Shown: positions 1 through 64,000 of the stretch, in pieces
Numbering within the stretch: position 1 is the first letter of the stretch
How the letters are laid out: each line of letters opens with the position of its first letter
Source: Collinsella aerofaciens
GTDB taxonomy: Bacteria; Actinomycetota; Coriobacteriia; Coriobacteriales; Coriobacteriaceae
DNA length: 64,000 nt
Direction of reading: 5' to 3'
NCBI RefSeq assembly: GCF_015670745.1
Contig: NZ_JADPCH010000001.1
Coordinates: 62,001 to 126,000, forward strand
Position numbers and translations under genes: made by a program
Notes under the pieces: generated by a model
Database searches by the model: none
Seen by the model: the letters and a program-made list of their open reading frames with translations, nothing else
Told to the model about the DNA's origin: nothing

Positions 1-962
1 CGCAGCAGGTCGTTATTATCGAGGGCGGACTGGGCAGCCTTCAGTGCGCGATACTCGGCCTCGACGGAACGGGCCAGGCCCACCAGCGCATCGAGCGCCG
101 GGCCACCGCAGGCAAGCACGATATTGATAAACGCATCGGCGGCCTCGGCCTTGAGCAGCTCGACCTGCTCCTTGGGGAATGCCTTGCTCGCGCGCGGCAT
201 GGTGCACGACATCATGAGTCGCGCCGCATCGACCATGGTCTTGCCGCTCGCCTCGAACGCGTCGATGGCATCGAGCGCCGCCTGCGCCTTCTCGGTCGAG
301 GACTTGCTTGCGCCCAGCGCCGCGCGATAGGCATCGGCGAGTGCCGAGGTATCGGCCTGGCCGCGCGCCACGCGCACGTCGTCCATACCGCCCGGCAACT
401 GGCTCGACAGCTCCAGCAGGTCGCGCACCAGACCCTTGATGGTCGTACCGCCGCCAAAGGAACCGCCCTCGCCCGCCATGGGATACCAGGCATAGAGGGC
501 CTTGAGCGATGCCGCGAGCTCGGGGGCGGCATCGGGTGCCGTCGCGCGACCCAGCACATGCTCAACAGCCTGGTCCATGAGCTCGTCGGTATCGGTGAGC
601 ACCGTGAACTCGGGGTCGATGCCCAGCTCCAGCGCGTGCGCGCGCAGGATACGCGAGCACATGCCGTGAATAGTCGAAATCCACGCGTCGTCGACGGTCA
701 GTGCTTCCTCGTCCATGCCCTCGTCGATAAGCGCACGGCGCACGCGGTCGCGAATCTCGGCCGCTGCATCTTTGGTAAAGGTAATGGCGAGCACCTGGTC
801 CAGATGCTCAACGAACGGACCGGATTCGGGCGAGAGCGCATAGACGATGCGGCGCGTGAGGGTAAAGGTCTTACCCGAACCGGCGCCCGCCGAGACAAAC
901 AGCGGGCGGTCGAGCGTTTTGACAATCTGCAGCTGTTGCGGCATCAAAGTCGAAAGATCCAT
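1..962 (-). CDS. addA: AddA/UvrD-type helicase-nuclease, N-terminal 320 residues (gene cut by window edge)
   Basis: The visible part begins MDLSTLMPQQLQIVKTLDRP and has a Walker A motif AGAGSGKT at residues 25-32, followed by ITFTKDAAAEIRDRV, the motif Ia region of UvrD/AddA helicases, and a TIHGMCSRILRAHA block. The family unwinds double-strand DNA ends for recombinational repair together with AddB. The gene starts 3 nt after the stop of the AddB-like gene, and its AAGGAGG ribosome site lies inside the end of that gene, so the pair is translationally coupled. The C-terminal helicase core and nuclease domain are outside the window, so AddA is inferred partly from the partner. A plain UvrD-family helicase is the alternative. 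Confidence 0.85.
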   Translation of the reverse strand, partial: MDLSTLMPQQLQIVKTLDRPLFVSAGAGSGKTFTLTRRIVYALSPESGPFVEHLDQVLAITFTKDAAAEIRDRVRRALIDEGMDEEALTVDDAWISTIHGMCSRILRAHALELGIDPEFTVLTDTDELMDQAVEHVLGRATAPDAAPELAASLKALYAWYPMAGEGGSFGGGTTIKGLVRDLLELSSQLPGGMDDVRVARGQADTSALADAYRAALGASKSSTEKAQAALDAIDAFEASGKTMVDAARLMMSCTMPRASKAFPKEQVELLKAEAADAFINIVLACGGPALDALVGLARSVEAEYRALKAAQSALDNNDLL

Positions 963-965
963 GGT

Positions 966-3900
966 CTACACGTCCCTCCTTACAAACGTTCCTTCGTGGT
1001 TATACGAGCAGCGCGCATGCGCGGCCTGAGCCGACGCCGGGTCGACGGCGGCAACGTTGCCCGCCTCGAGTTCGCGCAAGCGCTCGGCGATGCCGGCCTC
1101 CACGCGATCGAGCAGTGCATCGAAGTCCATGTTGCCGCCCTCACCGGGAAAGCCCTTCTTAAGCCCCGGGATGCGGCCGTCACCACGCTCCTCCTCGAGC
1201 AACTCGGCGCTCGCCGCACCGCGCAGCGCGGGCTTGCCGCCCTTGGTCGAAAAATAGAGCGCTGCACGGGTATCCAAGCCCAGTGCCCGACGCATGGCCT
1301 GCGCGTAGATGAGCGTTTGGGTATGGGGCGGCAGCCAGCGCGGGTCGTCGATGGGAGCCTCGCCCGTCTCCTCGTCACGCACCGTGGGGTCGGCAAGCTT
1401 AAACTCCTCGACACCCGAACGATGCTTGTAGTCGATTACCACGGCGCGGTTCTCGGCGTCCACGTCCACACGGTCGATGCGCCCGCCGAGCGGCCAACCG
1501 GCATACTCGACCTGGAGCTCGTTGAACGCAAACTCCAGGTAGCGCGGGGCAAAGGGGGCAAGTGCCTCGGACTCGTAGGCAAGCACGCCCTCCAGCTGCG
1601 GCAAGATCTCGGCCGCCTGGCGCTCCTCCACCGCAGAGAGCGGCACCAGCGGGCCCTCCGTGCCGCGCTTGCCGGCGTGCTCGGCCAACGTCTCGTCAAA
1701 GACCTCGTGCAGCAGCTCCTGAGCACGCGGCAGATTCTCGGGCGTCACGCGCTCCATGCCTTCTTGGGGCAGACGGGCATGCAGATGCTCCAGCACGTCG
1801 TGGACAAAGTTGCCCTTCTCCATGTTGCCAAAGCCAGCGTCGATCGACTGGGGCTTGACGCGATACGAGACGAACCAGCATAGCGGACAGGTCGAATAGG
1901 CCTCGATCTGCGAGGCAGACGTCAAGCGCGGCACCAGCGGCGCATCCTCGCCCTCGCCATCGCGACGGCGCAGGACCAAATACGGCACGGCCTCGGCACT
2001 CAGATGCTGAGGGGCTTCACAGGTCACGCGCTCGCGCTTGAGGCCTTCACCTGCCGCGGGATCAAAGTCGGCGATGATATCGCCCTCGCCCACGCACGTG
2101 GGCTTGGCAGCGCCAGCGGCCTCGGCATGTGCCCGCAGCTCGGTCCATACGGCTGCCGGGTAGCACTCGCGCGCCTGGCGATCGTGCGTCACGCGGGCGA
2201 GCGCGACCGGACCGCTCGCCGCCTGCATCGCACGGCCAAAGCGCACGCGCAGCAGGGCGGCGGGCTCCAAAGACACGCCGTCGCGGCGCAGCTCGGCCGT
2301 CAATGTGGCAAGCGGGCCCTCTTCGTGCGAAAGCGGATAGCTGTCCAGGTCGACATCGGCAAACAGCACGGCATCGTAGCCGCCAGGACGCAAAACCGAC
2401 GCATCGGCAAGCGACACGAAGCGCACTTGTGCCCGTGGTGTGCGATCGACCTCGTAGGTCTCGTAATCGTAAGCGGTGCTGCGCTTGTCCACCTTAGTTC
2501 GAACGCCATCGAGAACCGGCACGGTCGCAGCCTGCGACACGTCGAGCGCGCGAGCATCGTTCATAAGGATGTCGATGGCATGGTGCAGCAAAGCCGTCTC
2601 TGCCTGACGACGGGCCTGGCCGTCAAGACCGCCTAGAGCGCGATCGGGCAGCGCCTCTGCAACGGCGAGCATGGCCTTGAGCGCCGTCACGGGTTTGTCG
2701 CGCCACAGCGCCTGAAACACGTCCGAGACCACGCACGGCACATTCTTAAACCAGTTATCGTCGCTGGCGGCCTTGCGGGCGCCCCTCACCTGGCCCTGCA
2801 CGCTCTGCAGCAGGCTCTTGACGCCCGCAGCGGTCTTGCTGCGCGACAGGCGCATGTTCTTGTCGAAGCCGCGGGCGCTCGCGGCGTCGGCACCCGAAAG
2901 CGGACTGTAGATCCAGTCGGTAAGCTCCGGCGCGGGCCACCACTCGGTCTTTGACGCCATGCCCTCATCGGCGGCCTTCATGCGCTCGATCAGGCCGGCA
3001 AGCGCCGCAAACTGCCTGCCCGCGATGGACTGGGAAAACGCCGTGAACTCAGTTGTCTCGGCAGCGATATGACGAGCAGCCAGACGAGAGGCGAGCTCAC
3101 CGAACAGCTGGGGTGCCCGGGCAGAAACGGCAAGCACGCGCACGGGGTCGGCAGAGGCGCCGTCGACCTCGGAACCCCGGCACGTTTTTACCAGATCATC
3201 AATTGCGTCCGCATAAGCATGAGCACGGGCATGGGGGCCAGCGACCTCAATAAAGGCAGGCTGAGCGGCGGTCCCGCAAGCGGCATCAGACGCGCCGACA
3301 CCCTCCCCTAGCGGCGCGATCTCAAACAACACATCGCGGGCATCAAATGCCGCGGCAAGCTCCTCGCGCATCGCCGCCTGTTCGCGGGCAAGCAGCACGA
3401 CGACCTCTCCCCCATTGTTCGCCACGGCAGACAGCAGCTCGAGCAGACCGTGCGTAAACGACGTGATACCGCGCACGCATACGGCGCGAGTGCACGCCGG
3501 CAGGCTATCGGCCAGGACACTGGTCATAATGTCAGCTGCCTCGCAGGGCTCAACCATATCTCGACGGTCCAAACCGCCCGCGTAGGCGCGCAAAAGCTCG
3601 AACACACGAGCCTCGGCATCGCTTTTTGGCTCAGGCTGGCAGTTGTCGCCACGGCATCGTTCGGCACCCGTCCCCGCAACGCCCGGCAACACGTCGCGGG
3701 CCATGCGCGCGAGCATGCGCACTGTGCCCTGGCTGCGCGAAAGCGGCTGCAGAGCGGCGTCGTCGCGGCGGTCGATCATGTCCGAGAACAGCATCTGGCG
3801 CTGAAGGTTGTCCACAAAGCTGCGGCCATCGCCCATAAGCTCCCACAGCGAGCTGAGCCACGATGTGGGCGTCTTGTAGTCGACACCCAGTGAAACCCCG

Positions 3901-4055
3901 GCTTCTGCCGCATCATGGCGGCACAGGTCGAGCTCGGCAAATGTTGGCGCCAACAGAACAGCGCGCCCGTGGCGGGCAACCAGGTCGGCCAGTAGCGCCG
4001 CCTCGGCATCGCTCAAATCCGTGCCGGCATTGGTGGTATAGATTCGAACAGGCAT
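966..4055 (-). CDS. addB: AddB/RexB-like nuclease subunit of the AddAB double-strand break repair complex
   Basis: A 1029-residue protein (MPVRIYTTNAGTDLSDAEAA). The C-terminal third carries a PD-(D/E)XK nuclease: GGRIDRVDVD, then VVIDYKHRSG near residue 870, then a downstream QTLIY, which fits the QxxxY motif of RecB/AddB/Cas4 nucleases. I see no Walker A motif, as in RexB-type subunits. The STCPLCWF segment before the nuclease and the C-terminal HARCSYNHEG are where AddB proteins usually bind a 4Fe-4S cluster. Only one Cys remains at the far C-terminus instead of three, so the cluster may be missing or built differently. ATG 4055 follows a GGAGG site. It is cotranscribed with the AddA-like gene. 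Confidence 0.83.
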   Translation of the reverse strand: MPVRIYTTNAGTDLSDAEAALLADLVARHGRAVLLAPTFAELDLCRHDAAEAGVSLGVDYKTPTSWLSSLWELMGDGRSFVDNLQRQMLFSDMIDRRDDAALQPLSRSQGTVRMLARMARDVLPGVAGTGAERCRGDNCQPEPKSDAEARVFELLRAYAGGLDRRDMVEPCEAADIMTSVLADSLPACTRAVCVRGITSFTHGLLELLSAVANNGGEVVVLLAREQAAMREELAAAFDARDVLFEIAPLGEGVGASDAACGTAAQPAFIEVAGPHARAHAYADAIDDLVKTCRGSEVDGASADPVRVLAVSARAPQLFGELASRLAARHIAAETTEFTAFSQSIAGRQFAALAGLIERMKAADEGMASKTEWWPAPELTDWIYSPLSGADAASARGFDKNMRLSRSKTAAGVKSLLQSVQGQVRGARKAASDDNWFKNVPCVVSDVFQALWRDKPVTALKAMLAVAEALPDRALGGLDGQARRQAETALLHHAIDILMNDARALDVSQAATVPVLDGVRTKVDKRSTAYDYETYEVDRTPRAQVRFVSLADASVLRPGGYDAVLFADVDLDSYPLSHEEGPLATLTAELRRDGVSLEPAALLRVRFGRAMQAASGPVALARVTHDRQARECYPAAVWTELRAHAEAAGAAKPTCVGEGDIIADFDPAAGEGLKRERVTCEAPQHLSAEAVPYLVLRRRDGEGEDAPLVPRLTSASQIEAYSTCPLCWFVSYRVKPQSIDAGFGNMEKGNFVHDVLEHLHARLPQEGMERVTPENLPRAQELLHEVFDETLAEHAGKRGTEGPLVPLSAVEERQAAEILPQLEGVLAYESEALAPFAPRYLEFAFNELQVEYAGWPLGGRIDRVDVDAENRAVVIDYKHRSGVEEFKLADPTVRDEETGEAPIDDPRWLPPHTQTLIYAQAMRRALGLDTRAALYFSTKGGKPALRGAASAELLEEERGDGRIPGLKKGFPGEGGNMDFDALLDRVEAGIAERLRELEAGNVAAVDPASAQAAHARCSYNHEGTFVRRDV

Positions 4056-4140
4056 GGTCCTCCGCTCAAACTGTTCGCAATAATCAATGCATCCATCCTA
4101 CCCGCCCAAGCGGACAGATTTGCCCCACGCCAACAGATTT

Positions 4141-4223
4141 GATCCCTTGAGGACGGAGGAAAATGGATCACAGAGGGGGTCAGTCTAACCCGGTGATTCG
4201 TTTTCCTCCGTCCCCAAGGGATC
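4141..4223. repeat. Palindromic repeat, family C (complete copy)
   Basis: An 83-nt imperfect palindrome. The left arm contains GATCCCTTGAGGACGGAGG and the right arm contains its complement, CCTCCGTCCCCAAGGGATC. Another full copy is at 59808-59888 and half copies are at 15148, 15544 and 52110. The two full copies differ by paired substitutions. Confidence 0.85.
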
Positions 4224-4228
4224 AAAAA

Positions 4229-4250
4229 ACCGCCCCCGGAGGGACGGTTC
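4229..4250 (-). terminator. Probable intrinsic terminator after yerC
   Basis: Read on the minus strand, a hairpin of AACCGTCCC and GGGGGCGGTT is followed by a T run. It sits 26 nt after the stop of the YerC-like gene. Confidence 0.65.
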
Positions 4251-4275
4251 TTCGTAATTCAATGTTGTCGCCGGC

Positions 4276-4575
4276 CTACTCGCCATCCTCCAACTTAATG
4301 AGGATCTTGCGGTAGCCACCGTACTCGCCGTTCAGCGCCTTTGAAACGCGGCTCACCGTGGTGGACGAAGCGCCGGTACGGGCCTGAACCTCAACATAAG
4401 GCTCGCCCTCGTCCAAATAGCGCGCAACCTGCAAACGCTGAGAAAGGTCGCAAATCTCGCGCGGCGTGCAGATATCGGTCAAAAACGCTTGGATATCCTT
4501 CTCGTCGTCCAAAAGGCTAAATGCGTGGACCAGCTGCTTGACATCAGGCTTGTCAAACATGTTCTCGATATTCAT
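4276..4575 (-). CDS. YerC/YecD family TrpR-related DNA-binding protein
   Basis: A 99-residue protein beginning MNIENMFDKPDVKQLVHAFS. The TPREICDLSQRLQVARYL and TGASSTTVSRVSKAL segments match the TrpR-like helix-turn-helix of the YerC/YecD family, which is about 100 residues long, so this copy is full length. The family is thought to regulate transcription; its target is not evident here. The ribosome site is weak (GGTGATCG). It is followed by a terminator and a palindromic repeat before the addB gene, so it is probably a single-gene unit. Confidence 0.85.
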   Translation of the reverse strand: MNIENMFDKPDVKQLVHAFSLLDDEKDIQAFLTDICTPREICDLSQRLQVARYLDEGEPYVEVQARTGASSTTVSRVSKALNGEYGGYRKILIKLEDGE

Positions 4576-4899
4576 CGATCACCGCCAAACCCGCCAAAAG
4601 GCATCGAAGTTGATACTGACATCGGGCATCGTTCGCCCGTTCTATGCAATAGGGCAACGCCTGTGGCTTTTGCCCGTAGCAGTGTAGCACACCACCAAAC
4701 TAAAGCGACAAGACTCTCTGCCAGCGGCGCGTTTTTCAGGACGAACGCCGTTTAGAAACCATATGCGCACGTAAGCTCCACGAATATTTGAGACAATGGG
4801 CGCCCAAACACCGCGGCGCGCCCGCGCAACCATCCAGGTCGCCGCCGCAAGCCGCTTCACGCGACGCCAGCAACCCCGGCGCAAGAAAGGATTCACGCC
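4576..4899. other. Intergenic region between divergent genes; no gene seen
   Basis: 324 nt between the divergent yerC-like and yvlD-like genes. It must hold both promoters, but I cannot place convincing -35/-10 boxes. A small GGGCAAC/TTGCCC hairpin lies near 4651-4675. No reading frame here has a credible ribosome site. Confidence 0.5.
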
Positions 4900-5265
4900 A
4901 TGCGCTTTATGCTTAACTGGCTCTTCACCTCGATCGCCATCGCGATCGCCACGTTCCTCGTCCCCGGTATCCAACCCTTCGGCTTTGCCGAGGCTTGGGT
5001 CTGCTTTGCCTTCGTGGGACTGTTCCTCAACATCGTCGACTCGCTCGTCAAGCCGTTCCTGACGGTCATCTCGCTGCCGCTCACTATTATCACGCTTGGT
5101 ATTTTTCAGCTCGTAGTCAACAGCTTCATGCTCGAGCTGGCCAGCTACCTGTCGGTCAATCTGCTGGGCGCGGGTATCTCCATTGCCGGCTTTGGATCGG
5201 CCTTTATGGGCAGCATCCTGGTATCCATCATGCGCAGCATTCTCGACAGCATCGCCGAGGGCTAG
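4900..5265 (+). CDS. Phage holin family IV / YvlD-like membrane protein
   Basis: A 121-residue hydrophobic protein (MRFMLNWLFTSIAIAIATFL) with about four transmembrane segments. The block GLFLNIVDSLVKPFLTVISL and the LPLTIITLGIFQLVVNSFML segment are hallmarks of the YvlD family, annotated as mycobacteriophage holin superfamily IV. In Bacillus, YvlD-type proteins belong to envelope-stress loci, so the holin name is only a family label; no phage genes are nearby. The start is supported by AAAGGA eight nt upstream. A bidirectional terminator follows. Confidence 0.85.
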   Translation: MRFMLNWLFTSIAIAIATFLVPGIQPFGFAEAWVCFAFVGLFLNIVDSLVKPFLTVISLPLTIITLGIFQLVVNSFMLELASYLSVNLLGAGISIAGFGSAFMGSILVSIMRSILDSIAEG

Positions 5266-5303
5266 AACTGTTCAATACGAACCGTCATATCGACCCAAGA
5301 CAA

Positions 5304-5340
5304 AGGCCGCCCATCGCAAAAATGGGCGGCCTTCTTATTT
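5304..5340. terminator. Bidirectional intrinsic terminator
   Basis: GGCCGCCCAT and ATGGGCGGCC form a perfect 10-bp stem followed by TTCTTATTT. It lies between the convergent yvlD-like gene and the Rrf2 gene. Confidence 0.85.
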
Positions 5341-5402
5341 GCCAAGTCTCAAAGGACGAGAGGATCTACCATTTCTACCCCGTCCCCAAATGCAGGTGTG
5401 GG

Positions 5403-5831
5403 TTAGATGACGTAGTCGTAGCCATGGTTGGGAGCGACAAGTTGGTCGAGCGTCACACCGTCGAGGTAGTCGTTGATGAGCTTGTCCAGGTTCTTCCACA
5501 CGTCGAGCGTGGGGCACTCGTCCGAACGCGAACAGCCCTTGCAGTCGCCGTCCAGGCATGCGACCGGTGCTAGGCTGCCCTCGGTCAGACGCAAGATCTC
5601 GCCCACCGTGTACTGCTCGGGCGGGCGCGTGAGCACGTAGCCGCCGCCCTTGCCACGCATACCCGAGAGCATGTTGGCACGTACGAGCGTAGCCAAGATG
5701 TTCTCGAGATATTTCTCGGAAATCCCCTGTCGCGCCGCGATCTCTTTGAGCGGGATGCGACCGGCCGCCTGGTGCTCGGCCAGATCGACCATAACGCGCA
5801 GGGCATATCTGCCCTTAGTAGAAACCAACAT
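5403..5831 (-). CDS. Rrf2 family transcriptional regulator with cysteine cluster
   Basis: A 142-residue protein (MLVSTKGRYALRVMVDLAEH) with the standard Rrf2 winged helix, including the recognition region ISEKYLENILATL and the wing MRGKGGGYVLTRPP. Four cysteines follow in ACLDGDCKGCSRSDECP (residues about 97-113). This pattern is typical of Rrf2 proteins that bind Fe-S clusters or sense redox, as IscR does. It is transcribed divergently from cysK, which suggests control of cysteine or Fe-S metabolism in the manner of CymR/IscR. That role is inferred from position. The length is normal. Confidence 0.88.
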   Translation of the reverse strand: MLVSTKGRYALRVMVDLAEHQAAGRIPLKEIAARQGISEKYLENILATLVRANMLSGMRGKGGGYVLTRPPEQYTVGEILRLTEGSLAPVACLDGDCKGCSRSDECPTLDVWKNLDKLINDYLDGVTLDQLVAPNHGYDYVI

Positions 5832-5948
5832 ATATAGTGCTGCCTTTCGGTCATTTAGTCCGTAGAAATTCTAGCCGAAAAATTGGTTTTGAAAATACCC
5901 GTTCCGGTCAAGATGGTTAATCGACTCGTAATAATCTTCTATTTCCTA

Positions 5949-5977
5949 TTGCGTTACTAGGCTTTACTGTCTACTAT
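5949..5977 (+). promoter_or_regulatory. Sigma-70-type promoter for cysK
   Basis: TTGCGT, a 17-nt spacer, then TACTAT. The start of transcription would be near 5984, leaving a leader of about 100 nt that contains a small ACCGT/ACGGT hairpin. The same -35 sequence and spacing occur before the tRNA operon at 54859-54831. Confidence 0.6.
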
Positions 5978-6084
5978 GCTTGCCAACAGCAAAACGAACA
6001 ACCCATAAGGTTTGTGGGTTTCGCTGCTATACACACCGTAAAACCACACGGTATCCAGTCATTTGAACACTTTGGAGGTTCACC

Positions 6085-7023
<939 letters not shown>

Positions 7024-7126
7024 GGGCCTGTCGCCCATAGGTTGAGCCCACGGACGAGCCGGTCTCCTCTCTCCCGGCAGCCTGAGCCCATCCAATCAGG
7101 GTGTCCCACATGACGCCCGAACTTGC

Positions 7127-7175
7127 TACAATGTCTGCGGCGCGGAACCAGCCTCCCGCGCCGCTTTTCTTTTTT
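7127..7175 (+). terminator. Intrinsic terminator between cysK and mnmA, with a TACAAT box just upstream
   Basis: GCGGCGCGG (7137-7145) pairs with CCGCGCCGC (7155-7163) and is followed by TTTTCTTTTTT. A TACAAT hexamer at 7127-7132 lies immediately before the stem, so the hairpin could also sit at the very start of an mnmA transcript as an attenuator. I see no good -35 box. Confidence 0.75.
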
Positions 7176-7204
7176 GGCCACATGCCACCAAGGAGAACCT
7201 CCCC

Positions 7205-8305
7205 ATGCACAACAAGCGCGTGCTCGTCGCCATGAGCGGCGGCGTCGATTCCAGCGTGACCGCGTACCTGCTCAAGCGCCAAGGATACGAATGCGTCGGC
7301 GCCACCATGTGCCTCACCTGCCCCGCGCCCGACCCCGCCACGGGCATGAGCAAAGTCGACCGCGACATCGCCGATGCAAAGGCCGTCGCCGAGCGCCTGG
7401 GGATCCCCCATCACGTACTCGACCTGCAGCAGACCTTCGACCATAGCGTTATCGAGCGCTTTGTGAACGCCTACCAGGAGGGGCTGACGCCCAATCCGTG
7501 CATTATCTGCAACCGCCACATAAAGTTTGGCGCGCTGCTCGATGCGGCGCTGGACATGGGCTGCGACTACATCGCCACGGGACATTACGCCAAAACAAGC
7601 CAGGCGGCAGACGGCACCTGGCAGCTACATCGCGGCGAAGATCCCAAAAAGGACCAAAGCTACTTTTTGTATTCGCTCACGCAGGAGCGTCTGGCGCACA
7701 CGATCTTTCCGCTGGCAGGCCTGGATAAAGAGCGCGACGTGCGCCGCATAGCCGCCGAACAGGGCTTCATAAACGCCAAGAAGGCCGAAAGCGAGGACAT
7801 CTGCTTTATTCCAGACGGTGACTACGCGGGCTATATCGAGCGTCGCTGCGGACATCCCGCTGCACCGGGCGACATTGTGTGGCGCGACGGCAGCGTGGTC
7901 GGGCGCCACAACGGCGCGCTGCGCTACACCATCGGCCAGCGCAAGGGTCTGAGCGTCGCGATGGCGCATCCCGTGTATGTGACGGGCGTCGACGCCGCCA
8001 ACAACACCGTGCATCTGGGCGAGGTCGACGACCTGACGGCCACAGCGCTCACGGCCAATGACTGGATCTGGAGTGCCCCTGCCGACCACATGGAGGCAGA
8101 GCTCACGTCCGGCGGCATTCGCGTGGGCGCCAAGTACCGCTACCGTCAGAAAGACCAGGCAGCAACCCTTACGCGCGGCGAAGACGGGCAAATGCTGCTA
8201 ACTTTTGACGAGCCGCAGCGCGCCATCGCCCCCGGCCAGGCTGTCGTCGTCTACCGCGGCGACGTCGTCCTCGGCGGCGGCACCGTGACTGCCGCCATCA
8301 AGTAG
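7205..8305 (+). CDS. mnmA: tRNA-specific 2-thiouridylase MnmA
   Basis: A 366-residue enzyme that thiolates U34 of Lys, Glu and Gln tRNAs. The ATP PP-loop SGGVDSS is at residues 11-17. The two catalytic cysteines are Cys102 in NPCIICNRHIKF and Cys200 in SEDICFIPDGDY, matching the C102/C199 pair of the E. coli enzyme. ATGHYAK and KDQSYFLYSL are also diagnostic. AAGGAG precedes the ATG. In many bacteria mnmA lies near a cysteine desulfurase; here it follows cysK, with a terminator between. tRNA-Gln and tRNA-Glu, two natural substrates, are elsewhere in this window. Confidence 0.96.
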   Translation: MHNKRVLVAMSGGVDSSVTAYLLKRQGYECVGATMCLTCPAPDPATGMSKVDRDIADAKAVAERLGIPHHVLDLQQTFDHSVIERFVNAYQEGLTPNPCIICNRHIKFGALLDAALDMGCDYIATGHYAKTSQAADGTWQLHRGEDPKKDQSYFLYSLTQERLAHTIFPLAGLDKERDVRRIAAEQGFINAKKAESEDICFIPDGDYAGYIERRCGHPAAPGDIVWRDGSVVGRHNGALRYTIGQRKGLSVAMAHPVYVTGVDAANNTVHLGEVDDLTATALTANDWIWSAPADHMEAELTSGGIRVGAKYRYRQKDQAATLTRGEDGQMLLTFDEPQRAIAPGQAVVVYRGDVVLGGGTVTAAIK

Positions 8306-8321
8306 TCCCATCCCCTTCATA

Positions 8322-8388
8322 AGTTGCGGTGAAATAGGGACTGTTTAAACGTTTAAAACCGCCAAACAGTCCCTATTTCACCGCAACT
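8322..8388. repeat. Palindromic repeat, family B
   Basis: A 67-nt palindrome with left arm AGTTGCGGTGAAATAGGGAC and its exact complement at the right end. It lies between the convergent mnmA and M42 peptidase genes. Other copies are at 38703, 53067 and 62431. Confidence 0.9.
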
Positions 8389-8441
8389 TAGAGAGGACGG
8401 CCTCAGTCGGTACTACTGTATCAGCCGAGGCCGCTGCATCG

Positions 8442-9473
8442 TTAGCGCTGAACGTAGGCGCGAACCAGCTCGTAGGTATTGCGCACGCCGTCGATGTGGC
8501 TGCGCTCGTAGTTGTGGCTCGCGTACACGCCGGGGCCGATCAGACCATGGCGAATGTCGTAGCCGGCCGAGAGCGTGGCCTCGACGTCGGAGCCATAGTG
8601 CGGGTACACATCGATGGCGTAATCGAGCTCCAGCTCGCGCGCGATGTTGGACAGCGTGGTTACCAGGTCGTAGTTGTACGGACCGCCCGAATCCTTAGCG
8701 CAAATCGAAACCATGCGCTCGGTGCAGCCCAGGTCGTCGCCCACGCAGCCCATGTCCACGCTGATCATCTCGCGCGTGTCGGCCGGCACAAAGGCACCGC
8801 CGTGGCCGACCTCCTCGTACACCGTAAAGAGCAGCGAAACCTTGCGCGAAAGGGTCACCTCGCCGTCGGCGACAGCGCAGGCCAAACCCAGCAGAATCGA
8901 CGCGGACAGCTTGTCGTCAAGGAAGCGACTCTTGATGAAGCCGCTCTCCGTTACCGTGGTGCGCGGATCCATAGCGATGATGTCGCCGGTTTGAATACCC
9001 AGCTCGAGCACATCGTCCTTGCTGTCAACGTTCTCGTCGAGCAGGATTTCCATGTTCTTCTCGATGGTCTTGACCGGCTCATCGGCCACATGCGCCGAAG
9101 GCTCGGTATTGAGAACCACGCCCGTGTACACATTGCCGCCACGCGTGTAGACGGTGCAGTTCTCGCCATCGGCCGTAGACCACTGGTGCCCACCAAGCGT
9201 CGTGGGACGCAGGCGGCCATTGTCCTTAATGGAGCGCACCATGGCGCCCAGGGTATCGACATGGCTCGCCAACACAAGCGGCTCGCCCTCGCCGCCAAGC
9301 TCGACCAGCACGTTGCCCTTATTGGAACGCTCGGGGCCAAAGCCCATATCGCGCAACGTTTCCATTAGATAATCAGTCGCCGCACGGGTATAGCCCGTAG
9401 GCGAGGCGATAGAAGTCAGCGTCTTAAGCTGGTCAGTAATAAAACCAAGCGTAGAATCCATTTGGGACACCAT
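8442..9473 (-). CDS. M42 family aminopeptidase / deblocking peptidase
   Basis: Residues LVLASHVDTLGAMV (first metal His/Asp), FLDDKLSASILLGL (bridging Asp), LLFTVYEEVGHGGAF (Glu-Glu catalytic pair) and YERSHIDGV (C-terminal metal His) form the full set of M42 di-metal peptidase motifs. The family trims N-terminal residues from peptides and usually forms cytoplasmic dodecamers. I chose ATG 9473 (MVSQMDSTLG) because TTGGAG sits six nt upstream; MDSTLG at 9461 is an alternative. The protein is then 343 residues, normal for the family. The next gene upstream is the alcohol dehydrogenase, separated by a large palindrome. Confidence 0.9.
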   Translation of the reverse strand: MVSQMDSTLGFITDQLKTLTSIASPTGYTRAATDYLMETLRDMGFGPERSNKGNVLVELGGEGEPLVLASHVDTLGAMVRSIKDNGRLRPTTLGGHQWSTADGENCTVYTRGGNVYTGVVLNTEPSAHVADEPVKTIEKNMEILLDENVDSKDDVLELGIQTGDIIAMDPRTTVTESGFIKSRFLDDKLSASILLGLACAVADGEVTLSRKVSLLFTVYEEVGHGGAFVPADTREMISVDMGCVGDDLGCTERMVSICAKDSGGPYNYDLVTTLSNIARELELDYAIDVYPHYGSDVEATLSAGYDIRHGLIGPGVYASHNYERSHIDGVRNTYELVRAYVQR

Positions 9474-9600
9474 CCACAACTCCAAAGTCAACATCCCGTA
9501 ATCAGCAAAACCCTCAACAACGATAACACTACGCACAAATATTTACCCAGCGAGATGACCCATCGAGCTCTTCCGAACAGAGCCCACCACGATAACGAGC

Positions 9601-9730
9601 CGGCGGGCCCCTGCCCGTTAGCCCCAGAATCTTTCCGCAGGACAGAAGGAGGCCCCGCCGCACGTAGTGCGCAGCGGGGCCTCCGACATGTCCGAGGACG
9701 ATTCTGGGGCTAACGGGCAGGGGCCCGCCG
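9601..9730. repeat. Large palindromic element, family F copy 1
   Basis: Two arms of 31 nt (9601-9631 and 9700-9730) are perfect reverse complements. Between them is a core with its own GGAGGCCCCGC/GCGGGGCCTCC hairpin and the segment CCTCCGACATGTCCGAGGAC. The core recurs in inverse orientation at 62179-62301 but with different arms. It may also terminate the alcohol dehydrogenase transcript. Confidence 0.9.
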
Positions 9731-9737
9731 AGCCATG

Positions 9738-10904
9738 TTAGGCAGCCGGGCAGATCTTCTTGAAGAGCTCGATGACGTCGTCGAGCGTCGCCTCGCGCGG
9801 GTTGCCCGGGAAGCAGGCGTCGGCCATGGCGTCCTTGGCCAGGACCTCGATCTCGTCAGCCTTCATGGCCTCGCAGACGTGCGGGATGTTCACGTCGGCG
9901 GAAAGCTGCTTGACGGCGGCGATAGCGGCGTCAGCAGCCTCGTCGGTGCTCATGCCCGTGGTGTCAACGCCCATGGCAACGGCGACCTTGGCCAGGCGCT
10001 CGGCGCAAACCGGCTTGTTGAACTCCATGGCGATCGGCAGCAGCATGGCGCAAGCGACGCCGTGCGGGGTGTCGTAGTGAGCAGACAGGGTGTGAGCCAT
10101 TGCGTGGTCGATGCCCAGGCCAACGTTGGAGAAGCCCATGCCGGCGACATACTGGCCAAGGGCCATGCCCTCGCGGCCGGAGCCGGGCTGGCCGGACTTG
10201 GCCTCGGCGACGGAGTCACGCAGGTTCTCGCTGATCAGCTTAATAGCCTCAAAGTGGAACATGTCAGAGAGCTCCCAAGCACCCTTGGTGGTGTAGCCCT
10301 CGATGGCGTGGGTCAGAGCGTCCATACCAGTGGAGGCGGTCAGGCCGGCGGGCATGGAAGCCATCATGTCAGGATCGACGACGGCAACCTCGGGGGCGTC
10401 GTTGGTGTCGACGCACACGAACTTGCGGACCTTCTCGGGGTCGGTGATGACGTAGTTGATGGTCACCTCGGCGGCGGTACCGGCGGTCGTCGGCACGGCG
10501 ATGGTGAACACGGCGTGGTTCTTAGTGGGAGCAACGCCCTCGAGGCTGCGGACATCGGCGAACTCGGGATTGTTGATGATGATGCCGATGGCCTTAGCGG
10601 TGTCCATGGAGGAGCCGCCACCGATGGTCACGATAGCGTCAGCCTCGGCGGCCTTGAAGGCCTCGACGCCGTCCTTGACGTTCTGGATAGTGGGGTTGGG
10701 CTTGATCTCGGAGTAGAGGCTCCAAGCGATGCCGGCGGCGTCGAGCTCGTCGGTCACCTTAGCGGTAACGCCAAACTTGACCAGATCGGGGTCGGAGCAG
10801 ACGAAGATCTTCTTGTAGCCGCGACGCTGGAGCTCGCCGGGGATCTCCTTGATGGCGCCGGAACCATGATAAGAGATGGTATTGAGAACGAAACGATTAG
10901 CCAT
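9738..10904 (-). CDS. Iron-containing alcohol dehydrogenase, FucO (lactaldehyde reductase)-like
   Basis: A 388-residue group III dehydrogenase starting MANRFVLNTISYHG after GGGAGG. GGGSSMDTAKAI is the nucleotide-binding block. Metal ligands fall in GMDALTHAIEGY (Asp and His), GIDHAMAH (His) and YDTPHGVACAMLL (His). PTTAGTAAEVT is also typical. Sequence style is closest to FucO, which reduces lactaldehyde to 1,2-propanediol using NADH, but butanol or 1,3-propanediol dehydrogenases share the fold, so the substrate is open. No fucose or rhamnose genes are adjacent. A LacI-type operator-like palindrome lies 100 nt upstream. Confidence 0.9.
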   Translation of the reverse strand: MANRFVLNTISYHGSGAIKEIPGELQRRGYKKIFVCSDPDLVKFGVTAKVTDELDAAGIAWSLYSEIKPNPTIQNVKDGVEAFKAAEADAIVTIGGGSSMDTAKAIGIIINNPEFADVRSLEGVAPTKNHAVFTIAVPTTAGTAAEVTINYVITDPEKVRKFVCVDTNDAPEVAVVDPDMMASMPAGLTASTGMDALTHAIEGYTTKGAWELSDMFHFEAIKLISENLRDSVAEAKSGQPGSGREGMALGQYVAGMGFSNVGLGIDHAMAHTLSAHYDTPHGVACAMLLPIAMEFNKPVCAERLAKVAVAMGVDTTGMSTDEAADAAIAAVKQLSADVNIPHVCEAMKADEIEVLAKDAMADACFPGNPREATLDDVIELFKKICPAA

Positions 10905-11003
10905 TGATAGCCTCCCATCGTGTGCGGGGCACCCATTACGCCCCACGCTATGAGTCCCATCCTAACGCTTTTGAAACAAAAAACGCGTGAGAACGTCAAA
11001 CTT

Positions 11004-11019
11004 GTTAAAGCGTTTCAAC
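11004..11019. promoter_or_regulatory. LacI-family operator-like palindrome upstream of the alcohol dehydrogenase
   Basis: GTTAAAGCGTTTCAAC is a 16-nt near-palindrome with a central CG, the layout of LacI/CcpA-type operators. It sits about 100 nt before the dehydrogenase start. A second partial site, AACGCTTTTGAAAC, is about 40 nt closer. No LacI-type gene is in the window. Confidence 0.4.
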
Positions 11020-11033
11020 AGATGATGATAAAT

Positions 11034-11066
11034 AATGCGGCAAAGGGACAGCCCCTTTGCCGCATT
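11034..11066 (-). terminator. Intrinsic terminator after the YoaK-like gene
   Basis: AATGCGGCAAAGGG pairs with CCCTTTGCCGCATT; on the minus strand it is followed by ATTATTTATC. It begins 3 nt from the stop of the YoaK-like gene. Confidence 0.75.
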
Positions 11067-11069
11067 CGG

Positions 11070-11786
11070 TTACTTTCGGCAGCCCTCTTTCCAAGCCTCG
11101 GCCGCAACCTTCCAGCGTAAGCGCAAGTCGCGCTCGCGGTCGATGAACATGATGGCAAACGCGACAAACAGCAGCAAGCTCGCCACGACGATGGCGTGCA
11201 GGCCCATGCGCTCAATGCACCAGTTGCCCAACACGGCGCCAAACACAAAGGTAAAGATCACGCCAAAGTACAGCAGGCCGTTTTCCAAAAAGCCGCGCCT
11301 GTGGGTGATGATGTAATCGTCCACGTTTTGCAGCGCGTTGCGCAAGTTGCCGATGCACATGGTCGTAGCGATGCCGTGACCGTGGATCTTGCGGAAGCTC
11401 TCTACCTGCATACCGCAGGCAAACGAAGTGAGGCAGTTGGCGAGCAGATTGAAATTGCCGCCCGGGATAAAGCTCACGCCCAGCAAGATGACAGCTTCAA
11501 AGAACACCGTTACCTGGCGCCAGTGAATCACGCTGCCAAACCGCTCATGCACCAGGTCGGCAAGCATAATGCCCACGGCAAACGACACCACAGGGAAGAA
11601 ATAGCGTCCCGCAAGTGCCCAGTTGCCCTCCGAGATGCTCACGCCCACGAGCAGGATGTTGCCTGTCTGCGCGTTGGCGAAAACATGATCGCGCCCAATG
11701 TACGAATAGACGTCCATAAAGCCACCGGCGAGCGCCAAGATAATGCCCAGCTCGATGGACTCCGATATCTGTTTGGCACGCTGCAT
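11070..11786 (-). CDS. YoaK/DUF1275 family membrane protein
   Basis: A 238-residue integral membrane protein starting MQRAKQISESIELGIILALA, placed by AAGGAGG ten nt before the ATG. Diagnostic DUF1275 features are GGFMDVYSYIGRDHVFANAQTGN at the first transmembrane segment, the NLLANCLTSFACGMQ segment, and FRKIHGHGIATTMCIGNLRN. About six transmembrane helices are visible. The function of the family is not established; transport has been suggested. It is a single-gene unit with its own terminator. Confidence 0.88.
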   Translation of the reverse strand: MQRAKQISESIELGIILALAGGFMDVYSYIGRDHVFANAQTGNILLVGVSISEGNWALAGRYFFPVVSFAVGIMLADLVHERFGSVIHWRQVTVFFEAVILLGVSFIPGGNFNLLANCLTSFACGMQVESFRKIHGHGIATTMCIGNLRNALQNVDDYIITHRRGFLENGLLYFGVIFTFVFGAVLGNWCIERMGLHAIVVASLLLFVAFAIMFIDRERDLRLRWKVAAEAWKEGCRK

Positions 11787-12039
11787 CGTCGTGCATCCTC
11801 CTTGTTGACGACTCTCTCGTGCGTTGGCGGAAACATAGCCGCCGTTCATACTGTAACCCATTGACAACATGGCGTGCGCGCGAGACGGCTCCTTCGACGC
11901 AGGGATACACAGTCTGGAAACAAACGGCGGGCGCGGCGACGCTCCCACTCACTAGCCCATGTACTCCCCCAGTCTTTTTAGCTCCGTCCCAAAAAGACTG
12001 GTTACAATTACGTGCAGCATACAGACACCGGGAGGGATC

Positions 12040-14187
12040 GTGGCAAAAAAGCCTCAGCACGCTCAGAACAACCAGCGCAGTCAGCAGGGCAAACAGGGCC
12101 AGCAGCAAAAGCGCGGCGGCAAGGCGCAGGCCACGGTCGCCCGCGCCAAGCATTCCCAAGCGACGCCCGCCCGCCCCTGGCGCCCGGGCCGCGATAAATT
12201 CCTCCCCGTCAGTCGAGCCGACATGGATGCGCGCGGCTGGGACCAGTGCGACTTTGTCTACATCTGCGGCGACGCCTATGTGGACCATCCCAGCTTTGGC
12301 ATGGCCATCATCAGCCGCGTACTCGACGCGCACGGCTACAAGGTGGGCATCATCTGCCAACCCAACTGGACCGACCCCGCCAGCATCACCGTGCTCGGCG
12401 AGCCGCGCTTGGGCTTTCTCGTCAGTGCTGGCAACATGGACTCCATGGTCAACCACTATTCGGTGACCAAGCATCGCCGCCACACCGACGCCTACACGCC
12501 CGGCGGCGAGGAGGGGCGCCGTCCCAATCGCGCCGTCACGGTCTACGGCAACCTCATCCGCCAGACGTTTAAGGACGCTCCCATCATCATCGGCGGCATC
12601 GAGGCGAGCCTGCGCCGCCTGGCCCACTACGACTACTGGCAGGACAAGCTTAAGCGCTCGGTACTGCTCGACTCGGGCGCCGACATCCTCATCTACGGCA
12701 TGGGCGAGCACGCGATTGTCGAGATCGCCGACGCACTCGACGCGGGGCTGCCCGTCGATCAGATCACCTATATCAACGGCACCGTTTACCGCACGGGTTC
12801 GCTCGACGAGGTCTACGACTACGACCTGCTGCCCAGCTGGGACGACCTTGCCGCCGACAAGCTCAACTACGCCCGCAGCTTTAACGTGCAGCAGCAGAAT
12901 ATGGACCCCATCACCGGGCATCGCCTGGTAGAGCCATATCCCAACAGCGTGTACGTGGTGCAGAACCCGCCGTCGGCAACACTCACCACCGACGAGATGG
13001 ACGAGGTGGCCGAACTCCCCTACGCACGCGATTGGCATCCCGACTACGACGCGGCAGGCGGCGTGCCGGCCTTTGCTGAGATCAAGTTTTCCATTAGCTC
13101 CAACCGCGGCTGTTTTGGCGAGTGCTCGTTTTGCGCGCTCACCTTCCACCAGGGCCGCGTGTTGCAGATGCGCAGCCACGACTCGATCATGCGCGAGGCC
13201 GAGCTGCTCACGCGCGATCCCGAGTTTAAGGGCTACATCAACGACGTGGGAGGACCGACGGCCAACTTTAGCCGTCCTGCCTGCGACAAGCAGCTCAAGC
13301 ACGGCGTGTGCAAGAACAAGCGCTGCCTGTGGCCGAGCGTGTGCAAGAACATGGTGGTCGACGAGAGCGGCTACACGCAGCTGCTGCGCGACCTGCGCCA
13401 GCTGCCGGGCGTCAAAAAGGTCTTCGTGCGTAGCGGCATCCGCTTCGACTACACCATGGCCGATGCCTCGGACGAGTTTTTGCGCGAGCTGTTGGAGTAC
13501 CACGTCTCGGGCCAGCTGCGCGTGGCACCCGAGCACGTGAGCGACGCGGTGCTGTCCGTGATGGGCAAGCCGAGCCGCGCCGTCTACGACGCGTTCTGCC
13601 GCAAATTTGAACGCCTGAACCGCGAATACGGACTTAAACAGTACGTTGTGCCGTATCTGATCTCGAGCCACCCCGGTTCAACCATGAAGGAAGCCGTGGA
13701 CCTTGCCGAAGCTGTGCGTGACATGGGTTACATGCCCGAACAGGTGCAGGACTTCTACCCCACGCCGTCCACCATGTCGACGTGCATGTACTACACCGGC
13801 GTGGACCCGCGCACCATGCAGCCAATCTATGTGGCGCGCGACCCGCACGAGAAGGCCATGCAGCGCGCGCTCATCCAGTATCGCAAGCCCGAGAACTACA
13901 AGCTGGTACGTGAGGCGTTGGAAAAGGCCGGCCGCCGCGATCTGATCGGCTACACCAAGCATTGCCTGATACGCCCCGTGCCGCCACGCCCGGGCGAGAC
14001 ATCGGCCAGCGGCGGGCATAGCACCGGCAAGAAAGGCGGCAAGCCGCACGGTGGCGCTGGCGCCGCCGGCAAGGGACCCAAGGGCAGCAAGGGCCACGGA
14101 GGCATGTCGCGTGCGCAAAACACCGCCGGCCGTAACCGTGCGGCGCAGGGACGACAGGGTGCCAACGGAGGCGGTCGCCGCAACTAG
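12040..14187 (+). CDS. ygiQ: YgiQ family radical SAM protein
   Basis: A 715-residue protein. I place the start at GTG 12040 (residues VAKKPQHAQ) because GGGAGGG lies just before it. The first 60 residues are Gln/Lys-rich and look disordered. The radical SAM cluster is CFGECSFC (CxxxCxxC) preceded by FSISSNRG. The N-terminal DUF5131-like domain, the IIGGIEASLRRLAHYDYWQDK block and the C-terminal PTPSTMSTCMYYTG are characteristic of YgiQ. The Cys-rich CDKQLKHGVCKNKRCLWPSVC may hold a second cluster. The substrate is unknown. The C-terminal 80 residues are Gly/Lys-rich. It overlaps the convergent CPBP gene by 4 nt. Confidence 0.92.
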   Translation: MAKKPQHAQNNQRSQQGKQGQQQKRGGKAQATVARAKHSQATPARPWRPGRDKFLPVSRADMDARGWDQCDFVYICGDAYVDHPSFGMAIISRVLDAHGYKVGIICQPNWTDPASITVLGEPRLGFLVSAGNMDSMVNHYSVTKHRRHTDAYTPGGEEGRRPNRAVTVYGNLIRQTFKDAPIIIGGIEASLRRLAHYDYWQDKLKRSVLLDSGADILIYGMGEHAIVEIADALDAGLPVDQITYINGTVYRTGSLDEVYDYDLLPSWDDLAADKLNYARSFNVQQQNMDPITGHRLVEPYPNSVYVVQNPPSATLTTDEMDEVAELPYARDWHPDYDAAGGVPAFAEIKFSISSNRGCFGECSFCALTFHQGRVLQMRSHDSIMREAELLTRDPEFKGYINDVGGPTANFSRPACDKQLKHGVCKNKRCLWPSVCKNMVVDESGYTQLLRDLRQLPGVKKVFVRSGIRFDYTMADASDEFLRELLEYHVSGQLRVAPEHVSDAVLSVMGKPSRAVYDAFCRKFERLNREYGLKQYVVPYLISSHPGSTMKEAVDLAEAVRDMGYMPEQVQDFYPTPSTMSTCMYYTGVDPRTMQPIYVARDPHEKAMQRALIQYRKPENYKLVREALEKAGRRDLIGYTKHCLIRPVPPRPGETSASGGHSTGKKGGKPHGGAGAAGKGPKGSKGHGGMSRAQNTAGRNRAAQGRQGANGGGRRN

Positions 14188-15095
14188 GGCAGCGGTGCGC
14201 CCGCTGCGTCCATCCCACACGCGTGGCGCAGCGAGCGCATTGCCTCAACGAGGATGACGCCGGCGATAGCGACCGTAATTGCCATGTCGAACGGCGTGTT
14301 CACAAACCAGAGCAACGTCATGAGATACGACCCGGCGTTAAAGGCAAAATGCAGCAGGATCGTGTAGCGGAGCTTTCCGGTCGTCACGAGCACCCAACCA
14401 AAGATGAGACCGGCGGCGCCGGCGTAGCAGCCCTGGACCCAGTTCATATGCATAAAGCCGAAGACCGCCGCCTGCAGCACGATTGCCGCGGCGATGCCCC
14501 AGGTACTCGTGGCCGCCCAGGACACCATGGCGCCATCTTGCGGTCGCACGTGACGCCGGCGCTTCCAGAGCGGACGGCACTGTGGATTAAACGCACGCAG
14601 TGAGAACTCAAAAATGATACCGCGCACCAGCAGTTCCTCGCAAAACGGCGCGCCGAGCACCGTGGTCAGGACGGCCAGATAGCTCGTGTCGCCCATGCCC
14701 GTTTCCTCGACAAGTTCGCTGTAATCGGCCGCCGCCTCGGGCAACAGCGACAGCACGGTGTCGGTCACGTAGCCAACGACCACCTGCAAGGCCAGGCCAA
14801 TCACGATAACGCAGGCGATGCGTTTCCACGCCCCACGCGCTCCCCCGCCAAGCGGGCGCTCGCCCTGCCAGCGCGCCATAAACGAGCGCGGCCACAGATA
14901 GCGCCACCACAGCAGCGCCATCAAAAACGACGCCGTCTGAGCGGCAGCCTGGAACCATTGGATATCGAGATTGTCGATCGGATAGCCCGTCAGCACCGAT
15001 ACGGCATCGAGAACTGAAAACAGAACCACGCTCAGGGCTATATCGGCAGCGACAACGCCAAAACAGGCAAGCGCCCACGCTATCGCATTGAGCAT
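14184..15095 (-). CDS. CPBP family intramembrane metalloprotease
   Basis: A 303-residue multi-pass membrane protein starting MLNAIAWALACFGVV after GAGGAGG. The active-site motifs of CPBP (Abi, Rce1-like) proteases are present in order: FCEELLVRGIIF (EExxxR), FGFMHMNW (FxxxH) and ILLHFAFNAGSY (HxxxN). About eight transmembrane helices are visible. Family members process prenylated proteins or bacteriocin-related peptides; the substrate here is unknown. Its stop codon overlaps the end of the convergent ygiQ gene. A half copy of repeat family C lies just before it. Confidence 0.9.
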   Translation of the reverse strand: MLNAIAWALACFGVVAADIALSVVLFSVLDAVSVLTGYPIDNLDIQWFQAAAQTASFLMALLWWRYLWPRSFMARWQGERPLGGGARGAWKRIACVIVIGLALQVVVGYVTDTVLSLLPEAAADYSELVEETGMGDTSYLAVLTTVLGAPFCEELLVRGIIFEFSLRAFNPQCRPLWKRRRHVRPQDGAMVSWAATSTWGIAAAIVLQAAVFGFMHMNWVQGCYAGAAGLIFGWVLVTTGKLRYTILLHFAFNAGSYLMTLLWFVNTPFDMAITVAIAGVILVEAMRSLRHACGMDAAGAPLP

Positions 15096-15147
15096 GCCAA
15101 CCTCCTCAAAACCATTCCCTAGTTCTACCACAACTCGGCAGAAAGCT

Positions 15148-15187
15148 GATCCCATGGGGACGGAGGAAAACGGATCGCTTATTGATG
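15148..15187. repeat. Repeat family C, half copy (left of antitoxin)
   Basis: Contains CCCATGGGGACGGAGG, then AAAACGGATC, and runs into TTATTGATGAG, the end of the RelB-like gene. Together with 15544-15587 it makes a direct repeat that flanks that gene. Confidence 0.75.
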
Positions 15188-15379
15188 AGAATCGGGCGCA
15201 GCGCCAAAGGCCCCGCTGGGCGAAATGTCGAACGGAAAGGTGCCGCAGCGATTGAAGGCGGCGATGAACATGCGGATGGCGTTGGACGGCGTGGTGCCCA
15301 CGAGCTGGGTTGCCGCCGCGAAGGCCGCCTTTTCCTCGGGCAAGACCTTCGCGACAACCGGGGTCATGTGTTCTGCCAT
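15179..15379 (-). CDS. RelB/DinJ-like antitoxin, no toxin partner visible
   Basis: A 66-residue protein starting MAEHMTPVVAKVLPEEKAAF, with AAGGAAG four nt before the ATG. The pattern of a short basic N-terminus, a KAAFAAATQLVGTTPSNAIRMFIAAF helix-turn region and CGTFPFDIS at the end follows RelB/DinJ ribbon-helix-helix antitoxins, which neutralise RelE/YafQ-type RNases and repress their own operons. No RelE-like frame is found on either side: downstream is a repeat and then the CPBP gene. Three short GTATT(A/C) direct repeats at 15491-15520 could be its operator. It could be an orphan antitoxin or an anti-toxin guard protein. Confidence 0.65.
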   Translation of the reverse strand: MAEHMTPVVAKVLPEEKAAFAAATQLVGTTPSNAIRMFIAAFNRCGTFPFDISPSGAFGAAPDSHQ

Positions 15380-15543
15380 GGCGCTTCCTTTTTGAAACGA
15401 CGGTGGTGCGGATGGATGCGGGCCACGCGGCTGGGCGACGGGCTGTGAAGGCAACCCGATTGGCCCGCATCTGGAGTTAGTTCTACGACGTTGGTATTAC
15501 TTTGTATTCCTAAGTATTACCCCGCAGATAGAATACCATACCC

Positions 15544-15587
15544 GACCCCATGGGGACGGAGAAAAAACGGATCAATTTATTGCTGAG
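15544..15587. repeat. Repeat family C, half copy (right of antitoxin)
   Basis: ACCCCATGGGGACGGAGAAA followed by AAACGGATCAATTTATTGC. It is in the same orientation as 15148-15187 and similarity continues for about 10 nt past GGATC. Confidence 0.7.
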
Positions 15588-15594
15588 TAAGTCT

Positions 15595-16974
15595 TTAGAG
15601 CGTGATGATGTCCGAGATATTGAGGGCCCGAGCGTCAGCGGAATCGTGCGTGGCAAGCAACAGCATACGGCCGTCGAGCAAGTCGAGCACGACCTCGGTG
15701 CATGCGTCGCGCGCAGCGATGTCTAGACCGGTAAAGGGCTCGTCCAGAATCACTGCGCCGCCCGGACACAGCAGGGCTCGGGCAATCTCGACGCGACGGC
15801 GCTGCCCGCCCGAGAGCTCGGCCACGCGGGCATGCGCATCGATCCCCGGTACCAGCAGGCGCAACAAGGCAGCGGCACTCGAGGCATTCACGCGTGCATC
15901 GGCGCACACCAGCACGTTATCCAAAGCGGAAGCGTCCTCAACCAGGCGCGTATCCTGAAACACCATCGAGCACGGCGCGCACTCCCCCGCTGTCAACGAA
16001 AGCAGCGTCGACTTGCCCACGCCTGAAGCGCCCATCACGCAGATACGCCCGCCCGCGGGCACGTTGAGCACCAGACCATCCAGCGCCGGAGCCCAGGGTG
16101 CCCGGTCGCCCACGGCGAGCGCAAGCTCCGCCGCAGCCCCGCCACCAGCAGAGCCGCCCGCACGCCCGCGCAGTCCATGCCCATGTGCCCGCACGGCCGC
16201 GCGCCACGCCACGGGTCCCGAAACCCGCAGCAGCCACACCAGCACGCGCTCACACGCCCACGAGGCGGCAACGACCAGCACGGTCCACGCCAGCAGATCA
16301 GCCGTCTCAATCAAAAGCTTTGCCTGATAGATGCGCTCACCCACGGTGCCCACCGCCATGCCGATCAGCTCCGCCGCCACGCCGGCCTTCCAGCTCATGC
16401 CGATCACAGCGCGGGCGCACGAAAGCACAAACGGCAGGACTTCGCGCCAGATGTGGGCACAAAACAGTCGCCAACCCCGCACGCCATGCAGACGAAACAT
16501 CTGCTCCAGCGGTTTATTCACCTGTGCCAAGCCCTCGGCCAGCGAAAAATACACGCCCGGCAGCGCCATCAAAAAGACCGCGGCGATGCTCACGCGCGCC
16601 GATCCCAGCCAAATGAGCAGCAGGACCACCACGCAGGCAACCGGCGTCGCCTTGACAAACGACAGCGCCGGCGCCACCAGGCGGGCAAACGCACGCGAAC
16701 GTGACGAAATCCCGGCCAGCACGCCACCACACACCGCGGCAAGCGCCAGCCCGCCCAATATCCGCGCGCCCGAGCCCGCCAAAATCGCCCAGGTACCGCC
16801 ATCGCACACCAGGCGCAGCAGCGCCAAGGCAACAGCACCCGGACCCGGCAAAATCAGCGGCTGTGCCACCAGCGCCGCCACGAAGACCCACACGGCAAGC
16901 CAAAAGGCGGCAACGGCACCTGCTGCCGCCACCGCCTTCATACGCTCTATCATTTGTCGAGCAAACGCACGCAC
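15595..16974 (-). CDS. ABC transporter permease-ATPase fusion protein (nitrate/sulfonate/thiamine-precursor type)
   Basis: A 459-residue protein with two normally separate subunits in one chain. Residues 1-255 are a six-helix permease of the SsuC/TauC type, with the coupling-loop segment FRLHGVRGWRLFCAHIWREVLPF. Residues about 285-459 are a compact ATPase: Walker A GASGVGKST, Q-loop MVFQDTRL, signature LSGGQRRRVEIARALL, Walker B AVILDEP and H-loop LLATHDSA. The ATPase half is about 175 residues, shorter than free subunits of 220-250. GTG 16974 follows GGAG and lies 3 nt after the lipoprotein stop. It is the last gene of the hydrogenase operon. The substrate is not evident. Confidence 0.88.
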   Translation of the reverse strand: MRAFARQMIERMKAVAAAGAVAAFWLAVWVFVAALVAQPLILPGPGAVALALLRLVCDGGTWAILAGSGARILGGLALAAVCGGVLAGISSRSRAFARLVAPALSFVKATPVACVVVLLLIWLGSARVSIAAVFLMALPGVYFSLAEGLAQVNKPLEQMFRLHGVRGWRLFCAHIWREVLPFVLSCARAVIGMSWKAGVAAELIGMAVGTVGERIYQAKLLIETADLLAWTVLVVAASWACERVLVWLLRVSGPVAWRAAVRAHGHGLRGRAGGSAGGGAAAELALAVGDRAPWAPALDGLVLNVPAGGRICVMGASGVGKSTLLSLTAGECAPCSMVFQDTRLVEDASALDNVLVCADARVNASSAAALLRLLVPGIDAHARVAELSGGQRRRVEIARALLCPGGAVILDEPFTGLDIAARDACTEVVLDLLDGRMLLLATHDSADARALNISDIITL

Positions 16975-16977
16975 GGG

Positions 16978-18033
16978 TTACTCCATGTAGTAGAAATCAT
17001 CAGCCGGGAGCTTGCTGCCCACGGCGCTCGCGTCCGCATCGGCCAGCACCTTCAGGTACCCACCGAGCGCGGCCTTCATATCCTTCCCTGTCTGGCAGAC
17101 AAGCATGCACCCGGGAATCGCCTTTTCGGCAATCGTGGCGTTATCCACGATGCCCGCATCGACCACGGCCTGAGCCCAGTCCGCCGGCGCCGCATTGACG
17201 GCCTTCACGCTCGCCTCATGGCAGCGCAAGAATTCCGCCACGGCCTCGGGATGCTCCTCGGCAAAGGCACGGCGCACCACGGTTACGCCCGTCAGCAAAC
17301 GGGAGCCCGTGTCACCCGCCAGTTCATCCCACACATCGGTCAGGCTCACCGGCGCCGACAGCTTGCCTTCGCTCTTTGCAATGGCAGCGGTCTTGAACGG
17401 CTCCGGCAGCACGCCCACGGCGGACGGGTCGGCAAGCAGAGCCGACAGCACCTCGGTGGGCTCGCTCTTAAACTCAAGCGCCACCTGGTCGGTCAGGCCC
17501 GCGCGCTCCAGCAGGTAGTTCATGACGTACTCCGGCGTGGTGCCCTTGCCCGTCATGTAGACGGTGCGACCCGCCAGATCGCCAAACGAGGTCACGTCCG
17601 CGTCGCCCGTCACCACACTCAACACGCCGAGCGTGTTGATGTCGATGACCTGCACCGCGCCTTCGGTTTTGTTGTAGAGAACGCTCGCCACGTTGGCGGG
17701 CACCAGGGCAATGTCGACATCTCCCTGAATGACCTTGGGCACGATCTCGTCGGCGGCAGTGTTGATCGCAAAGTCGAACTCATTGTCCGTCTCGCCATCG
17801 GCCGCCTGATCCATAAACCGCACCAGACCGATCGACGTCGGCCCCTTGAGCGAGGCGACATGCACCTCGACCGGCTCTGCGGCGGCACTGACGCCGTCCG
17901 CGGCAGCCGAGCCTGCAGCAGACCCGGCCCCCGCGGCCCCGCCGCCACAGCCCGCGAGCGCAAGCGACAGCGCGCCCGCGGCAAGCGCCGAGGCAAACCC
18001 CCGGCGCGACATTTCGAAATCAAACGCGCGCAT
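16978..18033 (-). CDS. ABC transporter substrate-binding lipoprotein (SsuA/NMT1/ThiY-like fold)
   Basis: About 351 residues with a lipoprotein signal: basic MRAFDFEMSRRGF, hydrophobic stretch, and lipobox LALAGCG. The mature protein resembles periplasmic-binding family members of the SsuA/NMT1 type, with segments GDVDIALVPANVASVLYNK and LAGRTVYMTGKGTTPEYVM. It should be anchored outside the membrane and deliver ligand to the permease-ATPase fusion encoded next. ATG 18033 has GAGGGG at a usable distance; ATG 18042 overlaps the hydrogenase stop and is possible. Ligand unknown; placement in a hydrogenase operon is unusual. Confidence 0.85.
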   Translation of the reverse strand: MRAFDFEMSRRGFASALAAGALSLALAGCGGGAAGAGSAAGSAAADGVSAAAEPVEVHVASLKGPTSIGLVRFMDQAADGETDNEFDFAINTAADEIVPKVIQGDVDIALVPANVASVLYNKTEGAVQVIDINTLGVLSVVTGDADVTSFGDLAGRTVYMTGKGTTPEYVMNYLLERAGLTDQVALEFKSEPTEVLSALLADPSAVGVLPEPFKTAAIAKSEGKLSAPVSLTDVWDELAGDTGSRLLTGVTVVRRAFAEEHPEAVAEFLRCHEASVKAVNAAPADWAQAVVDAGIVDNATIAEKAIPGCMLVCQTGKDMKAALGGYLKVLADADASAVGSKLPADDFYYME

Positions 18034-18035
18034 CG

Positions 18036-19847
18036 CTAGCATGTCCCCTCGTTAGGCATCGTCCATGCGTGATGGTCGGTATGCAGCAATTCCTCGGCCA
18101 GCGGCGAGAGCGGCGCACCCAAGAACTCGCTATAGCACGCCTGAACATCGGGATTCTCGTGCGAGAAGCGAATCTCGGCGTTCGCATCGAGACCCCAGAG
18201 CACCTGGCCGCGCTCGGCTGCCAGCTCGCAGCCGTCGTGGATGGGCTGACCGCCGCCACCGACGCAGCCGCCCGGGCATGCCATAACCTCGACGAAGTCA
18301 TAGCCCACACGGCCGTCGCGAATCGCGTCGAGTAGGCGGGCGGCGTTGCCCAGCCCGTGTGCCACGGCGACGCGCACCTTGGTGCCATCGATATCGGCGA
18401 CGGCTTCCTTCCAGCCGTCGAGTCCGCGCACGTCGGTAAAGAAATCGGCATCCGGGTTCTTGCCCGTCACCAGGTAGTAGGCCGAGCGCACGGCGGCCTC
18501 CATCACGCCGCCCGTGGCGCCAAAGATCACGCCCGCGCCCGTGCCAAAGCCCAGCGGCGTATCGAGCGGCTCCTCGACCAACGTGTCCACGCTCACGTGG
18601 CTCGCGCGGATCATGCGCACCATCTCGCGCACCGTCAGCGCAACGTCCACGTCGGGCGCACCGCCCTCGCCCAACATGCTCGGCAGTGCACACTCTGCCT
18701 TTTTGGCCGTGCACGGCATAACGGACACCACGAACAGGCGCTCAGGCTCCACGCCCAGCACCTTGGCGTAGTATGTCTTGGCGATGGCGCCGAACATCTG
18801 CTGCGGCGACTTGGACGTGGACAGGCTGTCGACAAACTCCGGATAACGCGCCTTCACAAAGCGCACCCAGCCCGGGCAGCAGCTCGTAAACATGGGCCAG
18901 CCGCGGCTGTCACCCTCGCCCTTGGCGGCGGCGCCCAAGCGCTCGAGCAGCTCGGAACCCTCCTCCATGATGGTGAGGTCGGCCGAGAAATCGGTGTCGA
19001 ACACGTACTCAAAGCCAACACGACGCAGCGCACAAGCCAGACGCTCGACGGTGGCTTCCCCGCGCGAAATGCCGAGCTCCTCGCCCCAGGCGCTGCGCAC
19101 GGCAGGCGCGATTTGCACCAGCACGATCTTGTCGGGATTAGCGAGCGCGTCAAACACGGTCTCGGTGTCGTCGCGCTCGCGCAGCGCGCCCGTCGGGCAA
19201 TGCGTGATGCACTGGCCGCACGCGACGCAATCGGTCTTGCCAATCGGCGCGCGCCCGCGGGTACCCACGGCGGTATGCGTGGCGCGGTTGGTCAGATCCC
19301 AAATCCCTAGGCCCTGCACGCTCTCGCACACCTTGATGCAGCGCATGCATTTAATGCACTTGTCGTTTTCGCGGATGATGGAAAAATCGAAATCCCAGCC
19401 CTCGCCCGTCAAATGCCTTTGATACGGCAGATAGAAGATACCCAGGTCGTTGGCGATGGTCTGCAGGTTACAGTTGCCGCTGCGCACGCAGCTCGTGCAC
19501 TGCGAATCGTGCTGGGACAGCAGCAGCTGCACGTTGGTGCGACGAGCCTCGCGGGCCTTGGGGCTGTTGGTGTGGACCACCATGCCGTCGAGCACGTAGT
19601 TGTTGCAGGCGGCAACCAGCTGATCGCAGCCCTCAACCTCGACCACGCACACGCGGCAGCCGCCGATCTCGTTTAGATCGCGCAGGTAGCACAGGGTGGG
19701 AATCTGAATGCCGACGGACTTGGCCGCATCCAGGATCGTGGTGTGCTCGGACACCACGACTTCGCAGTTATCGATAATGAGCCTGACCATGTTGTGCGCT
19801 CCGTTTTCGCTGTTGTCGCCGACGGTGGTTTCGTTGAGCTCTACCAT
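18036..19847 (-). CDS. [FeFe] hydrogenase catalytic subunit, group A with N-terminal Fe-S domains
   Basis: A 603-residue protein starting MVELNETTVGDNS after GGAGG. Domain order: 2Fe-2S domain (Cys53, 64, 67, 81); His-ligated 4Fe-4S (His113, Cys117, 120, 126); two 4Fe-4S clusters (Cys164/167/170/174 and 207/210/213/217); then the H-cluster domain with L1 TSCCPGW (321-327), L2 MPCTAKKAE (377-385) and L3 EVMACPGGCVGGGGQP (520-535). All cluster ligands and the proton-relay Cys324 are present. It makes or oxidises H2 in the cytoplasm. Its ATG overlaps the stop of the NuoF/GltD fusion, its likely electron partner. HydE, HydF and HydG maturases are not in the window. Confidence 0.95.
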   Translation of the reverse strand: MVELNETTVGDNSENGAHNMVRLIIDNCEVVVSEHTTILDAAKSVGIQIPTLCYLRDLNEIGGCRVCVVEVEGCDQLVAACNNYVLDGMVVHTNSPKAREARRTNVQLLLSQHDSQCTSCVRSGNCNLQTIANDLGIFYLPYQRHLTGEGWDFDFSIIRENDKCIKCMRCIKVCESVQGLGIWDLTNRATHTAVGTRGRAPIGKTDCVACGQCITHCPTGALRERDDTETVFDALANPDKIVLVQIAPAVRSAWGEELGISRGEATVERLACALRRVGFEYVFDTDFSADLTIMEEGSELLERLGAAAKGEGDSRGWPMFTSCCPGWVRFVKARYPEFVDSLSTSKSPQQMFGAIAKTYYAKVLGVEPERLFVVSVMPCTAKKAECALPSMLGEGGAPDVDVALTVREMVRMIRASHVSVDTLVEEPLDTPLGFGTGAGVIFGATGGVMEAAVRSAYYLVTGKNPDADFFTDVRGLDGWKEAVADIDGTKVRVAVAHGLGNAARLLDAIRDGRVGYDFVEVMACPGGCVGGGGQPIHDGCELAAERGQVLWGLDANAEIRFSHENPDVQACYSEFLGAPLSPLAEELLHTDHHAWTMPNEGTC

Positions 19848-21673
19848 TCCAGGTTCCTCCCTCCGCGGAACGCACCAAAGCCAAAGTGGTCGCAACGCAG
19901 GCAGCGACTCGCCTCTTGGCGTGCCTCCTCCTCGGTAAGGCCCTGTTCGACCAGATTCCAATCGTGGATGCGCTCGCCAGCCTCGCGCTCGCCCAGCTCG
20001 CAGCGGCCGCACTCATGCTTGCCCTTAAACTGAACGGTCGGCAGCTCCACGTCGAGCTTAATCTTGTGGTCGAAGCCCAGGTAGCGGTCGATATTTGCCG
20101 AAGCTACGCGGCCGGCGTTGATGGCACGGATGACGGTGGCGGGGCCGGTCTGGCAGTCGCCGCCGCTAAAGAGGCCATCGAAACTGGGCACGGCGCCGTC
20201 CGAATCGGTGACGACGCGACCCCACTTGCAGGCGATGCCCATGTCCTCAAATGGCTTGGAGTCGATGTCCTGGCCAATGGCGACGAACACGCGCTCGCAG
20301 GGAATGACCTGCTCGGGCGTGGCGGCGGCACGCGGGGCCGGGCGCCCGCGGCGGGGCTCGCCGATAATCTGCGGCTGTACGCGCAGGCCGTTCACGCGTC
20401 CGTCCTCGCCCGTCTCAATACCGAGCGGGGCTGTGAGCTCCAGAACCTCGCAACCCTCGGCCTGGGCACCGGCAATCTCAGCGTCCTGGGCCGTCATATC
20501 GCAGATGCGGCGGCGGTAGACAATGCTCACCTTTTCGGCACCGCAGCGCACGGCAGAGCGAACCACGTCCATGGCCACGTTGCCGCCGCCGATGACGCAC
20601 ACGCGCTGGCCGCTCAGGTCGGGCAGCTCGTCGTCGCCGATGGCACGCAGCATCTTGACGGCCGACTCCACGCCGGGAGCCTCTTCGCCCGGAAGGCCGA
20701 GCTTCTTATCGCTGTGGGCACCGATGGCCAGGTAGACGGCATCGAACTCGTCGCGCAGGCGGGCAAGCTCCTCGCCGTTGACGGAGTGATCGAGCTCAAC
20801 GTCGATGCCGGCGCTCAAGATCCAGTCGATCTCGGCCTGCAGGCGCTCGCGCGGCAGACGATAGCTGGGGATGCCGTAGCGCAGCATGCCGCCCAAGTGG
20901 TGGCGCTGCTCAAAAATGGTCACCTTGTGGCCCATCACGGCCAGGTAGTAGGCACAGGAAAGGCCAGCCGGGCCGCCGCCGATCACGGAGACGCGCTTAC
21001 CGGTGTTGTCCACTACATGCGGCTTGTGGTCGTTGAGGTCACTGTGCTCAACGGCAAAACGCTTGAGGGCGAGGATGTTCATGGGGTCGTCGACCATGCC
21101 ACGACGGCAATGCATCTCGCAGGGATGCTCGCACACCAGGCCACAGACGAGCGGTAGCGGGTTGTTCTTGCGGATGACCTTGACGGCGTCGGCATAACGG
21201 CCTGCCTCGACGAGCGAAATGTAACCGGGAATGTCGACGTGCGCCGGGCAGCCCGAGACACACGGGACGCGAGCCTCGCGGTCAAAGCCACAGGAGTGCT
21301 CGCGGATGTGGTGTTCAAAATCGTCGCGAAAACCGCGGATAGCCGTAAGCGCCATGGCACCGGCCTCGTAACCGATGGCGCAGTCGCTCGAAAGATAGAT
21401 GGTGCGGGCAGTGCGCTCAATCAAGTTGAGCGTGGACTCGTCGGCGCGGCCCTCGAGCACATCGGCGAGCAGGTCGCTCAGCGCGCTCAGGCCCACGCGG
21501 CAGGGCGTGCACTTGCCGCAGCTCTGGGTGGAGCACAGGTTGACGAGCGCCGCCGTAAACTCGACGGGGCACGGGGCGAGCGAACTCACCGCCAGACGAC
21601 GTCCGAGTGCATCGTGCAGGTCGTCCATGACGGCCTGAGCGTGGCTGCGTTCCATTACGTGCAGTCGAGCCAT
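19841..21673 (-). CDS. NuoF-type Fe-S domain fused to GltD/NfnB-like NAD(P)H oxidoreductase; hydrogenase partner
   Basis: A 610-residue fusion starting MARLHVMERSHAQAV after GAGGGG. Residues 45-110 carry the NuoF C-terminal 4Fe-4S motif SCGKCTPCRVG (Cys52, 55, 58, with Cys98). Next is the GltD N-terminal Fe-S domain with CVSGCPAHVDIPGY and CGLVCEHPCEMHCRRG. Then come an FAD Rossmann fold (GGGPAGLSCAYYLAVMGH) and an NAD(P) fold (IGGGNVAMDVVRSAVRCGA). The C-terminus has CLRCDHFGFG. No FMN/SLBB part of NuoF remains. The overlap with the [FeFe] hydrogenase implies a complex exchanging electrons between NAD(P)H and H2, perhaps with ferredoxin, as in group A4-type hydrogenases; that role is inferred. 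Confidence 0.88.
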   Translation of the reverse strand: MARLHVMERSHAQAVMDDLHDALGRRLAVSSLAPCPVEFTAALVNLCSTQSCGKCTPCRVGLSALSDLLADVLEGRADESTLNLIERTARTIYLSSDCAIGYEAGAMALTAIRGFRDDFEHHIREHSCGFDREARVPCVSGCPAHVDIPGYISLVEAGRYADAVKVIRKNNPLPLVCGLVCEHPCEMHCRRGMVDDPMNILALKRFAVEHSDLNDHKPHVVDNTGKRVSVIGGGPAGLSCAYYLAVMGHKVTIFEQRHHLGGMLRYGIPSYRLPRERLQAEIDWILSAGIDVELDHSVNGEELARLRDEFDAVYLAIGAHSDKKLGLPGEEAPGVESAVKMLRAIGDDELPDLSGQRVCVIGGGNVAMDVVRSAVRCGAEKVSIVYRRRICDMTAQDAEIAGAQAEGCEVLELTAPLGIETGEDGRVNGLRVQPQIIGEPRRGRPAPRAAATPEQVIPCERVFVAIGQDIDSKPFEDMGIACKWGRVVTDSDGAVPSFDGLFSGGDCQTGPATVIRAINAGRVASANIDRYLGFDHKIKLDVELPTVQFKGKHECGRCELGEREAGERIHDWNLVEQGLTEEEARQEASRCLRCDHFGFGAFRGGRNLEW

Positions 21674-21860
21674 AAGATCCCCTCTCACATGGCAGCCCGG
21701 AGGCGAGGCCGGGCGAAATTGCTACACGCACAACACTGACCTAAAAAGTTGTTAGGTCTCCACGCAGTTCGGCAGGCGGTATGAAATGTCACCATCAGCG
21801 GTGAAAATGAACATTATCGCAGATAAATGCCATATTTGATAAAACGCGTTACCAAACGAC

Positions 21861-21896
21861 AATGCCCCGCCCACGCAATCACGTGGGCGGGGCATT
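21861..21896 (-). terminator. Intrinsic terminator after the GH4 gene
   Basis: A 15-bp perfect stem (AATGCCCCGCCCACG with its complement) ends the PTS/GH4 operon 34 nt after its stop codon. Confidence 0.8.
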
Positions 21897-21929
21897 GCTT
21901 CAGGCATGCGGCCAGCGACCCTGTTGCTT

Positions 21930-23312
21930 TTACTTAAGCTCGGGCCAGTAACCCTTGTTGGCCTCGATCATGTCGTCGAGAACCTCCTTGGCGACCTTCA
22001 TCGACGGCACGGTCTTGTTGAGCGTAAAGGCCTTAAGCGCCTTCTCGTACGAACCCTCGATCGTAGCCTCGACAATGAGCTTCTCGGAGTTCAGCTGCTG
22101 CATCATGAGGCCCTGCTGGAACAGCGGAATGTTGTCGCGGCTGATGACCTCGGGGCCGTTCTTGCCAATGTAGGCAGGCAGCTCGACCATAGCGTCGTAG
22201 GGCATGTTGGGGATGGCGCCCTTGTTCTCGCAAATGACCAGGAAGCGCTGCTTGGTGTCGTTCTTCAGAGCGATAGCCAGATCGGCAATCCAGTCGCCGT
22301 GGCTGCCCGCATAGAACGTGCTCTCGTCGATCTCGCCCGTCTTCTCGTAATGGTCGATACCATCAAAGAGGTTCTTCTCACGCGTCTCCTCAACCTCGTT
22401 AGCACGGGTGCGCTCGGGGTTGGAGTGCTCGACGAACTCCTTCTGCTGCAGGTAGTAGTTCAGATACGTGTTGGGCAGGTACTCCGGGAAGCACTCCATG
22501 ATCTCGTACTCGCCCTTCCAGACGTAGTACCAGCTGCCCTTGGTGTGGCGGTTCTGCTCGGGGTGCTCGTCGGCGGTCTCCTCGGGCTTCTTTGCCATAA
22601 GCGAGCCCATGCCCTTGAGGTAGGAATCGGGCAGCAGAATCTCGTGCTCCTTGATGTACTCGCGCAACTGCGGCAGGACCTCCTCGCCCTTGTGGCGGAT
22701 CGAGGTGAACCAACCAAAGTGGTTGAGGCCAAAGTAATCGTACTCGACATCCTTCTTGTCGATATCGAGCGCGGCGCAAACCACGTCGATGATCGCGATC
22801 GGCATGTCGCAGATGTTGATGATACGAGCGTTGGGACGCAGCACGCGGCAGCCCTCGGAGACGATGGCGGCAGGGTTGGAGTAGTTGAGAATCCAGTAGT
22901 CCTTCTTGGCGTACTTCTCAACGTCATCGATCAGCTCGACCATGGGGAAGATGGTGCGCATGCCGTAGGCAAGGCCGCCGCAACCGCAAGTCTCCTGACC
23001 CACGCAGCCGTGACGCAGCGGAATCTTCTCGTCCTGCTCGCGCATGGCGTAGCCGCCCACGCGCATCTGGGCAAACACGAAGCTCGCGTCGGTAAAAGCC
23101 GTCTTCTTGTCGGTGGTCACCGTGAGCTTGATGTCCAGGCCGAGGTCCTCGTGCAAAATCCAGTCCACGAGCACGCCGATCTTGCGCTGGCGCTCCTCGT
23201 TGATGTCGTACAGACGAATCTCGTCAACGTCGAGCTCGTCCTTGCGCAGAGCGATGGACTTGACGATGCCGGGGGTAAAGGTGGATCCGCCACCACACAG
23301 AGTAATGATCAT
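21930..23312 (-). CDS. GH4 6-phospho-alpha-glucosidase (maltose-6-phosphate hydrolase type)
   Basis: A 460-residue NAD- and metal-dependent GH4 enzyme. The NAD fold is LCGGGSTFTPGIVKSIAL at the N-terminus, ICDMPIAII and FGLNHFGWF supply family-specific Asn/His contacts, and CDMP with Cys plus the downstream His fits the metal site of GlvA/MalH. GH4 enzymes cleave phosphorylated disaccharides in the cytoplasm after PTS uptake. The adjacent EIICB of the alpha-glucoside class supports maltose-6-phosphate or a related alpha-glucoside phosphate. Its AAGGAG site lies within the end of the EIICB gene, so the two are coupled. Confidence 0.93.
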   Translation of the reverse strand: MIITLCGGGSTFTPGIVKSIALRKDELDVDEIRLYDINEERQRKIGVLVDWILHEDLGLDIKLTVTTDKKTAFTDASFVFAQMRVGGYAMREQDEKIPLRHGCVGQETCGCGGLAYGMRTIFPMVELIDDVEKYAKKDYWILNYSNPAAIVSEGCRVLRPNARIINICDMPIAIIDVVCAALDIDKKDVEYDYFGLNHFGWFTSIRHKGEEVLPQLREYIKEHEILLPDSYLKGMGSLMAKKPEETADEHPEQNRHTKGSWYYVWKGEYEIMECFPEYLPNTYLNYYLQQKEFVEHSNPERTRANEVEETREKNLFDGIDHYEKTGEIDESTFYAGSHGDWIADLAIALKNDTKQRFLVICENKGAIPNMPYDAMVELPAYIGKNGPEVISRDNIPLFQQGLMMQQLNSEKLIVEATIEGSYEKALKAFTLNKTVPSMKVAKEVLDDMIEANKGYWPELK

Positions 23313-23315
23313 TGT

Positions 23316-24932
23316 TTACTGCTCCTTCTCAATTGCGTTTTCGACCTTGTCGCGCATCTCGGCGACCTTCATGCCAAAGATGATCTGGATATTATTGCCG
23401 TTGCGGTTGATGCCGCTGTTGGGCACGTGGTTGATGAGGTCCTCATTGATGAGGTCCGGGTTCTTAACGTTCACGCGGAGACGCGTAAAGCAGTTCTCGA
23501 GCTCCTCGATGTTGTCCTTGCCACCAAGACCTGCGACCAGGTCGGCAATACCTGCATCGACGCCCTCTGCGGGAGCTGCGGCAACAGCGCCCTGCTTCAC
23601 CGCGACAGACGCGGCGGCCTCGCCCTCGGCAACGGACTCCGCGAGCTCGGACTCCTCCTCGCGACCAGGCGTGTGGAGGTTGAGCTTCTTGATGAGGAAG
23701 GTGAAGAGGAAGAAGTACAGAGCGGCGTTGACGACTCCAAGCACCAGCATAACCGGCCAGTTGGTCTTGTCGACACCCAGGACCAGGTTGGAAACCACGA
23801 TGTTGATGATGCCGCCTGCAGTCGAAGCGGGCACGGAGAGGACCTTGAGCAGGACCAGGAAGATGCCGGAAAGAACCGAGTGAACGACAAAGAGCACGGG
23901 AGCGGCAAAGACAAAGAGGAAGTCCATGGGCTCGGTGACACAGGAGAGCACGGCGGTGATGATCAGCGGGATGATAACGGCCTTGGTCTTATCCTTGTTC
24001 CCCTTGTAAGCGGTGACGATAAAGGCGAGACCGATACCGATGTAGGGCCACAGGTTGTTGAAGGTGTAGCTGTTGAAGTAGGTGCTATCGGAGAAGGGCT
24101 GGCCCGTCATTGCCATCTCGGCGACACGGATGGGATAGGCACCGGCGATAACCTGATCGCCCAGCGTCAGGGTGCCACCCACATCGGAGAACTGGAACGG
24201 GGTGTAGATGAGGTGGTGCAGACCGGTAGGAACGAGCAGCTTGTTGAGCATGCCGTAGATAAACAGGCCGATGTTGCCCGACTCCTTAATGATACCGGCA
24301 ACGGAGGAGATGGCACCCTGAACCGGAGGCCAAACGATGCAGAACCCAGCGCCCATGATCCAGGAAATGATGATCATGATCAGGAACGGGAAGCGAACGC
24401 CCGAGAACATCGAAAGGGCAATGGGGAACTGCTTGTTCGAGTACTTGTTGAACACGGCACCGGTGATGCAACCGAGAATAATGCCGCCGAACACGCCGGT
24501 ATCGAGCACCTGAATGCCCATAACGGTGGCCTGGCCGGTTCCGGTAAGACCGAGCATGCCGCTCGCATCGGCAAGAGAGCCGGTGGCGTTGAGCACGATG
24601 TTGTTAGCCTGCAGGAACAGGAAGAACGACATCAGGGCAATCAGCGAAGCATGGCCCTTGTTCTTCTTTGCCATGGCGCCGGCGATGCCCACGCAGAACA
24701 GAATCGAGAGGTTGTTGATGATAAACATCAGCGACTGATAGACAACGGCGCCCACAAGCTGGAACGGACCGGAGCCCAGTACGGGGACCAAAGCGCAGAT
24801 GGTCTTGTTGGTCAGAATGATGCCCACGATGAGCAGGATGCCGGCAACCGAGAGATACATCATCGGCTGAACGATCGACTTCGCGAACACCTCCAACGGC
24901 GCTTTGAAATTGAACTTCTTTTTTGCGGTCAT
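23316..24932 (-). CDS. PTS alpha-glucoside/maltose transporter, EIICB
   Basis: A 538-residue membrane protein starting MTAKKKFNFKAPLEV after AAGGGGAG. The EIIC domain (residues about 10-420) has ten or so helices, with GLHHLIYTPFQF and CVTEPMDFLFVF typical of the glucose superfamily. A linker rich in Ala/Glu/Val leads to EIIB at about residues 460-538, with phosphorylated Cys in ELENCFTRLRVNV. It imports and phosphorylates a disaccharide using phosphate from EIIA, whose gene is upstream in the same operon. The IS element now lies between the antiterminator and this gene, so its normal readthrough transcription is likely broken. Confidence 0.93.
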   Translation of the reverse strand: MTAKKKFNFKAPLEVFAKSIVQPMMYLSVAGILLIVGIILTNKTICALVPVLGSGPFQLVGAVVYQSLMFIINNLSILFCVGIAGAMAKKNKGHASLIALMSFFLFLQANNIVLNATGSLADASGMLGLTGTGQATVMGIQVLDTGVFGGIILGCITGAVFNKYSNKQFPIALSMFSGVRFPFLIMIIISWIMGAGFCIVWPPVQGAISSVAGIIKESGNIGLFIYGMLNKLLVPTGLHHLIYTPFQFSDVGGTLTLGDQVIAGAYPIRVAEMAMTGQPFSDSTYFNSYTFNNLWPYIGIGLAFIVTAYKGNKDKTKAVIIPLIITAVLSCVTEPMDFLFVFAAPVLFVVHSVLSGIFLVLLKVLSVPASTAGGIINIVVSNLVLGVDKTNWPVMLVLGVVNAALYFFLFTFLIKKLNLHTPGREEESELAESVAEGEAAASVAVKQGAVAAAPAEGVDAGIADLVAGLGGKDNIEELENCFTRLRVNVKNPDLINEDLINHVPNSGINRNGNNIQIIFGMKVAEMRDKVENAIEKEQ

Positions 24933-25216
24933 AGCGGTACTCCCCTTCCTTTTCCGCAAATTAAGACAGATGTGCCCTGGACAAGACCGTGAGCCTTGCC
25001 TTATATCAATCGATGTGTGGGCACGTTATGCCTAGAGACCAGGTTCTCCAAGCAGGTTAACAATGTGATATGCGAGATAACTCTTCTCAGCATCGGTAAC
25101 GACAACGTTATAGGTAGACGACAAGACGATATGAGAAAGCCATTTGGGTCGCCTCCCCCGCGGCGCAGCTTCTTTCCGCGGGCTCGGGATGCCACAATGG
25201 GCTTTGAGTATCGGCC

Positions 25217-25237
25217 CGTGCGGTAGCCCTTACCGCA
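25217..25237 (+). other. Hairpin just before the transposase ribosome site
   Basis: GTGCGGTA and TACCGCAC form an 8-bp stem with a 5-nt loop, ending 8 nt before GGGGAGGAGG. It could limit readthrough translation of the transposase. Confidence 0.5.
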
Positions 25238-25258
25238 CCTGCGGGGAGGAGGCTTCCC

Positions 25259-26368
25259 ATGCCCCATGTTACCTCCATCGGCCTGGACGTCCACGCGCGA
25301 TCGGTCGCCGCCGCGGCGTTCAACCCCTTCACCGGCGAGGTGGTGCACCGTGACTTCGGGACGGACGCCGCCGAGATCGCGGAGTGGGCCCTCGGGTTCG
25401 AGGAGCCCAGGGCCTGCTACGAGAGCGGCCCCACCGGCTTCCACATGGCGCGCGAGCTGCGCGCGCTCGGCCTCGACTGCGCCGTGGCCGCCGTCTCCAA
25501 GATGCAGAGGCCGGCGGCGGACGCGCGCCGCAAGAACGACCGGCGCGACGCCGAGTTCATCGCCCGCATGCTCGCCACCCACAACATCGTGGAGGTCCCG
25601 CTGCCCGATGCGGCCGTCGAGGCCGCCCGGGACCTCGACCGCGCCCTCGACGACGCCACGGCGGAGTACCGCCGCGCCAGGCAGCGACTCAACATGTTCC
25701 TGATCAGGCTGGGCCACGTCTGGGACGAGCGCAACGCCGGCGGGACGAGGAAGGGATCCTGGACGCGCGCCCACTGGAGATGGATATCCGGGATCAGGCT
25801 CGAGGGGCCCCAGCGCGACGTGCTCGAGTACTACGTCACGGCCGCGAGGTGCGCGGAGTCGGACCGCCGGCAGCTCGAGAAGAAGGTGCTCGCCCTCGCC
25901 CGGACCGACCGGTGGCGCCCGGCCGTCGAGGCGCTCTCCTGCATCAAGGGAATCGACACCCTGACGGCCTTCAGGCTCGCAGCCGAGGCGGGCTCCTTCA
26001 CGAGGTTCCGGACGGCCCCGGCCTTCGCGAGCTGGTGCGGGCTAGTCCCGTCGGAGCGTTCGAGCGGCGAGACCGAGCGGCGCGGCGGGATAACCAAGAC
26101 GGGCAACCGGCTCGCCAGGACGGCACTGGTGGAGTCGGCGTGGCACTACCTGACGTGCACGCCCCGCCCGAAGCCCCCGACGCCCGGCGCGGACGTCCCC
26201 GCGGCGATCCGGGCGCGCGCCGACGCCTGCACCGCCAGGCTCTGCCGCCGCCGCGAGGCGCTGGCGGCGGCGGGCAAGAGCTCGTGCAAGGCAAACGCCG
26301 CCGTCGCGCGCGAGCTCGCCTGCTGGGTCTGGGAGATCGGGCGCCGGGCGGAGGGGACCCTCAGCTGA
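25259..26368 (+). CDS. IS110-family transposase (DEDD type)
   Basis: A 369-residue transposase (MPHVTSIGLDVHARSVAAAA). The N-terminal RuvC-like DEDD domain shows Asp in GLDVHARS, Glu in CYESGPTGFH and Asp residues in KNDRRDAEFIARML. The C-terminal transposase_20 domain has IKGIDTLTAFRLAAEAGSF, FASWCGLVPSERSSG and TKTGNRLARTALVESAW, including the conserved serine. It is full length with a strong GGAGG site. IS110-family enzymes recombine using a structured guide RNA from the element's own noncoding end. Confidence 0.95.
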   Translation: MPHVTSIGLDVHARSVAAAAFNPFTGEVVHRDFGTDAAEIAEWALGFEEPRACYESGPTGFHMARELRALGLDCAVAAVSKMQRPAADARRKNDRRDAEFIARMLATHNIVEVPLPDAAVEAARDLDRALDDATAEYRRARQRLNMFLIRLGHVWDERNAGGTRKGSWTRAHWRWISGIRLEGPQRDVLEYYVTAARCAESDRRQLEKKVLALARTDRWRPAVEALSCIKGIDTLTAFRLAAEAGSFTRFRTAPAFASWCGLVPSERSSGETERRGGITKTGNRLARTALVESAWHYLTCTPRPKPPTPGADVPAAIRARADACTARLCRRREALAAAGKSSCKANAAVARELACWVWEIGRRAEGTLS

Positions 26369-26703
26369 CCCCGTCGGACAACAAGCCTCCCGCCGGGAGG
26401 GTCCGCGCCTCGACGCATCGCCGGCGCGCGTTCACGAGCCCTTTTTGGGCAGCCCAAGGGCCGCGCCCGTGAACAAGACTGGTTTCGGACGAGCGCGCCG
26501 GACGGAGAATCGAAATGCGGTGGGGTGTGCGGACATACCGGGCTGACCGCCGGCAGCGCGCCCGCAAGAGCCCGCGGATATTAGCTTGCCAGGCAAGCGT
26601 CGACTAAACGTGCAGCGTGCGCGGGCCCTCCCGACGGGAAACGAAAAAGCCCGGTTTAAAACCGGGCTCGAACAAACACGCCTATTGACAATGGCTTTCT
26701 CAT
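26369..26703 (+). ncRNA. Candidate bridge/seek RNA region in the right end of the IS
   Basis: 335 nt without a gene, unusually long for an IS end and rich in paired segments: CCTCCCGCCGGGAGG, a long hairpin GTTCACG (26430-26436) with CGTGAAC (26468-26474) enclosing TTGGGCAGCCCAA, and GCCCGGTTTAAAACCGGGC (26649-26667). In the IS1111 subgroup the guide RNA is encoded downstream of the transposase, which fits this location. The RNA boundaries and its target loops cannot be read with certainty. Confidence 0.5.
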
Positions 26704-27487
26704 ATTAGTGGGCGGCTATGGCGTCCGCGCACGAGAATGCGCAGGGATACGCCGTTTCATCGATTCGGAACAGCGCGTCTCCGTTGATTTGCCCTGCCGT
26801 AGGATCGAGCGCTCGCTGTGCGAAAAACTGCAGGTGACGAACGAAACGTTCGTAAGGCAGCGAGGTGTCATCGAGGGTCGTAGCATAGCGCTTGGAAACA
26901 ATCGCGAGCACGTCGCGAACAAGCTGGACCGAAACAATCAAACGATCGGAGCGTTGCGGCATGGTGGCGTTGACGATATGCAGCGTAATGAAACCCTGCT
27001 CTTCTTCGCTCATCTGAATGCCCATATACTCCTTGATAATCTGCAGCGCACGGCCCGCAAGTGCATACTCCTTGCGATAGAACTGCTGGATCTCGAGCAG
27101 CAACGGATTCTCACAGGAGACGCCCTTGCGCTCGCGCTCCAAAGCAAGGCTGATATGGTCTGCGAGAGCAATGAGAATCTTGTCGTTGATATCAACATTG
27201 AGCTCTCGACGGAGCATCTGAACAATGTCCTCGGCAATCACGAGGTTGACGGTGGGGATGGACTCCAAAAGATGTGCCAAGCGGTCAATCGTACGCGAAT
27301 CCTGAGAAGTTCCCTCCTGCAACGCGTAGGTCTTTTCGATCGACGCCTCGTCGATGGCATCGCCGGCATGACGGCCAAAGCAGAGGCCTCGACCGATGAC
27401 GATGAGCTCGGAGCCATCGTCCGAAGTGACCATTGCGACGTTGTTGTTAAAAACTCGCTTGATAACCACGGTACCCACCACAAGAAT

Positions 27488-28000
27488 TTACTCGGAAAGC
27501 CAGACGACAGGCTCTTTAACAGCAACAGGGCCGGAAGCATGCTCACGAAGAGTCGAGTTCTCCGAGCGCTCGCACACGATAACGAAGACCGTGGGATCGA
27601 AGCCGGCGGCGCGGACCACGTCGAAATCGACCTCGACGAGGGGCTGGCCCGCGTCAACGTGATCACCCTGGGCAACAAGCGCATGGAAGCCCTTGCCCTC
27701 AAGTTTAACAGTGTCGATTCCGATGTGCAGCATCACCTGAGCAGAACTGTCGTCGGACATGATGCCCAGCGCGTGCTCAGTCGGAAACAGCGCCGCGACG
27801 GTGCCGGAAACAGGAGCGCACACCGTTCCCTCTTGGGGAACCACGGCAACGCCATCGCCCACGGCACGGCTGCTAAAAGCGGGGTCATTGGTTTTTTCTA
27901 GATTAACAAGCTCGCCGGAAACAGGGGCGAGGATTTCGAACTCGGAAGCTGCAGTCGCCTGCTTATCCGAGCCGCCCATAAGGCGAGAAAAGAAACCCAT
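27488..28000 (-). CDS. PTS glucose-type EIIA component
   Basis: A 170-residue Crr-like protein starting MGFFSRLMGGSDKQA, with AAGGGA upstream. The phosphorylated histidine is in MLHIGIDTVKLEGKGF and the second active-site His is in the PTEHALGIMSDD segment. PVSGTVAALFPTEHA is diagnostic. It passes phosphate from HPr to the EIIB domain of the nearby EIICB. It is the first gene of the maltose-type operon. The leader on the minus strand (about 28100-28070) holds an imperfect GGTTACCGAG/CTCGG...TAACC hairpin that might be the ribonucleic antiterminator site for the LicT-like protein; this is tentative. Confidence 0.9.
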   Translation of the reverse strand: MGFFSRLMGGSDKQATAASEFEILAPVSGELVNLEKTNDPAFSSRAVGDGVAVVPQEGTVCAPVSGTVAALFPTEHALGIMSDDSSAQVMLHIGIDTVKLEGKGFHALVAQGDHVDAGQPLVEVDFDVVRAAGFDPTVFVIVCERSENSTLREHASGPVAVKEPVVWLSE

Positions 28001-28275
28001 GGTGGCATGTCCCTTCATAAATATAGCCCAACCAAAATCAAGCGAATGCGTCCATAGAGACACACCCGTTCAAAGACTTTGGTTAGGCCCACGTCCGAGG
28101 GACTCGGTAACCTTCCGCATTTCTTTTTACGGAGGTTATTGTAGACAAGCCCAAAGCCAGAACAATCATTATGACCGGTGAGCGGTATTTTTTCTTCGAT
28201 AAACGGTATTTTGGCGGCACTTAGGGACGTTCCTTTCCCGCCGGCACCCAGAGGCACTCCTAGCTCTGGTGCATT

Positions 28276-28323
28276 GGGGACAGGTTTGTTTGCACCAGGT
28301 TGGTGCAGATTAACCTAGCCCCA
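28276..28323. repeat. Palindromic repeat, family D copy 1
   Basis: GGGGACAGGTTTGTTTGCAC and then CAGGTTGGTGCAGATTAACC with partial complementarity; the inner TGCACCAGGTTGGTGCA is a palindrome. A second copy is at 39129-39176. Confidence 0.75.
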
Positions 28324-28343
28324 TTGCACCAATTTCGTATGCG

Positions 28344-29105
28344 CTAGATAAAGAGCTCGCATTCCTTCCGCACGACGCAAACCTTGCTCAGCATCTGGGA
28401 AACAGCGGATAGCTTGTTGGGATCAAGCTTACGAGCGCCTCGCGGACATACGGCAATGCAGCGCATGCAGGAGATGCACGCCTCGCCAGCTGCTCGTTTG
28501 GGGTCACCTTTGTCGATAGCACAAACGGGGCACGCCGCGGCGCATGCACCGCAGGAGACGCAATCCTCTGTTGCCTCGGGTGCCATGCGGTGACCTCCAG
28601 CTTGTTTATAAGGACGATTGCCGGGGATAGAGGGCTCGGACGCGTCCTCAGCCAACAGCTTTTGCTGAATTTGCTGCGCAAACTCTGCGAGCTGCGCCGC
28701 ATCCTGCGCATCCGGACGACCGGCAGCAAACTGTCGCGCGATGGAATGTTCTGCAATGGCTGTAACTGCCGCGATCACCCGGAATCCCGCATGCTTCGCA
28801 ACGTCCTCCAGCTCTACGAGCGTGTCCTCAAACGCGCGGTTTCCGTATACACAAACCAAAACAGCCCGAGCCCCGTTGCCGCGCACCATACCCAACCGGT
28901 CAGCCACCACAGCCGGGATTCTACCGGCATACGCCGGCACAGAGATTACGGCCACGTCGTCCTCAGTCATCGAGACAGCACTGAAATCTAGCCCGCTATC
29001 GGTCAGATCGACGGTAACGGCATTCTTGCCCAGTGCCCCGGCCATAAGGCCAGACACCTTCTGCGTTCCACCCGTCGGACTAAACACAATTTCGAATACG
29101 CTCAT
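28344..29105 (-). CDS. EFR1-type flavodoxin-ferredoxin protein
   Basis: A 253-residue protein. The N-terminal flavodoxin-like domain begins MSVFEIVFSPTGGTQKVSGL, with the FMN phosphate loop SPTGGT, and has VPAYAGRIP and VCVYGNRAFED. The C-terminal domain has two 4Fe-4S clusters: CVSCGACAAACP and CISCMRCIAVCP. This combination is the EFR1 family of electron carriers in anaerobes. It should be cytoplasmic and move single electrons. No operon partner is adjacent. GGAGGGGG precedes the ATG. Confidence 0.9.
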   Translation of the reverse strand: MSVFEIVFSPTGGTQKVSGLMAGALGKNAVTVDLTDSGLDFSAVSMTEDDVAVISVPAYAGRIPAVVADRLGMVRGNGARAVLVCVYGNRAFEDTLVELEDVAKHAGFRVIAAVTAIAEHSIARQFAAGRPDAQDAAQLAEFAQQIQQKLLAEDASEPSIPGNRPYKQAGGHRMAPEATEDCVSCGACAAACPVCAIDKGDPKRAAGEACISCMRCIAVCPRGARKLDPNKLSAVSQMLSKVCVVRKECELFI

Positions 29106-29326
29106 CGAGACACCCTCCCCCTACGCCTGGCAACGCGTCAAGCCGTTTTCACATCCAGCCAGAGTATACGGCGCATGGGGGGGGGGAAGCTCCCCGTTTT
29201 GGTGCGCCAGGCAGCCCGATACACCAACCCATACTGCCCGCCTTTTCGGTTTGCATAATTCCCGGTACAGATTGCATATATTTACTGGATACCGCCGCGT
29301 TCTCCTGAGGTACCCCATCCCAGCAC
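29106..29326. other. Intergenic region with a nine-G run; no gene seen
   Basis: Contains a run of nine G at about 29177-29185. Short frames cross it on both strands but none has a convincing ribosome site or family resemblance. Confidence 0.5.
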
Positions 29327-29559
29327 GTGCAAAAAACGGAGTATTCTGCAGCGCGCTCGCGCCAGCAATACCCCGAGCGGGCAAACCTTTAGGGCGCTGC
29401 GTCATTTTGGGTTCCGACATAGCGAGAATGACGTACCTTTGCTTCGAAAAACGGCGAAATCTAACTCAAAACGCTCATAGGGAGTATCTGAAGGCCACCG
29501 TTGGCAATACCAAATCGTATGCAGCCAACTAGAGCTGCAGAATACTCCAAAAAATGCAC
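29327..29559. mobile_element. MITE-like element, 233 bp with inverted ends
   Basis: The left end has GTGCAAAAAACGGAGTATTC, then TGCAGC (29327-29352). The right end carries GCTGCAGAATACTCC, then AAAAAATGCAC (29534-29559), which is the inverse apart from a few bases. The interior of 180 nt holds no gene. Size and layout fit a nonautonomous miniature element. Confidence 0.55.
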
Positions 29560-29670
29560 GGCGCACCCCATGGGACCCATTGCTGCATGGCAGGAAACAG
29601 GTCCACGGCATCCTCTAGATGCATTCCCGAGGAAATCACATTTGAACTAGCGATCGGATACGGCAAACAA

Positions 29671-29703
29671 AAAGGGCCCCGAGCGTAGTTGCTCGGGGCC
29701 CTT
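29671..29703 (-). terminator. Intrinsic terminator after the DEAD-box helicase
   Basis: A 13-bp stem (AAGGGCCCCGAGC with its complement), followed on the minus strand by TTTTTGTTT. Confidence 0.85.
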
Positions 29704-29735
29704 GGTTCACCTCGCTCTAGCGGGCGATGCGTGTG

Positions 29736-31985
29736 TTATTTGCGCTTGCCGCCACCGTCACCGGGGCGACGGGAGCTGCTGCCGCGCTTGCCGCCACAGC
29801 TGTTGCCATAGCTGCCACGGTTATCGCGACCGCCGGCACGGCCGCCACGGGAGCCGGCCTGGTTGCCGCCGCGAGCGCCACGATAGCCGCCACGACGCTC
29901 CTCGCGGGTATCGTCGTAGTTGCGCCAGTCATCGCGACGATCGCGGCTGGCACGCGGGTCACGACGATCGCGCGACTCGTTAGAACGACCAGCGCCGCCG
30001 CGGCCGCCATTGCCGCGAGCACCCTCGCGACGGTCGCCGCCGCGGCTACCGCGCTCTTCAAAGCGCTTGCCGCCGCGGGACTCACCGCCACGGGCAGCAC
30101 GCTCACCACGACCCTCGCCGCCGCGACGCTCATCACGGCCACCGCGCTCGCCATCACGACCGGAACGACAGCGGTCGCCCGAACCGCGCTTGCCACCGCG
30201 CGAACCGCGGCCCTCGTCCTCGCGCTCGACACGACGACGGCCACCGCGATCCTCATCCTCGCGACGACGACGATGTGCCTCACCCTGGAACTGCTTGGCA
30301 CGACGCTCGGCACGGTTACCGCGCGCAGGCTGCTCAGCGGCACCGGCACCAGCGCGCTCCTCGGCAGCCACCTCGCGAGCCACGCTCTCAACAGCCTCGT
30401 CCACGCGAGCCTGAACGCCCTCGCGCACGCGGGTCTTGCCGCTGCGCTTGGGACGGCTCGGACGCTCGCCGTCACTGCGGCGCTCGTCGCGACCGCGGTT
30501 GGAACGGCCGGCCACGTCGCCGTAATCATCGCCGTTGCGTTTGCCGTCGCGACGCGCCTGCTCAAGCTTCTTCTTGCTCTTGGACTTGCCGCGCTTAGTC
30601 TTCTTCTTCACCTTAAAGGCCGCAGGGTCGCGCTCGGGATCAACCGCAGGCGGGTTGGGACCCACGTGCAGGTCGCCGGCCTCGTAGATGTCGGCGGTCT
30701 TGTCCATGAGCTTCTCGATCTCGTAGAACTCGTCGACGTCCTGCTCGGTCACAAACGTGATGGCCCAGCCCAACTCGCCGGCGCGGCCCGTACGGCCAAT
30801 GCGGTGGATATAGTCGGTCGGCTCGGCCGGCACGTCAAAGTTCACGACGTAGCGCACGTCGCTAATGTCGATGCCGCGGGCGAGAACATCGGTTGCCACC
30901 AGCACGTCGACGGTGCCGTCGCGGAAGGCAGAAAGCGCGCGCTCGCGCTGGGCCTGGCTGCGGTTGCCGTGAATCGCGGCGACCTTGATGCCCTTACGCT
31001 CCAGACGACGGCAGCAGCTATCGGCGCGATGCTTGGTGCGCATAAAGACAATGGTGCGCTCCGGGCCCTCCTTCTTGAGAAACTCGGGCAACAGGTTATT
31101 CTTGGCCTCGATGGACACCGGGAACACAAACTGGTCGACGGTGTCGGCGGTCGACGTGGCGGGCGCGATCTCCACGCGGGCCGGGTCGCTCACCAGGTCG
31201 GTGATCTCGCCCACGGCCTCCTCGTCGAGCGTCGCCGAGAACAGCAGCGTCTGGCGCTCGGCCGGCGTCTCGCGCACAATACGGCGGACGGCGGGCAAAA
31301 AGCCCATGTCGAGCATGCGATCGGCCTCGTCGAGCACCAGCACCTTGACCTCGTTCAGGTGGCAGGCGCCCTGCTCGATCAGGTCGACCAGACGGCCCGG
31401 CGTGGCGACCAGGATATCGCAGCCGTACTTGAGTGCCGCGGTCTGCGGCTTGTAGCTCACGCCACCCACGACGGTCACGGCGACATGGCCGGTGACGTCG
31501 GCAATCTTGCTCGCGACCTCGTCGATCTGCTGGGCGAGCTCGCGCGTGGGGGTGATGACGAGCATCACGGGGCCACGGCCGTTGCCCTCGGGCTTCTTGG
31601 CGCCGCGACGACGGTTGCGGCCGCCGCGCTCACGCACGGGCTTGGGCGGAGCGATGTGCTCCAGATTGTTCATGGTCGGCAGCAAAAAGGCGGCCGTCTT
31701 GCCGGTGCCGGTCTGGGCGGCGGCAAGCAGGTCGCGGCCCTCGAGCACCACGGGGATCGAGCCGGCCTGCACGGGCGTCGGCGCCGTGTAGCCCAGGCTC
31801 TCGATAGCACGAAGCATCTCGTCGGAAAGCCCCAGCTCGTCAAAGGCGGGCAGGCTCTCGGTAGCGGACTCGACGGCCTGGGCAGCATTTGCCTCGTCGG
31901 CGGCATCGAAGGCAGCCTGGGTCATGGCCTCGCGGGTCTCGTCCAGAATCTCGGCGTCGGTGACGTCGGATACAGAATTACGCAT
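29736..31985 (-). CDS. DEAD-box RNA helicase with long Arg/Gly/Asp-rich tail
   Basis: A 749-residue helicase starting MRNSVSDVTDAEILD with AAGGAA upstream. Core motifs: Q motif YTAPTPVQ, Walker A AQTGTGKT, PTRELAQQ, LDEADRMLDMGF (DEAD), SATL, VLVATDVLARGID and HRIGRTGRAG. The core ends near residue 440. The remaining 300 or so residues are low-complexity Arg/Gly/Asp/Glu, ending SSRRPGDGGGKRK, and are probably a disordered RNA-binding tail. Bacterial relatives (DeaD, CshA, RhlE) unwind structured RNA in ribosome assembly or mRNA decay, often in the cold. An insert rich in Arg/Gly (ERGGRNRRRGAKK) lies between motifs I and Ia. Confidence 0.93.
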   Translation of the reverse strand: MRNSVSDVTDAEILDETREAMTQAAFDAADEANAAQAVESATESLPAFDELGLSDEMLRAIESLGYTAPTPVQAGSIPVVLEGRDLLAAAQTGTGKTAAFLLPTMNNLEHIAPPKPVRERGGRNRRRGAKKPEGNGRGPVMLVITPTRELAQQIDEVASKIADVTGHVAVTVVGGVSYKPQTAALKYGCDILVATPGRLVDLIEQGACHLNEVKVLVLDEADRMLDMGFLPAVRRIVRETPAERQTLLFSATLDEEAVGEITDLVSDPARVEIAPATSTADTVDQFVFPVSIEAKNNLLPEFLKKEGPERTIVFMRTKHRADSCCRRLERKGIKVAAIHGNRSQAQRERALSAFRDGTVDVLVATDVLARGIDISDVRYVVNFDVPAEPTDYIHRIGRTGRAGELGWAITFVTEQDVDEFYEIEKLMDKTADIYEAGDLHVGPNPPAVDPERDPAAFKVKKKTKRGKSKSKKKLEQARRDGKRNGDDYGDVAGRSNRGRDERRSDGERPSRPKRSGKTRVREGVQARVDEAVESVAREVAAEERAGAGAAEQPARGNRAERRAKQFQGEAHRRRREDEDRGGRRRVEREDEGRGSRGGKRGSGDRCRSGRDGERGGRDERRGGEGRGERAARGGESRGGKRFEERGSRGGDRREGARGNGGRGGAGRSNESRDRRDPRASRDRRDDWRNYDDTREERRGGYRGARGGNQAGSRGGRAGGRDNRGSYGNSCGGKRGSSSRRPGDGGGKRK

Positions 31986-32491
31986 ATGTTGTTGTTCCTT
32001 ATCTGCACGCGCTATGGGCACGGCATGCGGCCGCGCTGGCGTGCTTGGTAGTGCGCTAATACATACAAAAACGGGTGCGCACAGAGAGGACGTTGCTCAG
32101 CACGCTGGCGATCGCTTTGGCAGCCCTATCACGCGCCGTCCAGACGCAGCAGCTCTAAGCGATGGAGCAGATTCGCCGCCGGTTAGTATACCCGCACTCC
32201 GTATGCCCCCACGTAAACCACAGATGACGAGGCGGACGAGGTGGGCCCGGCCGATTATCTCAATCTGTAACAGATGCAGGGCAAAATCGGGTCCAAATGT
32301 TACGGATCAAGACAGAGGGGGATTTCCGTCCAGTCCAAACCAAATCTCTCAGTCTTCCTGCAATTTCGAACATGTGGCCTATAATGTTGCTTTGGTTACA
32401 CTATTTATTGTGCAGCCATTTAATACGTCGCCCACCGGGGCCATTAATTCCTATCGCCATATTGGCTAGGAAGCAATCAAAGGAGGTATCC
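31986..32491. other. Intergenic region between divergent genes; one family A hairpin, no gene
   Basis: 506 nt between the helicase and the FHA gene. Apart from the hairpin at 32258-32314 I see no coding frame with a ribosome site and no clear promoter. Confidence 0.5.
32258..32314. repeat. Hairpin repeat, family A copy 1
   Basis: Left arm TCTCAATCTGTAACA, 25-nt loop, right arm TGTTACGGATCAAGA. Slightly mismatched compared with other copies. Confidence 0.85.
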
Positions 32492-33454
32492 GTGGCAGCA
32501 GAGACGCCTTGCTCGGTCCTCTATAACGATATTCGCTCGTTCGGCGGTCTTAAACATCTCGAGATCGCCCGAATGCTCATCAATGGAAACTCTTATCTCG
32601 GCAGCACCCTGCTCGAGAAATGTTCTTCCAACCGCTCGTATCTCACCCGTTACATCGTCCATCGCAAGCCTGACCAGTGCGCACCCTCCATCTACAGCGA
32701 CTTTACCGTCACCACACTCAACCTTTCCTCGGCAATCTGCAGCAAGCTCGGCGGCGGCGAGTCCGCCTATCGGGCAATCGCCGAGCACTATCGCGGTCCG
32801 GCCGCCAACGAAATGATGTCGGCTCTCGCCAGCTACAAGCTGGACAGCCGCCTATATGCAAATGCCCTCAATCGCATCGACAACTTCGACGGCAATGCCG
32901 TGCGCGAGAAAAGCACGCTTTACCTTATGCTCTTTGTGGCAACGGGGGCGCTCGCCGATCCCGTTCAGGGCGTGGCCACCGTCGAGCGCTTTTGCGACAG
33001 CAAGACGGGCGGGCACTTTGGCACCACCGAAACTACCGTCGGACGTGGCTTTATGAGCAGCCTGGAACAGCCGCGCACCGTCGCCCCCAATCTCGGTCTG
33101 CTCAGAACCCATGCCGACAACTGCGCCGACATGCAAATCCATCCCCTCACACGCGATCCGCGCGGCACCGTGATTGGTTCTTTGCCCAAAACCTCGCCCA
33201 GCATCACCGATGTGGGCGCCGACGCATCGCGCGAGCATCTTCGCATTTGGCTCGAGGGTGAGCACTGGTACGCCCAGGGCCTTGGATCGACCAACGGCAC
33301 AGTGCTCGAATCGGGCGCGGGCGACGGCGATATTGTGATTGAGCCGCCGCGCGACCAACGCGAGCCCGGCAAAGTCTATCCCCCCGTGGAAATCGCCAAC
33401 AGCGACAGGCTCCATCTGGGTCTCTACACGACATTCCTTGTCATTGTGGACTAG
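32492..33454 (+). CDS. FHA-domain protein
   Basis: A 320-residue protein. GTG 32492 (VAAETPCSVLYND) is preceded by AAAGGAGG. The C-terminal 100 residues are an FHA phosphothreonine-binding domain, with GTVIGSLPKTSPSITDVGAD, ASREHLRIWLE (SxxH) and GLGSTNGTVL. The N-terminal 210 residues are unrecognised; they are mostly helical in composition and have no membrane segment. The membrane Ser/Thr kinase encoded next suggests that the FHA domain reads its phosphorylation. A terminator separates the two genes, so they may be transcribed independently. Confidence 0.85.
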   Translation: MAAETPCSVLYNDIRSFGGLKHLEIARMLINGNSYLGSTLLEKCSSNRSYLTRYIVHRKPDQCAPSIYSDFTVTTLNLSSAICSKLGGGESAYRAIAEHYRGPAANEMMSALASYKLDSRLYANALNRIDNFDGNAVREKSTLYLMLFVATGALADPVQGVATVERFCDSKTGGHFGTTETTVGRGFMSSLEQPRTVAPNLGLLRTHADNCADMQIHPLTRDPRGTVIGSLPKTSPSITDVGADASREHLRIWLEGEHWYAQGLGSTNGTVLESGAGDGDIVIEPPRDQREPGKVYPPVEIANSDRLHLGLYTTFLVIVD

Positions 33455-33457
33455 CAC

Positions 33458-33500
33458 GGACGGCGATCGGAAGACGGTCGCCGTCCGTCTTTCGTCTTCT
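33458..33500 (+). terminator. Intrinsic terminator after the FHA gene
   Basis: GGACGGCGA (33458-33466) pairs with TCGCCGTCC (33478-33486), followed by GTCTTTCGTCTTCT. Confidence 0.75.
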
Positions 33501-33532
33501 ATCTTCTGCGTCGTAAACGACAATACCCAGCG

Positions 33533-33592
33533 GTATACGTGGGCAGTGCGGCTATCATGGTACTTTACCGATATCCACACTGCCCACGTATA
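33533..33592. repeat. Long palindrome upstream of the kinase gene
   Basis: GTATACGTGGGCAGTG at 33533-33548 and its exact complement at 33577-33592, with a 28-nt centre. It ends 33 nt before the kinase ATG. Confidence 0.85.
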
Positions 33593-33625
33593 CGCGCGGC
33601 AACCCATGCTAGACAAAGGAACGCC

Positions 33626-35710
33626 ATGGATACTACCGATAGCGCCTATGGCGACAAACTCATCCGTCTTGACACGTTCGACACCGCCGTGGCGGTCGAC
33701 CCCAGCGCCGAGGACGACGCCAAGCGACGGTTTATGACGCTTATTCTTCAGACGACATACCGCGACGGCGGCAATATCGGACACGTGCTTCGCGCGACCA
33801 ACACAAGCGGCGAGGTCTTTGCCGTCAAGCTGCTCAAGGACAACGCCATCCTTTCCGGCCAAGCCCCCGATCGCTCCGCCGAGCAAGCGGCTGCGCACCT
33901 GGCCAACACCGCCGCGCTGTTCGAGGAGTACCGTCATCTGTGCACCGTCTCGCACCTGCGCGGATTTCCGCGCGTCTATGGCTATGGATCGTGCGAGGAC
34001 GACCCGCTCATCCTCATGGAGTGGGTCGAGGGTACCTCGCTCAAGCAGGTGCTGCCCTTACTTCCGCACGATGCCTCGGGCGGGCTAACTACCCAGATGG
34101 TGGCCGCCGTTGGAAACGCCGTGCTTCGCGCACTCCTGATGACCCAGGGGCTCGTTAATCCGGTCGTCCATCGCGACCTGTCGCCCGCCAATATCATGTT
34201 CCGTACCACCAGTCGAACGCTTGAGCAGCAGATCGCCGATTGCTCCTTTGACCCCTGCCTCATCGACATGGGCTCCGCGACCATAGCCCTCGGCGATGAC
34301 ACGATCACCCGGCGCGCCGACATCTGGCGCTTTGCCACGCCCGCATACGCCGCGCCCGAGATGCTCACGCAGGATATCGAAGGCATCGCGGCCCTTCGCC
34401 GCTCGCCCGCCATCGACGTCTACGCACTATCGAGCATTCTGTACCAGCTCTACAGCGGTCGTAAACCGTTCGATGTCGAGTCGACGGGTGCCGCGGCAAC
34501 CGGCTCGTTCTACCTCATAAAGACCAAGACCAAGCCGGCACCGCTCGAGCCGCGATGCAATGACGACGAAGCGCTCGTCCAGATCATCATGAAAGGCATC
34601 TCGGTCGAACAGGACAATCGTCCCACCGAGCAGCAGATGCTCGAGGTGCTCTCGGCATACCTCACCGATGCCGAATCCGAGGGCCGCGAAGGCGCAGGAG
34701 ACGAGGCCGCGATTGATATCGATTCTGGCACGCACCTTAAGGTCGACGTCGCCGGCGAGCGAGCGCGAGAGATCCTGGAGCAGGCCCGGCACGATGCCAT
34801 GACCCGCCGCCGCTTTATTATCGGTGGCGTTGTCGCAGCCGTTGCGGGGCTCGGCGTTATCGGGGCGGCAACCCATGGCTTTGGCATCCCCGACTACCTG
34901 GACGGCATCCGCGGTTCGCTTGACGACTACACCTGGGATCAGCTGCAGGAGATTTCGCTCAAGATCAAGGCTGCCGAGACCCGTAGCGAGGCACGCGAGA
35001 TTGCCAAGCGCTACCACCTGCTCGATGACAACGGGCATATCCCCTATCCATGCACCAAGCGCGTCACGCTCACCAACGGGCTGCAGGTTGGCGCGCAGCT
35101 TGTGGGCATCCGCCACGATGAACTTCTGGACGGGACGGGCAAGGCCGGACTGACGTTTATGTTCGATGCGGGTATTGCCGAGCGCAACGCTGCAGCTGAA
35201 CCACCGAGCGCCGGCTGGGCAGATTGCGAGCTGCGGGAATGGCTCAACGGCGACGGCCTTAAGCTGCTGCCCAACGAGTTGCGCGCACTCATTAAAGGGG
35301 TCAAGAAGGTCTCGAACAATGTGGGCGCCGCCAACAGCGCATCGTGCCTGAGCGAGTTGCCCGCAACCCTTTGGCTGCCCGCCATGGTCGAGCTGTGCGG
35401 TACGCAACCGCCCGATTCGTTTACCGAGGACTATCACTACCTGGCAGACATCTACAACGGCGAGGGCAAGGAGTATCAGCTCTTCCGCGAGCTCAAGGTG
35501 AGCCCGTATTCCACGAACGAGACGATGGTCCGCCAGTGGAAGGGCAAGGACACCTGTTGGTGGGAGCGCACGGTGAGCCCCGACACATCGGAGAGCGAAG
35601 GCACGCTCTATATGAACCGCGTGGGGCACGACGGCGACGTCTTTACGTACGCAACGCCTGCGGAAAAGCCAAACAAGCTAACCTGTGTGATCCCCGGGTT
35701 CTGTATCTAG
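33626..35710 (+). CDS. Membrane-anchored Ser/Thr protein kinase with C-terminal DUF6273-like domain
   Basis: A 694-residue protein starting MDTTDSAYGDKLIRL after AAAGGA. The kinase domain (about 40-345) has the ATP lysine Lys68 in VFAVKLLK, the catalytic loop VHRDLSPANIMF (Asp184, Asn189) and an APE-like AAPEML. The usual DFG is DMG (214-216), preceded by LI. A single transmembrane segment (about 397-416) follows RRR. The outer 270 residues contain LLDGTGKAGLTFMFD, WADCELREWLNG and WLPAMVELCG, matching DUF6273-type extracellular domains. This is the layout of a PknB-like sensor kinase. Its partner is probably the FHA protein upstream. The signal is unknown. Confidence 0.87.
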   Translation: MDTTDSAYGDKLIRLDTFDTAVAVDPSAEDDAKRRFMTLILQTTYRDGGNIGHVLRATNTSGEVFAVKLLKDNAILSGQAPDRSAEQAAAHLANTAALFEEYRHLCTVSHLRGFPRVYGYGSCEDDPLILMEWVEGTSLKQVLPLLPHDASGGLTTQMVAAVGNAVLRALLMTQGLVNPVVHRDLSPANIMFRTTSRTLEQQIADCSFDPCLIDMGSATIALGDDTITRRADIWRFATPAYAAPEMLTQDIEGIAALRRSPAIDVYALSSILYQLYSGRKPFDVESTGAAATGSFYLIKTKTKPAPLEPRCNDDEALVQIIMKGISVEQDNRPTEQQMLEVLSAYLTDAESEGREGAGDEAAIDIDSGTHLKVDVAGERAREILEQARHDAMTRRRFIIGGVVAAVAGLGVIGAATHGFGIPDYLDGIRGSLDDYTWDQLQEISLKIKAAETRSEAREIAKRYHLLDDNGHIPYPCTKRVTLTNGLQVGAQLVGIRHDELLDGTGKAGLTFMFDAGIAERNAAAEPPSAGWADCELREWLNGDGLKLLPNELRALIKGVKKVSNNVGAANSASCLSELPATLWLPAMVELCGTQPPDSFTEDYHYLADIYNGEGKEYQLFRELKVSPYSTNETMVRQWKGKDTCWWERTVSPDTSESEGTLYMNRVGHDGDVFTYATPAEKPNKLTCVIPGFCI

Positions 35711-35753
35711 GCGGCGGGCGTCTTGCCGTAACGGGACCCCTCCCCGGCAATTG

Positions 35754-35810
35754 TCTCGATCTGTAACAGTTAGAACCCAAAAACCGGTCTAAATGTTACA
35801 GATTGAGACA
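35754..35810. repeat. Hairpin repeat, family A copy 2
   Basis: TCTCGATCTGTAACA, 25-nt loop, TGTTACAGATTGAGA. One G-T pair in the stem. Confidence 0.9.
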
Positions 35811-35886
35811 TTAGACCGGCTACGGCCCGCCGACCTGGCTATCACCTCGACCAATACCAGAATGTCATACATTTCAATCTCCACTG

Positions 35887-35911
35887 TACACCCCCAGGGG
35901 GTATGGGTGTA
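35887..35911 (+). promoter_or_regulatory. CsoR-type copper operator upstream of copA
   Basis: TACACCCCCAGGGGGTAT, with an outer inverted repeat TACACCC/GGGTGTA. Pseudo-palindromes built on runs of C and G are typical CsoR sites. A TATAGT box overlaps its right edge at 35909. A CsoR gene is encoded at the end of the same cluster. Confidence 0.75.
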
Positions 35912-35962
35912 TAGTATCGGCAGGTTAACAATTCCAACACCGAACTACAGAAAGGAGAAGCC

Positions 35963-38302
35963 ATGGCTCAAGATAAGTTCGACGTGGGCGGTATGACGTG
36001 CGCCGCGTGCCAAGCGCATGTGGATCGCGCCGTGAGCAAACTCGACGGCGTCCAAAGCGTCGCGGTCAACCTGCTCGCCGGTTCCATGATGGTCGACTAT
36101 GACCCCGCGCAAGTCACCCCCGACGATATCTGCACCGCTGTCGATCGCGCGGGCTACTCGGCCTCGCCCATCAGCACGGGCACCGACGCTGTCCAAAGCG
36201 GCAGCTCGCAGACCAGGTCTGGCGCAGCCCATATGGAGTCGCCGACCAAAAAGCTGGAGGCCGCCGCCTCCGCCATGCGCACCTGCCTCATCATCTCGAT
36301 CATCTTCCTCATCCCGCTGTTCTACATAGGCATGGGGCACATGCTTGGCTGGCCGCTGCCCGGTGTCTTCACCGACCATACCCACAGCATGACGCTCGCG
36401 CTCACCGAGCTCGTCCTGCTCATCCCCATCGTCTACGTCAACGACGCGTACTTTATCAACGGGTTTAAATCGCTCGCGCACGGCGCGCCCACCATGGACG
36501 CCCTCATCGCCGTCGGCGCCACCGCGTCCATTGCCTGGTCACTCTACGCCATGTTTATCATGGCCGACCAGCTGGCCGCGGGCCAGGTCCACGAGGCCAT
36601 GATGACGGGCATGGACAACCTGTATTTTGAGAGTGCGGGCACGATCCTGTCGCTCGTCACCGTGGGCAAATACCTCGAGACACGCAGCAAATCCAAGACC
36701 GGCGGCGCCATCGAGGCGCTCATTGACCTGGCGCCCAAGACCGCGACCGTCGTGGCCGAGGACGGTACCGAGGCCACCGTCGACGTCGATGCCATTCTGC
36801 CCGGTCAGGTGCTGCGTGTGCGCCCCGGCGAGTCCATCCCCGTCGATGGCGTGGTGCTCGAGGGCAGCTCGGCCGTGGACGAGAGCGCGCTCACCGGCGA
36901 GTCCATCCCCGTGGAAAAGACCGCCGGCGACACCGTCAACGCCGCCACCGTCAACCGCACCGGATCGTTTACCTTCCGTGCCACACGCGTGGGCGCCGAC
37001 ACGTCGCTTGCCAAGATCATTCAGCTCGTCGAGGACGCCAATGCCACCAAAGCGCCCATCGCCCGCCTGGCCGACAAGGTCGCCGGCGTGTTCGTGCCCG
37101 CGGTGTTTGCGATCTCGGCCGTGACCTTTGTGGCGTGGATGGCGCTGACCGGCAGCGTGAACGAGGCACTCACCTCCGCCGTAGCCGTGTTGGTGATCAG
37201 CTGCCCGTGCGCGCTGGGCCTGGCCACGCCCGTCGCTATTATGGTGGGCACCGGCAAGGGCGCCGAGATGGGCATTCTGTTTAAGAGCGCCGAGGCGCTG
37301 GAGAACCTGCGCAGCGTGGGCACCGTGGTGCTCGATAAGACGGGCACGGTCACTCGCGGCAAGCCTGCCGTGACCGATATCGTGGTAGCCACGCGCGCCG
37401 ACGGATCGCCCGCCATGAGCGAAAAGGCGCTGCTCAAGCTCGCTGCCGCGCTGGAGCGCTCGAGCGAACACCCGCTGGCCGAGGCGATTATGGCCGAGTG
37501 CGAGACACGCGGAATTGTCGCGCGCATGGTCGAGGACTTTGCCGCCGCGCCCGGGCGAGGCGTTACGGCGCGCGAGGGGCAAAACGCCATTGCAGCCGGC
37601 AACGTACGCCTGATGAACGAGCTGGGCGTTACCGTGCCCGCGGGTCTTGCCGAGCAATTTGCCGCCGAGGGCAAGACGCCGCTGTTCTTTGCCAAGAACG
37701 GCGAGCTTGCCGGCACCATTGCCGTGGCTGACGAGGTCAAGGAGACGAGCGCCGAGGCCATCGCCGCGCTGCGCTCGCTTGGCGTCGACGTGCGCTTGCT
37801 CACCGGCGATAACCGCGTGACAGCCGAAGCAATCGCCCACCGCGTGGGACTGAACAGCAAGCAGGTCATCGCCGACGTCCTCCCCGCCGACAAGGAGCGC
37901 CATGTGCGCGAACTGCAGGATGCGGGCAGCAAGGTCGCCATGGTGGGCGACGGCATCAACGACTCCCCCGCCCTGGCGCGCGCCGACGTGGGCCTTGCCA
38001 TCGGCACCGGCGCCGACATCGCCAAGGAGGGCGCCGACGTGGTACTCATGCGCAGCGACCCCATGGACGTCGCCCGCGCCATCGAGCTGTCACGTGCCAC
38101 AATCCGCAACATCAAGCAGGACCTGTTCTGGGCACTGTTCTACAACGGCATCGGCATTCCGCTGGCGGCGGGCCTGTTCTTCCCCCTCACCGGTTGGCAA
38201 CTCTCGCCGATGTTCGGCGCCGCGGCCATGAGCCTGTCGAGCGTGTGCGTCGTGTCCAATGCACTGCGCCTGAAATCCTTTAAGCCCAAGACGGCGCGCT
38301 GA
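35963..38302 (+). CDS. copA: Copper-exporting P1B-type ATPase
   Basis: A 779-residue protein with AGAAAGGAG upstream. One N-terminal heavy-metal domain has GMTCAAC (residues 10-16). Eight transmembrane helices include the metal motif [11 protein letters not shown] (CPC) in helix 6. Cytoplasmic domains show the actuator TGES, the phosphorylation site [11 protein letters not shown] in SSEHPLAEA and the hinge [12 protein letters not shown]. It pumps Cu(I) out across the membrane. It heads a copper cluster with a chaperone and a CsoR repressor downstream and a CsoR-like operator upstream, so copper induction is expected. Confidence 0.96.
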
Positions 38303-38454
38303 AGCACCCGACCTTGCCCCTCAAACCGTCGCTCGCGTACCCAAGTACGCTTCGCTCCTCTTTCGGGGCAATCTCGGGCACCTCAGCACACCTTTAAGAT
38401 GACGCTGTTCACGACTAAACTGTCAGATATTCTCAATCGATAAGGAGTACACCC

Positions 38455-38676
38455 ATGCGTTACACAATCAAGACTTCCGGCCTCATGTGCGGCCACTGCG
38501 ACGCCACCGTCGAGACGGCGTTGCTCAACGTGGCCGGCGTGACCGACGCCGACGCCGACCATGAGACCCAGACCGTCCAGGTAGAGTGCGCCGACACCGT
38601 GACCGCCGAGCAGCTCGCCGCCGCCGTCGAGGCCGCCGGCGAGAAGTTCCACGCCCTGTCCGTGACCGCCGCGTAA
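38455..38676 (+). CDS. copZ: CopZ-like copper chaperone (heavy-metal-associated domain)
   Basis: A 73-residue single HMA domain (MRYTIKTSGLMCGHCDATVE). The metal motif is MCGHC (MxCxxC type, residues 11-15). The usual beta-alpha-beta pattern continues to the end. The ATG follows AAGGAG. It should carry Cu(I) in the cytoplasm to CopA, encoded 150 nt upstream. His between the two Cys residues is a known variation. Confidence 0.9.
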   Translation: MRYTIKTSGLMCGHCDATVETALLNVAGVTDADADHETQTVQVECADTVTAEQLAAAVEAAGEKFHALSVTAA

Positions 38677-38702
38677 CAGACGCCGCCTACTCAATCCTCA
38701 GA

Positions 38703-38769
38703 AGTTGCGGTGAAATACGGACTGTTGAGCCGCCCTAGGCCTTTAAACGGTCCGTATTTCACCGCAACT
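38703..38769. repeat. Palindromic repeat, family B copy 2
   Basis: Left arm AGTTGCGGTGAAATACGGAC with its complement at the right. It differs from the 8322 copy by a G-to-C change compensated on the other arm. It lies between copZ and csoR. Confidence 0.9.
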
Positions 38770-38811
38770 GACGGGGGCATCCGGAAGATCGACCAGAAAC
38801 GAGGACCCGCC

Positions 38812-39084
38812 ATGATGGCAGACCACAAATCGGTGACCCGCATGCTCAAGACGGCACGCGGCCAGATCGACGGCATCTTGCGGATGGTCGATGAGGACCG
38901 CTATTGCGTCGATATTTCCACGCAGCTCATGGCCACACAGGCGCTCCTCGCGCGCATTAACGCCGACGTGCTCAAGGCGCATATCGAGGGCTGCGTGACT
39001 TCGGCAATCGAATCGGGCGACGAAGACCTCAAAGCCGCCAAGCTCGCCGAAATCGAACGCGTCGTCGACAAGCTCTCCAAGTAA
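38812..39084 (+). CDS. csoR: CsoR family copper-sensing repressor
   Basis: A 90-residue protein starting MMADHKSVTRMLKTARGQID with GAGG seven nt upstream; ATG 38815 is an alternative. The Cu(I) ligands of CsoR are present: Cys in DRYCVDIS and His/Cys in KAHIEGCVTSAI (HxxxC). Tetrameric CsoR binds its operator without copper and releases it on binding Cu(I). The operator-like site before copA is the expected target. It is the last gene of the copper cluster. Confidence 0.93.
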   Translation: MMADHKSVTRMLKTARGQIDGILRMVDEDRYCVDISTQLMATQALLARINADVLKAHIEGCVTSAIESGDEDLKAAKLAEIERVVDKLSK

Positions 39085-39128
39085 TTGGGGCATTGGGGAC
39101 AGACTTCTTTGCACCGTCTTGGTATTCC

Positions 39129-39176
39129 GGGGACAGGTATGTTTGCACCACATTGGTGCAGATTAACCTGTCCCCC
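39129..39176. repeat. Palindromic repeat, family D copy 2
   Basis: GGGGACAGGTATGTTTGCAC and CATTGGTGCAGATTAACCTG then TCCCC. A partial copy (GGGGACAGACTTCTTTGCAC) lies just upstream at 39094. Confidence 0.8.
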
Positions 39177-39230
39177 TTGCTCTAAATCGGGTATAAAGGC
39201 GTGCGGTATATCGAATGAAAGGCAATTTGC

Positions 39231-39704
39231 ATGAATGACTTTATGAAGGGTCGCAATGGTGCCGATGAACTCACCATCGTGATGGGTTTTGCCGGCATCG
39301 TCATCGCGATGATCGGATCGATAGCCCGCATCCAGTGGCTCAGCTGGATTGCCATCGCCGTAATCGTGATTGGCGTGCTGCGCGGCCTGTCCAAAAATAT
39401 CGACGCACGTCGCAAGGAGAACGAGGCCTTTGTCGCCACGACCGCCAATGTTCCCGGCTTGGGCAAGTTCGTCGCCAGCTTGGGCGGCGGAGCTGCAGCG
39501 GCCAACGCCTCGCGCGCAGCCGGTACTAGCAAGGAAGACTTTGAACGTGCCAAGCGCACAGCCAAGAAGATGTGGAAGGGCCGCAAGACCACGGCCTATC
39601 TCAAGTGCCCCAACTGCGGCCAGATGCTCTCCGTCCCCAAGGGCAAGGGCAAGATCCGCGTCACCTGCCCCAAGTGCCACGCCAAGATGGAGACGCGCTC
39701 CTAG
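39231..39704 (+). CDS. Small membrane protein with C-terminal zinc ribbon
   Basis: A 157-residue protein (MNDFMKGRNGADELTIVMGF). Two transmembrane segments (about 14-31 and 36-52) are followed by a basic linker. A C-terminal zinc ribbon has CPNCGQML and CPKCHAKM (two CxxC pairs). This layout recurs in uncharacterised actinobacterial proteins; I do not recognise a specific function. GAAAGG precedes the ATG. It is convergent with the amidohydrolase gene and shares its terminators. Confidence 0.8.
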   Translation: MNDFMKGRNGADELTIVMGFAGIVIAMIGSIARIQWLSWIAIAVIVIGVLRGLSKNIDARRKENEAFVATTANVPGLGKFVASLGGGAAAANASRAAGTSKEDFERAKRTAKKMWKGRKTTAYLKCPNCGQMLSVPKGKGKIRVTCPKCHAKMETRS

Positions 39705-39730
39705 CCGCCATACCATGGGACAAATAAAAG

Positions 39731-39791
39731 CCGAGGCCTCGCACTGAGACCTCGGCTTTTTTGATTATGACAAAGGGATTGCCCCTTTGTC
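39731..39791. terminator. Paired terminators between convergent genes
   Basis: AAAGCCGAGGCCTC with GAGACCTCGGCTTTTTT serves the plus strand. TGACAAAGGG/CCCTTTGTCA at 39767-39790 serves the amidohydrolase on the minus strand. Confidence 0.8.
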
Positions 39792-39795
39792 ACGC

Positions 39796-41166
39796 CTATG
39801 CCACGCCGTCGCGGGCGAGCTCCTCGGCCAGTGCCTCGGACGGCATGGCCATAATCGTGTCGAGCTCGGCGTCCACCTCGGGAATACGCTTCACCTTGAG
39901 TTTGCGCACCAGATCACCACGGCACATCACGTACGCCGGCTCACGCAGGGCGCACAGGTCATCGAGCGGGTTCTTGCGCGTCACCAGGATATCGGCGGCC
40001 TTACCGCACTCGATCGTGCCGGTCTCGTCGCCCAGCCCCAGCAGCTCGGCATTGACCTGCGTGGCCGTATGCAGCGCAAACACATTGCTCACGCCCACGT
40101 ACTTGGCAAAATAGGCCACCTCACGCCACATGTCGTACTGCGTCACAAACGGGCAGCTCGAGTCCGTGCCCAGACCTACCTTGATACCGGCTTCCAGTGC
40201 GGCACGAGCGCTCTCGATGATGCCCAAGCACACGATGTCGCCGTTCTTCTTTTGCGTGTCAGTCGAATGAGTCTTCTCCGGATCGAGCAATACAAACGGC
40301 AGCGCCGGGCTGATGGTGCAGGTCACGCTGGGCGCACGCCCCTCAAGCTGCGTGCCCGCGGCGCCGCGGTACAGTTCCAGGATCTCGGGCGTCAACGGAG
40401 CGCCGTGCTCGATCGTGTCGACCCCGGCCTCAAGCGCGGCCTTCACGCCCTCGGTGCTCTCGACATGAGCCATAACCGGCAGGCCCATCTCGTGCGCCGC
40501 CTTGCACGCCGCCGCGGCAACCTCCACCGGCATACGCAGCACGCCCGGCTCACCCACCTCGGTCGCATCGAACACACCGCCCGTTACGAACAGCTTAATG
40601 ACGTCGGCGCCGCGCGCATACAGGTCTCTCACCTGCTCGGCTGCCTCGACGGGGCTGTTGGCCACCTGGGCGAACAAGCCCGCGCCATGGCCGCCCGGCA
40701 CCGTGACGCCCGTTCCCGGCGCTACCAGGCGCGGACCCTGATACTTGCCGGCGTCGATAGCGTCGCGCACGGCAATGTCGGCAAACAACGGGTCGCCCGC
40801 GCCGCGCACCGTGGTCACGCCGCTTGCCAGCTGCTGCTGGGCACTGCCCTTGAGGATGCGGCGGACGATGGCACGGCCCACGGGATTATCGAGTTTCTTC
40901 ATCAGCGCTCCCGCATCGCCGGCCGAGACAGGCTTGCCCGAGCCGCACAGGTGCACGTGCATATTGATGAGACCGGGCATGAGATACGCACCACCCAGGT
41001 CGATAACCTCGGCGCCCGCGGGCGCCTGCGCCACAGCACTCGGCCCCATCCAGGTGATGATGCCGCGCTCAACAGTAACGGCCATATCGGGCTGCGGCTC
41101 CATATGCTCCGAACCATCCAGAATGGTCGCATTGATAAACAACGTGGAACGATCGGCAGATGCCAT
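39796..41166 (-). CDS. Metal-dependent amidohydrolase (imidazolonepropionase/prolidase-like)
   Basis: A 456-residue protein starting MASADRSTLFINATILDG after GGAGGAG. The amidohydrolase metal site is seen as MHVHLCG (HxH), a metal lysine candidate in ADVIKLFVTGG, MAHVES (His), TIEHGAPL (His) and GLGTDSSCP (Asp). The AVTVERGIITWMG start and KAADILVTRKNPLDD end are the usual beta-sandwich of the family. Members hydrolyse cyclic amides or dipeptides; the substrate cannot be read from context. It stands alone, flanked by a family A hairpin upstream. Confidence 0.88.
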   Translation of the reverse strand: MASADRSTLFINATILDGSEHMEPQPDMAVTVERGIITWMGPSAVAQAPAGAEVIDLGGAYLMPGLINMHVHLCGSGKPVSAGDAGALMKKLDNPVGRAIVRRILKGSAQQQLASGVTTVRGAGDPLFADIAVRDAIDAGKYQGPRLVAPGTGVTVPGGHGAGLFAQVANSPVEAAEQVRDLYARGADVIKLFVTGGVFDATEVGEPGVLRMPVEVAAAACKAAHEMGLPVMAHVESTEGVKAALEAGVDTIEHGAPLTPEILELYRGAAGTQLEGRAPSVTCTISPALPFVLLDPEKTHSTDTQKKNGDIVCLGIIESARAALEAGIKVGLGTDSSCPFVTQYDMWREVAYFAKYVGVSNVFALHTATQVNAELLGLGDETGTIECGKAADILVTRKNPLDDLCALREPAYVMCRGDLVRKLKVKRIPEVDAELDTIMAMPSEALAEELARDGVA

Positions 41167-41317
41167 ATCGAGCTCCTCCCTCACGATTAACTTGAACATT
41201 TGTCCATTATCACCTAGTCCCGCTGGATTGCTGCAGACGCATCGGTTAACGGAAGGAAGAGGGGATGTGGGGAGACGGAACACGTTGCAGTCCCACCCCA
41301 GCGACACCAGGGAAATG

Positions 41318-41374
41318 TCTCGATCTGTAACAGGTACAGGGTTATTAGGCCCCTTGATGTTACAGATCGAGACA
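41318..41374. repeat. Hairpin repeat, family A copy 3
   Basis: TCTCGATCTGTAACA, 25-nt loop, TGTTACAGATCGAGA: a perfect 15-bp stem. It ends 8 nt from the stop of the nuclease-like gene. Confidence 0.92.
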
Positions 41375-41381
41375 AAACCTC

Positions 41382-42458
41382 TCAGCGCCCATACCACTGA
41401 CGTCTCCACTCCTCAGCCAAATCGGGCCGTCGCGGAATACCCGCTAACCTCATCTTCTCAACCAGCTTCCCCGGATTCTTGAGCTCATCAAACGTAAACC
41501 GAAGCACCTTGTGCCCGAGCATTGTCAGATGAGATTCCCGCTGACGCTCTGCCACGAATGGGTCAACCGACTCCCGACCCTCGCCGCTCTGCAAGGTGTA
41601 CTTCCCCTTTCCGTCGAGCTCGCCGATGACACACGTCCCGTCCTCGAGCCGCCAAAAATAGTCGACGCGAAACACCTGGCTCGGATCGAGCGGGTCGCGA
41701 AACTCCACCTGCAGCTCCGGAACCGGAAAACCGTACGCAATAAAGAATGCTCGGAACCGAGACTCGCCGCCGTTTTCAGACAGCCCGTCCGCATACGACG
41801 CAATCACCTGTGCCCTGCGATACCCTCGCTTGCCCTCGCAATCGGCGCGGAGGCGCTCGCACAAATCCCCACGTGATACGCTTTTTGCCCGCAGTGCAGA
41901 ATCGGCAATCGCCAACCCGTAGGAGAACGGCGCGCGCAGTAGGCAATCCTCCACCGTGCGCCAAAACGACGTCACCCGCACGCCATCAACATGCTCGAGT
42001 GTGCCCGCCATCTGCGGACGCAACAACCTGCACCCGCCGCTCAACGTCACCGAACAGCAAGTCTTAACAAGGAAACGCGGCCCGAGCAGATCATTCGGCA
42101 CCTCCAGACCCCATATCAGCGCGGCGTCATATCCCCAAAACGCCCAATCGGGATGAAATTTCGCAAGCCCTTTGATAGTCCTCAGCGCTCGCTCCGCCGG
42201 CGTCAATGCATCCCAATCATGCTGAAAACAGAACAGGTACGGCTCGGGCTCCGCGATATCGTCGGTTCCAACATGGCGTCGCAGCCACATGAGCTCGGTA
42301 TTGTCATGCGTTGCGAGCAGCGCACCTTGCTTGGCCGTCTCCGCGAGCCGCGCGAGCATCCTATTCCGCGCCAACGTGTTGCGAGTCGCATGTTTGTGTT
42401 TGAGAACGGTATTAGGCACTTTCATCACCACCACGTCAGACAAATGGACCATCGTCAC
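41382..42458 (-). CDS. AbiEi/DUF559-like protein with probable PD-(D/E)XK nuclease C-terminus
   Basis: About 358 residues; GTG 42458 has GGAGG five nt upstream, and ATG 42452 is possible. The N-terminus (NRMLARLAETAKQGALLATH) looks like the winged helix found in AbiEi-type proteins. The C-terminus has FRVDYFWRLEDGTCVIGELD then GKGKY, with Asp, Glu and Lys spaced as in DUF559/Vsr-like nucleases, and ends HLTMLGHKVLRFTFDEL. Such proteins are common in actinobacteria, often labelled type IV antitoxins, and are poorly understood. No AbiEii toxin is adjacent. Family A hairpins lie immediately on both sides. Function unknown; the nuclease assignment rests on motif spacing only. Confidence 0.7.
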   Translation of the reverse strand: MTMVHLSDVVVMKVPNTVLKHKHATRNTLARNRMLARLAETAKQGALLATHDNTELMWLRRHVGTDDIAEPEPYLFCFQHDWDALTPAERALRTIKGLAKFHPDWAFWGYDAALIWGLEVPNDLLGPRFLVKTCCSVTLSGGCRLLRPQMAGTLEHVDGVRVTSFWRTVEDCLLRAPFSYGLAIADSALRAKSVSRGDLCERLRADCEGKRGYRRAQVIASYADGLSENGGESRFRAFFIAYGFPVPELQVEFRDPLDPSQVFRVDYFWRLEDGTCVIGELDGKGKYTLQSGEGRESVDPFVAERQRESHLTMLGHKVLRFTFDELKNPGKLVEKMRLAGIPRRPDLAEEWRRQWYGR

Positions 42459-42479
42459 CGTTGCCTCCGCTGACAAATG

Positions 42480-42535
42480 TCTTGATCTGTAACAGGAAGA
42501 CAGTCTTTGAGCCTCTAGTTGTTACAGAACAAGAT
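42480..42535. repeat. Hairpin repeat, family A copy 4
   Basis: TCTTGATCTGTAACA, 25-nt loop, TGTTACAGAACAAGA. Two stem mismatches. It begins 22 nt before the nuclease-like gene's start. Confidence 0.88.
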
Positions 42536-42559
42536 CTTTCGGCAGCCGCCAACCTTCCG

Positions 42560-42616
42560 TCTCAATCTGTAACAGTTACGGGCCCAAACAGCCGCCAAAC
42601 GTTACAGATTGAGACA
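42560..42616. repeat. Hairpin repeat, family A copy 5
   Basis: TCTCAATCTGTAACA and GTTACAGATTGAGACA. It is 80 bp from copy 4, the same period as the arrays near mntH. Confidence 0.9.
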
Positions 42617-42651
42617 AAGTCAGGGCAGCAGGGCGACGCCAGTCACATCCC

Positions 42652-43359
42652 CTACTCCCACTCCTGCTCGTAGATGTTGAGCGACTTCACGTACCGCCCC
42701 TGGGCGCCCATGATGTCGCGGACCAGCCGTAAGAAGAAGCTGATGCACGAGGTGTCGAAACCGTCCTCTAGGTCCTCGGGATGCACCGCGCCCGGCCCGT
42801 CGACCGTCGTGTCGCTCAGGCGCGCGATGTCATACAGATAGAGCTGTCCCGCCGTTAGCCAGACGTCGTCGACGCGCGCGATGCGCACCGCAATGGCACC
42901 GTCGTTCCAATGCTCCTTTTGCACGATATGTGGGTCGTAGACATCAAACCGACGGTCGGTGCGCGTATCCTTCAGCACGACCACGCCAGTCGCGGAATCC
43001 TTGTCCAAAATGCCAAAACGCGAAAAGTAATGCGTGTCGCGCACTTGCTCGAGCCGCTTGAGCGACGCAGGCGAAAGCGAAGCCGGCGGCTCGTCCACAT
43101 ACAGCTCAAGCAGCGTCGCGCCATGATAATAGGGGCGCTCAAACAGCAGCCAATCGGTAAACGCCATGTTGTAGGCCATGATTTCGCTTTGCGAAGGCTC
43201 CTCGCAATAGCTGAGCCACGGGTCGACAATAATTTCGAACTGCTCGCGCGCCGGCTCCAAAAACTGGAACTTCCGCAGCATCCAAAAATGAGCCATGTCG
43301 ACAATATCGTTGCCGACGGCTTCGGCCAAACGCGCTCGATTGCAAGCCTGGTCAGTCAT
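42652..43359 (-). CDS. Hypothetical protein
   Basis: A 235-residue soluble acidic protein (MTDQACNRARLAEAVGNDIV) with GAGGAGG before the ATG. I recognise no domain. Notable segments are MAFTDWLLFERPYYHGATLL, a central TGVVVLKDTRTDRRFDVYD beta-like region, and GAIAVRIARVDDVWLTAGQL. The layout of a helical N-terminal half and a beta-rich C-terminal half resembles short proteins that report on cell contents, but that is impression only. It has good codon usage and is probably real. A palindrome lies in its 5' leader. Confidence 0.7.
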   Translation of the reverse strand: MTDQACNRARLAEAVGNDIVDMAHFWMLRKFQFLEPAREQFEIIVDPWLSYCEEPSQSEIMAYNMAFTDWLLFERPYYHGATLLELYVDEPPASLSPASLKRLEQVRDTHYFSRFGILDKDSATGVVVLKDTRTDRRFDVYDPHIVQKEHWNDGAIAVRIARVDDVWLTAGQLYLYDIARLSDTTVDGPGAVHPEDLEDGFDTSCISFFLRLVRDIMGAQGRYVKSLNIYEQEWE

Positions 43360-43368
43360 GGCATCCTC

Positions 43369-43394
43369 CTCAAATCGATGGGCCTCGATTTGAG
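43369..43394. promoter_or_regulatory. Palindrome between a gene start and a short divergent frame
   Basis: CTCAAATCGA and TCGATTTGAG, perfect 10-bp arms around TGGGCC. Ribosome-site-like GAGGAGG follows on both sides, one for the hypothetical gene and one for a short plus-strand frame. Confidence 0.55.
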
Positions 43395-43410
43395 CTTACG
43401 AGGAGGTCAT

Positions 43411-43464
43411 ATGCTCACGGCCAGCGCGAACGAAACGGGGCCTCGACTGCAAACCAAATGCTGA
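43411..43464 (+). CDS. Possible 17-residue peptide
   Basis: MLTASANETGPRLQTKC, preceded by AGGAGG four nt before the ATG. The strong site is the only support. It could arise from an inverted duplication of the neighbouring gene's leader. Confidence 0.2.
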   Translation: MLTASANETGPRLQTKC

Positions 43465-43662
43465 CCAAATACTTGACAGAATGCTTGACCGAATATGCGT
43501 GCTGAAACAAAACCCCAGGTAAACATAGACAAATATACAGAGATTTTGATCCGGTCGGCCGCAGCCATCACGAAAACAGCAAAGCGCCGCGAGCCCAAAC
43601 GTCAACGGACGAGCAGCCAGACGTCGGCAAACGAGCAAAACGCTCGCAAACCCGCAAGGAGT

Positions 43663-43742
43663 GTCCCCAGGTGCCGACACATAAGGAACGTCCCCAGCTG
43701 CCGGCACTTGGGAACGTTCATTATGTGCCGGCCGTTGGGGAC
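43663..43742. repeat. 80-nt palindrome
   Basis: GTCCCCAGGTGCCGACACAT at the left and TTATGTGCCGGCCGTTGGGG at the right, with inner GGAACGTCCC/GGGAACGTTC. The outer GGGGACA motif is shared with family D. Confidence 0.75.
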
Positions 43743-43774
43743 AGCCCTTGTTGATTCGATTGTGGGCGACTACC

Positions 43775-45256
<1,482 letters not shown>

Positions 45257-45261
45257 GGCAC

Positions 45262-48200
45262 TTACGCCTCCTTCTTGGTCGAAGCAACAGAGCTGGCGGT
45301 GGCGGGCGCAGCGCCAGCGACACCACCCGCCACATCAAAGCGAGCGACATCCGCGGCACTCGCGCGGCCGGTCACAATGTCAAACGCCAGCTCCTCGGCC
45401 TGCGCATGCGTCTTGCCCACGGCCTCGGCGGCGGCGACAATCGCCAGCACGCGCTCGTACTCGGTTGGAATGACCTTCACAAAGTGCTTGCTCATCGTCT
45501 CAAAGCTGTAGAGCAGCTTAATACCGCGCGGGCTCTGCGTCGCGTCCACGTGCTCCTGGATGAGCGCACGAATCTGCGCAAGCTCACCGGCCGTCGGGGC
45601 TTTAAGCTCAACGCTCTCGTGGTTCACACGGGCATCGAGCGTGCCGTACTGGTCAAAGACGTAAGCCACGCCGCCCGTCATGCCGGCGGCGAAGTTCTGC
45701 CCGACCTCGCCCAGGATGAGCGCCAGACCTCCCGTCATGTACTCGCAGCCATGGTTGCCGCAGCCCTCGACCACCACCGTGGCACCGGAGTTGCGTACGC
45801 CAAAGCGCTGGCCGGCCAGGCCGTTAATGAAGCCGCGGCCACTCGTAGCGCCAAAGAACGCAACGTTGCCCACGATGATGTTCTCGTCGAACTTGTAGGT
45901 CGCATGCGGGTTGGGGCGCACCGACACCTCGCCGCCCGAAAGGCCCTTGCCAAAGTAGTCGTTGGCGTCGCCGCACACGTTGAGCGTAATGCCGCGCGGC
46001 AGAAAGGCACCAAAGCTCTGACCGGCCGAACCATCGCAATCGATGGTGATGGAGCCGGCGGGCAGACCCTCGGGATGCGCCTTGGTCACCGCGTTGCCCA
46101 AGATGGTGCCCACGCAACGGTTGACGTTGGCGATATCGGCGCGGAAGCGAATCGGACGCAGGTGCGCACGGGCATCGGCCGTATAGGGCACAAACAACGT
46201 GGAGTCGAGCGTCTTGTCGAGCTCGCTGTCCGCGGCCATCTGCGGCAGGAAGTGACGACCGTCGGCACCCGGGATGTGGGCACCGAACTCGCAGGTCGCG
46301 CTCGCCAGCACGGGCGACAGATCGAGCAGGTTGGCCTTGCGGTTGCCCGGGACCTCAATCTGGCGCAAGCACTCGGGATGGCCGACCATCTCGTCGACGG
46401 TGCGGAAGCCCAGGCTCGCCATGACCTCGCGCAGCTGCTCGGCAACAAAGAGCATAAAGTGTTCGACGTGCTCGGGCTTGCCGCGGAAGCCGCGACGCAG
46501 GCGGCAGTTTTGCGTGGCGATGCCGGCCGGGCAGGTATCCTGCTGGCAGTCGCGCTGCATAAGGCAGCCCATGGAGATGAGCGGCATGGTCGCAAAGCCA
46601 AACTCCTCGGCACCCAGCAGGCAGGCGACGGCGACGTCGGTGCCGTCCATGAGCTTGCCGTCGGCCTCGAGTACCACGCGCGAGCGCAGGCCGTTTTGCA
46701 GCAACGTCTGTTGAGCCTCGGCAAGGCCAAGCTCCAGCGGCAGACCGGCGTGCCAGATCGAATCGCGCGCCGCAGCACCGGAGCCGCCGTTGTGGCCGCT
46801 GATCAAGATCTTGTCGGCGGCACCCTTGGCCACACCGGTGGCGATGGTGCCAACGCCGGCCTCGCTGACCAGCTTGACCGACACGCGTGCGCCGGGGTTG
46901 GCGTTCTTAAGATCGAAGATAAGCTCCGCCAGGTCCTCGATGGAGTAGATGTCGTGGTGCGGCGGAGGCGAGATCAGGCCGATACCGGGTGTGGACTGAC
47001 GGACCTCGGCAATCCAAGGGTAGACCTTCTTGCCGGGCAGGTGACCGCCCTCGCCGGGCTTGGCGCCCTGGGCCATCTTGATCTGAATCTCGAAGGCGCT
47101 GCACAGGTAGCGGCTCGTCACGCCAAAGCGCGCGCTTGCCACCTGCTTGATGGCGGAGTTCTTGGAGTCACCGTTAGCCAGCGGGGTCTCGCGACGCGGG
47201 TCCTCGCCGCCCTCGCCCGAGTTGGAACGGCCGTGCAGGCGGTTCATGGCGATGGCCATGCACTCGTGTGCTTCCTTGCTGATGGAGCCGTACGACATGG
47301 CGCCGGTGTTAAAGCGGCGGACGATGTTGAGCGCGGGCTCCACCTCGTCGAGCGAAACCGGCGTGCGACCGTTGGCATTAAAATCCAGCAGGTCACGCAA
47401 GCGCACGGCACGGCCGGTGCGGTGCAGGCGGGCGCTGTACTCCTTAAAGGTGTCGTAGCTGTCCTCGCGGCAGGCGGTCTGCAGCAGGTAGACGGTCTGC
47501 GGGTCGATAAGGTGATCCTCGCCGCCGAGCGGGCGCCACTTGGTCAGACCCAGCGTGGGCAGCTGATCGGGAGCCGGGCTCTTAAGGATAGCGAGCGCGG
47601 CGTCGTAGCGCTCATTCTGCTCGCGCTCGACGTCCTCGACACCCATACCGCCCATACGGCTCACCGTGCCGGCGAAGTACACGTTGACGAACTCCGGAGT
47701 GAAGCCCACGGCCTCGAAGATCTGCGCCGAATGGTAGCTCTGCACCGTGGAGATGCCCATCTTGGACATGATGGAAACGATGCCGGCGGTCGCAGCCTTG
47801 TTGTAGTTGGCGATGCCCTGCTCGGCCGTCACGTCCAGGTCGCCGCGTGCCGCCAGATCGCGGATGCACGCATGTGCGTTGTACGGATAGATGCCGCTCG
47901 CGGAGTAGCCCACCAGTGCCGCAAAGTCGTGCGGAGACACGGCGTCGCCGCACTCCACCACGATGTCGGCAAAGGTACGCACGCCGGCGCGGATCAGGTG
48001 GTTGTGCACGCAGCCCACGGCGAGCAGCGACGGCACGGGCACCTCACCCGCAGCGGCGCGATCGCTCAACACCACGATGTTCACGCCGTCGCGGACCGCA
48101 GCCTCAACATCCTCTGCAAGCTGCTTGAGCGCAGCCTGCAGCGCGCCCTCGCCGGCGTCGCGGCGGTACACGGCACGGAAACGGCGGGTCTTAAAGCCCA

Positions 48201-49959
48201 CGCGGTCGATGGCGCAGATACGCTCGAACTCCTCCTCGCTCAGCAGCGGACGCTCCAAGCGCACCAGCTGACAGGCCGTGCGGGAATCCTCGAGCAGGTT
48301 ACCGTGATTGCCCAGGTAGAGCGTGGTCGAGGTGACCATATGCTCGCGCAGGGCGTCGATCGGCGGGTTCGTGACCTGGGCGAACAGCTGATAGAAGTAG
48401 TCGAAGAACGAGCGCGTCTTCTTGGACAGGCAGGCCAGCGGCGCATCGATACCCATCGAGGCGAGCGGCGCCTTGCCCTGCTGGGCCATGGGACGCACGA
48501 CTTCGTCAACATCATCCCAGTGATACCCGAGCTTGGCCATGCGCACGGCGGCGGGCACCTCGGTATCCTCGGCGGGCGTGGGCGCGACGGGCTTGTCGAG
48601 CGCGTCGACGGTCAGCGTCTCCTCGGCGATCCAGTCGCGATAGGGCTTTTCCTTGGCGTAACGGGCGCGCAGCTCGTCGTTGTAGATGACGCGGCCGCGG
48701 GCAAAATCGACCTCGAGCATCTGGCCCGGTCCCAGACAGCCGCTCGTCAGGATGTTCTCGGGGCTCACCTCGATGGTGCCCACCTCGCTTGCCAGCATAA
48801 AGCGACCGTCGCGCGTCACATAGTAGCGGGCGGGACGCAGGCCGTTACGGTCGAGGGCGGCACCCAGCGTGCGACCGTCGGTAAAGGCGATGGCCGCCGG
48901 GCCATCCCACGGCTCCATGAGCATGGACTGGTAGGCGTCGTAGGCGCGGCGTTCCTCGCTCAGATTGTCGTTGTGGTCCCACGGCTCGGGCAGCAGCATG
49001 GACGCGGCACGTGTAAGCGGGCGACCGTTCATGACCAAAAACTCGAGCACGTTGTCCAGAATCGCGGAATCGGAGCCCTCACGGTTGATGATGGGCATCA
49101 CGCGCTCAAGATCATGCTGCAACACGGGGCTGTACAGGTTGGGCTCGCGGGCACGAATCCAGTTGACGTTGCCCTTGAGGGTGTTGATCTCGCCGTTGTG
49201 GATGATAAAGCGGTTGGGGTGCGCACGCTCCCAACTGGGCGTGGTGTTGGTGGAGTAGCGCGAGTGTACGAGCGCCACGGCCGTCTTGACGGCGGCGTCG
49301 TTGAGGTCGATGAAGAAGCTGCGCATCTGTGTGGCGACCAGCATGCCCTTGTACACGATGGTGCGCGAGCTCATGGAGCACACATAGAAGATCTTGTTGC
49401 GCAGGGCAAACTCGGCGTCAGCCTTCTTCTCGATGGTGCGGCGGCACACGTACAGGCGGCGCTCGAAGGCGTCGCCGGCGGGCGTGTCGTCCGGACGGCC
49501 CAGGAAAGCCTGCAAGATGGTGGGCATGCAGGCGCGGGCTGTCTCGCCCAGGTCGTGCGGGTCGACCGGCACCTCGCGCCAAAAGAGCAGCGGCACGCCG
49601 GCCTCGGCGCAGCCCTCCTCAAACACGCGACGGGCATCCTCTACGCCCTTGTCGTCCTGCGGGAAGAACAGCATGGCCACGCCATAGTCGCCCTCTGCCG
49701 GCAGAATCTGGCCGCACTTTTGAGCCTCTTTGCGGAAAAAATGATGCGGAACCTGGAACAGGATGCCGGCGCCGTCGCCGGTGTTCTTCTCGAGTCCCGT
49801 ACCGCCGCGGTGCTCCAAGTTGACCAGAATGGACAGCGCGTCGTCCAGAATCTGGTGATGGCGCTCGCCGTTGATATCGGCAAGCGCGCCGATGCCACAT
49901 GCATCGTGGTCGAATTCGGGGCGATAAAGGCCCTGCTGCTGAGCGGAATCTGCCTGCAT
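45262..49959 (-). CDS. gltB: Glutamate synthase large (alpha) subunit
   Basis: A 1565-residue protein starting MQADSAQQQGLYRPEFDHDA after GGGGAGG. The catalytic N-terminal Cys of the glutaminase domain is Cys21 in DACGIG; the first 20 residues would be removed. The central and FMN domains include SNSGEGGEDP, KPGEGGHLPGKKV, ISPPPHHDIYSIEDL and the 3Fe-4S ligands in CQQDTCPAGIATQNC. The C-terminal beta-helix GXGXG domain ends the protein. It is a normal-length bacterial GltB. It is cotranscribed with gltD. No nitrogen regulator is adjacent. Confidence 0.97.
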   Translation of the reverse strand: MQADSAQQQGLYRPEFDHDACGIGALADINGERHHQILDDALSILVNLEHRGGTGLEKNTGDGAGILFQVPHHFFRKEAQKCGQILPAEGDYGVAMLFFPQDDKGVEDARRVFEEGCAEAGVPLLFWREVPVDPHDLGETARACMPTILQAFLGRPDDTPAGDAFERRLYVCRRTIEKKADAEFALRNKIFYVCSMSSRTIVYKGMLVATQMRSFFIDLNDAAVKTAVALVHSRYSTNTTPSWERAHPNRFIIHNGEINTLKGNVNWIRAREPNLYSPVLQHDLERVMPIINREGSDSAILDNVLEFLVMNGRPLTRAASMLLPEPWDHNDNLSEERRAYDAYQSMLMEPWDGPAAIAFTDGRTLGAALDRNGLRPARYYVTRDGRFMLASEVGTIEVSPENILTSGCLGPGQMLEVDFARGRVIYNDELRARYAKEKPYRDWIAEETLTVDALDKPVAPTPAEDTEVPAAVRMAKLGYHWDDVDEVVRPMAQQGKAPLASMGIDAPLACLSKKTRSFFDYFYQLFAQVTNPPIDALREHMVTSTTLYLGNHGNLLEDSRTACQLVRLERPLLSEEEFERICAIDRVGFKTRRFRAVYRRDAGEGALQAALKQLAEDVEAAVRDGVNIVVLSDRAAAGEVPVPSLLAVGCVHNHLIRAGVRTFADIVVECGDAVSPHDFAALVGYSASGIYPYNAHACIRDLAARGDLDVTAEQGIANYNKAATAGIVSIMSKMGISTVQSYHSAQIFEAVGFTPEFVNVYFAGTVSRMGGMGVEDVEREQNERYDAALAILKSPAPDQLPTLGLTKWRPLGGEDHLIDPQTVYLLQTACREDSYDTFKEYSARLHRTGRAVRLRDLLDFNANGRTPVSLDEVEPALNIVRRFNTGAMSYGSISKEAHECMAIAMNRLHGRSNSGEGGEDPRRETPLANGDSKNSAIKQVASARFGVTSRYLCSAFEIQIKMAQGAKPGEGGHLPGKKVYPWIAEVRQSTPGIGLISPPPHHDIYSIEDLAELIFDLKNANPGARVSVKLVSEAGVGTIATGVAKGAADKILISGHNGGSGAAARDSIWHAGLPLELGLAEAQQTLLQNGLRSRVVLEADGKLMDGTDVAVACLLGAEEFGFATMPLISMGCLMQRDCQQDTCPAGIATQNCRLRRGFRGKPEHVEHFMLFVAEQLREVMASLGFRTVDEMVGHPECLRQIEVPGNRKANLLDLSPVLASATCEFGAHIPGADGRHFLPQMAADSELDKTLDSTLFVPYTADARAHLRPIRFRADIANVNRCVGTILGNAVTKAHPEGLPAGSITIDCDGSAGQSFGAFLPRGITLNVCGDANDYFGKGLSGGEVSVRPNPHATYKFDENIIVGNVAFFGATSGRGFINGLAGQRFGVRNSGATVVVEGCGNHGCEYMTGGLALILGEVGQNFAAGMTGGVAYVFDQYGTLDARVNHESVELKAPTAGELAQIRALIQEHVDATQSPRGIKLLYSFETMSKHFVKVIPTEYERVLAIVAAAEAVGKTHAQAEELAFDIVTGRASAADVARFDVAGGVAGAAPATASSVASTKKEA

Positions 49960-50143
49960 CGCGATCCTCCCCTAGGTGTTAGACAGTCAGTTGACTAGGC
50001 ATACTAGGTGCATCGCCGGCCCGTTGTGTTTCCCGCCCGTTTCGAAACAATCGCGTAACGCACACCCTACGAGTGGACACCGCCGACCTCAAGGACGACA
50101 ACAAGGGCCCCAAGTTCGGCCTGTAAGCTCACCGCTTCAAACA
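49960..50143. other. Leader of gltB and possible gene remnant
   Basis: The gltB promoter must lie here but no boxes are clear. On the plus strand, 50073-50126 reads VDTADLKDDNKGPKFGL and stop; the charged, codon-biased composition suggests the 3' end of a lost gene. Confidence 0.3.
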
Positions 50144-50360
50144 TCTCAATCTGTAACAGGAGGAGCCGGTTTTGGCGCTTAGATGTTACAGCTTGAGATT
50201 TTCTGCAGGACAGTTTTGGTTTGTCTCGATCTGTAACACGAAGGGCCGGTTTTTGCAGCTAACTGTTACAGATCGAGATTTTCCATAGAACCATTTCTTC
50301 CTGTCTTGATCTGTAACAGCTAGGCCCAATTTCCATCCCTAGTTGTTACAGATCAAGACA
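50144..50360. repeat. Family A hairpin array 1: three copies with an 80-bp period
   Basis: Copies at 50144-50199, 50224-50279 and 50304-50360. Left arms read TCTCAATC, TCTCGATC and TCTTGATC, each followed by TGTAACA. The right arms of the second and third copies change to match; the first has one mismatch. Each loop is 25 nt. It lies upstream of mntH. Confidence 0.95.
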
Positions 50361-50480
50361 TTTCGGCAGCCCCCTTCCTCATCCTATTCAAATACAGCTA
50401 TTTTGTTAGTCTTGGTTAACTGTTTGGCCTAAAACGGGTATCCTTTGCGGAGTCAAACAAACGGCACGCAGGAGCGCACC

Positions 50481-51737
50481 ATGCTCAACCATCTCAAACA
50501 TCACTTTGGCTCCCGACGCACCGGTGGCCACGGCGGACTCGACATCGCACGGCATATCGGCCCCGGACTGCTCGTGACCGTCGGCTTTATCGACCCGGGC
50601 AATTGGGCCTCCAACATGGCCGCCGGCTCGCAGTTTGGCTACGCGCTGCTGTGGATCGTCACGCTGTCCACGATCATGCTCATCGTGCTGCAGCACAACG
50701 CGGCGCACCTGGGCATCGCCACGGGCACGTGTCTTGCCGAGGCCACGACGCGCCACCTGCCCCGCCTCGTCGGGCGTGCGATACTCGGCAGCGCGTATCT
50801 AGCCACGGTCGCCACCGCCATGGCCGAAGTCATGGGTGGCGCGATTGCCCTTCAAATGCTCTTTGGACTGCCCGTGCGCGCCGGCTGCATCATCGTGGCG
50901 GCAGTATCGATGGCGATGCTCATGACGAGTTCCTACAAGCGCGCCGAACGCTGGATCATCGCCTTCGTGGGCGTGGTGGGACTTTCGTTTTTAGCCGAGC
51001 TTGCACTAGTCAAGATCGACTGGCCGCAAGCCGCCACAAGCTGGATCACACCCAGTATGCCCACCGGCTCGGCAGCGATTATCGTAAGTGTCCTAGGCGC
51101 GGTCGTTATGCCCCACAACCTCTTCCTGCACTCCGAGGTCATCCAATCCATGCACTTCGAAGGCCAAAGCGAGCAGGTTATCGAAGAACGTCTGCGCTAC
51201 GAGCTCTTCGACACGCTCTTTTCGATGGGCGTGGGCTGGGCAATCAACTCGGTCATGGTCATCCTGGCCGCAACGACCTTCTTTGCGCACGGCATTGTCG
51301 TAGACGACCTCGCCGTCGCAGCGGCCACGCTCTCCCCCATTCTGGGCCCGGCAAGCTCGACCATCTTTGCGGTGGCACTGCTGTTTGCGGGCATATCGAG
51401 TAGTGTGACGGCGGGCATGGCGGCGGGCACCATCACCGCGGGTATGTTCGATGAGGAATACGACATCCATGACCGACATTCCTCGATCGGAGTGGCGACC
51501 TGTTTCGTCGGCGCAGTGGCGGCGTGTCTGGTCGTCCCGAATCCCTTTGAGGGTCTCATTTGGAGTCAGGCACTGCTATCGCTTCAGCTGCCGATTACGG
51601 TCTTTGTGCTCATACGGCTCACCAGTTCGCCCCGCGTTATGGGCAAATACGCCAATTCACGCCCGCTCAACGCGTTGCTCGTAGGGATCAGCGCCATCGT
51701 GACGATTCTCGATGTCGTGTTGTTGACAGGGATGTAA
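50481..51737 (+). CDS. mntH: Nramp family Mn2+/Fe2+ transporter
   Basis: A 418-residue membrane protein starting MLNHLKHHFGSRR after AGGAG. Eleven helices are visible. The metal site is intact: DPGNW in helix 1 and AVVMPHNLFLHS in helix 6, where Met favours Mn2+ and Fe2+ over Ca2+. Uptake is proton-coupled. A partial TTAG...CCTAA dyad at 50409-50435 could bind an MntR/DtxR-type repressor, but it is weak. It stands alone between two arrays of family A hairpins. Confidence 0.93.
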   Translation: MLNHLKHHFGSRRTGGHGGLDIARHIGPGLLVTVGFIDPGNWASNMAAGSQFGYALLWIVTLSTIMLIVLQHNAAHLGIATGTCLAEATTRHLPRLVGRAILGSAYLATVATAMAEVMGGAIALQMLFGLPVRAGCIIVAAVSMAMLMTSSYKRAERWIIAFVGVVGLSFLAELALVKIDWPQAATSWITPSMPTGSAAIIVSVLGAVVMPHNLFLHSEVIQSMHFEGQSEQVIEERLRYELFDTLFSMGVGWAINSVMVILAATTFFAHGIVVDDLAVAAATLSPILGPASSTIFAVALLFAGISSSVTAGMAAGTITAGMFDEEYDIHDRHSSIGVATCFVGAVAACLVVPNPFEGLIWSQALLSLQLPITVFVLIRLTSSPRVMGKYANSRPLNALLVGISAIVTILDVVLLTGM

Positions 51738-51766
51738 TGGGACGGGGCACCTACCCAGGCAAACGT

Positions 51767-52060
51767 CTCGATCTGTAACATCTAGACACGCTTTTGATGT
51801 CTAGATGTTACAGATCGAGATCATTCCGAGGGACAGCTCCGTTTGTCTCAATCTGTAACACGTAGACCCCGTTTTCACTGCTAGATGTTACAGATTGAGA
51901 TCTTCTGCCGGACGGTTTTGGTTTGTCTTGATCTGTAACAAGTGGGCCCAATTTCCACTTCTAGATGTTACGGATCGAGACATTTCTTCAGCTCCAACCT
52001 TTTGTCTCAATCTGTAACAGAAAGACCCGTTTTGAGCCGTTAGATGTTACAGATTAAGAC
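51767..52060. repeat. Family A hairpin array 2: four copies with an 80-bp period
   Basis: Copies at 51767-51822, 51846-51901, 51926-51982 and 52005-52060. All have 15-nt arms and 25-nt loops with a central T run. Left arms alternate TCTCGATC, TCTCAATC, TCTTGATC, TCTCAATC. The first two have perfectly matching right arms. It begins 30 nt after the mntH stop. Confidence 0.95.
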
Positions 52061-52109
52061 CAAAGGTCGGCCGGACTCACGACAGACAGGATCGGCTAAC
52101 AGCAGCCGT

Positions 52110-52166
52110 GATCCCTTGGGGACGGAGGAAAAGGGCCCCGGCCGGGATATCCGACCGGGGTCCTTG
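52110..52166 (-). terminator. Terminator after rubredoxin, joined to a half copy of repeat family C
   Basis: GGCCCCGGCCGGGATATCC pairs with GACCGGGGTCC and is followed on the minus strand by TTTTCC. The T run comes from the family C half copy GATCCCTTGGGGACGGAGGA at 52110. Confidence 0.65.
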
Positions 52167-52204
52167 GACAGAGCTATGTTCGGCTTTCGCCGTGTGCCTG
52201 CGAG

Positions 52205-52348
52205 TTACTCCTCGACGAGCTCAAACTGATCGGGGCCGACGCCGCACACCGGGCACACGTAATCCTCGGGCAGCTCGGGCGTATCGACCTCAACCTCGTA
52301 ACCACAAACGACGCAAACGAACTTATACGTCTTCTTCTCCTCAGCCAT
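52205..52348 (-). CDS. Rubredoxin
   Basis: A 47-residue protein starting [20 protein letters not shown]. The iron ligands are CVVCGY and CPVCGVG (two CxxC pairs). The tail is DQFELVEE. The ATG follows GAGGAGAAC. Rubredoxin carries one electron in the cytoplasm of anaerobes, often to oxygen- or peroxide-reducing enzymes. It is the second gene after the flavin reductase, 88 nt apart, resembling a split version of the high-molecular-weight rubredoxin (flavin reductase fused to rubredoxin) of acetogens. Confidence 0.93.
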
Positions 52349-52436
52349 GATGTTCTCCTCTCGAACGTGACTGCTGGTGTACTTGCTTATTAGTATATAT
52401 TCTCAATAATATAATGCAAGTATTTTTAAAACATTT

Positions 52437-52940
52437 CTAGCCTTGATACGAGGACGCCTTCGGAGGCGTCTTGCCCTTCAGGACCTTATGGTAGTAATCG
52501 TAGGTCAACGGCGTCTCGTTGCTCAGGCGCTCGGCATCCTCAACCTCGCCAATAAAGAGCAGATGTGTGCCCACGTCAACAGTGTCGATCAAACGGCAGC
52601 TAAACAAGGCCGCCGCATGCTCGGGAACATAGGGCATGCCCAGCGCGGTCTCGCGCGTCTCGTACTTGGCAAATTTGTCATAGTCGCTGCTGGTACGGAA
52701 TCCAAAGTTGCCAATGTAGAGCATATCGGCCGTCTGATCGATCACGGTCAGCGCAAAGGCCTTGGCAGACGAGATAACACCAGACGTGACATTTTCCTTG
52801 TTCACGGCAACCGAAATGCGCGGCGGCATGGACGTCACCTGCACCGCGGTGTTGATGACGCAGCCGGCACGCAGCCCGTCGGCCGCAGCACTCACCACAT
52901 ACAGGCCGCTCGGCATCGTAAAGAACGCAGTTTTGTCCAT
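52437..52940 (-). CDS. Flavin reductase-like FMN-binding protein
   Basis: A 167-residue protein starting MDKTAFFTMPSGLYVVSAAA after GGGGAG. The flavin reductase fold is marked by GCVINTAVQVTSMPPRISVA and VNKENVTSGVISSAKAFALT. The C-terminal YDYYHKVLKGKTPPKA matches the Hrb type of flavin reductases, which usually work with rubredoxin. The rubredoxin gene follows. A role in reducing rubredoxin or in oxygen defence is likely but inferred. Confidence 0.9.
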   Translation of the reverse strand: MDKTAFFTMPSGLYVVSAAADGLRAGCVINTAVQVTSMPPRISVAVNKENVTSGVISSAKAFALTVIDQTADMLYIGNFGFRTSSDYDKFAKYETRETALGMPYVPEHAAALFSCRLIDTVDVGTHLLFIGEVEDAERLSNETPLTYDYYHKVLKGKTPPKASSYQG

Positions 52941-53066
52941 AACGACCACTCCCCTAACCCGGGTTGGAACCTCGCGGAAGTATGTACCCACAAAAAGGCG
53001 GCGCCCATACCGGACGCCGCCTTTGAGACATATGTGTCAGAACAGTAAGGGAGATGAGACGCCCGC

Positions 53067-53133
53067 AGTTGCGGTGAAATAGGGACTGAATAGCCCCTCA
53101 AACAGGCAAAACAGTCCGTAATCCCCCGCAACT
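53067..53133. repeat. Palindromic repeat, family B copy 3 (decayed)
   Basis: The left arm AGTTGCGGTGAAATAGGGAC is intact, but the right arm (GTCCGTAATCCCCCGCAACT) has several mismatches, so this copy is degenerating. Confidence 0.75.
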
Positions 53134-53145
53134 TATACAGAGCGC

Positions 53146-53616
53146 CTAGCGGTTACGCTCCTTGAGCGCGCGATCGATCTCGCGCTGAACGTCGCGCTTG
53201 GCCATGTCCTCGCGTTTGTCGTAGAGCTTCTTACCGCGACCCAGGCCCAACAGCAGCTTTACGCGACCATCGGCATTAAAGTAGAGCTCCAACGGCACCA
53301 GCGCATAGCCGCGGTTGCGCAGTTTGCCGTCAAGAAAATCAATCTCCTTGCGATGCAGCAACAGGCGGCGACGACGATCGGGATCACGGTTCCACACGCC
53401 ACCGTGGCTGTAAGGGTGAATGTGCAGGCCCACCAGCCAGCACTCGCCGCCACGAATCAGCGCAAAGGTGTCAGTGATCTGACAGGCGCGCTCGCGAATC
53501 GACTTGACCTCGGTACCGCTCAGCTCAATGCCGCATTCGAACGTCTCGTCGATAAAGTATTCGTGATGCGCCGAGCGATTCTTGGAGATGAGCTTGCGCT
53601 CGCGCTTACTGGGCAT
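53146..53616 (-). CDS. smpB: SsrA-binding protein SmpB
   Basis: A 156-residue protein starting MPSKRERKLISKNRSAHHEY after AAGGAGG. FECGIELSGTEVKSIR, LIRGGECWLVGLHIHPYSHG, RRRLLLHRKEIDFL and GLGRGKKLYDKREDMAKRD are the canonical SmpB blocks. It carries tmRNA to stalled ribosomes. Its start overlaps the stop of the TPR gene by 11 nt. rnr, its frequent neighbour, is 4 kb upstream on the same strand. ssrA is not in the window. Confidence 0.96.
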   Translation of the reverse strand: MPSKRERKLISKNRSAHHEYFIDETFECGIELSGTEVKSIRERACQITDTFALIRGGECWLVGLHIHPYSHGGVWNRDPDRRRRLLLHRKEIDFLDGKLRNRGYALVPLELYFNADGRVKLLLGLGRGKKLYDKREDMAKRDVQREIDRALKERNR

Positions 53617-54523
53617 CGCCGACCTCCTTGACGCCGTCGGCTCCCTTGTCGTCGCCTGCACGCTTTGCCTTGCGCTCGGCGTTGAGCTCGGCATCGCTCT
53701 CGCGCACCAGCTTAATGATTGCCGCACATGCCTCCTCGCCCACCAGGTCGCGGGCACGGACCGTCAGGCGCGTCGCCTCCTGCTTGTCGCCGTCGCTTGC
53801 AGCATCGGTCGCACACATGATTAGGCAGATGGCAATCTCGGCCGAAGGCGAGGTCGGCACGCCTTGCAGGCTCAGCTCGCCCATCACGTGCTCGTCGCTC
53901 TCCTCGGCGGCATCCGGATAGGCAGTATGGATCTTGTTGAGCAGGCGCGTCGTATGCGCATCGCCAGGGGCCAAGCGCAGCGCCAGACGCGCGCAACCCA
54001 CAGCCGCCGAGACGTTCTCGGTCTCGGGTTCAAGGAAATACTGGCCCAAGTTGGCGTAGGCGCGGGCGGCGCACTTGCCGTCGCTCGCACGCTCTAGCAC
54101 CGAAAACGAAAGCGATGCCCACTCCTGCTTGTCCTCGAGCGCACGGAACAGCTCGGCCAGATCCAGGCGGTAGTTGCAGTTCATGGGGTCCCAGCGCACG
54201 GCCTGCATCAAGGCGTTGCGAGCACTCACATAATCCTGCTGGCGAATGTAGGCATACGCCATGTCGGAATACAGGCAATCAAAAGGCACCTCGACCTGCA
54301 CCAGCTCGCGCGGATCCTTTTCCACGCGGCGGTAGGCCAGACGCTCAAACTTGCTATCGAAGCTAAAGTACTGGCGGTTCTCCTCCGTCTTGCACTCGGC
54401 ATCGATATACTCCTCGGCGAGCTCAACCAGACGCTCCAACAGCGGCGTCGCCGTGGCCAGGTCGCCCTGCGCCAGATAGTTCTCGGCATACGTGATGTCT
54501 TGCAAGCTGATGGGCAGATCCAT
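53606..54523 (-). CDS. Tetratricopeptide-repeat protein
   Basis: A 305-residue soluble protein starting MDLPISLQDITYAENYLAQG. TPR-like helical pairs are clear in YAENYLAQGDLATATPLLER, MAYAYIRQQDYVSARNALMQ with AVRWDP, and YANLGQYFLEPETENVSAAV. The C-terminal 30 residues are charged (ELNAERKAKRAGDDKGADG). It probably binds other proteins; I do not recognise a specific role. It is coupled to smpB by an 11-nt overlap. The start is chosen over an upstream TTG because it begins the conserved fold. Confidence 0.8.
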   Translation of the reverse strand: MDLPISLQDITYAENYLAQGDLATATPLLERLVELAEEYIDAECKTEENRQYFSFDSKFERLAYRRVEKDPRELVQVEVPFDCLYSDMAYAYIRQQDYVSARNALMQAVRWDPMNCNYRLDLAELFRALEDKQEWASLSFSVLERASDGKCAARAYANLGQYFLEPETENVSAAVGCARLALRLAPGDAHTTRLLNKIHTAYPDAAEESDEHVMGELSLQGVPTSPSAEIAICLIMCATDAASDGDKQEATRLTVRARDLVGEEACAAIIKLVRESDAELNAERKAKRAGDDKGADGVKEVGDAQ

Positions 54524-54580
54524 GGCTACTCCTCGATCTGAGCGAAACACGGCAGACGCCGCATATACGGTCAATACACA

Positions 54581-54607
54581 AAACCCGGGTCTCTTGCGAG
54601 GCCCGGG
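54581..54607 (-). terminator. Terminator of the tRNA transcript
   Basis: Read on the minus strand, GCCCGGG pairs with CCCGGGT followed by TTTTGTG. It is 12 nt past the tRNA-Glu end. Confidence 0.8.
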
Positions 54608-54618
54608 CGTTCATTTTG

Positions 54619-54695
54619 TGGTAGCCCGTACCAGATTCGAACTGGTGATCTCCGCCTTGAGAGGGCGGCGTCCTAAACCGCTAGACGAACGGGCC
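54619..54695 (-). tRNA. tRNA-Glu (anticodon CTC)
   Basis: The acceptor GGCCCGT pairs with ACGGGCT (one G-U). The anticodon arm CCGCC-CTCTCAA-GGCGG gives anticodon CTC. The T arm is ACCAG-TTCGAAT-CTGGT. CCA is encoded. It follows tRNA-Gln by 17 nt in one transcript. Confidence 0.93.
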
Positions 54696-54712
54696 ATATG
54701 TAGCAAATGCAA

Positions 54713-54786
54713 TGGCTGGGATGGAGGGAGTCGAACCCCCATTGACGGAACCAGAATCCGCTGTCCTGCCATTAGACGACATCCCA
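54713..54786 (-). tRNA. tRNA-Gln (anticodon CTG)
   Basis: The acceptor TGGGATG pairs with CATCCCA. The anticodon arm GCGGA-TTCTGGT-TCCGT gives anticodon CTG. The T arm is GGGGGTTCGACTCCCTC. CCA is encoded. The U1 start is typical of bacterial tRNA-Gln. Confidence 0.93.
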
Positions 54787-54830
54787 ATGACTGCATCGCT
54801 GCGCTCGGCTGTGCCTTTGCGCAAGAAAGA

Positions 54831-54859
54831 AATATACGGGAAGTCTCGCCGTGACGCAA
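54831..54859 (-). promoter_or_regulatory. Sigma-70 promoter of the tRNA-Gln/tRNA-Glu transcript
   Basis: On the minus strand TTGCGT, 17-nt spacer, TATATT. Transcription would begin about 38 nt before tRNA-Gln. Confidence 0.75.
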
Positions 54860-55062
54860 GCCCCAATTTTGACTTTTTTGAAATTCAGTCAAATTGGCCT
54901 AATTTAGTCCAACCCGTGAAGGACCTGTGAAGCCAACCGCTGTACACGAAGGGCAAAACGCCGTGAGCGGTAGCCGTCAACCGTTGGCAGATTCTACCGT
55001 GAAAACGATAGCACCAGGCAACACAATCGAAGTATCAATGATCGCGTAGATATCGAGGCGCC

Positions 55063-55473
55063 ATGGACGAAGAGCTTGATTACCTATGGGAGACCCTGGG
55101 CCTCGAGATCACTGCCGACCTTTGGCCCGAACGGGACAAAATTCACCCCACGTTACGCCCCGCCATTACTGTGGTGCAGGCAAAATACCGCCGTGCATCC
55201 TTTTTAATCATGCGGATGTCATGGCACGCGGGACTCCCCGACCTTAAGCGAATCCAGGCAAGCCTCGTCGAGCTGTCCGGCATGCCGACCGTCATATCCG
55301 AGGCGCACCTGGAGCAGCGCCAGCGCGAGCGACTGCAACAGCAGCGGATTCCCTTTATCTGCCCCGGCATTCAGGCATATCTGCCCTTTATGGACGAAGA
55401 GTACTGGAGCGGCAAGCCCAACAAGCACGTAAAGGTCTACGATCCGCACGAATGGGCGCGGCTGGCGGACTGA
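55063..55473 (+). CDS. MarR-like protein fragment (N-terminal half only)
   Basis: A 136-residue protein (MDEELDYLWETLGLEITADL). The segment LEQRQRERLQQQRIPFICPG followed by IQAYLPFM resembles a class of about 200-residue MarR-annotated regulators in which a similar RIPFIVPG-YLPF stretch precedes a winged helix. Here the protein ends soon after (PHEWARLAD), with no winged helix in any frame downstream; palindromes begin 18 nt past the stop. It may be a truncated gene or a short independent protein. There is no strong ribosome site (GAGGCGCC). Confidence 0.55.
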   Translation: MDEELDYLWETLGLEITADLWPERDKIHPTLRPAITVVQAKYRRASFLIMRMSWHAGLPDLKRIQASLVELSGMPTVISEAHLEQRQRERLQQQRIPFICPGIQAYLPFMDEEYWSGKPNKHVKVYDPHEWARLAD

Positions 55474-55490
55474 CTGGGGCAGGCCCGCCG

Positions 55491-55663
55491 GCGGAAAGTG
55501 CGTCCCAGATTTCAAGCTCAAACTGGTCCCCACTTTCCCGTCGAGCCCTCAACCGGAAACCGTGTCCCACAATCGAAGCTCAGAATGGGACGTGCTTTCC
55601 GCAACCGGCCACTTTGGGAAAGTACATCCCATTCTGGAAGCGAATTCCGGGTCGCACTTTCCG
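55491..55663. repeat. Triple palindrome array, family E
   Basis: Three imperfect palindromes at 55491-55538, 55553-55600 and 55614-55663, about 61 bp apart. Each has GGAAA near the left edge and CTTTCC near the right. The centres share an AAGCTCA/AATGGG-like block. Confidence 0.8.
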
Positions 55664-55669
55664 CAGCCG

Positions 55670-56029
55670 CTACAGCAACGCCTCGGCCCAAGCCGCTTCC
55701 CTAAAGCCGGGAATCGCAAAGTCGTCGCCCACCAGCAGCGGACGCTTGACCAGCATGCCGTCGGTCGCCAGCAGCTCGTAGCACTCCTGATCCGTCATGC
55801 CCGCATCCAGACGCGCCTTCAGGCCCAGCTCTCGATATTTCATGCCCGACGAATTAAAGAAGCGCCGCACCGGCAGCCCCGAACGAGCAATCCAGGTCGC
55901 AAGCTCATCAGCCGTGGGATTGTCCAAAACGATATCGCGATCGATATACTCTACCCCATGTTCGTCCAGCCATGCCTTGGCCTTCTTACAGGTCGAGCAC
56001 TTGGGATATTCAACAAACAATACCGCCAT
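55670..56029 (-). CDS. ArsC/Spx family thioredoxin-fold protein
   Basis: A 119-residue protein starting MAVLFVEYPKCSTCKKAKAW after AAGGAAA. The redox pair is Cys11 and Cys14 in CSTC. LPVRRFFNSSGMKYRELGLK and LLVGDDFAIPGF are the usual family blocks; KRPLL precedes the substrate loop. Members are arsenate reductases or Spx/MgsR-type transcription partners. This single-domain protein has no ars genes nearby, so a specific arsenate role is unsupported. The last residues abut the family E palindromes. Confidence 0.88.
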   Translation of the reverse strand: MAVLFVEYPKCSTCKKAKAWLDEHGVEYIDRDIVLDNPTADELATWIARSGLPVRRFFNSSGMKYRELGLKARLDAGMTDQECYELLATDGMLVKRPLLVGDDFAIPGFREAAWAEALL

Positions 56030-56151
56030 GGGATTTCCTTTCTTAGAGAAAACAGGTGTCTGGAAAACTGCACATCGACGACCGCTCGCGATTGCAGCCG
56101 TTATTGTAGTCAATGTCGAAGCATAGGCAGTCGCGATGTCTCGTCTTAAGG

Positions 56152-56733
56152 CTAGCGCCTCGCATGGGCGCCGATCGGCCGAGTCGCATGGCGCACCAAC
56201 GCCGCTGCCAGCAATACCAACAGCATGGCGGTGACATAGCCCGCAGCATCGAATCCTAAATCGATAACGTCGAAATGCCTGCCGGGAACAAAGATCTTAT
56301 GTACCTGATCGCCAACGGAGCAGGCGGCGCAAAAGAGCAATACGGGCACGCAACGGGAGCATACGCTCCACGGACGCCTGGAAAAGCAAGCCACGATCAC
56401 CGAGGCGAACAATCCGACGAAGAAAAACTCTACGGTATGGGCAACGCGACGGACGTTCGCGCCCACCCACATGCGAATGGAAGCAAGTCGGCCAGACCGG
56501 ACATTCGAGGCAGCCGAATCGGTGCCCCCGGTCATTCCGTTCTCCGTCTGGGCTTCACCCGTGGCATCGGCGGCCTGAACGCCCGTAGCCTGACCCTCCA
56601 CCACACGCGCGGTGGACTCGCTCAGCAACGACGTCTCCACCGCATTTTGCTCCGTCAGCACCCAGATGCCCGCCAGCGTTGCAGCGAACAGAACGATCGC
56701 GGTCCATCCGATTATTTGTTTTACGCGCGCCAA
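56152..56733 (-). CDS. VanZ family membrane protein
   Basis: A 193-residue protein. TTG 56733 (LARVKQIIGWTAIVLF) is chosen because AAAGGAGG lies seven nt upstream. A first transmembrane helix is followed by a 60-residue outer loop and the VanZ core: VRRVAHTVEFFFVGLF, then DQVHKIFVPGRHFDVIDLGF with further helices. VanZ relatives affect teicoplanin and related antibiotic or phospholipid sensitivity; most, like this one, are far from van clusters and of unknown role. The extended loop rich in Ala/Thr/Gly is unusual. Confidence 0.85.
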   Translation of the reverse strand: MARVKQIIGWTAIVLFAATLAGIWVLTEQNAVETSLLSESTARVVEGQATGVQAADATGEAQTENGMTGGTDSAASNVRSGRLASIRMWVGANVRRVAHTVEFFFVGLFASVIVACFSRRPWSVCSRCVPVLLFCAACSVGDQVHKIFVPGRHFDVIDLGFDAAGYVTAMLLVLLAAALVRHATRPIGAHARR

Positions 56734-56837
56734 GGGCCAACCTCCTTTTTTGAATATCAGCGAGTGTAGCCCCAAATGACATCGTCACCGTATCAAAATT
56801 TGAATCGCAACAGGAAGCGACAAAGCGACGCAAACCC

Positions 56838-57443
56838 CTACCCCGCCTCGCGCATCCAGCGATCAAACGTCCCCACGCACACGCCCAGGCATTTTGCTGC
56901 CTGGCTGCGGGTAATATCGCCTGCCTCATAGCTATCGCGCACTAGCTCAAACTGAGGAGGGCACGGCTTGCGAGGTCGACCGAAACGGACCCCTCGCGCC
57001 CGCGCCGCTGCAATTCCCTCCGCCTGGCGCCGATGGATATTCTCGCGTTCCACCTGCGCCACGTAGCTCAGCAGTTGCAGCACAATATCGACAATCAGGG
57101 TGTTGGTCACATCCGGCGCGCCGCTGGCCCTGACACGCGTGTCAAGCAATGGCATGTCCAACACCACAATGGCAACCCCGAGCTCCTTGGTAATGCGCCG
57201 CCATTCCTCAAGAATCTCGGAGTAATTACGACCAAGTCGGTCGATAGAAAGCACCACCAGCACGTCCCCGTCTCCCAGAACGTGCAGCAGCTCGCGATAA
57301 CGCGGTCGATCGAAGTCCTTGCCGCTCGCATGGTCGGCATAAATATTCGCCGAGCCCACGCCATAGGCGCCCAGCGCATCCAGCTGCCGATTAAGATTCT
57401 GATCGCGCGAACTCACCCGCGCATAACCGTACACCGTCGCCAT
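56838..57443 (-). CDS. Serine recombinase (resolvase/invertase family)
   Basis: A 201-residue protein starting MATVYGYARVSSRDQNLNRQ. The catalytic serine is in YARVSSRDQ, with arginines in LSIDRLGRNYSEI following. GVRFGRPRKP leads to a C-terminal helix-turn-helix (DITRSQAAKCLGVCVGTFDR). Length and layout match Tn3-type resolvases and DNA invertases. No transposase or invertible gene is adjacent. An inverted repeat lies just upstream of its start. It may be a leftover of a transposon or plasmid, or act on the nearby site. Confidence 0.92.
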   Translation of the reverse strand: MATVYGYARVSSRDQNLNRQLDALGAYGVGSANIYADHASGKDFDRPRYRELLHVLGDGDVLVVLSIDRLGRNYSEILEEWRRITKELGVAIVVLDMPLLDTRVRASGAPDVTNTLIVDIVLQLLSYVAQVERENIHRRQAEGIAAARARGVRFGRPRKPCPPQFELVRDSYEAGDITRSQAAKCLGVCVGTFDRWMREAG

Positions 57444-57463
57444 CTCATCCCCGCTTTCTTGTA

Positions 57464-57512
57464 AACCTGCCAAAAAGGGACAGGTTTATTTTGGTAGGTT
57501 CTACCTCTCAAA
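57464..57512. repeat. Inverted repeat upstream of the serine recombinase
   Basis: ACCTGCCAAAA (57466-57476) and TTTTGGTAGGT (57491-57501) form near-perfect arms around GGGACAGGTTTA. The centre is shared with repeat family D. It could be a recombinase site. Confidence 0.5.
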
Positions 57513-57567
57513 TAGCAGGTAAGCGGACGGCCGAGCAGACGGCAAGGTAGCCACGATTCAAATGCGA

Positions 57568-57591
57568 AGGGCGGTCCCGAAAGGCCGCCCT
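57568..57591 (-). terminator. Intrinsic terminator after rnr
   Basis: AGGGCGG and CCGCCCT, a 7-bp stem about 30 nt past the rnr stop. The T tract is short. Confidence 0.6.
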
Positions 57592-57620
57592 CCGCTCCCC
57601 CACCATGAGTCGGGATTTGG

Positions 57621-59756
57621 CTAATGGATAAGCTTAAAGTCCAAGTGCCCACGCGTGGTATTGACGCGCGAGACCTCGATGATCACGCGCTGCCCCAGCT
57701 CGTAACGGGTGCCCGTGTCGGCACCCGTGAGCGTTAGCGCGTCCTCGTCGAACTCGAACCACTCGTTGCCCAGGCTCTTGATCGAAACCAAGCCTTCGAC
57801 CTGCGTCAGGTCCAAGCGCACAAAGAGGCCCATGCTGCTAACCCACGAGACGGTTCCGGCATAGCGCTCGCCTAGACGGTCCTCATAGTACTGGGCAATC
57901 TTGATCTTTTGCGTCGCATGGCTGGCGGCATCTGCCGCGCGCTCGGCATCACTGCATGCGCGGCAGATCTGCGGCAGAATGCGCGGCAGCGACTCGCGTC
58001 CCTTGCCGATCAGCCGCGACGTACGGACCAAGGCGTCCTTGCCGCCGAGCTGCTCATAGGCCAACTGCAGCTTGAGTACGCGGTGCACCACCAGATCGGG
58101 GTAGCGACGGATGGGACTCGTAAAGTGGCAGTAGCACGGCGCGGCGAGCGCAAAGTGGCCCTCGTTGCGCGGCTTGTACAGCGCGCGCTGCATGCTGCGC
58201 AGAAGCAGCGTGTTGACGAGCGGTGCGTTTGCCGTACCGGCGGCAGCATCAACTGCAGCCTGCAGCTCATCGGGACTCCCCAGGGCAATACCGGCAGCAC
58301 GGCGATCGTCGATGATGCCTAGCTGCGCCAGCGCAACGGCGGCACCGTGCAGGCTATCGGGGCTCGGATCCTCATGCACGCGATAGCAGGCCTCGATATC
58401 ACGGTCTGCCAGCCACTCTGCAACGCACTCGTTGGCGAGCAGCATGGCTTCCTCGATAAGCGACGTGGCACACGAACGCTCACGCGCCACAATCTGCACG
58501 GGTACTCCGTCCTCATCCAACAGAGCACGAATCTCGGCCGTGTCAAAATCGACTGAGCCGCGGGCGCGACGAATACGACGGCGAAGTTCGGCGAGTTCGT
58601 TGGCGGCGACAAGGAAATCGCCGAGGTCAGCGTTGTAGCCGCGGGCAGTCTCCTCGCACGCAAGACCGCGCTCAAGCGCTTCCTCGCGCGAGGTCTCGGC
58701 AGCCGCAACATCCTCGGCCGCACCCTCCAGCACCGAATACTCAACCGCGCCGGCACGCACCAGCAGCGCCTCGGCGCCGTCATAGTCCATACGCACACGC
58801 GAGCGAATCACGCTGGGGTACGGATCGTAATGCCGCACGCGACCCTGCGCATCGAGCTCGATATCGACGGTAAACGCAAGACGGTCCTCGTCAGGGCGAA
58901 GCGAGCACAGGTCACAGGACAGGCGTTCGGGTAGCATGGGAAGCACGCGATCGGCCAGATACACCGATGTCGTACGATGACGAGCCTCAAGATCGATATG
59001 CCCGTCCCAAGCCACATAGTGTGAAACGTCGGCGATATGCACACCCAGCCTGTAGCCACCCTCGGGCGTGCGTTCCAACGAAACGGCATCGTCAAAGTCG
59101 CGTGCGTCGACCGGGTCGATCGTGATGACAAAGCGGTCGCGCAGATCGCGGCGGAGCGGGTCCTTAAGCGCCGCGGACACATCGAGCGAAAGCCCCTCGG
59201 CCTCGGCCAGCGCGGCCTCGGGATAGCTATCGGTATAGCCGTAACGCGCCATCACATATTGAACGCCCAAATCGGGCGCGTCATCTCCGCCAATGCGGCG
59301 TTCGATCGTCACGGTGCCCGATTCCAGGCGCGTCGGGTAGGTCAAAATGCGTGCGACAACGGCATCACCCGGGTGGACGCCCAGACGATCCGCCGAGGTA
59401 TCCTCGGGCAAAATGAAGAAGTCGGCCTTCAGACGCGAATCGAGCGGCTCGATCACACCGAGCGGACCGGCGGTCTGGTACGTACCCACCACGCTTATGG
59501 CTGCGCGCTCAACCACGCCTTCGATCACGGCGCGCCGCTCACCGTGCGGGCTGTTCTTAATGCTCACGGCAACGGTATCGCCATCCATGATCTCGCGCTT
59601 ACCGCGGCCCATGACCTTGTAGTCGCCATTCTCGGTTATGACATAGGCACTGTGCTCATGGAGCTGCACGCGCCCGGTCAGGCTCGGACGGCGTTCGCTG
59701 CGCACCGGCCCGCGCTTATTGCGAGCTCCACGCTTATGCTTGTTATTGCGCCCCAT
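57621..59756 (-). CDS. rnr: Ribonuclease R
   Basis: A 711-residue 3'-5' exoribonuclease. A basic N-terminus (MGRNNKHKRGARNKRG) leads to cold-shock domains, the RNB catalytic domain with the metal site TIDPVDARDFDDAV, HIADVSHYV, the DRVLPMLPERLS block and SPIRRYPDLVVHR, and a C-terminal S1 domain (YAGTVSWVSSMGLFVRLD). It degrades structured RNA and works with SmpB/tmRNA in ribosome rescue; smpB is 4 kb downstream on the same strand. Length is close to firmicute RNase R. Confidence 0.96.
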   Translation of the reverse strand: MGRNNKHKRGARNKRGPVRSERRPSLTGRVQLHEHSAYVITENGDYKVMGRGKREIMDGDTVAVSIKNSPHGERRAVIEGVVERAAISVVGTYQTAGPLGVIEPLDSRLKADFFILPEDTSADRLGVHPGDAVVARILTYPTRLESGTVTIERRIGGDDAPDLGVQYVMARYGYTDSYPEAALAEAEGLSLDVSAALKDPLRRDLRDRFVITIDPVDARDFDDAVSLERTPEGGYRLGVHIADVSHYVAWDGHIDLEARHRTTSVYLADRVLPMLPERLSCDLCSLRPDEDRLAFTVDIELDAQGRVRHYDPYPSVIRSRVRMDYDGAEALLVRAGAVEYSVLEGAAEDVAAAETSREEALERGLACEETARGYNADLGDFLVAANELAELRRRIRRARGSVDFDTAEIRALLDEDGVPVQIVARERSCATSLIEEAMLLANECVAEWLADRDIEACYRVHEDPSPDSLHGAAVALAQLGIIDDRRAAGIALGSPDELQAAVDAAAGTANAPLVNTLLLRSMQRALYKPRNEGHFALAAPCYCHFTSPIRRYPDLVVHRVLKLQLAYEQLGGKDALVRTSRLIGKGRESLPRILPQICRACSDAERAADAASHATQKIKIAQYYEDRLGERYAGTVSWVSSMGLFVRLDLTQVEGLVSIKSLGNEWFEFDEDALTLTGADTGTRYELGQRVIIEVSRVNTTRGHLDFKLIH

Positions 59757-59807
59757 GGCGCCTCCTAACTATCGATTGCCGTTTACATCCCAAGAGTCTA
59801 CCCAAAT

Positions 59808-59888
59808 GATCCCTAGGGGACGAAGGAAAACGGATCACATAGATAGACCAGCGCCACGATGATCCGTTTCCTTCGTCCCCTAGGAATC
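59808..59888. repeat. Palindromic repeat, family C (second complete copy)
   Basis: GATCCCTAGGGGACGAAGG with the complement CCTTCGTCCCCTAGG at the right. Compared with 4141-4223 a G-to-A change in the stem is matched by C-to-T on the other side. Confidence 0.9.
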
Positions 59889-59892
59889 AAAA

Positions 59893-59922
59893 AACGGGCC
59901 GCCCCATAAGAGACGACCCGTT
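59893..59922 (-). terminator. Intrinsic terminator after ftsX
   Basis: AACGGG and CCCGTT outer stem with partly paired interior; on the minus strand it is followed by TTTTTTGATT. Confidence 0.65.
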
Positions 59923-59946
59923 GGAAGGGATGAATTCCAGGCATGC

Positions 59947-60867
59947 CTACACGCGCAGGTAGCGGCGCATGGCGATGGCAGAACCAAAGAGACCGATAAT
60001 CACGCCGACCAGAATCAGCGCAGCATAGGTCACCAGGTAGTACTGCATCGGCAGGGCAAACGACATCCAGCCGATGCTCTCCTGCAGACGCGGAATCATC
60101 AGATTGCGCAGCAGCTCCAGAACGCCGATGGAAAGCAGCGAGCCCAAAATGGCCTGCAGCACGCCCTCGGTGATAAACGGGCCGCGAATGAAGCCGTTGC
60201 TGGCACCGACCAGACGCATAATCGCAATCTCACGACGACGCGCCGTGATGGACAGGCGAATCGTGTTGTTGATAAAGATGAACGCGATAAAGGTCAGCAG
60301 GCCGACGAGCACCACGGCGGCAATACGGATGTAGTTGGTCACCTGGAACAGGCGGCTTACTTCCTCCTGGCCATACAGTACGCTCGCGTTGACGTCGCCG
60401 TCGTCCGCGATCTTTTGGAAGTCGGCATTCTTCTTGAGCTTCTTGGCCGTGCTCTCGACCTGAGACGGATCGTCCATCTCAATCGCAAACGAGGCGGGCA
60501 GCGGGTTCTGGCCGTCGAGCGCGCTCATGGTGGCGTCGGCGTTACCCGACATCTTGCTCGTATACTCGGCCAGCGCGTCGTCCTTGTCCTTATAGGTCAC
60601 GGACTTGACGTTGCTCCACGTCTTGAGCTCGGCCTCAAAAGCCTGAACATCGGCCTGATCGGCGTCATCACTAATGAACGCGTTGATGACAACCTGATCC
60701 TCGACGGTGCCGATCACGGAGTTCAGCATCGCGGAGCCCATGATGAACAGGCCGATGATAAACAGCGAAAGGAAGATCGTGATGACGGCGCCGAGCGAGG
60801 TAGTCCAGTTACGGAAGAAGTGGCTGATTGCCTCTTTGAAGGAGTAGCCCACGTTAGTTGGTGCCAT
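59947..60867 (-). CDS. ftsX: Cell division ABC transporter permease FtsX
   Basis: A 306-residue membrane protein (MAPTNVGYSFKEAISHFFRN). One N-terminal transmembrane helix precedes an extracellular domain of about 120 residues (VINAFISDDADQADVQAFEA), then three C-terminal helices, with the cytoplasmic segment ITARRREIAIMRLVGASNGF diagnostic of FtsX. With FtsE it couples cell division to activation of peptidoglycan hydrolases. It overlaps the end of ftsE by 14 nt. No PcsB/RipC-like hydrolase is adjacent. Confidence 0.96.
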   Translation of the reverse strand: MAPTNVGYSFKEAISHFFRNWTTSLGAVITIFLSLFIIGLFIMGSAMLNSVIGTVEDQVVINAFISDDADQADVQAFEAELKTWSNVKSVTYKDKDDALAEYTSKMSGNADATMSALDGQNPLPASFAIEMDDPSQVESTAKKLKKNADFQKIADDGDVNASVLYGQEEVSRLFQVTNYIRIAAVVLVGLLTFIAFIFINNTIRLSITARRREIAIMRLVGASNGFIRGPFITEGVLQAILGSLLSIGVLELLRNLMIPRLQESIGWMSFALPMQYYLVTYAALILVGVIIGLFGSAIAMRRYLRV

Positions 60868-62074
60868 AGTTGCCGTAACCTCCCCTCTCCTGGTCGCGGA
60901 TAACGTGGCCGCCCTCGAGGGCGATCACGCGACGGTGCATGCTATCGACCATCTCGCGGTCGTGCGTGGCAACGATTACGGTGGTGCCGGTGCGGTTAAT
61001 ACGCTCGAGCAGCTTCATGATGCCCAGCGAGATCGCCGGGTCGAGGTTACCCGTGGGCTCGTCGCAGATCAGCAGCGGCGGGCGGTTGACCATAGCGCGG
61101 GCGACGGCAACGCGCTGCTGCTCGCCACCGGAAAGCTGGTCGGGCAGCGAGTCCATCTGATCGGCCAGGCCGACCAGACGCAGCACCTCGGGCACCTGGC
61201 TGCGAATGACGCCCTTGGGCTTGCCGATACACTGCAGGGCAAACGCCACGTTTTCGTAGGCGGTTTTTTGCGGCAGAAGCTTAAAGTCCTGGAACACGGC
61301 GCCAATCTGGCGGCGCAGGAACGGAACCTTGCGGTTCTTGATCTTCATGAGGTCCTGACCGGCAACCAGGATGCGACCGCTCGTCGGCTTGACGTCACGG
61401 TTGAGCGTCGACAGCAGCGTGGTCTTACCCGAGCCGGAGTGACCGACCAGGAAGACGAACTCGCCCGGATAGATCTCGATGTTGATGTCGTCGAGTGCAG
61501 GCTTGTTGGGCTGTGCCGGATAGATCTTGGTGACATGCTCCATAAGGATGACGGGCTCGACACCGGCCTGCTTGGCCATCTTCTTGCGGCTGGCCTGCGG
61601 ATCGATGGGTGCAAACACCGACGTAAAATCGGGGTTGTTGAGCGCGTTATCGAGGCTTGCGACCTCGGCGGCCTGATCGCTCTCGACCACCGGGGCAGCA
61701 GGCTGCGTGGGGTCGGGAATAGCGGCAAAGAGACCGGACTGCGCAGACTGAGGAGCCGGCGTCGCAGGGGCCATGGGGTCGGGAATGCCGGCCATGGTAG
61801 GCTGCGGCGTGGCGGCGCCAGCCTGAGGCTGCTCCACGCGAGCGGTCACGGCCTGAACGGGCTCAAAACCCGCCGTGCCGGAAAGCGCGACATCGCTGGT
61901 TGGATTGTAGGCAAAGGGATCGGATGCCGGCTGTGCCTGATCTGCCGGCTGAGCGGGGGCCTGAGCAACAGGCTGGCCCTCTGAATCCGGAGTGGCGAAA
62001 CGACTGCCCTGGACGCCTGCCTGCGTCTTGGGGGCATCATCGCCCGCACCGGAGGTACGGAAGTGGTTACCCAC
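60854..62074 (-). CDS. ftsE: Cell division ATPase FtsE with a 170-residue disordered N-terminal extension
   Basis: A 406-residue protein. The ABC domain begins near residue 174 (EPVILMEHVTKIYPAQPNKP): Walker A GHSGSGKTT at 211-219, VFQDFKLLPQKTAYENVAFA, signature LSGGEQQRVAVARAMV, Walker B LLICDEPTG and H-loop VATHDREMV. Usual FtsE is about 230 residues. Here residues 1-170 are rich in Pro, Ala and Gln with repeated IPDPxxPAxP-like stretches. GTG 62074 has AAGGAG five nt upstream, so the extension is probably translated. An internal start at MAKQAGVEP is the alternative. Coupled to ftsX. Confidence 0.93.
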   Translation of the reverse strand: MGNHFRTSGAGDDAPKTQAGVQGSRFATPDSEGQPVAQAPAQPADQAQPASDPFAYNPTSDVALSGTAGFEPVQAVTARVEQPQAGAATPQPTMAGIPDPMAPATPAPQSAQSGLFAAIPDPTQPAAPVVESDQAAEVASLDNALNNPDFTSVFAPIDPQASRKKMAKQAGVEPVILMEHVTKIYPAQPNKPALDDINIEIYPGEFVFLVGHSGSGKTTLLSTLNRDVKPTSGRILVAGQDLMKIKNRKVPFLRRQIGAVFQDFKLLPQKTAYENVAFALQCIGKPKGVIRSQVPEVLRLVGLADQMDSLPDQLSGGEQQRVAVARAMVNRPPLLICDEPTGNLDPAISLGIMKLLERINRTGTTVIVATHDREMVDSMHRRVIALEGGHVIRDQERGGYGNYGTN

Positions 62075-62178
62075 TGGTGCTCCTTATCGTCGTGCGTTTA
62101 AACTACATGAGCGCTTTGTATTTTAGCAGCATTAGCTTTGCTGCACATAAGAAGCATGGCGTGCTTAGGGATCCCGTC
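62075..62178. other. ftsE leader
   Basis: About 100 nt upstream of ftsE; no promoter boxes are obvious. Confidence 0.4.
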
Positions 62179-62301
62179 GGCCGGGCACAGGGTTACTCTC
62201 GAAATCGTCCTCGGACATGTCGGAGCCCCCGCTGCGCGCTTCGCGCGGCAGGGGCTCCTCCGTCCTGCGGAAAGATATGGAGAGTAACCCTGTACGCGGC
62301 C
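62179..62301. repeat. Large palindromic element, family F copy 2
   Basis: Arms at 62179-62200 and 62280-62301 are complementary with two mismatches. The core, read on the minus strand, repeats that of 9601-9730, including CTTTCCGCAGGAC and CTCCGACATGTCCGAGGAC. Confidence 0.88.
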
Positions 62302-62430
62302 TGCGGCTACTAAGGGGCCGCCGCGTTTATCTTGGGGTGCTGCATATACAAAGTTGGAAGGGTCTGAATTGCACTTTGCCGATATATGCCCTTTTCCCTG
62401 ATGGGACCGTGCTTGAGGGGCGTCTTCATA

Positions 62431-62496
62431 AGTTGCGGTGAAATAGGGACTGTTGAGCCTTTAAGCTTGCAAAACAGTCCTTATTTCACCGCAACT
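62431..62496. repeat. Palindromic repeat, family B copy 4
   Basis: AGTTGCGGTGAAATAGGGAC with near-perfect complement at the right. Confidence 0.9.
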
Positions 62497-62500
62497 GAAA

Positions 62501-62529
62501 CAGGGGCGCTCTCCAAGGGAGCGCCCCTG
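62501..62529 (-). terminator. Intrinsic terminator after the transketolase operon
   Basis: CAGGGGCGCTC and GAGCGCCCCTG form an 11-bp stem; on the minus strand TTTCAG follows. A tandem CTGGCGAAGCAG duplication lies next to it at 62545-62579. Confidence 0.75.
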
Positions 62530-62599
62530 CCGGGTTTCCGTAGTACTGGCGAAGCAGTTTTATAGTTCTGGCGAAGCAGTCCTTGAGATCCGCCTTGCC

Positions 62600-63541
62600 T
62601 TATGCCAAGAACTCCTTGGTGGTCGCCACGATGTTGGCGGCGTCCAGGCCGTACCTGTGCAGGAGCTCGGCACCCGGGCCGGACTCGCCGAACGTGTCGT
62701 TGACGCCGATCTTCTTGAGCGGCGTCGGGCACTGCTCGCACAGGACATCGGCAACGGCGCTGCCCAGGCCACCGATCACGGAGTGCTCCTCGACGGTCAC
62801 GACGTGGCCGGTCTTGGTGGCGCTCTTGACGATCAGGTCGGAGTCGATGGGCTTAATGGTGTGCATGTTGATGACCTCGGCGTCGATACCCTCGGCAGCA
62901 AGCTGCTCGGCAGCCTCGAGGGCCTCGCCGACCATCAGACCGCAGGCAATGATGGTAACGTCGGCGCCCTCGCGCATGATGATGCCCTTGCCCAGTTCAA
63001 ACTTGTAGGTCTCGGGGTCATTAATGACCGGCGAGGCTAGACGGGCGAAGCGCATGTACACAGGGCCGTCGCACTCGTAGGCGGCGCGCGTCACGGCGCG
63101 GGCCTCGACATCGTCAGCGGGAACAATCACGGTCATGCCGGGGATGACGCGCATCAGGGCGATATCCTCGCAGCACTGGTGCGTGGCGCCGTCCTCGCCC
63201 ACCGAGATACCGGCGTGCGTGGCACCGATCTTAACGTTAAGGTGCGGATAGCCGATGGAGTTGCGGACCTGCTCAAAGGCGCGGCCAGCAGCGAACATGG
63301 CAAAGCTGCTCGCGAAGGCAACGCGGCCGGTGGTCGCGATACCGGCGGCAACACCCATCAGGTTGCTCTCGGCAATGCCCACATCGAAAAAGCGGTCGGG
63401 GCGGACTGCCTTGAACTTGCCGGTCTGCGTGGCGGCGGCCAGGTCGGCGTCGAGGACCACAAAGTCATCGTGCTCGTTGGCGAGCTCGACGAGGGCCTCG
63501 CCGTAGCTTACGCGCGTGGCGATTTTCTTGACATCTGCCAT
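62600..63541 (-). CDS. Transketolase C-terminal subunit
   Basis: A 313-residue protein starting MADVKKIATRVSYGEALVEL. It contains the pyrimidine-binding domain (DADLAAATQTGKF, VGIAESNLMGVAAG, HAGISVGEDGATHQC) and the C-terminal transketolase domain (VITVEEHSVIGGLGSAVADV region). Together with the N-terminal subunit it forms the split transketolase common in anaerobes, which moves two-carbon units in the pentose phosphate pathway. It starts 1 nt after the stop of the upstream gene, so both are made together. Confidence 0.95.
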   Translation of the reverse strand: MADVKKIATRVSYGEALVELANEHDDFVVLDADLAAATQTGKFKAVRPDRFFDVGIAESNLMGVAAGIATTGRVAFASSFAMFAAGRAFEQVRNSIGYPHLNVKIGATHAGISVGEDGATHQCCEDIALMRVIPGMTVIVPADDVEARAVTRAAYECDGPVYMRFARLASPVINDPETYKFELGKGIIMREGADVTIIACGLMVGEALEAAEQLAAEGIDAEVINMHTIKPIDSDLIVKSATKTGHVVTVEEHSVIGGLGSAVADVLCEQCPTPLKKIGVNDTFGESGPGAELLHRYGLDAANIVATTKEFLA

Positions 63542-63542
63542 C

Positions 63543-64000
63543 CTAGAGCTCCTCTCCGGCGGCCGTGAGCTCTGCCATGGCCTGCTCAAACTGTTCATCG
63601 TTGGGGGCCTTACCGTGCCAACCCACCTGGTTCTCCATAAAGGAGACGCCCTTGCCCTTTGTGGTCTCGGCGATAATGGCGGTCGGCTGACCCTTGGTGG
63701 CGCGAGCCTCGGCAAAAGCGGCGCGAATCTGATCGAAGTCGTTGCCGTCGGCGAGCTCCACCACATGGAACTTAAAGGCGCGGAACTTGTCGGCGAGCGG
63801 CATGGGGTCGTTGACCTCCTCGACGGGGCCATCGATCTGCAGACCGTTGTGGTCGACGATCACGCAGAGGTTGTCGAGCTGCTGGTTGCCGGCAAACATG
63901 GCGGCCTCCCAGACCTGGCCTTCCTCGCTCTCACCATCGCCCAGCAGGGCGTACGTGCGGTAAGTATCGCCCCAGTGCTTAGCGGCAACGGCCATGCCCA
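63543..64000 (-). CDS. Transketolase N-terminal subunit (5' end outside window)
   Basis: About 152 C-terminal residues are visible. GDGESEEGQVWEAAMFAGNQ is the thiamine-diphosphate and Mg2+ motif (GDG...N region), followed by LCVIVDHNGLQIDGPVEEV and AIIAETTKGKGVSFMENQVG, as in the TPP-binding half of transketolases. The protein ends AMAELTAAGEEL. The gene continues past the right edge. It is coupled to the C-terminal subunit. Confidence 0.93.
   Translation of the reverse strand, partial: GMAVAAKHWGDTYRTYALLGDGESEEGQVWEAAMFAGNQQLDNLCVIVDHNGLQIDGPVEEVNDPMPLADKFRAFKFHVVELADGNDFDQIRAAFAEARATKGQPTAIIAETTKGKGVSFMENQVGWHGKAPNDEQFEQAMAELTAAGEEL

Follow-up and report, generated by a model that had tools for sequence, protein, structure and literature searches.

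The window analyzed here is a 64,000-nucleotide stretch of a Collinsella aerofaciens genome (C. aerofaciens complex), assembled as 2.11 Mb in 44 contigs, and it contains two copies of a long hairpin element. Copy 1 (9601..9730, minus strand in gene sense) is detected by inverted-repeat search and by R2, a model of the family that includes the outer arms (match at 9603-9728 minus, 121.3 bits, E=7.1e-27). It lies between two co-directional genes, an iron-containing alcohol dehydrogenase gene located upstream in sense (lactaldehyde-reductase-like; 9738..10946, minus strand; NCBIfam and Pfam) and an M42-family peptidase gene located downstream (8442..9536, minus strand). The alcohol dehydrogenase stop codon is separated from the outer arm by 7 nt. 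The 5′ arm (9700..9730, minus strand) and the 3′ arm (9601..9631, minus strand), both named in gene sense, are complementary at 31 of 31 positions, the same count as in the original prediction made from the sequence of this locus. The arms enclose a conserved core (9634..9700, minus strand) with the structure CGTCCTC - inner hairpin - CTGCGGA, which is invariant in an alignment of 24 copies (A2) and includes an internal loop in which UC (9694-9695) stands opposite UGC (9637-9639).

Copy 2 (62178..62302, plus strand, oriented as in the family model; R2 match of 109.0 bits, E=6.4e-24) is flanked by an FtsE-like ABC ATPase gene, whose 5′ end points towards it (60854..62074, minus strand), and by a transketolase C-subunit gene about 300 nt away (62600..63832, minus strand), both identified by family assignment. 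No sense-strand gene end lies alongside copy 2. Copy 1 has a sense stop codon no more than about 45 nt away; copy 2 and its orthologues do not. Inverted-repeat search places the arms of copy 2 at 62174..62206 (5′) and 62274..62306 (3′), both on the plus strand, with 82% complementarity over 33 nt, in agreement with the 20 of 22 pairs predicted for the inner arms. Its core occupies 62206..62271 on the plus strand, with UC (62211-62212) opposite UGC (62266-62268). As predicted, the two copies share a core of about 70 nt on opposite strands, with 89% identity, and both match R2 with the UCC-UC...UGC-GGA internal loop. Compared to shuffled sequence, the folding z-scores of copies 1 and 2 are -16.4 and -6.8 as DNA, and -15.4 and -9.2 as RNA, respectively.

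The general anatomy of the element, read in gene sense, consists of the stop codon, a spacing of about 7 to 41 nt, a base motif [U/C]C-GG, the 5′ arm and CG-UCC-UC, followed by the inner helix, UGC-GGA-RUG, the 3′ arm and CC-UGCG. The element is 83-136 nt long, with arms of 27-30 bp. The internal loop formed by UCC/GGA and UC/UGC is invariant in all 24 diverged copies of A2, while the inner helix (GGAC..GUCC, continued by a GC-rich stem whose triloop is UUC or UAC) covaries between GGAC/GUCC, GACC/GGUC and GCAC/GUGC. In other Collinsella species, a shortened version (about 83 nt) has the same loop and a minimal inner hairpin, e.g., GGCCUUCGGCC. Outside the arms, many copies have at their base a motif resembling the internal loop: [U/C]C-GG is present in 60 of 88 cases against a background of 8%, and CC-UGCG in 35 of 88 against 6%. 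At a P-type ATPase (zntA-like) site, two alleles (G002:C1 951185 and G001:C1 922105) have the same outer arms and different inner hairpins, indicating that inner and outer modules can be swapped independently of each other.

The family is largely confined to one genus. A covariance model restricted to the core (R1) finds copies in 26 of the 45 Collinsella genomes, usually 8-12 in each, and none in any other genus among the 110 genera of the class searched. An exact core pattern applied to 84,980 species genomes returns at least 115 stretches, nearly all of them from Collinsella among the matches listed; the three core matches outside Collinsella (Streptomyces, a Lambdaproteobacteria MAG and a Ruminococcus MAG) are flanked by sequences that do not pair and were rejected as chance. 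With R2, 39 of the 45 Collinsella genomes have matches at E 0.01 or better, with 14-29 per genome in the C. aerofaciens complex and fewer in other Collinsella, these raw counts being inflated by second-strand hits and by some palindromes with other cores, which R2 also matches. Weaker R2 matches occur in 11 genomes from five Coriobacteriales genera other than Collinsella (E 0.001 or better). Phage records and viral contigs contain no match to the element, and the plasmid records contain one, in a Collinsella record. The search of Rfam 15 returned no family above the gathering threshold, the sub-threshold hits at the element being only microRNA models and other long hairpins, and no known insertion element was matched. 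In particular, the Collinsella-1 RNA motif (RF01700), a candidate structured RNA found in Actinobacteria and in the human gut (PMC2864571), gives no cmscan match up to E 1 on six element-bearing loci. Fremin and Bhatt (2021) listed 250 palindromic structured-RNA candidates from human microbiomes, some of which were suggested to be REPs; their main text describes no such Collinsella element. The family is thus previously uncatalogued, having no Rfam entry and no description in the literature searched.

The original prediction stated that the arms of the two copies are unrelated in sequence yet always pair. The pairing extends to the whole family. Searching with the core alone, as had been proposed, and therefore blind to the arms, yields 127 distinct Collinsella copies, all of which have complementary arms and none of which has arms that fail to pair: the number of Watson-Crick pairs has a median of 25 of 25 and a minimum of 17, compared to a median of 9 in a control region 60 nt further out. 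Covariance analysis gives the same picture, since 28 of the 28 arm pairs in A2 change on both sides, 98.5% of cells pair, and the covariation score is 0.881 versus 0.210 for shuffled and at most 0.235 for slid alignments; the rows of A2 were picked for good pairing, and the arms-blind set of 127 provides the unbiased result. Pairing amounts to 24.2 of 25 positions within a site and to 10.8 of 25 between sites, and completely different alleles that nonetheless pair can be found at one and the same site (ppc in L005 and L075, ilvE in L004 and L079, pta in L190 and L188). The arms are, however, not wholly unrelated. The 17 nt beside the core share the loose consensus GGGNTTACYTYCCRAAR (25 diverged copies), so that the arms are homologous, having diverged in a concerted manner from a shared ancestral sequence. 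Insertion into palindromes that were already in place was rejected, given this shared consensus and the recurrence of the base motif outside the arms.

How pairing is maintained is a separate question, and here the claim of the original prediction that the paired arms strongly indicate selection on a closing stem goes beyond what covariation shows, real as the pairing is. Among 121 distinct elements, the arm cells that depart from Watson-Crick pairing comprise 27 G-U, 24 A-C and 38 other combinations. In gene sense, G-U is therefore not in excess over A-C, whereas selection at the RNA level should favor it, and covariation alone does not prove such selection. Template switching is reported to homogenize the arms of inverted repeats and to invert their spacers (PMC8604942), and also to create or maintain perfect stems, including RNA stems (PMC8794818). 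The equal rarity of G-U and A-C suggests that arm-to-arm template switching may maintain the pairing. Between alleles whose adjacent gene ends are 97-99% identical, concerted double changes (mean 3.4) outnumber one-arm changes (mean 1.2), a comparison in which recombination may make the alleles older than their flanks. The asd copy L322 (G031:C16 8132-8215) is reversed in orientation to its gene, as spacer inversion by a template switch would give. These three observations, i.e., the lack of a wobble excess, the concerted changes and the reversed spacer, favor the view that covariation is a mutational by-product of template switching, in which case the closing stem need not be under selection and several other functions would be compatible with it. 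We consider this somewhat doubtful, as it does not account for an internal loop that is both asymmetric and invariant, for the persistence of the element at the same genes across long divergence, or for its fixed orientation. The loop in particular has stayed invariant although homogenization would tend to erase it, a point in favor of selection acting on the core. The complementarity of the arms probably reflects both selection for the stem and arm-to-arm copying through template switching during replication. Because related strains differ in their arms but keep the asymmetric loop, the element offers an unusually clean natural test of whether long perfect stems are kept by selection via wobble intermediates or by template switching.

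The position of the element relative to genes is largely constant. In 12 of 14 site groups it lies 3′ of a stop codon in gene sense, and in the complete genome G002, 15 of the 17 family copies are located 9-41 nt past a sense stop, none past an antisense stop, and 2 in neither position. Four of these 15 copies follow genes on the lagging strand (dnaA at 1.7506 Mb) and are still in gene sense; orientation thus follows the gene and not the replication fork, and a replication-strand bias was rejected as its cause. The exceptions to the sense-stop rule are window copy 2 with its orthologues, one copy near oppF and the reversed asd copy. According to family assignments (including NCBIfam and Pfam) or readings of translations, the upstream genes encode enzymes of carbon metabolism (pyruvate:ferredoxin oxidoreductase (PFOR), phosphate acetyltransferase (Pta), class II aldolase (Fba) and PEP carboxylase (PEPC)), enzymes of amino-acid metabolism (aspartate-semialdehyde dehydrogenase (Asd), branched-chain aminotransferase and homoserine kinase (ThrB)), and a glycyl-radical protein, GroEL, a MIP channel, P-type ATPases, an oligopeptide ABC ATPase and an esterase, to which are added the iron-containing alcohol dehydrogenase of window copy 1 and, in other genomes, PFK. 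In more distant species, the element follows ThrB, Pta, GroEL, Asd, PFOR, S10, L24, FtsZ and FtsX. In distant species the same genes bear the element with wholly different arms, as for PFOR (G017, G023), ThrB (G014, G037, G041), Pta (G029), Asd (G043) and GroEL (G030, G042, G043). A mid-operon position of the copy following L24, with L5 as the next gene, would argue against termination, but the gene that comes next is an oxidoreductase, and this argument was dropped.

Of the three options offered in the original prediction, a structured RNA fits best, since copies lie just 3′ of stop codons in a single fixed orientation; a hairpin-end mobile element and a replication or recombination site are unsupported. 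The reading that we favor, to which we give roughly an even chance, is that of a dispersed family of long 3′-UTR hairpins, similar to REPs, acting on the mRNA of the upstream gene. The element would be transcribed together with this gene, and the transcript would form a highly stable stem that stops 3′-to-5′ exonucleases. By analogy with REP stabilizers, the stem would then set and stabilize the 3′ ends of mRNAs from highly expressed genes, while the invariant UCC-UC/UGC-GGA internal loop would be a putative binding site for an RNA-binding protein or nuclease. This reading is supported by the stop-adjacent position, the gene-sense orientation, the occurrence at the same genes across distant species and the covariation of the arms and of the inner helix around an invariant loop. 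It also finds support in the fact that most copies have no T-run after the stem while separate canonical terminators lie beyond some of them, and in the precedent of REPs near stop codons and of REP-stabilized mRNAs (PMC12306157). It is weakened by the lack of a G-U excess, by copy 2, the oppF-side copy and the reversed L322, and by pta alleles without the element, which resemble deletions between GGGAC repeats and may be viable. The 3′-UTR hairpin would then be a candidate shared element, absent from Rfam, on many central metabolic genes of a common gut genus, the genes so marked including PFOR, Pta, PFK, Fba, PEPC and the glycyl-radical protein, and also GroEL. In a bolder version, which we put forward tentatively and judge rather unlikely, the hairpins would constitute a lineage-specific 3′-UTR regulon, in which an RNA-binding protein or nuclease dedicated to them would read the loop, which has its echo about 28 bp away at the base of the stem, and would jointly control central carbon, amino-acid and chaperone mRNAs, while template switching keeps rewriting the arms and leaves the stem unbroken.

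REPs are dispersed extragenic palindromes, located mostly just 3′ of coding regions, in many cases no more than 20 nt from the stop codon, which serve as targets of insertion sequences and in known cases stabilize mRNA or affect translation (PMC3733652, PMC12306157). The Collinsella element resembles the REPs and BIMEs of E. coli and others (GTAG- or CGTC-tagged) in its extragenic location, predominantly 3′ of genes. However, REPs are 20-40 bp long, their stems are conserved and they bear a GTAG or CGTC tag, whereas the Collinsella element is 83-136 nt long, with a conserved internal loop inside arms that turn over and one fixed orientation to the gene. The unpaired GTAG/CGTC end tag of REPs is not found; CGTC lies inside the stem, between the arms and the internal loop. 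A survey of CGTC-tagged REPs covered five phyla, with no Actinobacteria among them (PMC3733652). The element therefore resembles REPs in place and probable role and differs from them in tag, in size and in having variable, always-paired arms around an invariant loop. A palindromic repeat of REP or MITE type, spread by transposition and accumulating harmlessly 3′ of genes with no host function, would account for a dispersed multi-copy family found mostly in one genus, for a preference for gene 3′ ends that known REPs share (PMC3733652), and for the exchange of inner hairpins within the same arms at the zntA-like site. We nevertheless find such an origin unlikely: orientation to the gene is 15 to 0 in G002 regardless of replication direction, the same genes bear the element across distant species, and the outer arms differ between sites and are not the conserved terminal inverted repeats of MITEs or insertion elements. 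No transposase gene flanks the copies in the loci examined, and neither precise empty sites nor target duplications are seen at the two sites examined, pta and pfk, where the alleles without the element (at pfk, L219, between GAAAT repeats) resemble products of deletion between 5-nt repeats and not targets that never received an insertion. Insertion elements instead interrupt the hairpin. At the pta locus L245 (G001:C1), IS3-family and IS110-family elements lie inside it, directly 3′ of CGTCCTG, a junction also seen in L006 and L189, and in L008 and L009 other insertions are found at the apical loop.

Intrinsic (Rho-independent) terminators are likewise GC-rich hairpins shortly past a stop codon, and the element could be a non-canonical terminator devoid of a U-tract that replaces ordinary ones after these genes. 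At pfk, 6 of the 7 other Collinsella species listed (L238-L244) have an ordinary U-tract terminator at the place that is occupied, in the C. aerofaciens group, by the element or by another long hairpin, and a crude scan of the next 450 nt finds no canonical terminator for most copies. We hold this to be quite unlikely, as the element is much longer than such terminators, mostly lacks the T-run, can be followed by a canonical terminator, which is kept downstream at pta, PFOR (G023) and asd (G043), and has an invariant internal loop that termination would not need.

The least probable alternative, which we regard as improbable, is a DNA-level site, i.e., a cruciform or single-stranded hairpin recognized by gyrase, a nucleoid protein or a transposase: REPs bind gyrase, the equal rarity of G-U and A-C looks as if pairing were judged in DNA, and IS elements insert in the apical or internal loop, but a fixed orientation that ignores replication direction and a short distance to the stop codon are unexpected for a DNA palindrome.

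Other palindromic sequences were noted alongside this family. At the pfk 3′ end, some C. aerofaciens-complex genomes (L224, L229, L230, L233-L236) have, instead of the family element, a different long hairpin with GGGCCCTCCGACCCCGCCCGACG arms and the loop CTCCTCCCTTGACTCCGTCAAAGGTCG. Outside the window, a second hairpin family (L367 (G002:C1 632950-633063), L370, L377, L379, L380, L070 and L163) has the core AGTTCCGCACGAGCCGAAGAGCACTTAATGTGCTCTTCGTGCGAGCAGGACTGT in arms of about 28 bp that differ between copies yet pair. Within the window, the intergenic palindromes at 8320-8390, 38703-38769 and 62431-62496 have the common arm AGTTGCGGTGAAATA(G/C)GGACTGTT and form a separate family with conserved arms. 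Clustered inverted repeats with TGTCTCGATCTGTAACA (35743-35819, 50222-50360, 51766-51900, 51994-52070 and 42475-42588) represent another repeat family, and the inverted repeats TTTGATCCCTTGAGGACGGAGGAAAATG and relatives, at 4138-4226 and 59807-59889, a third.
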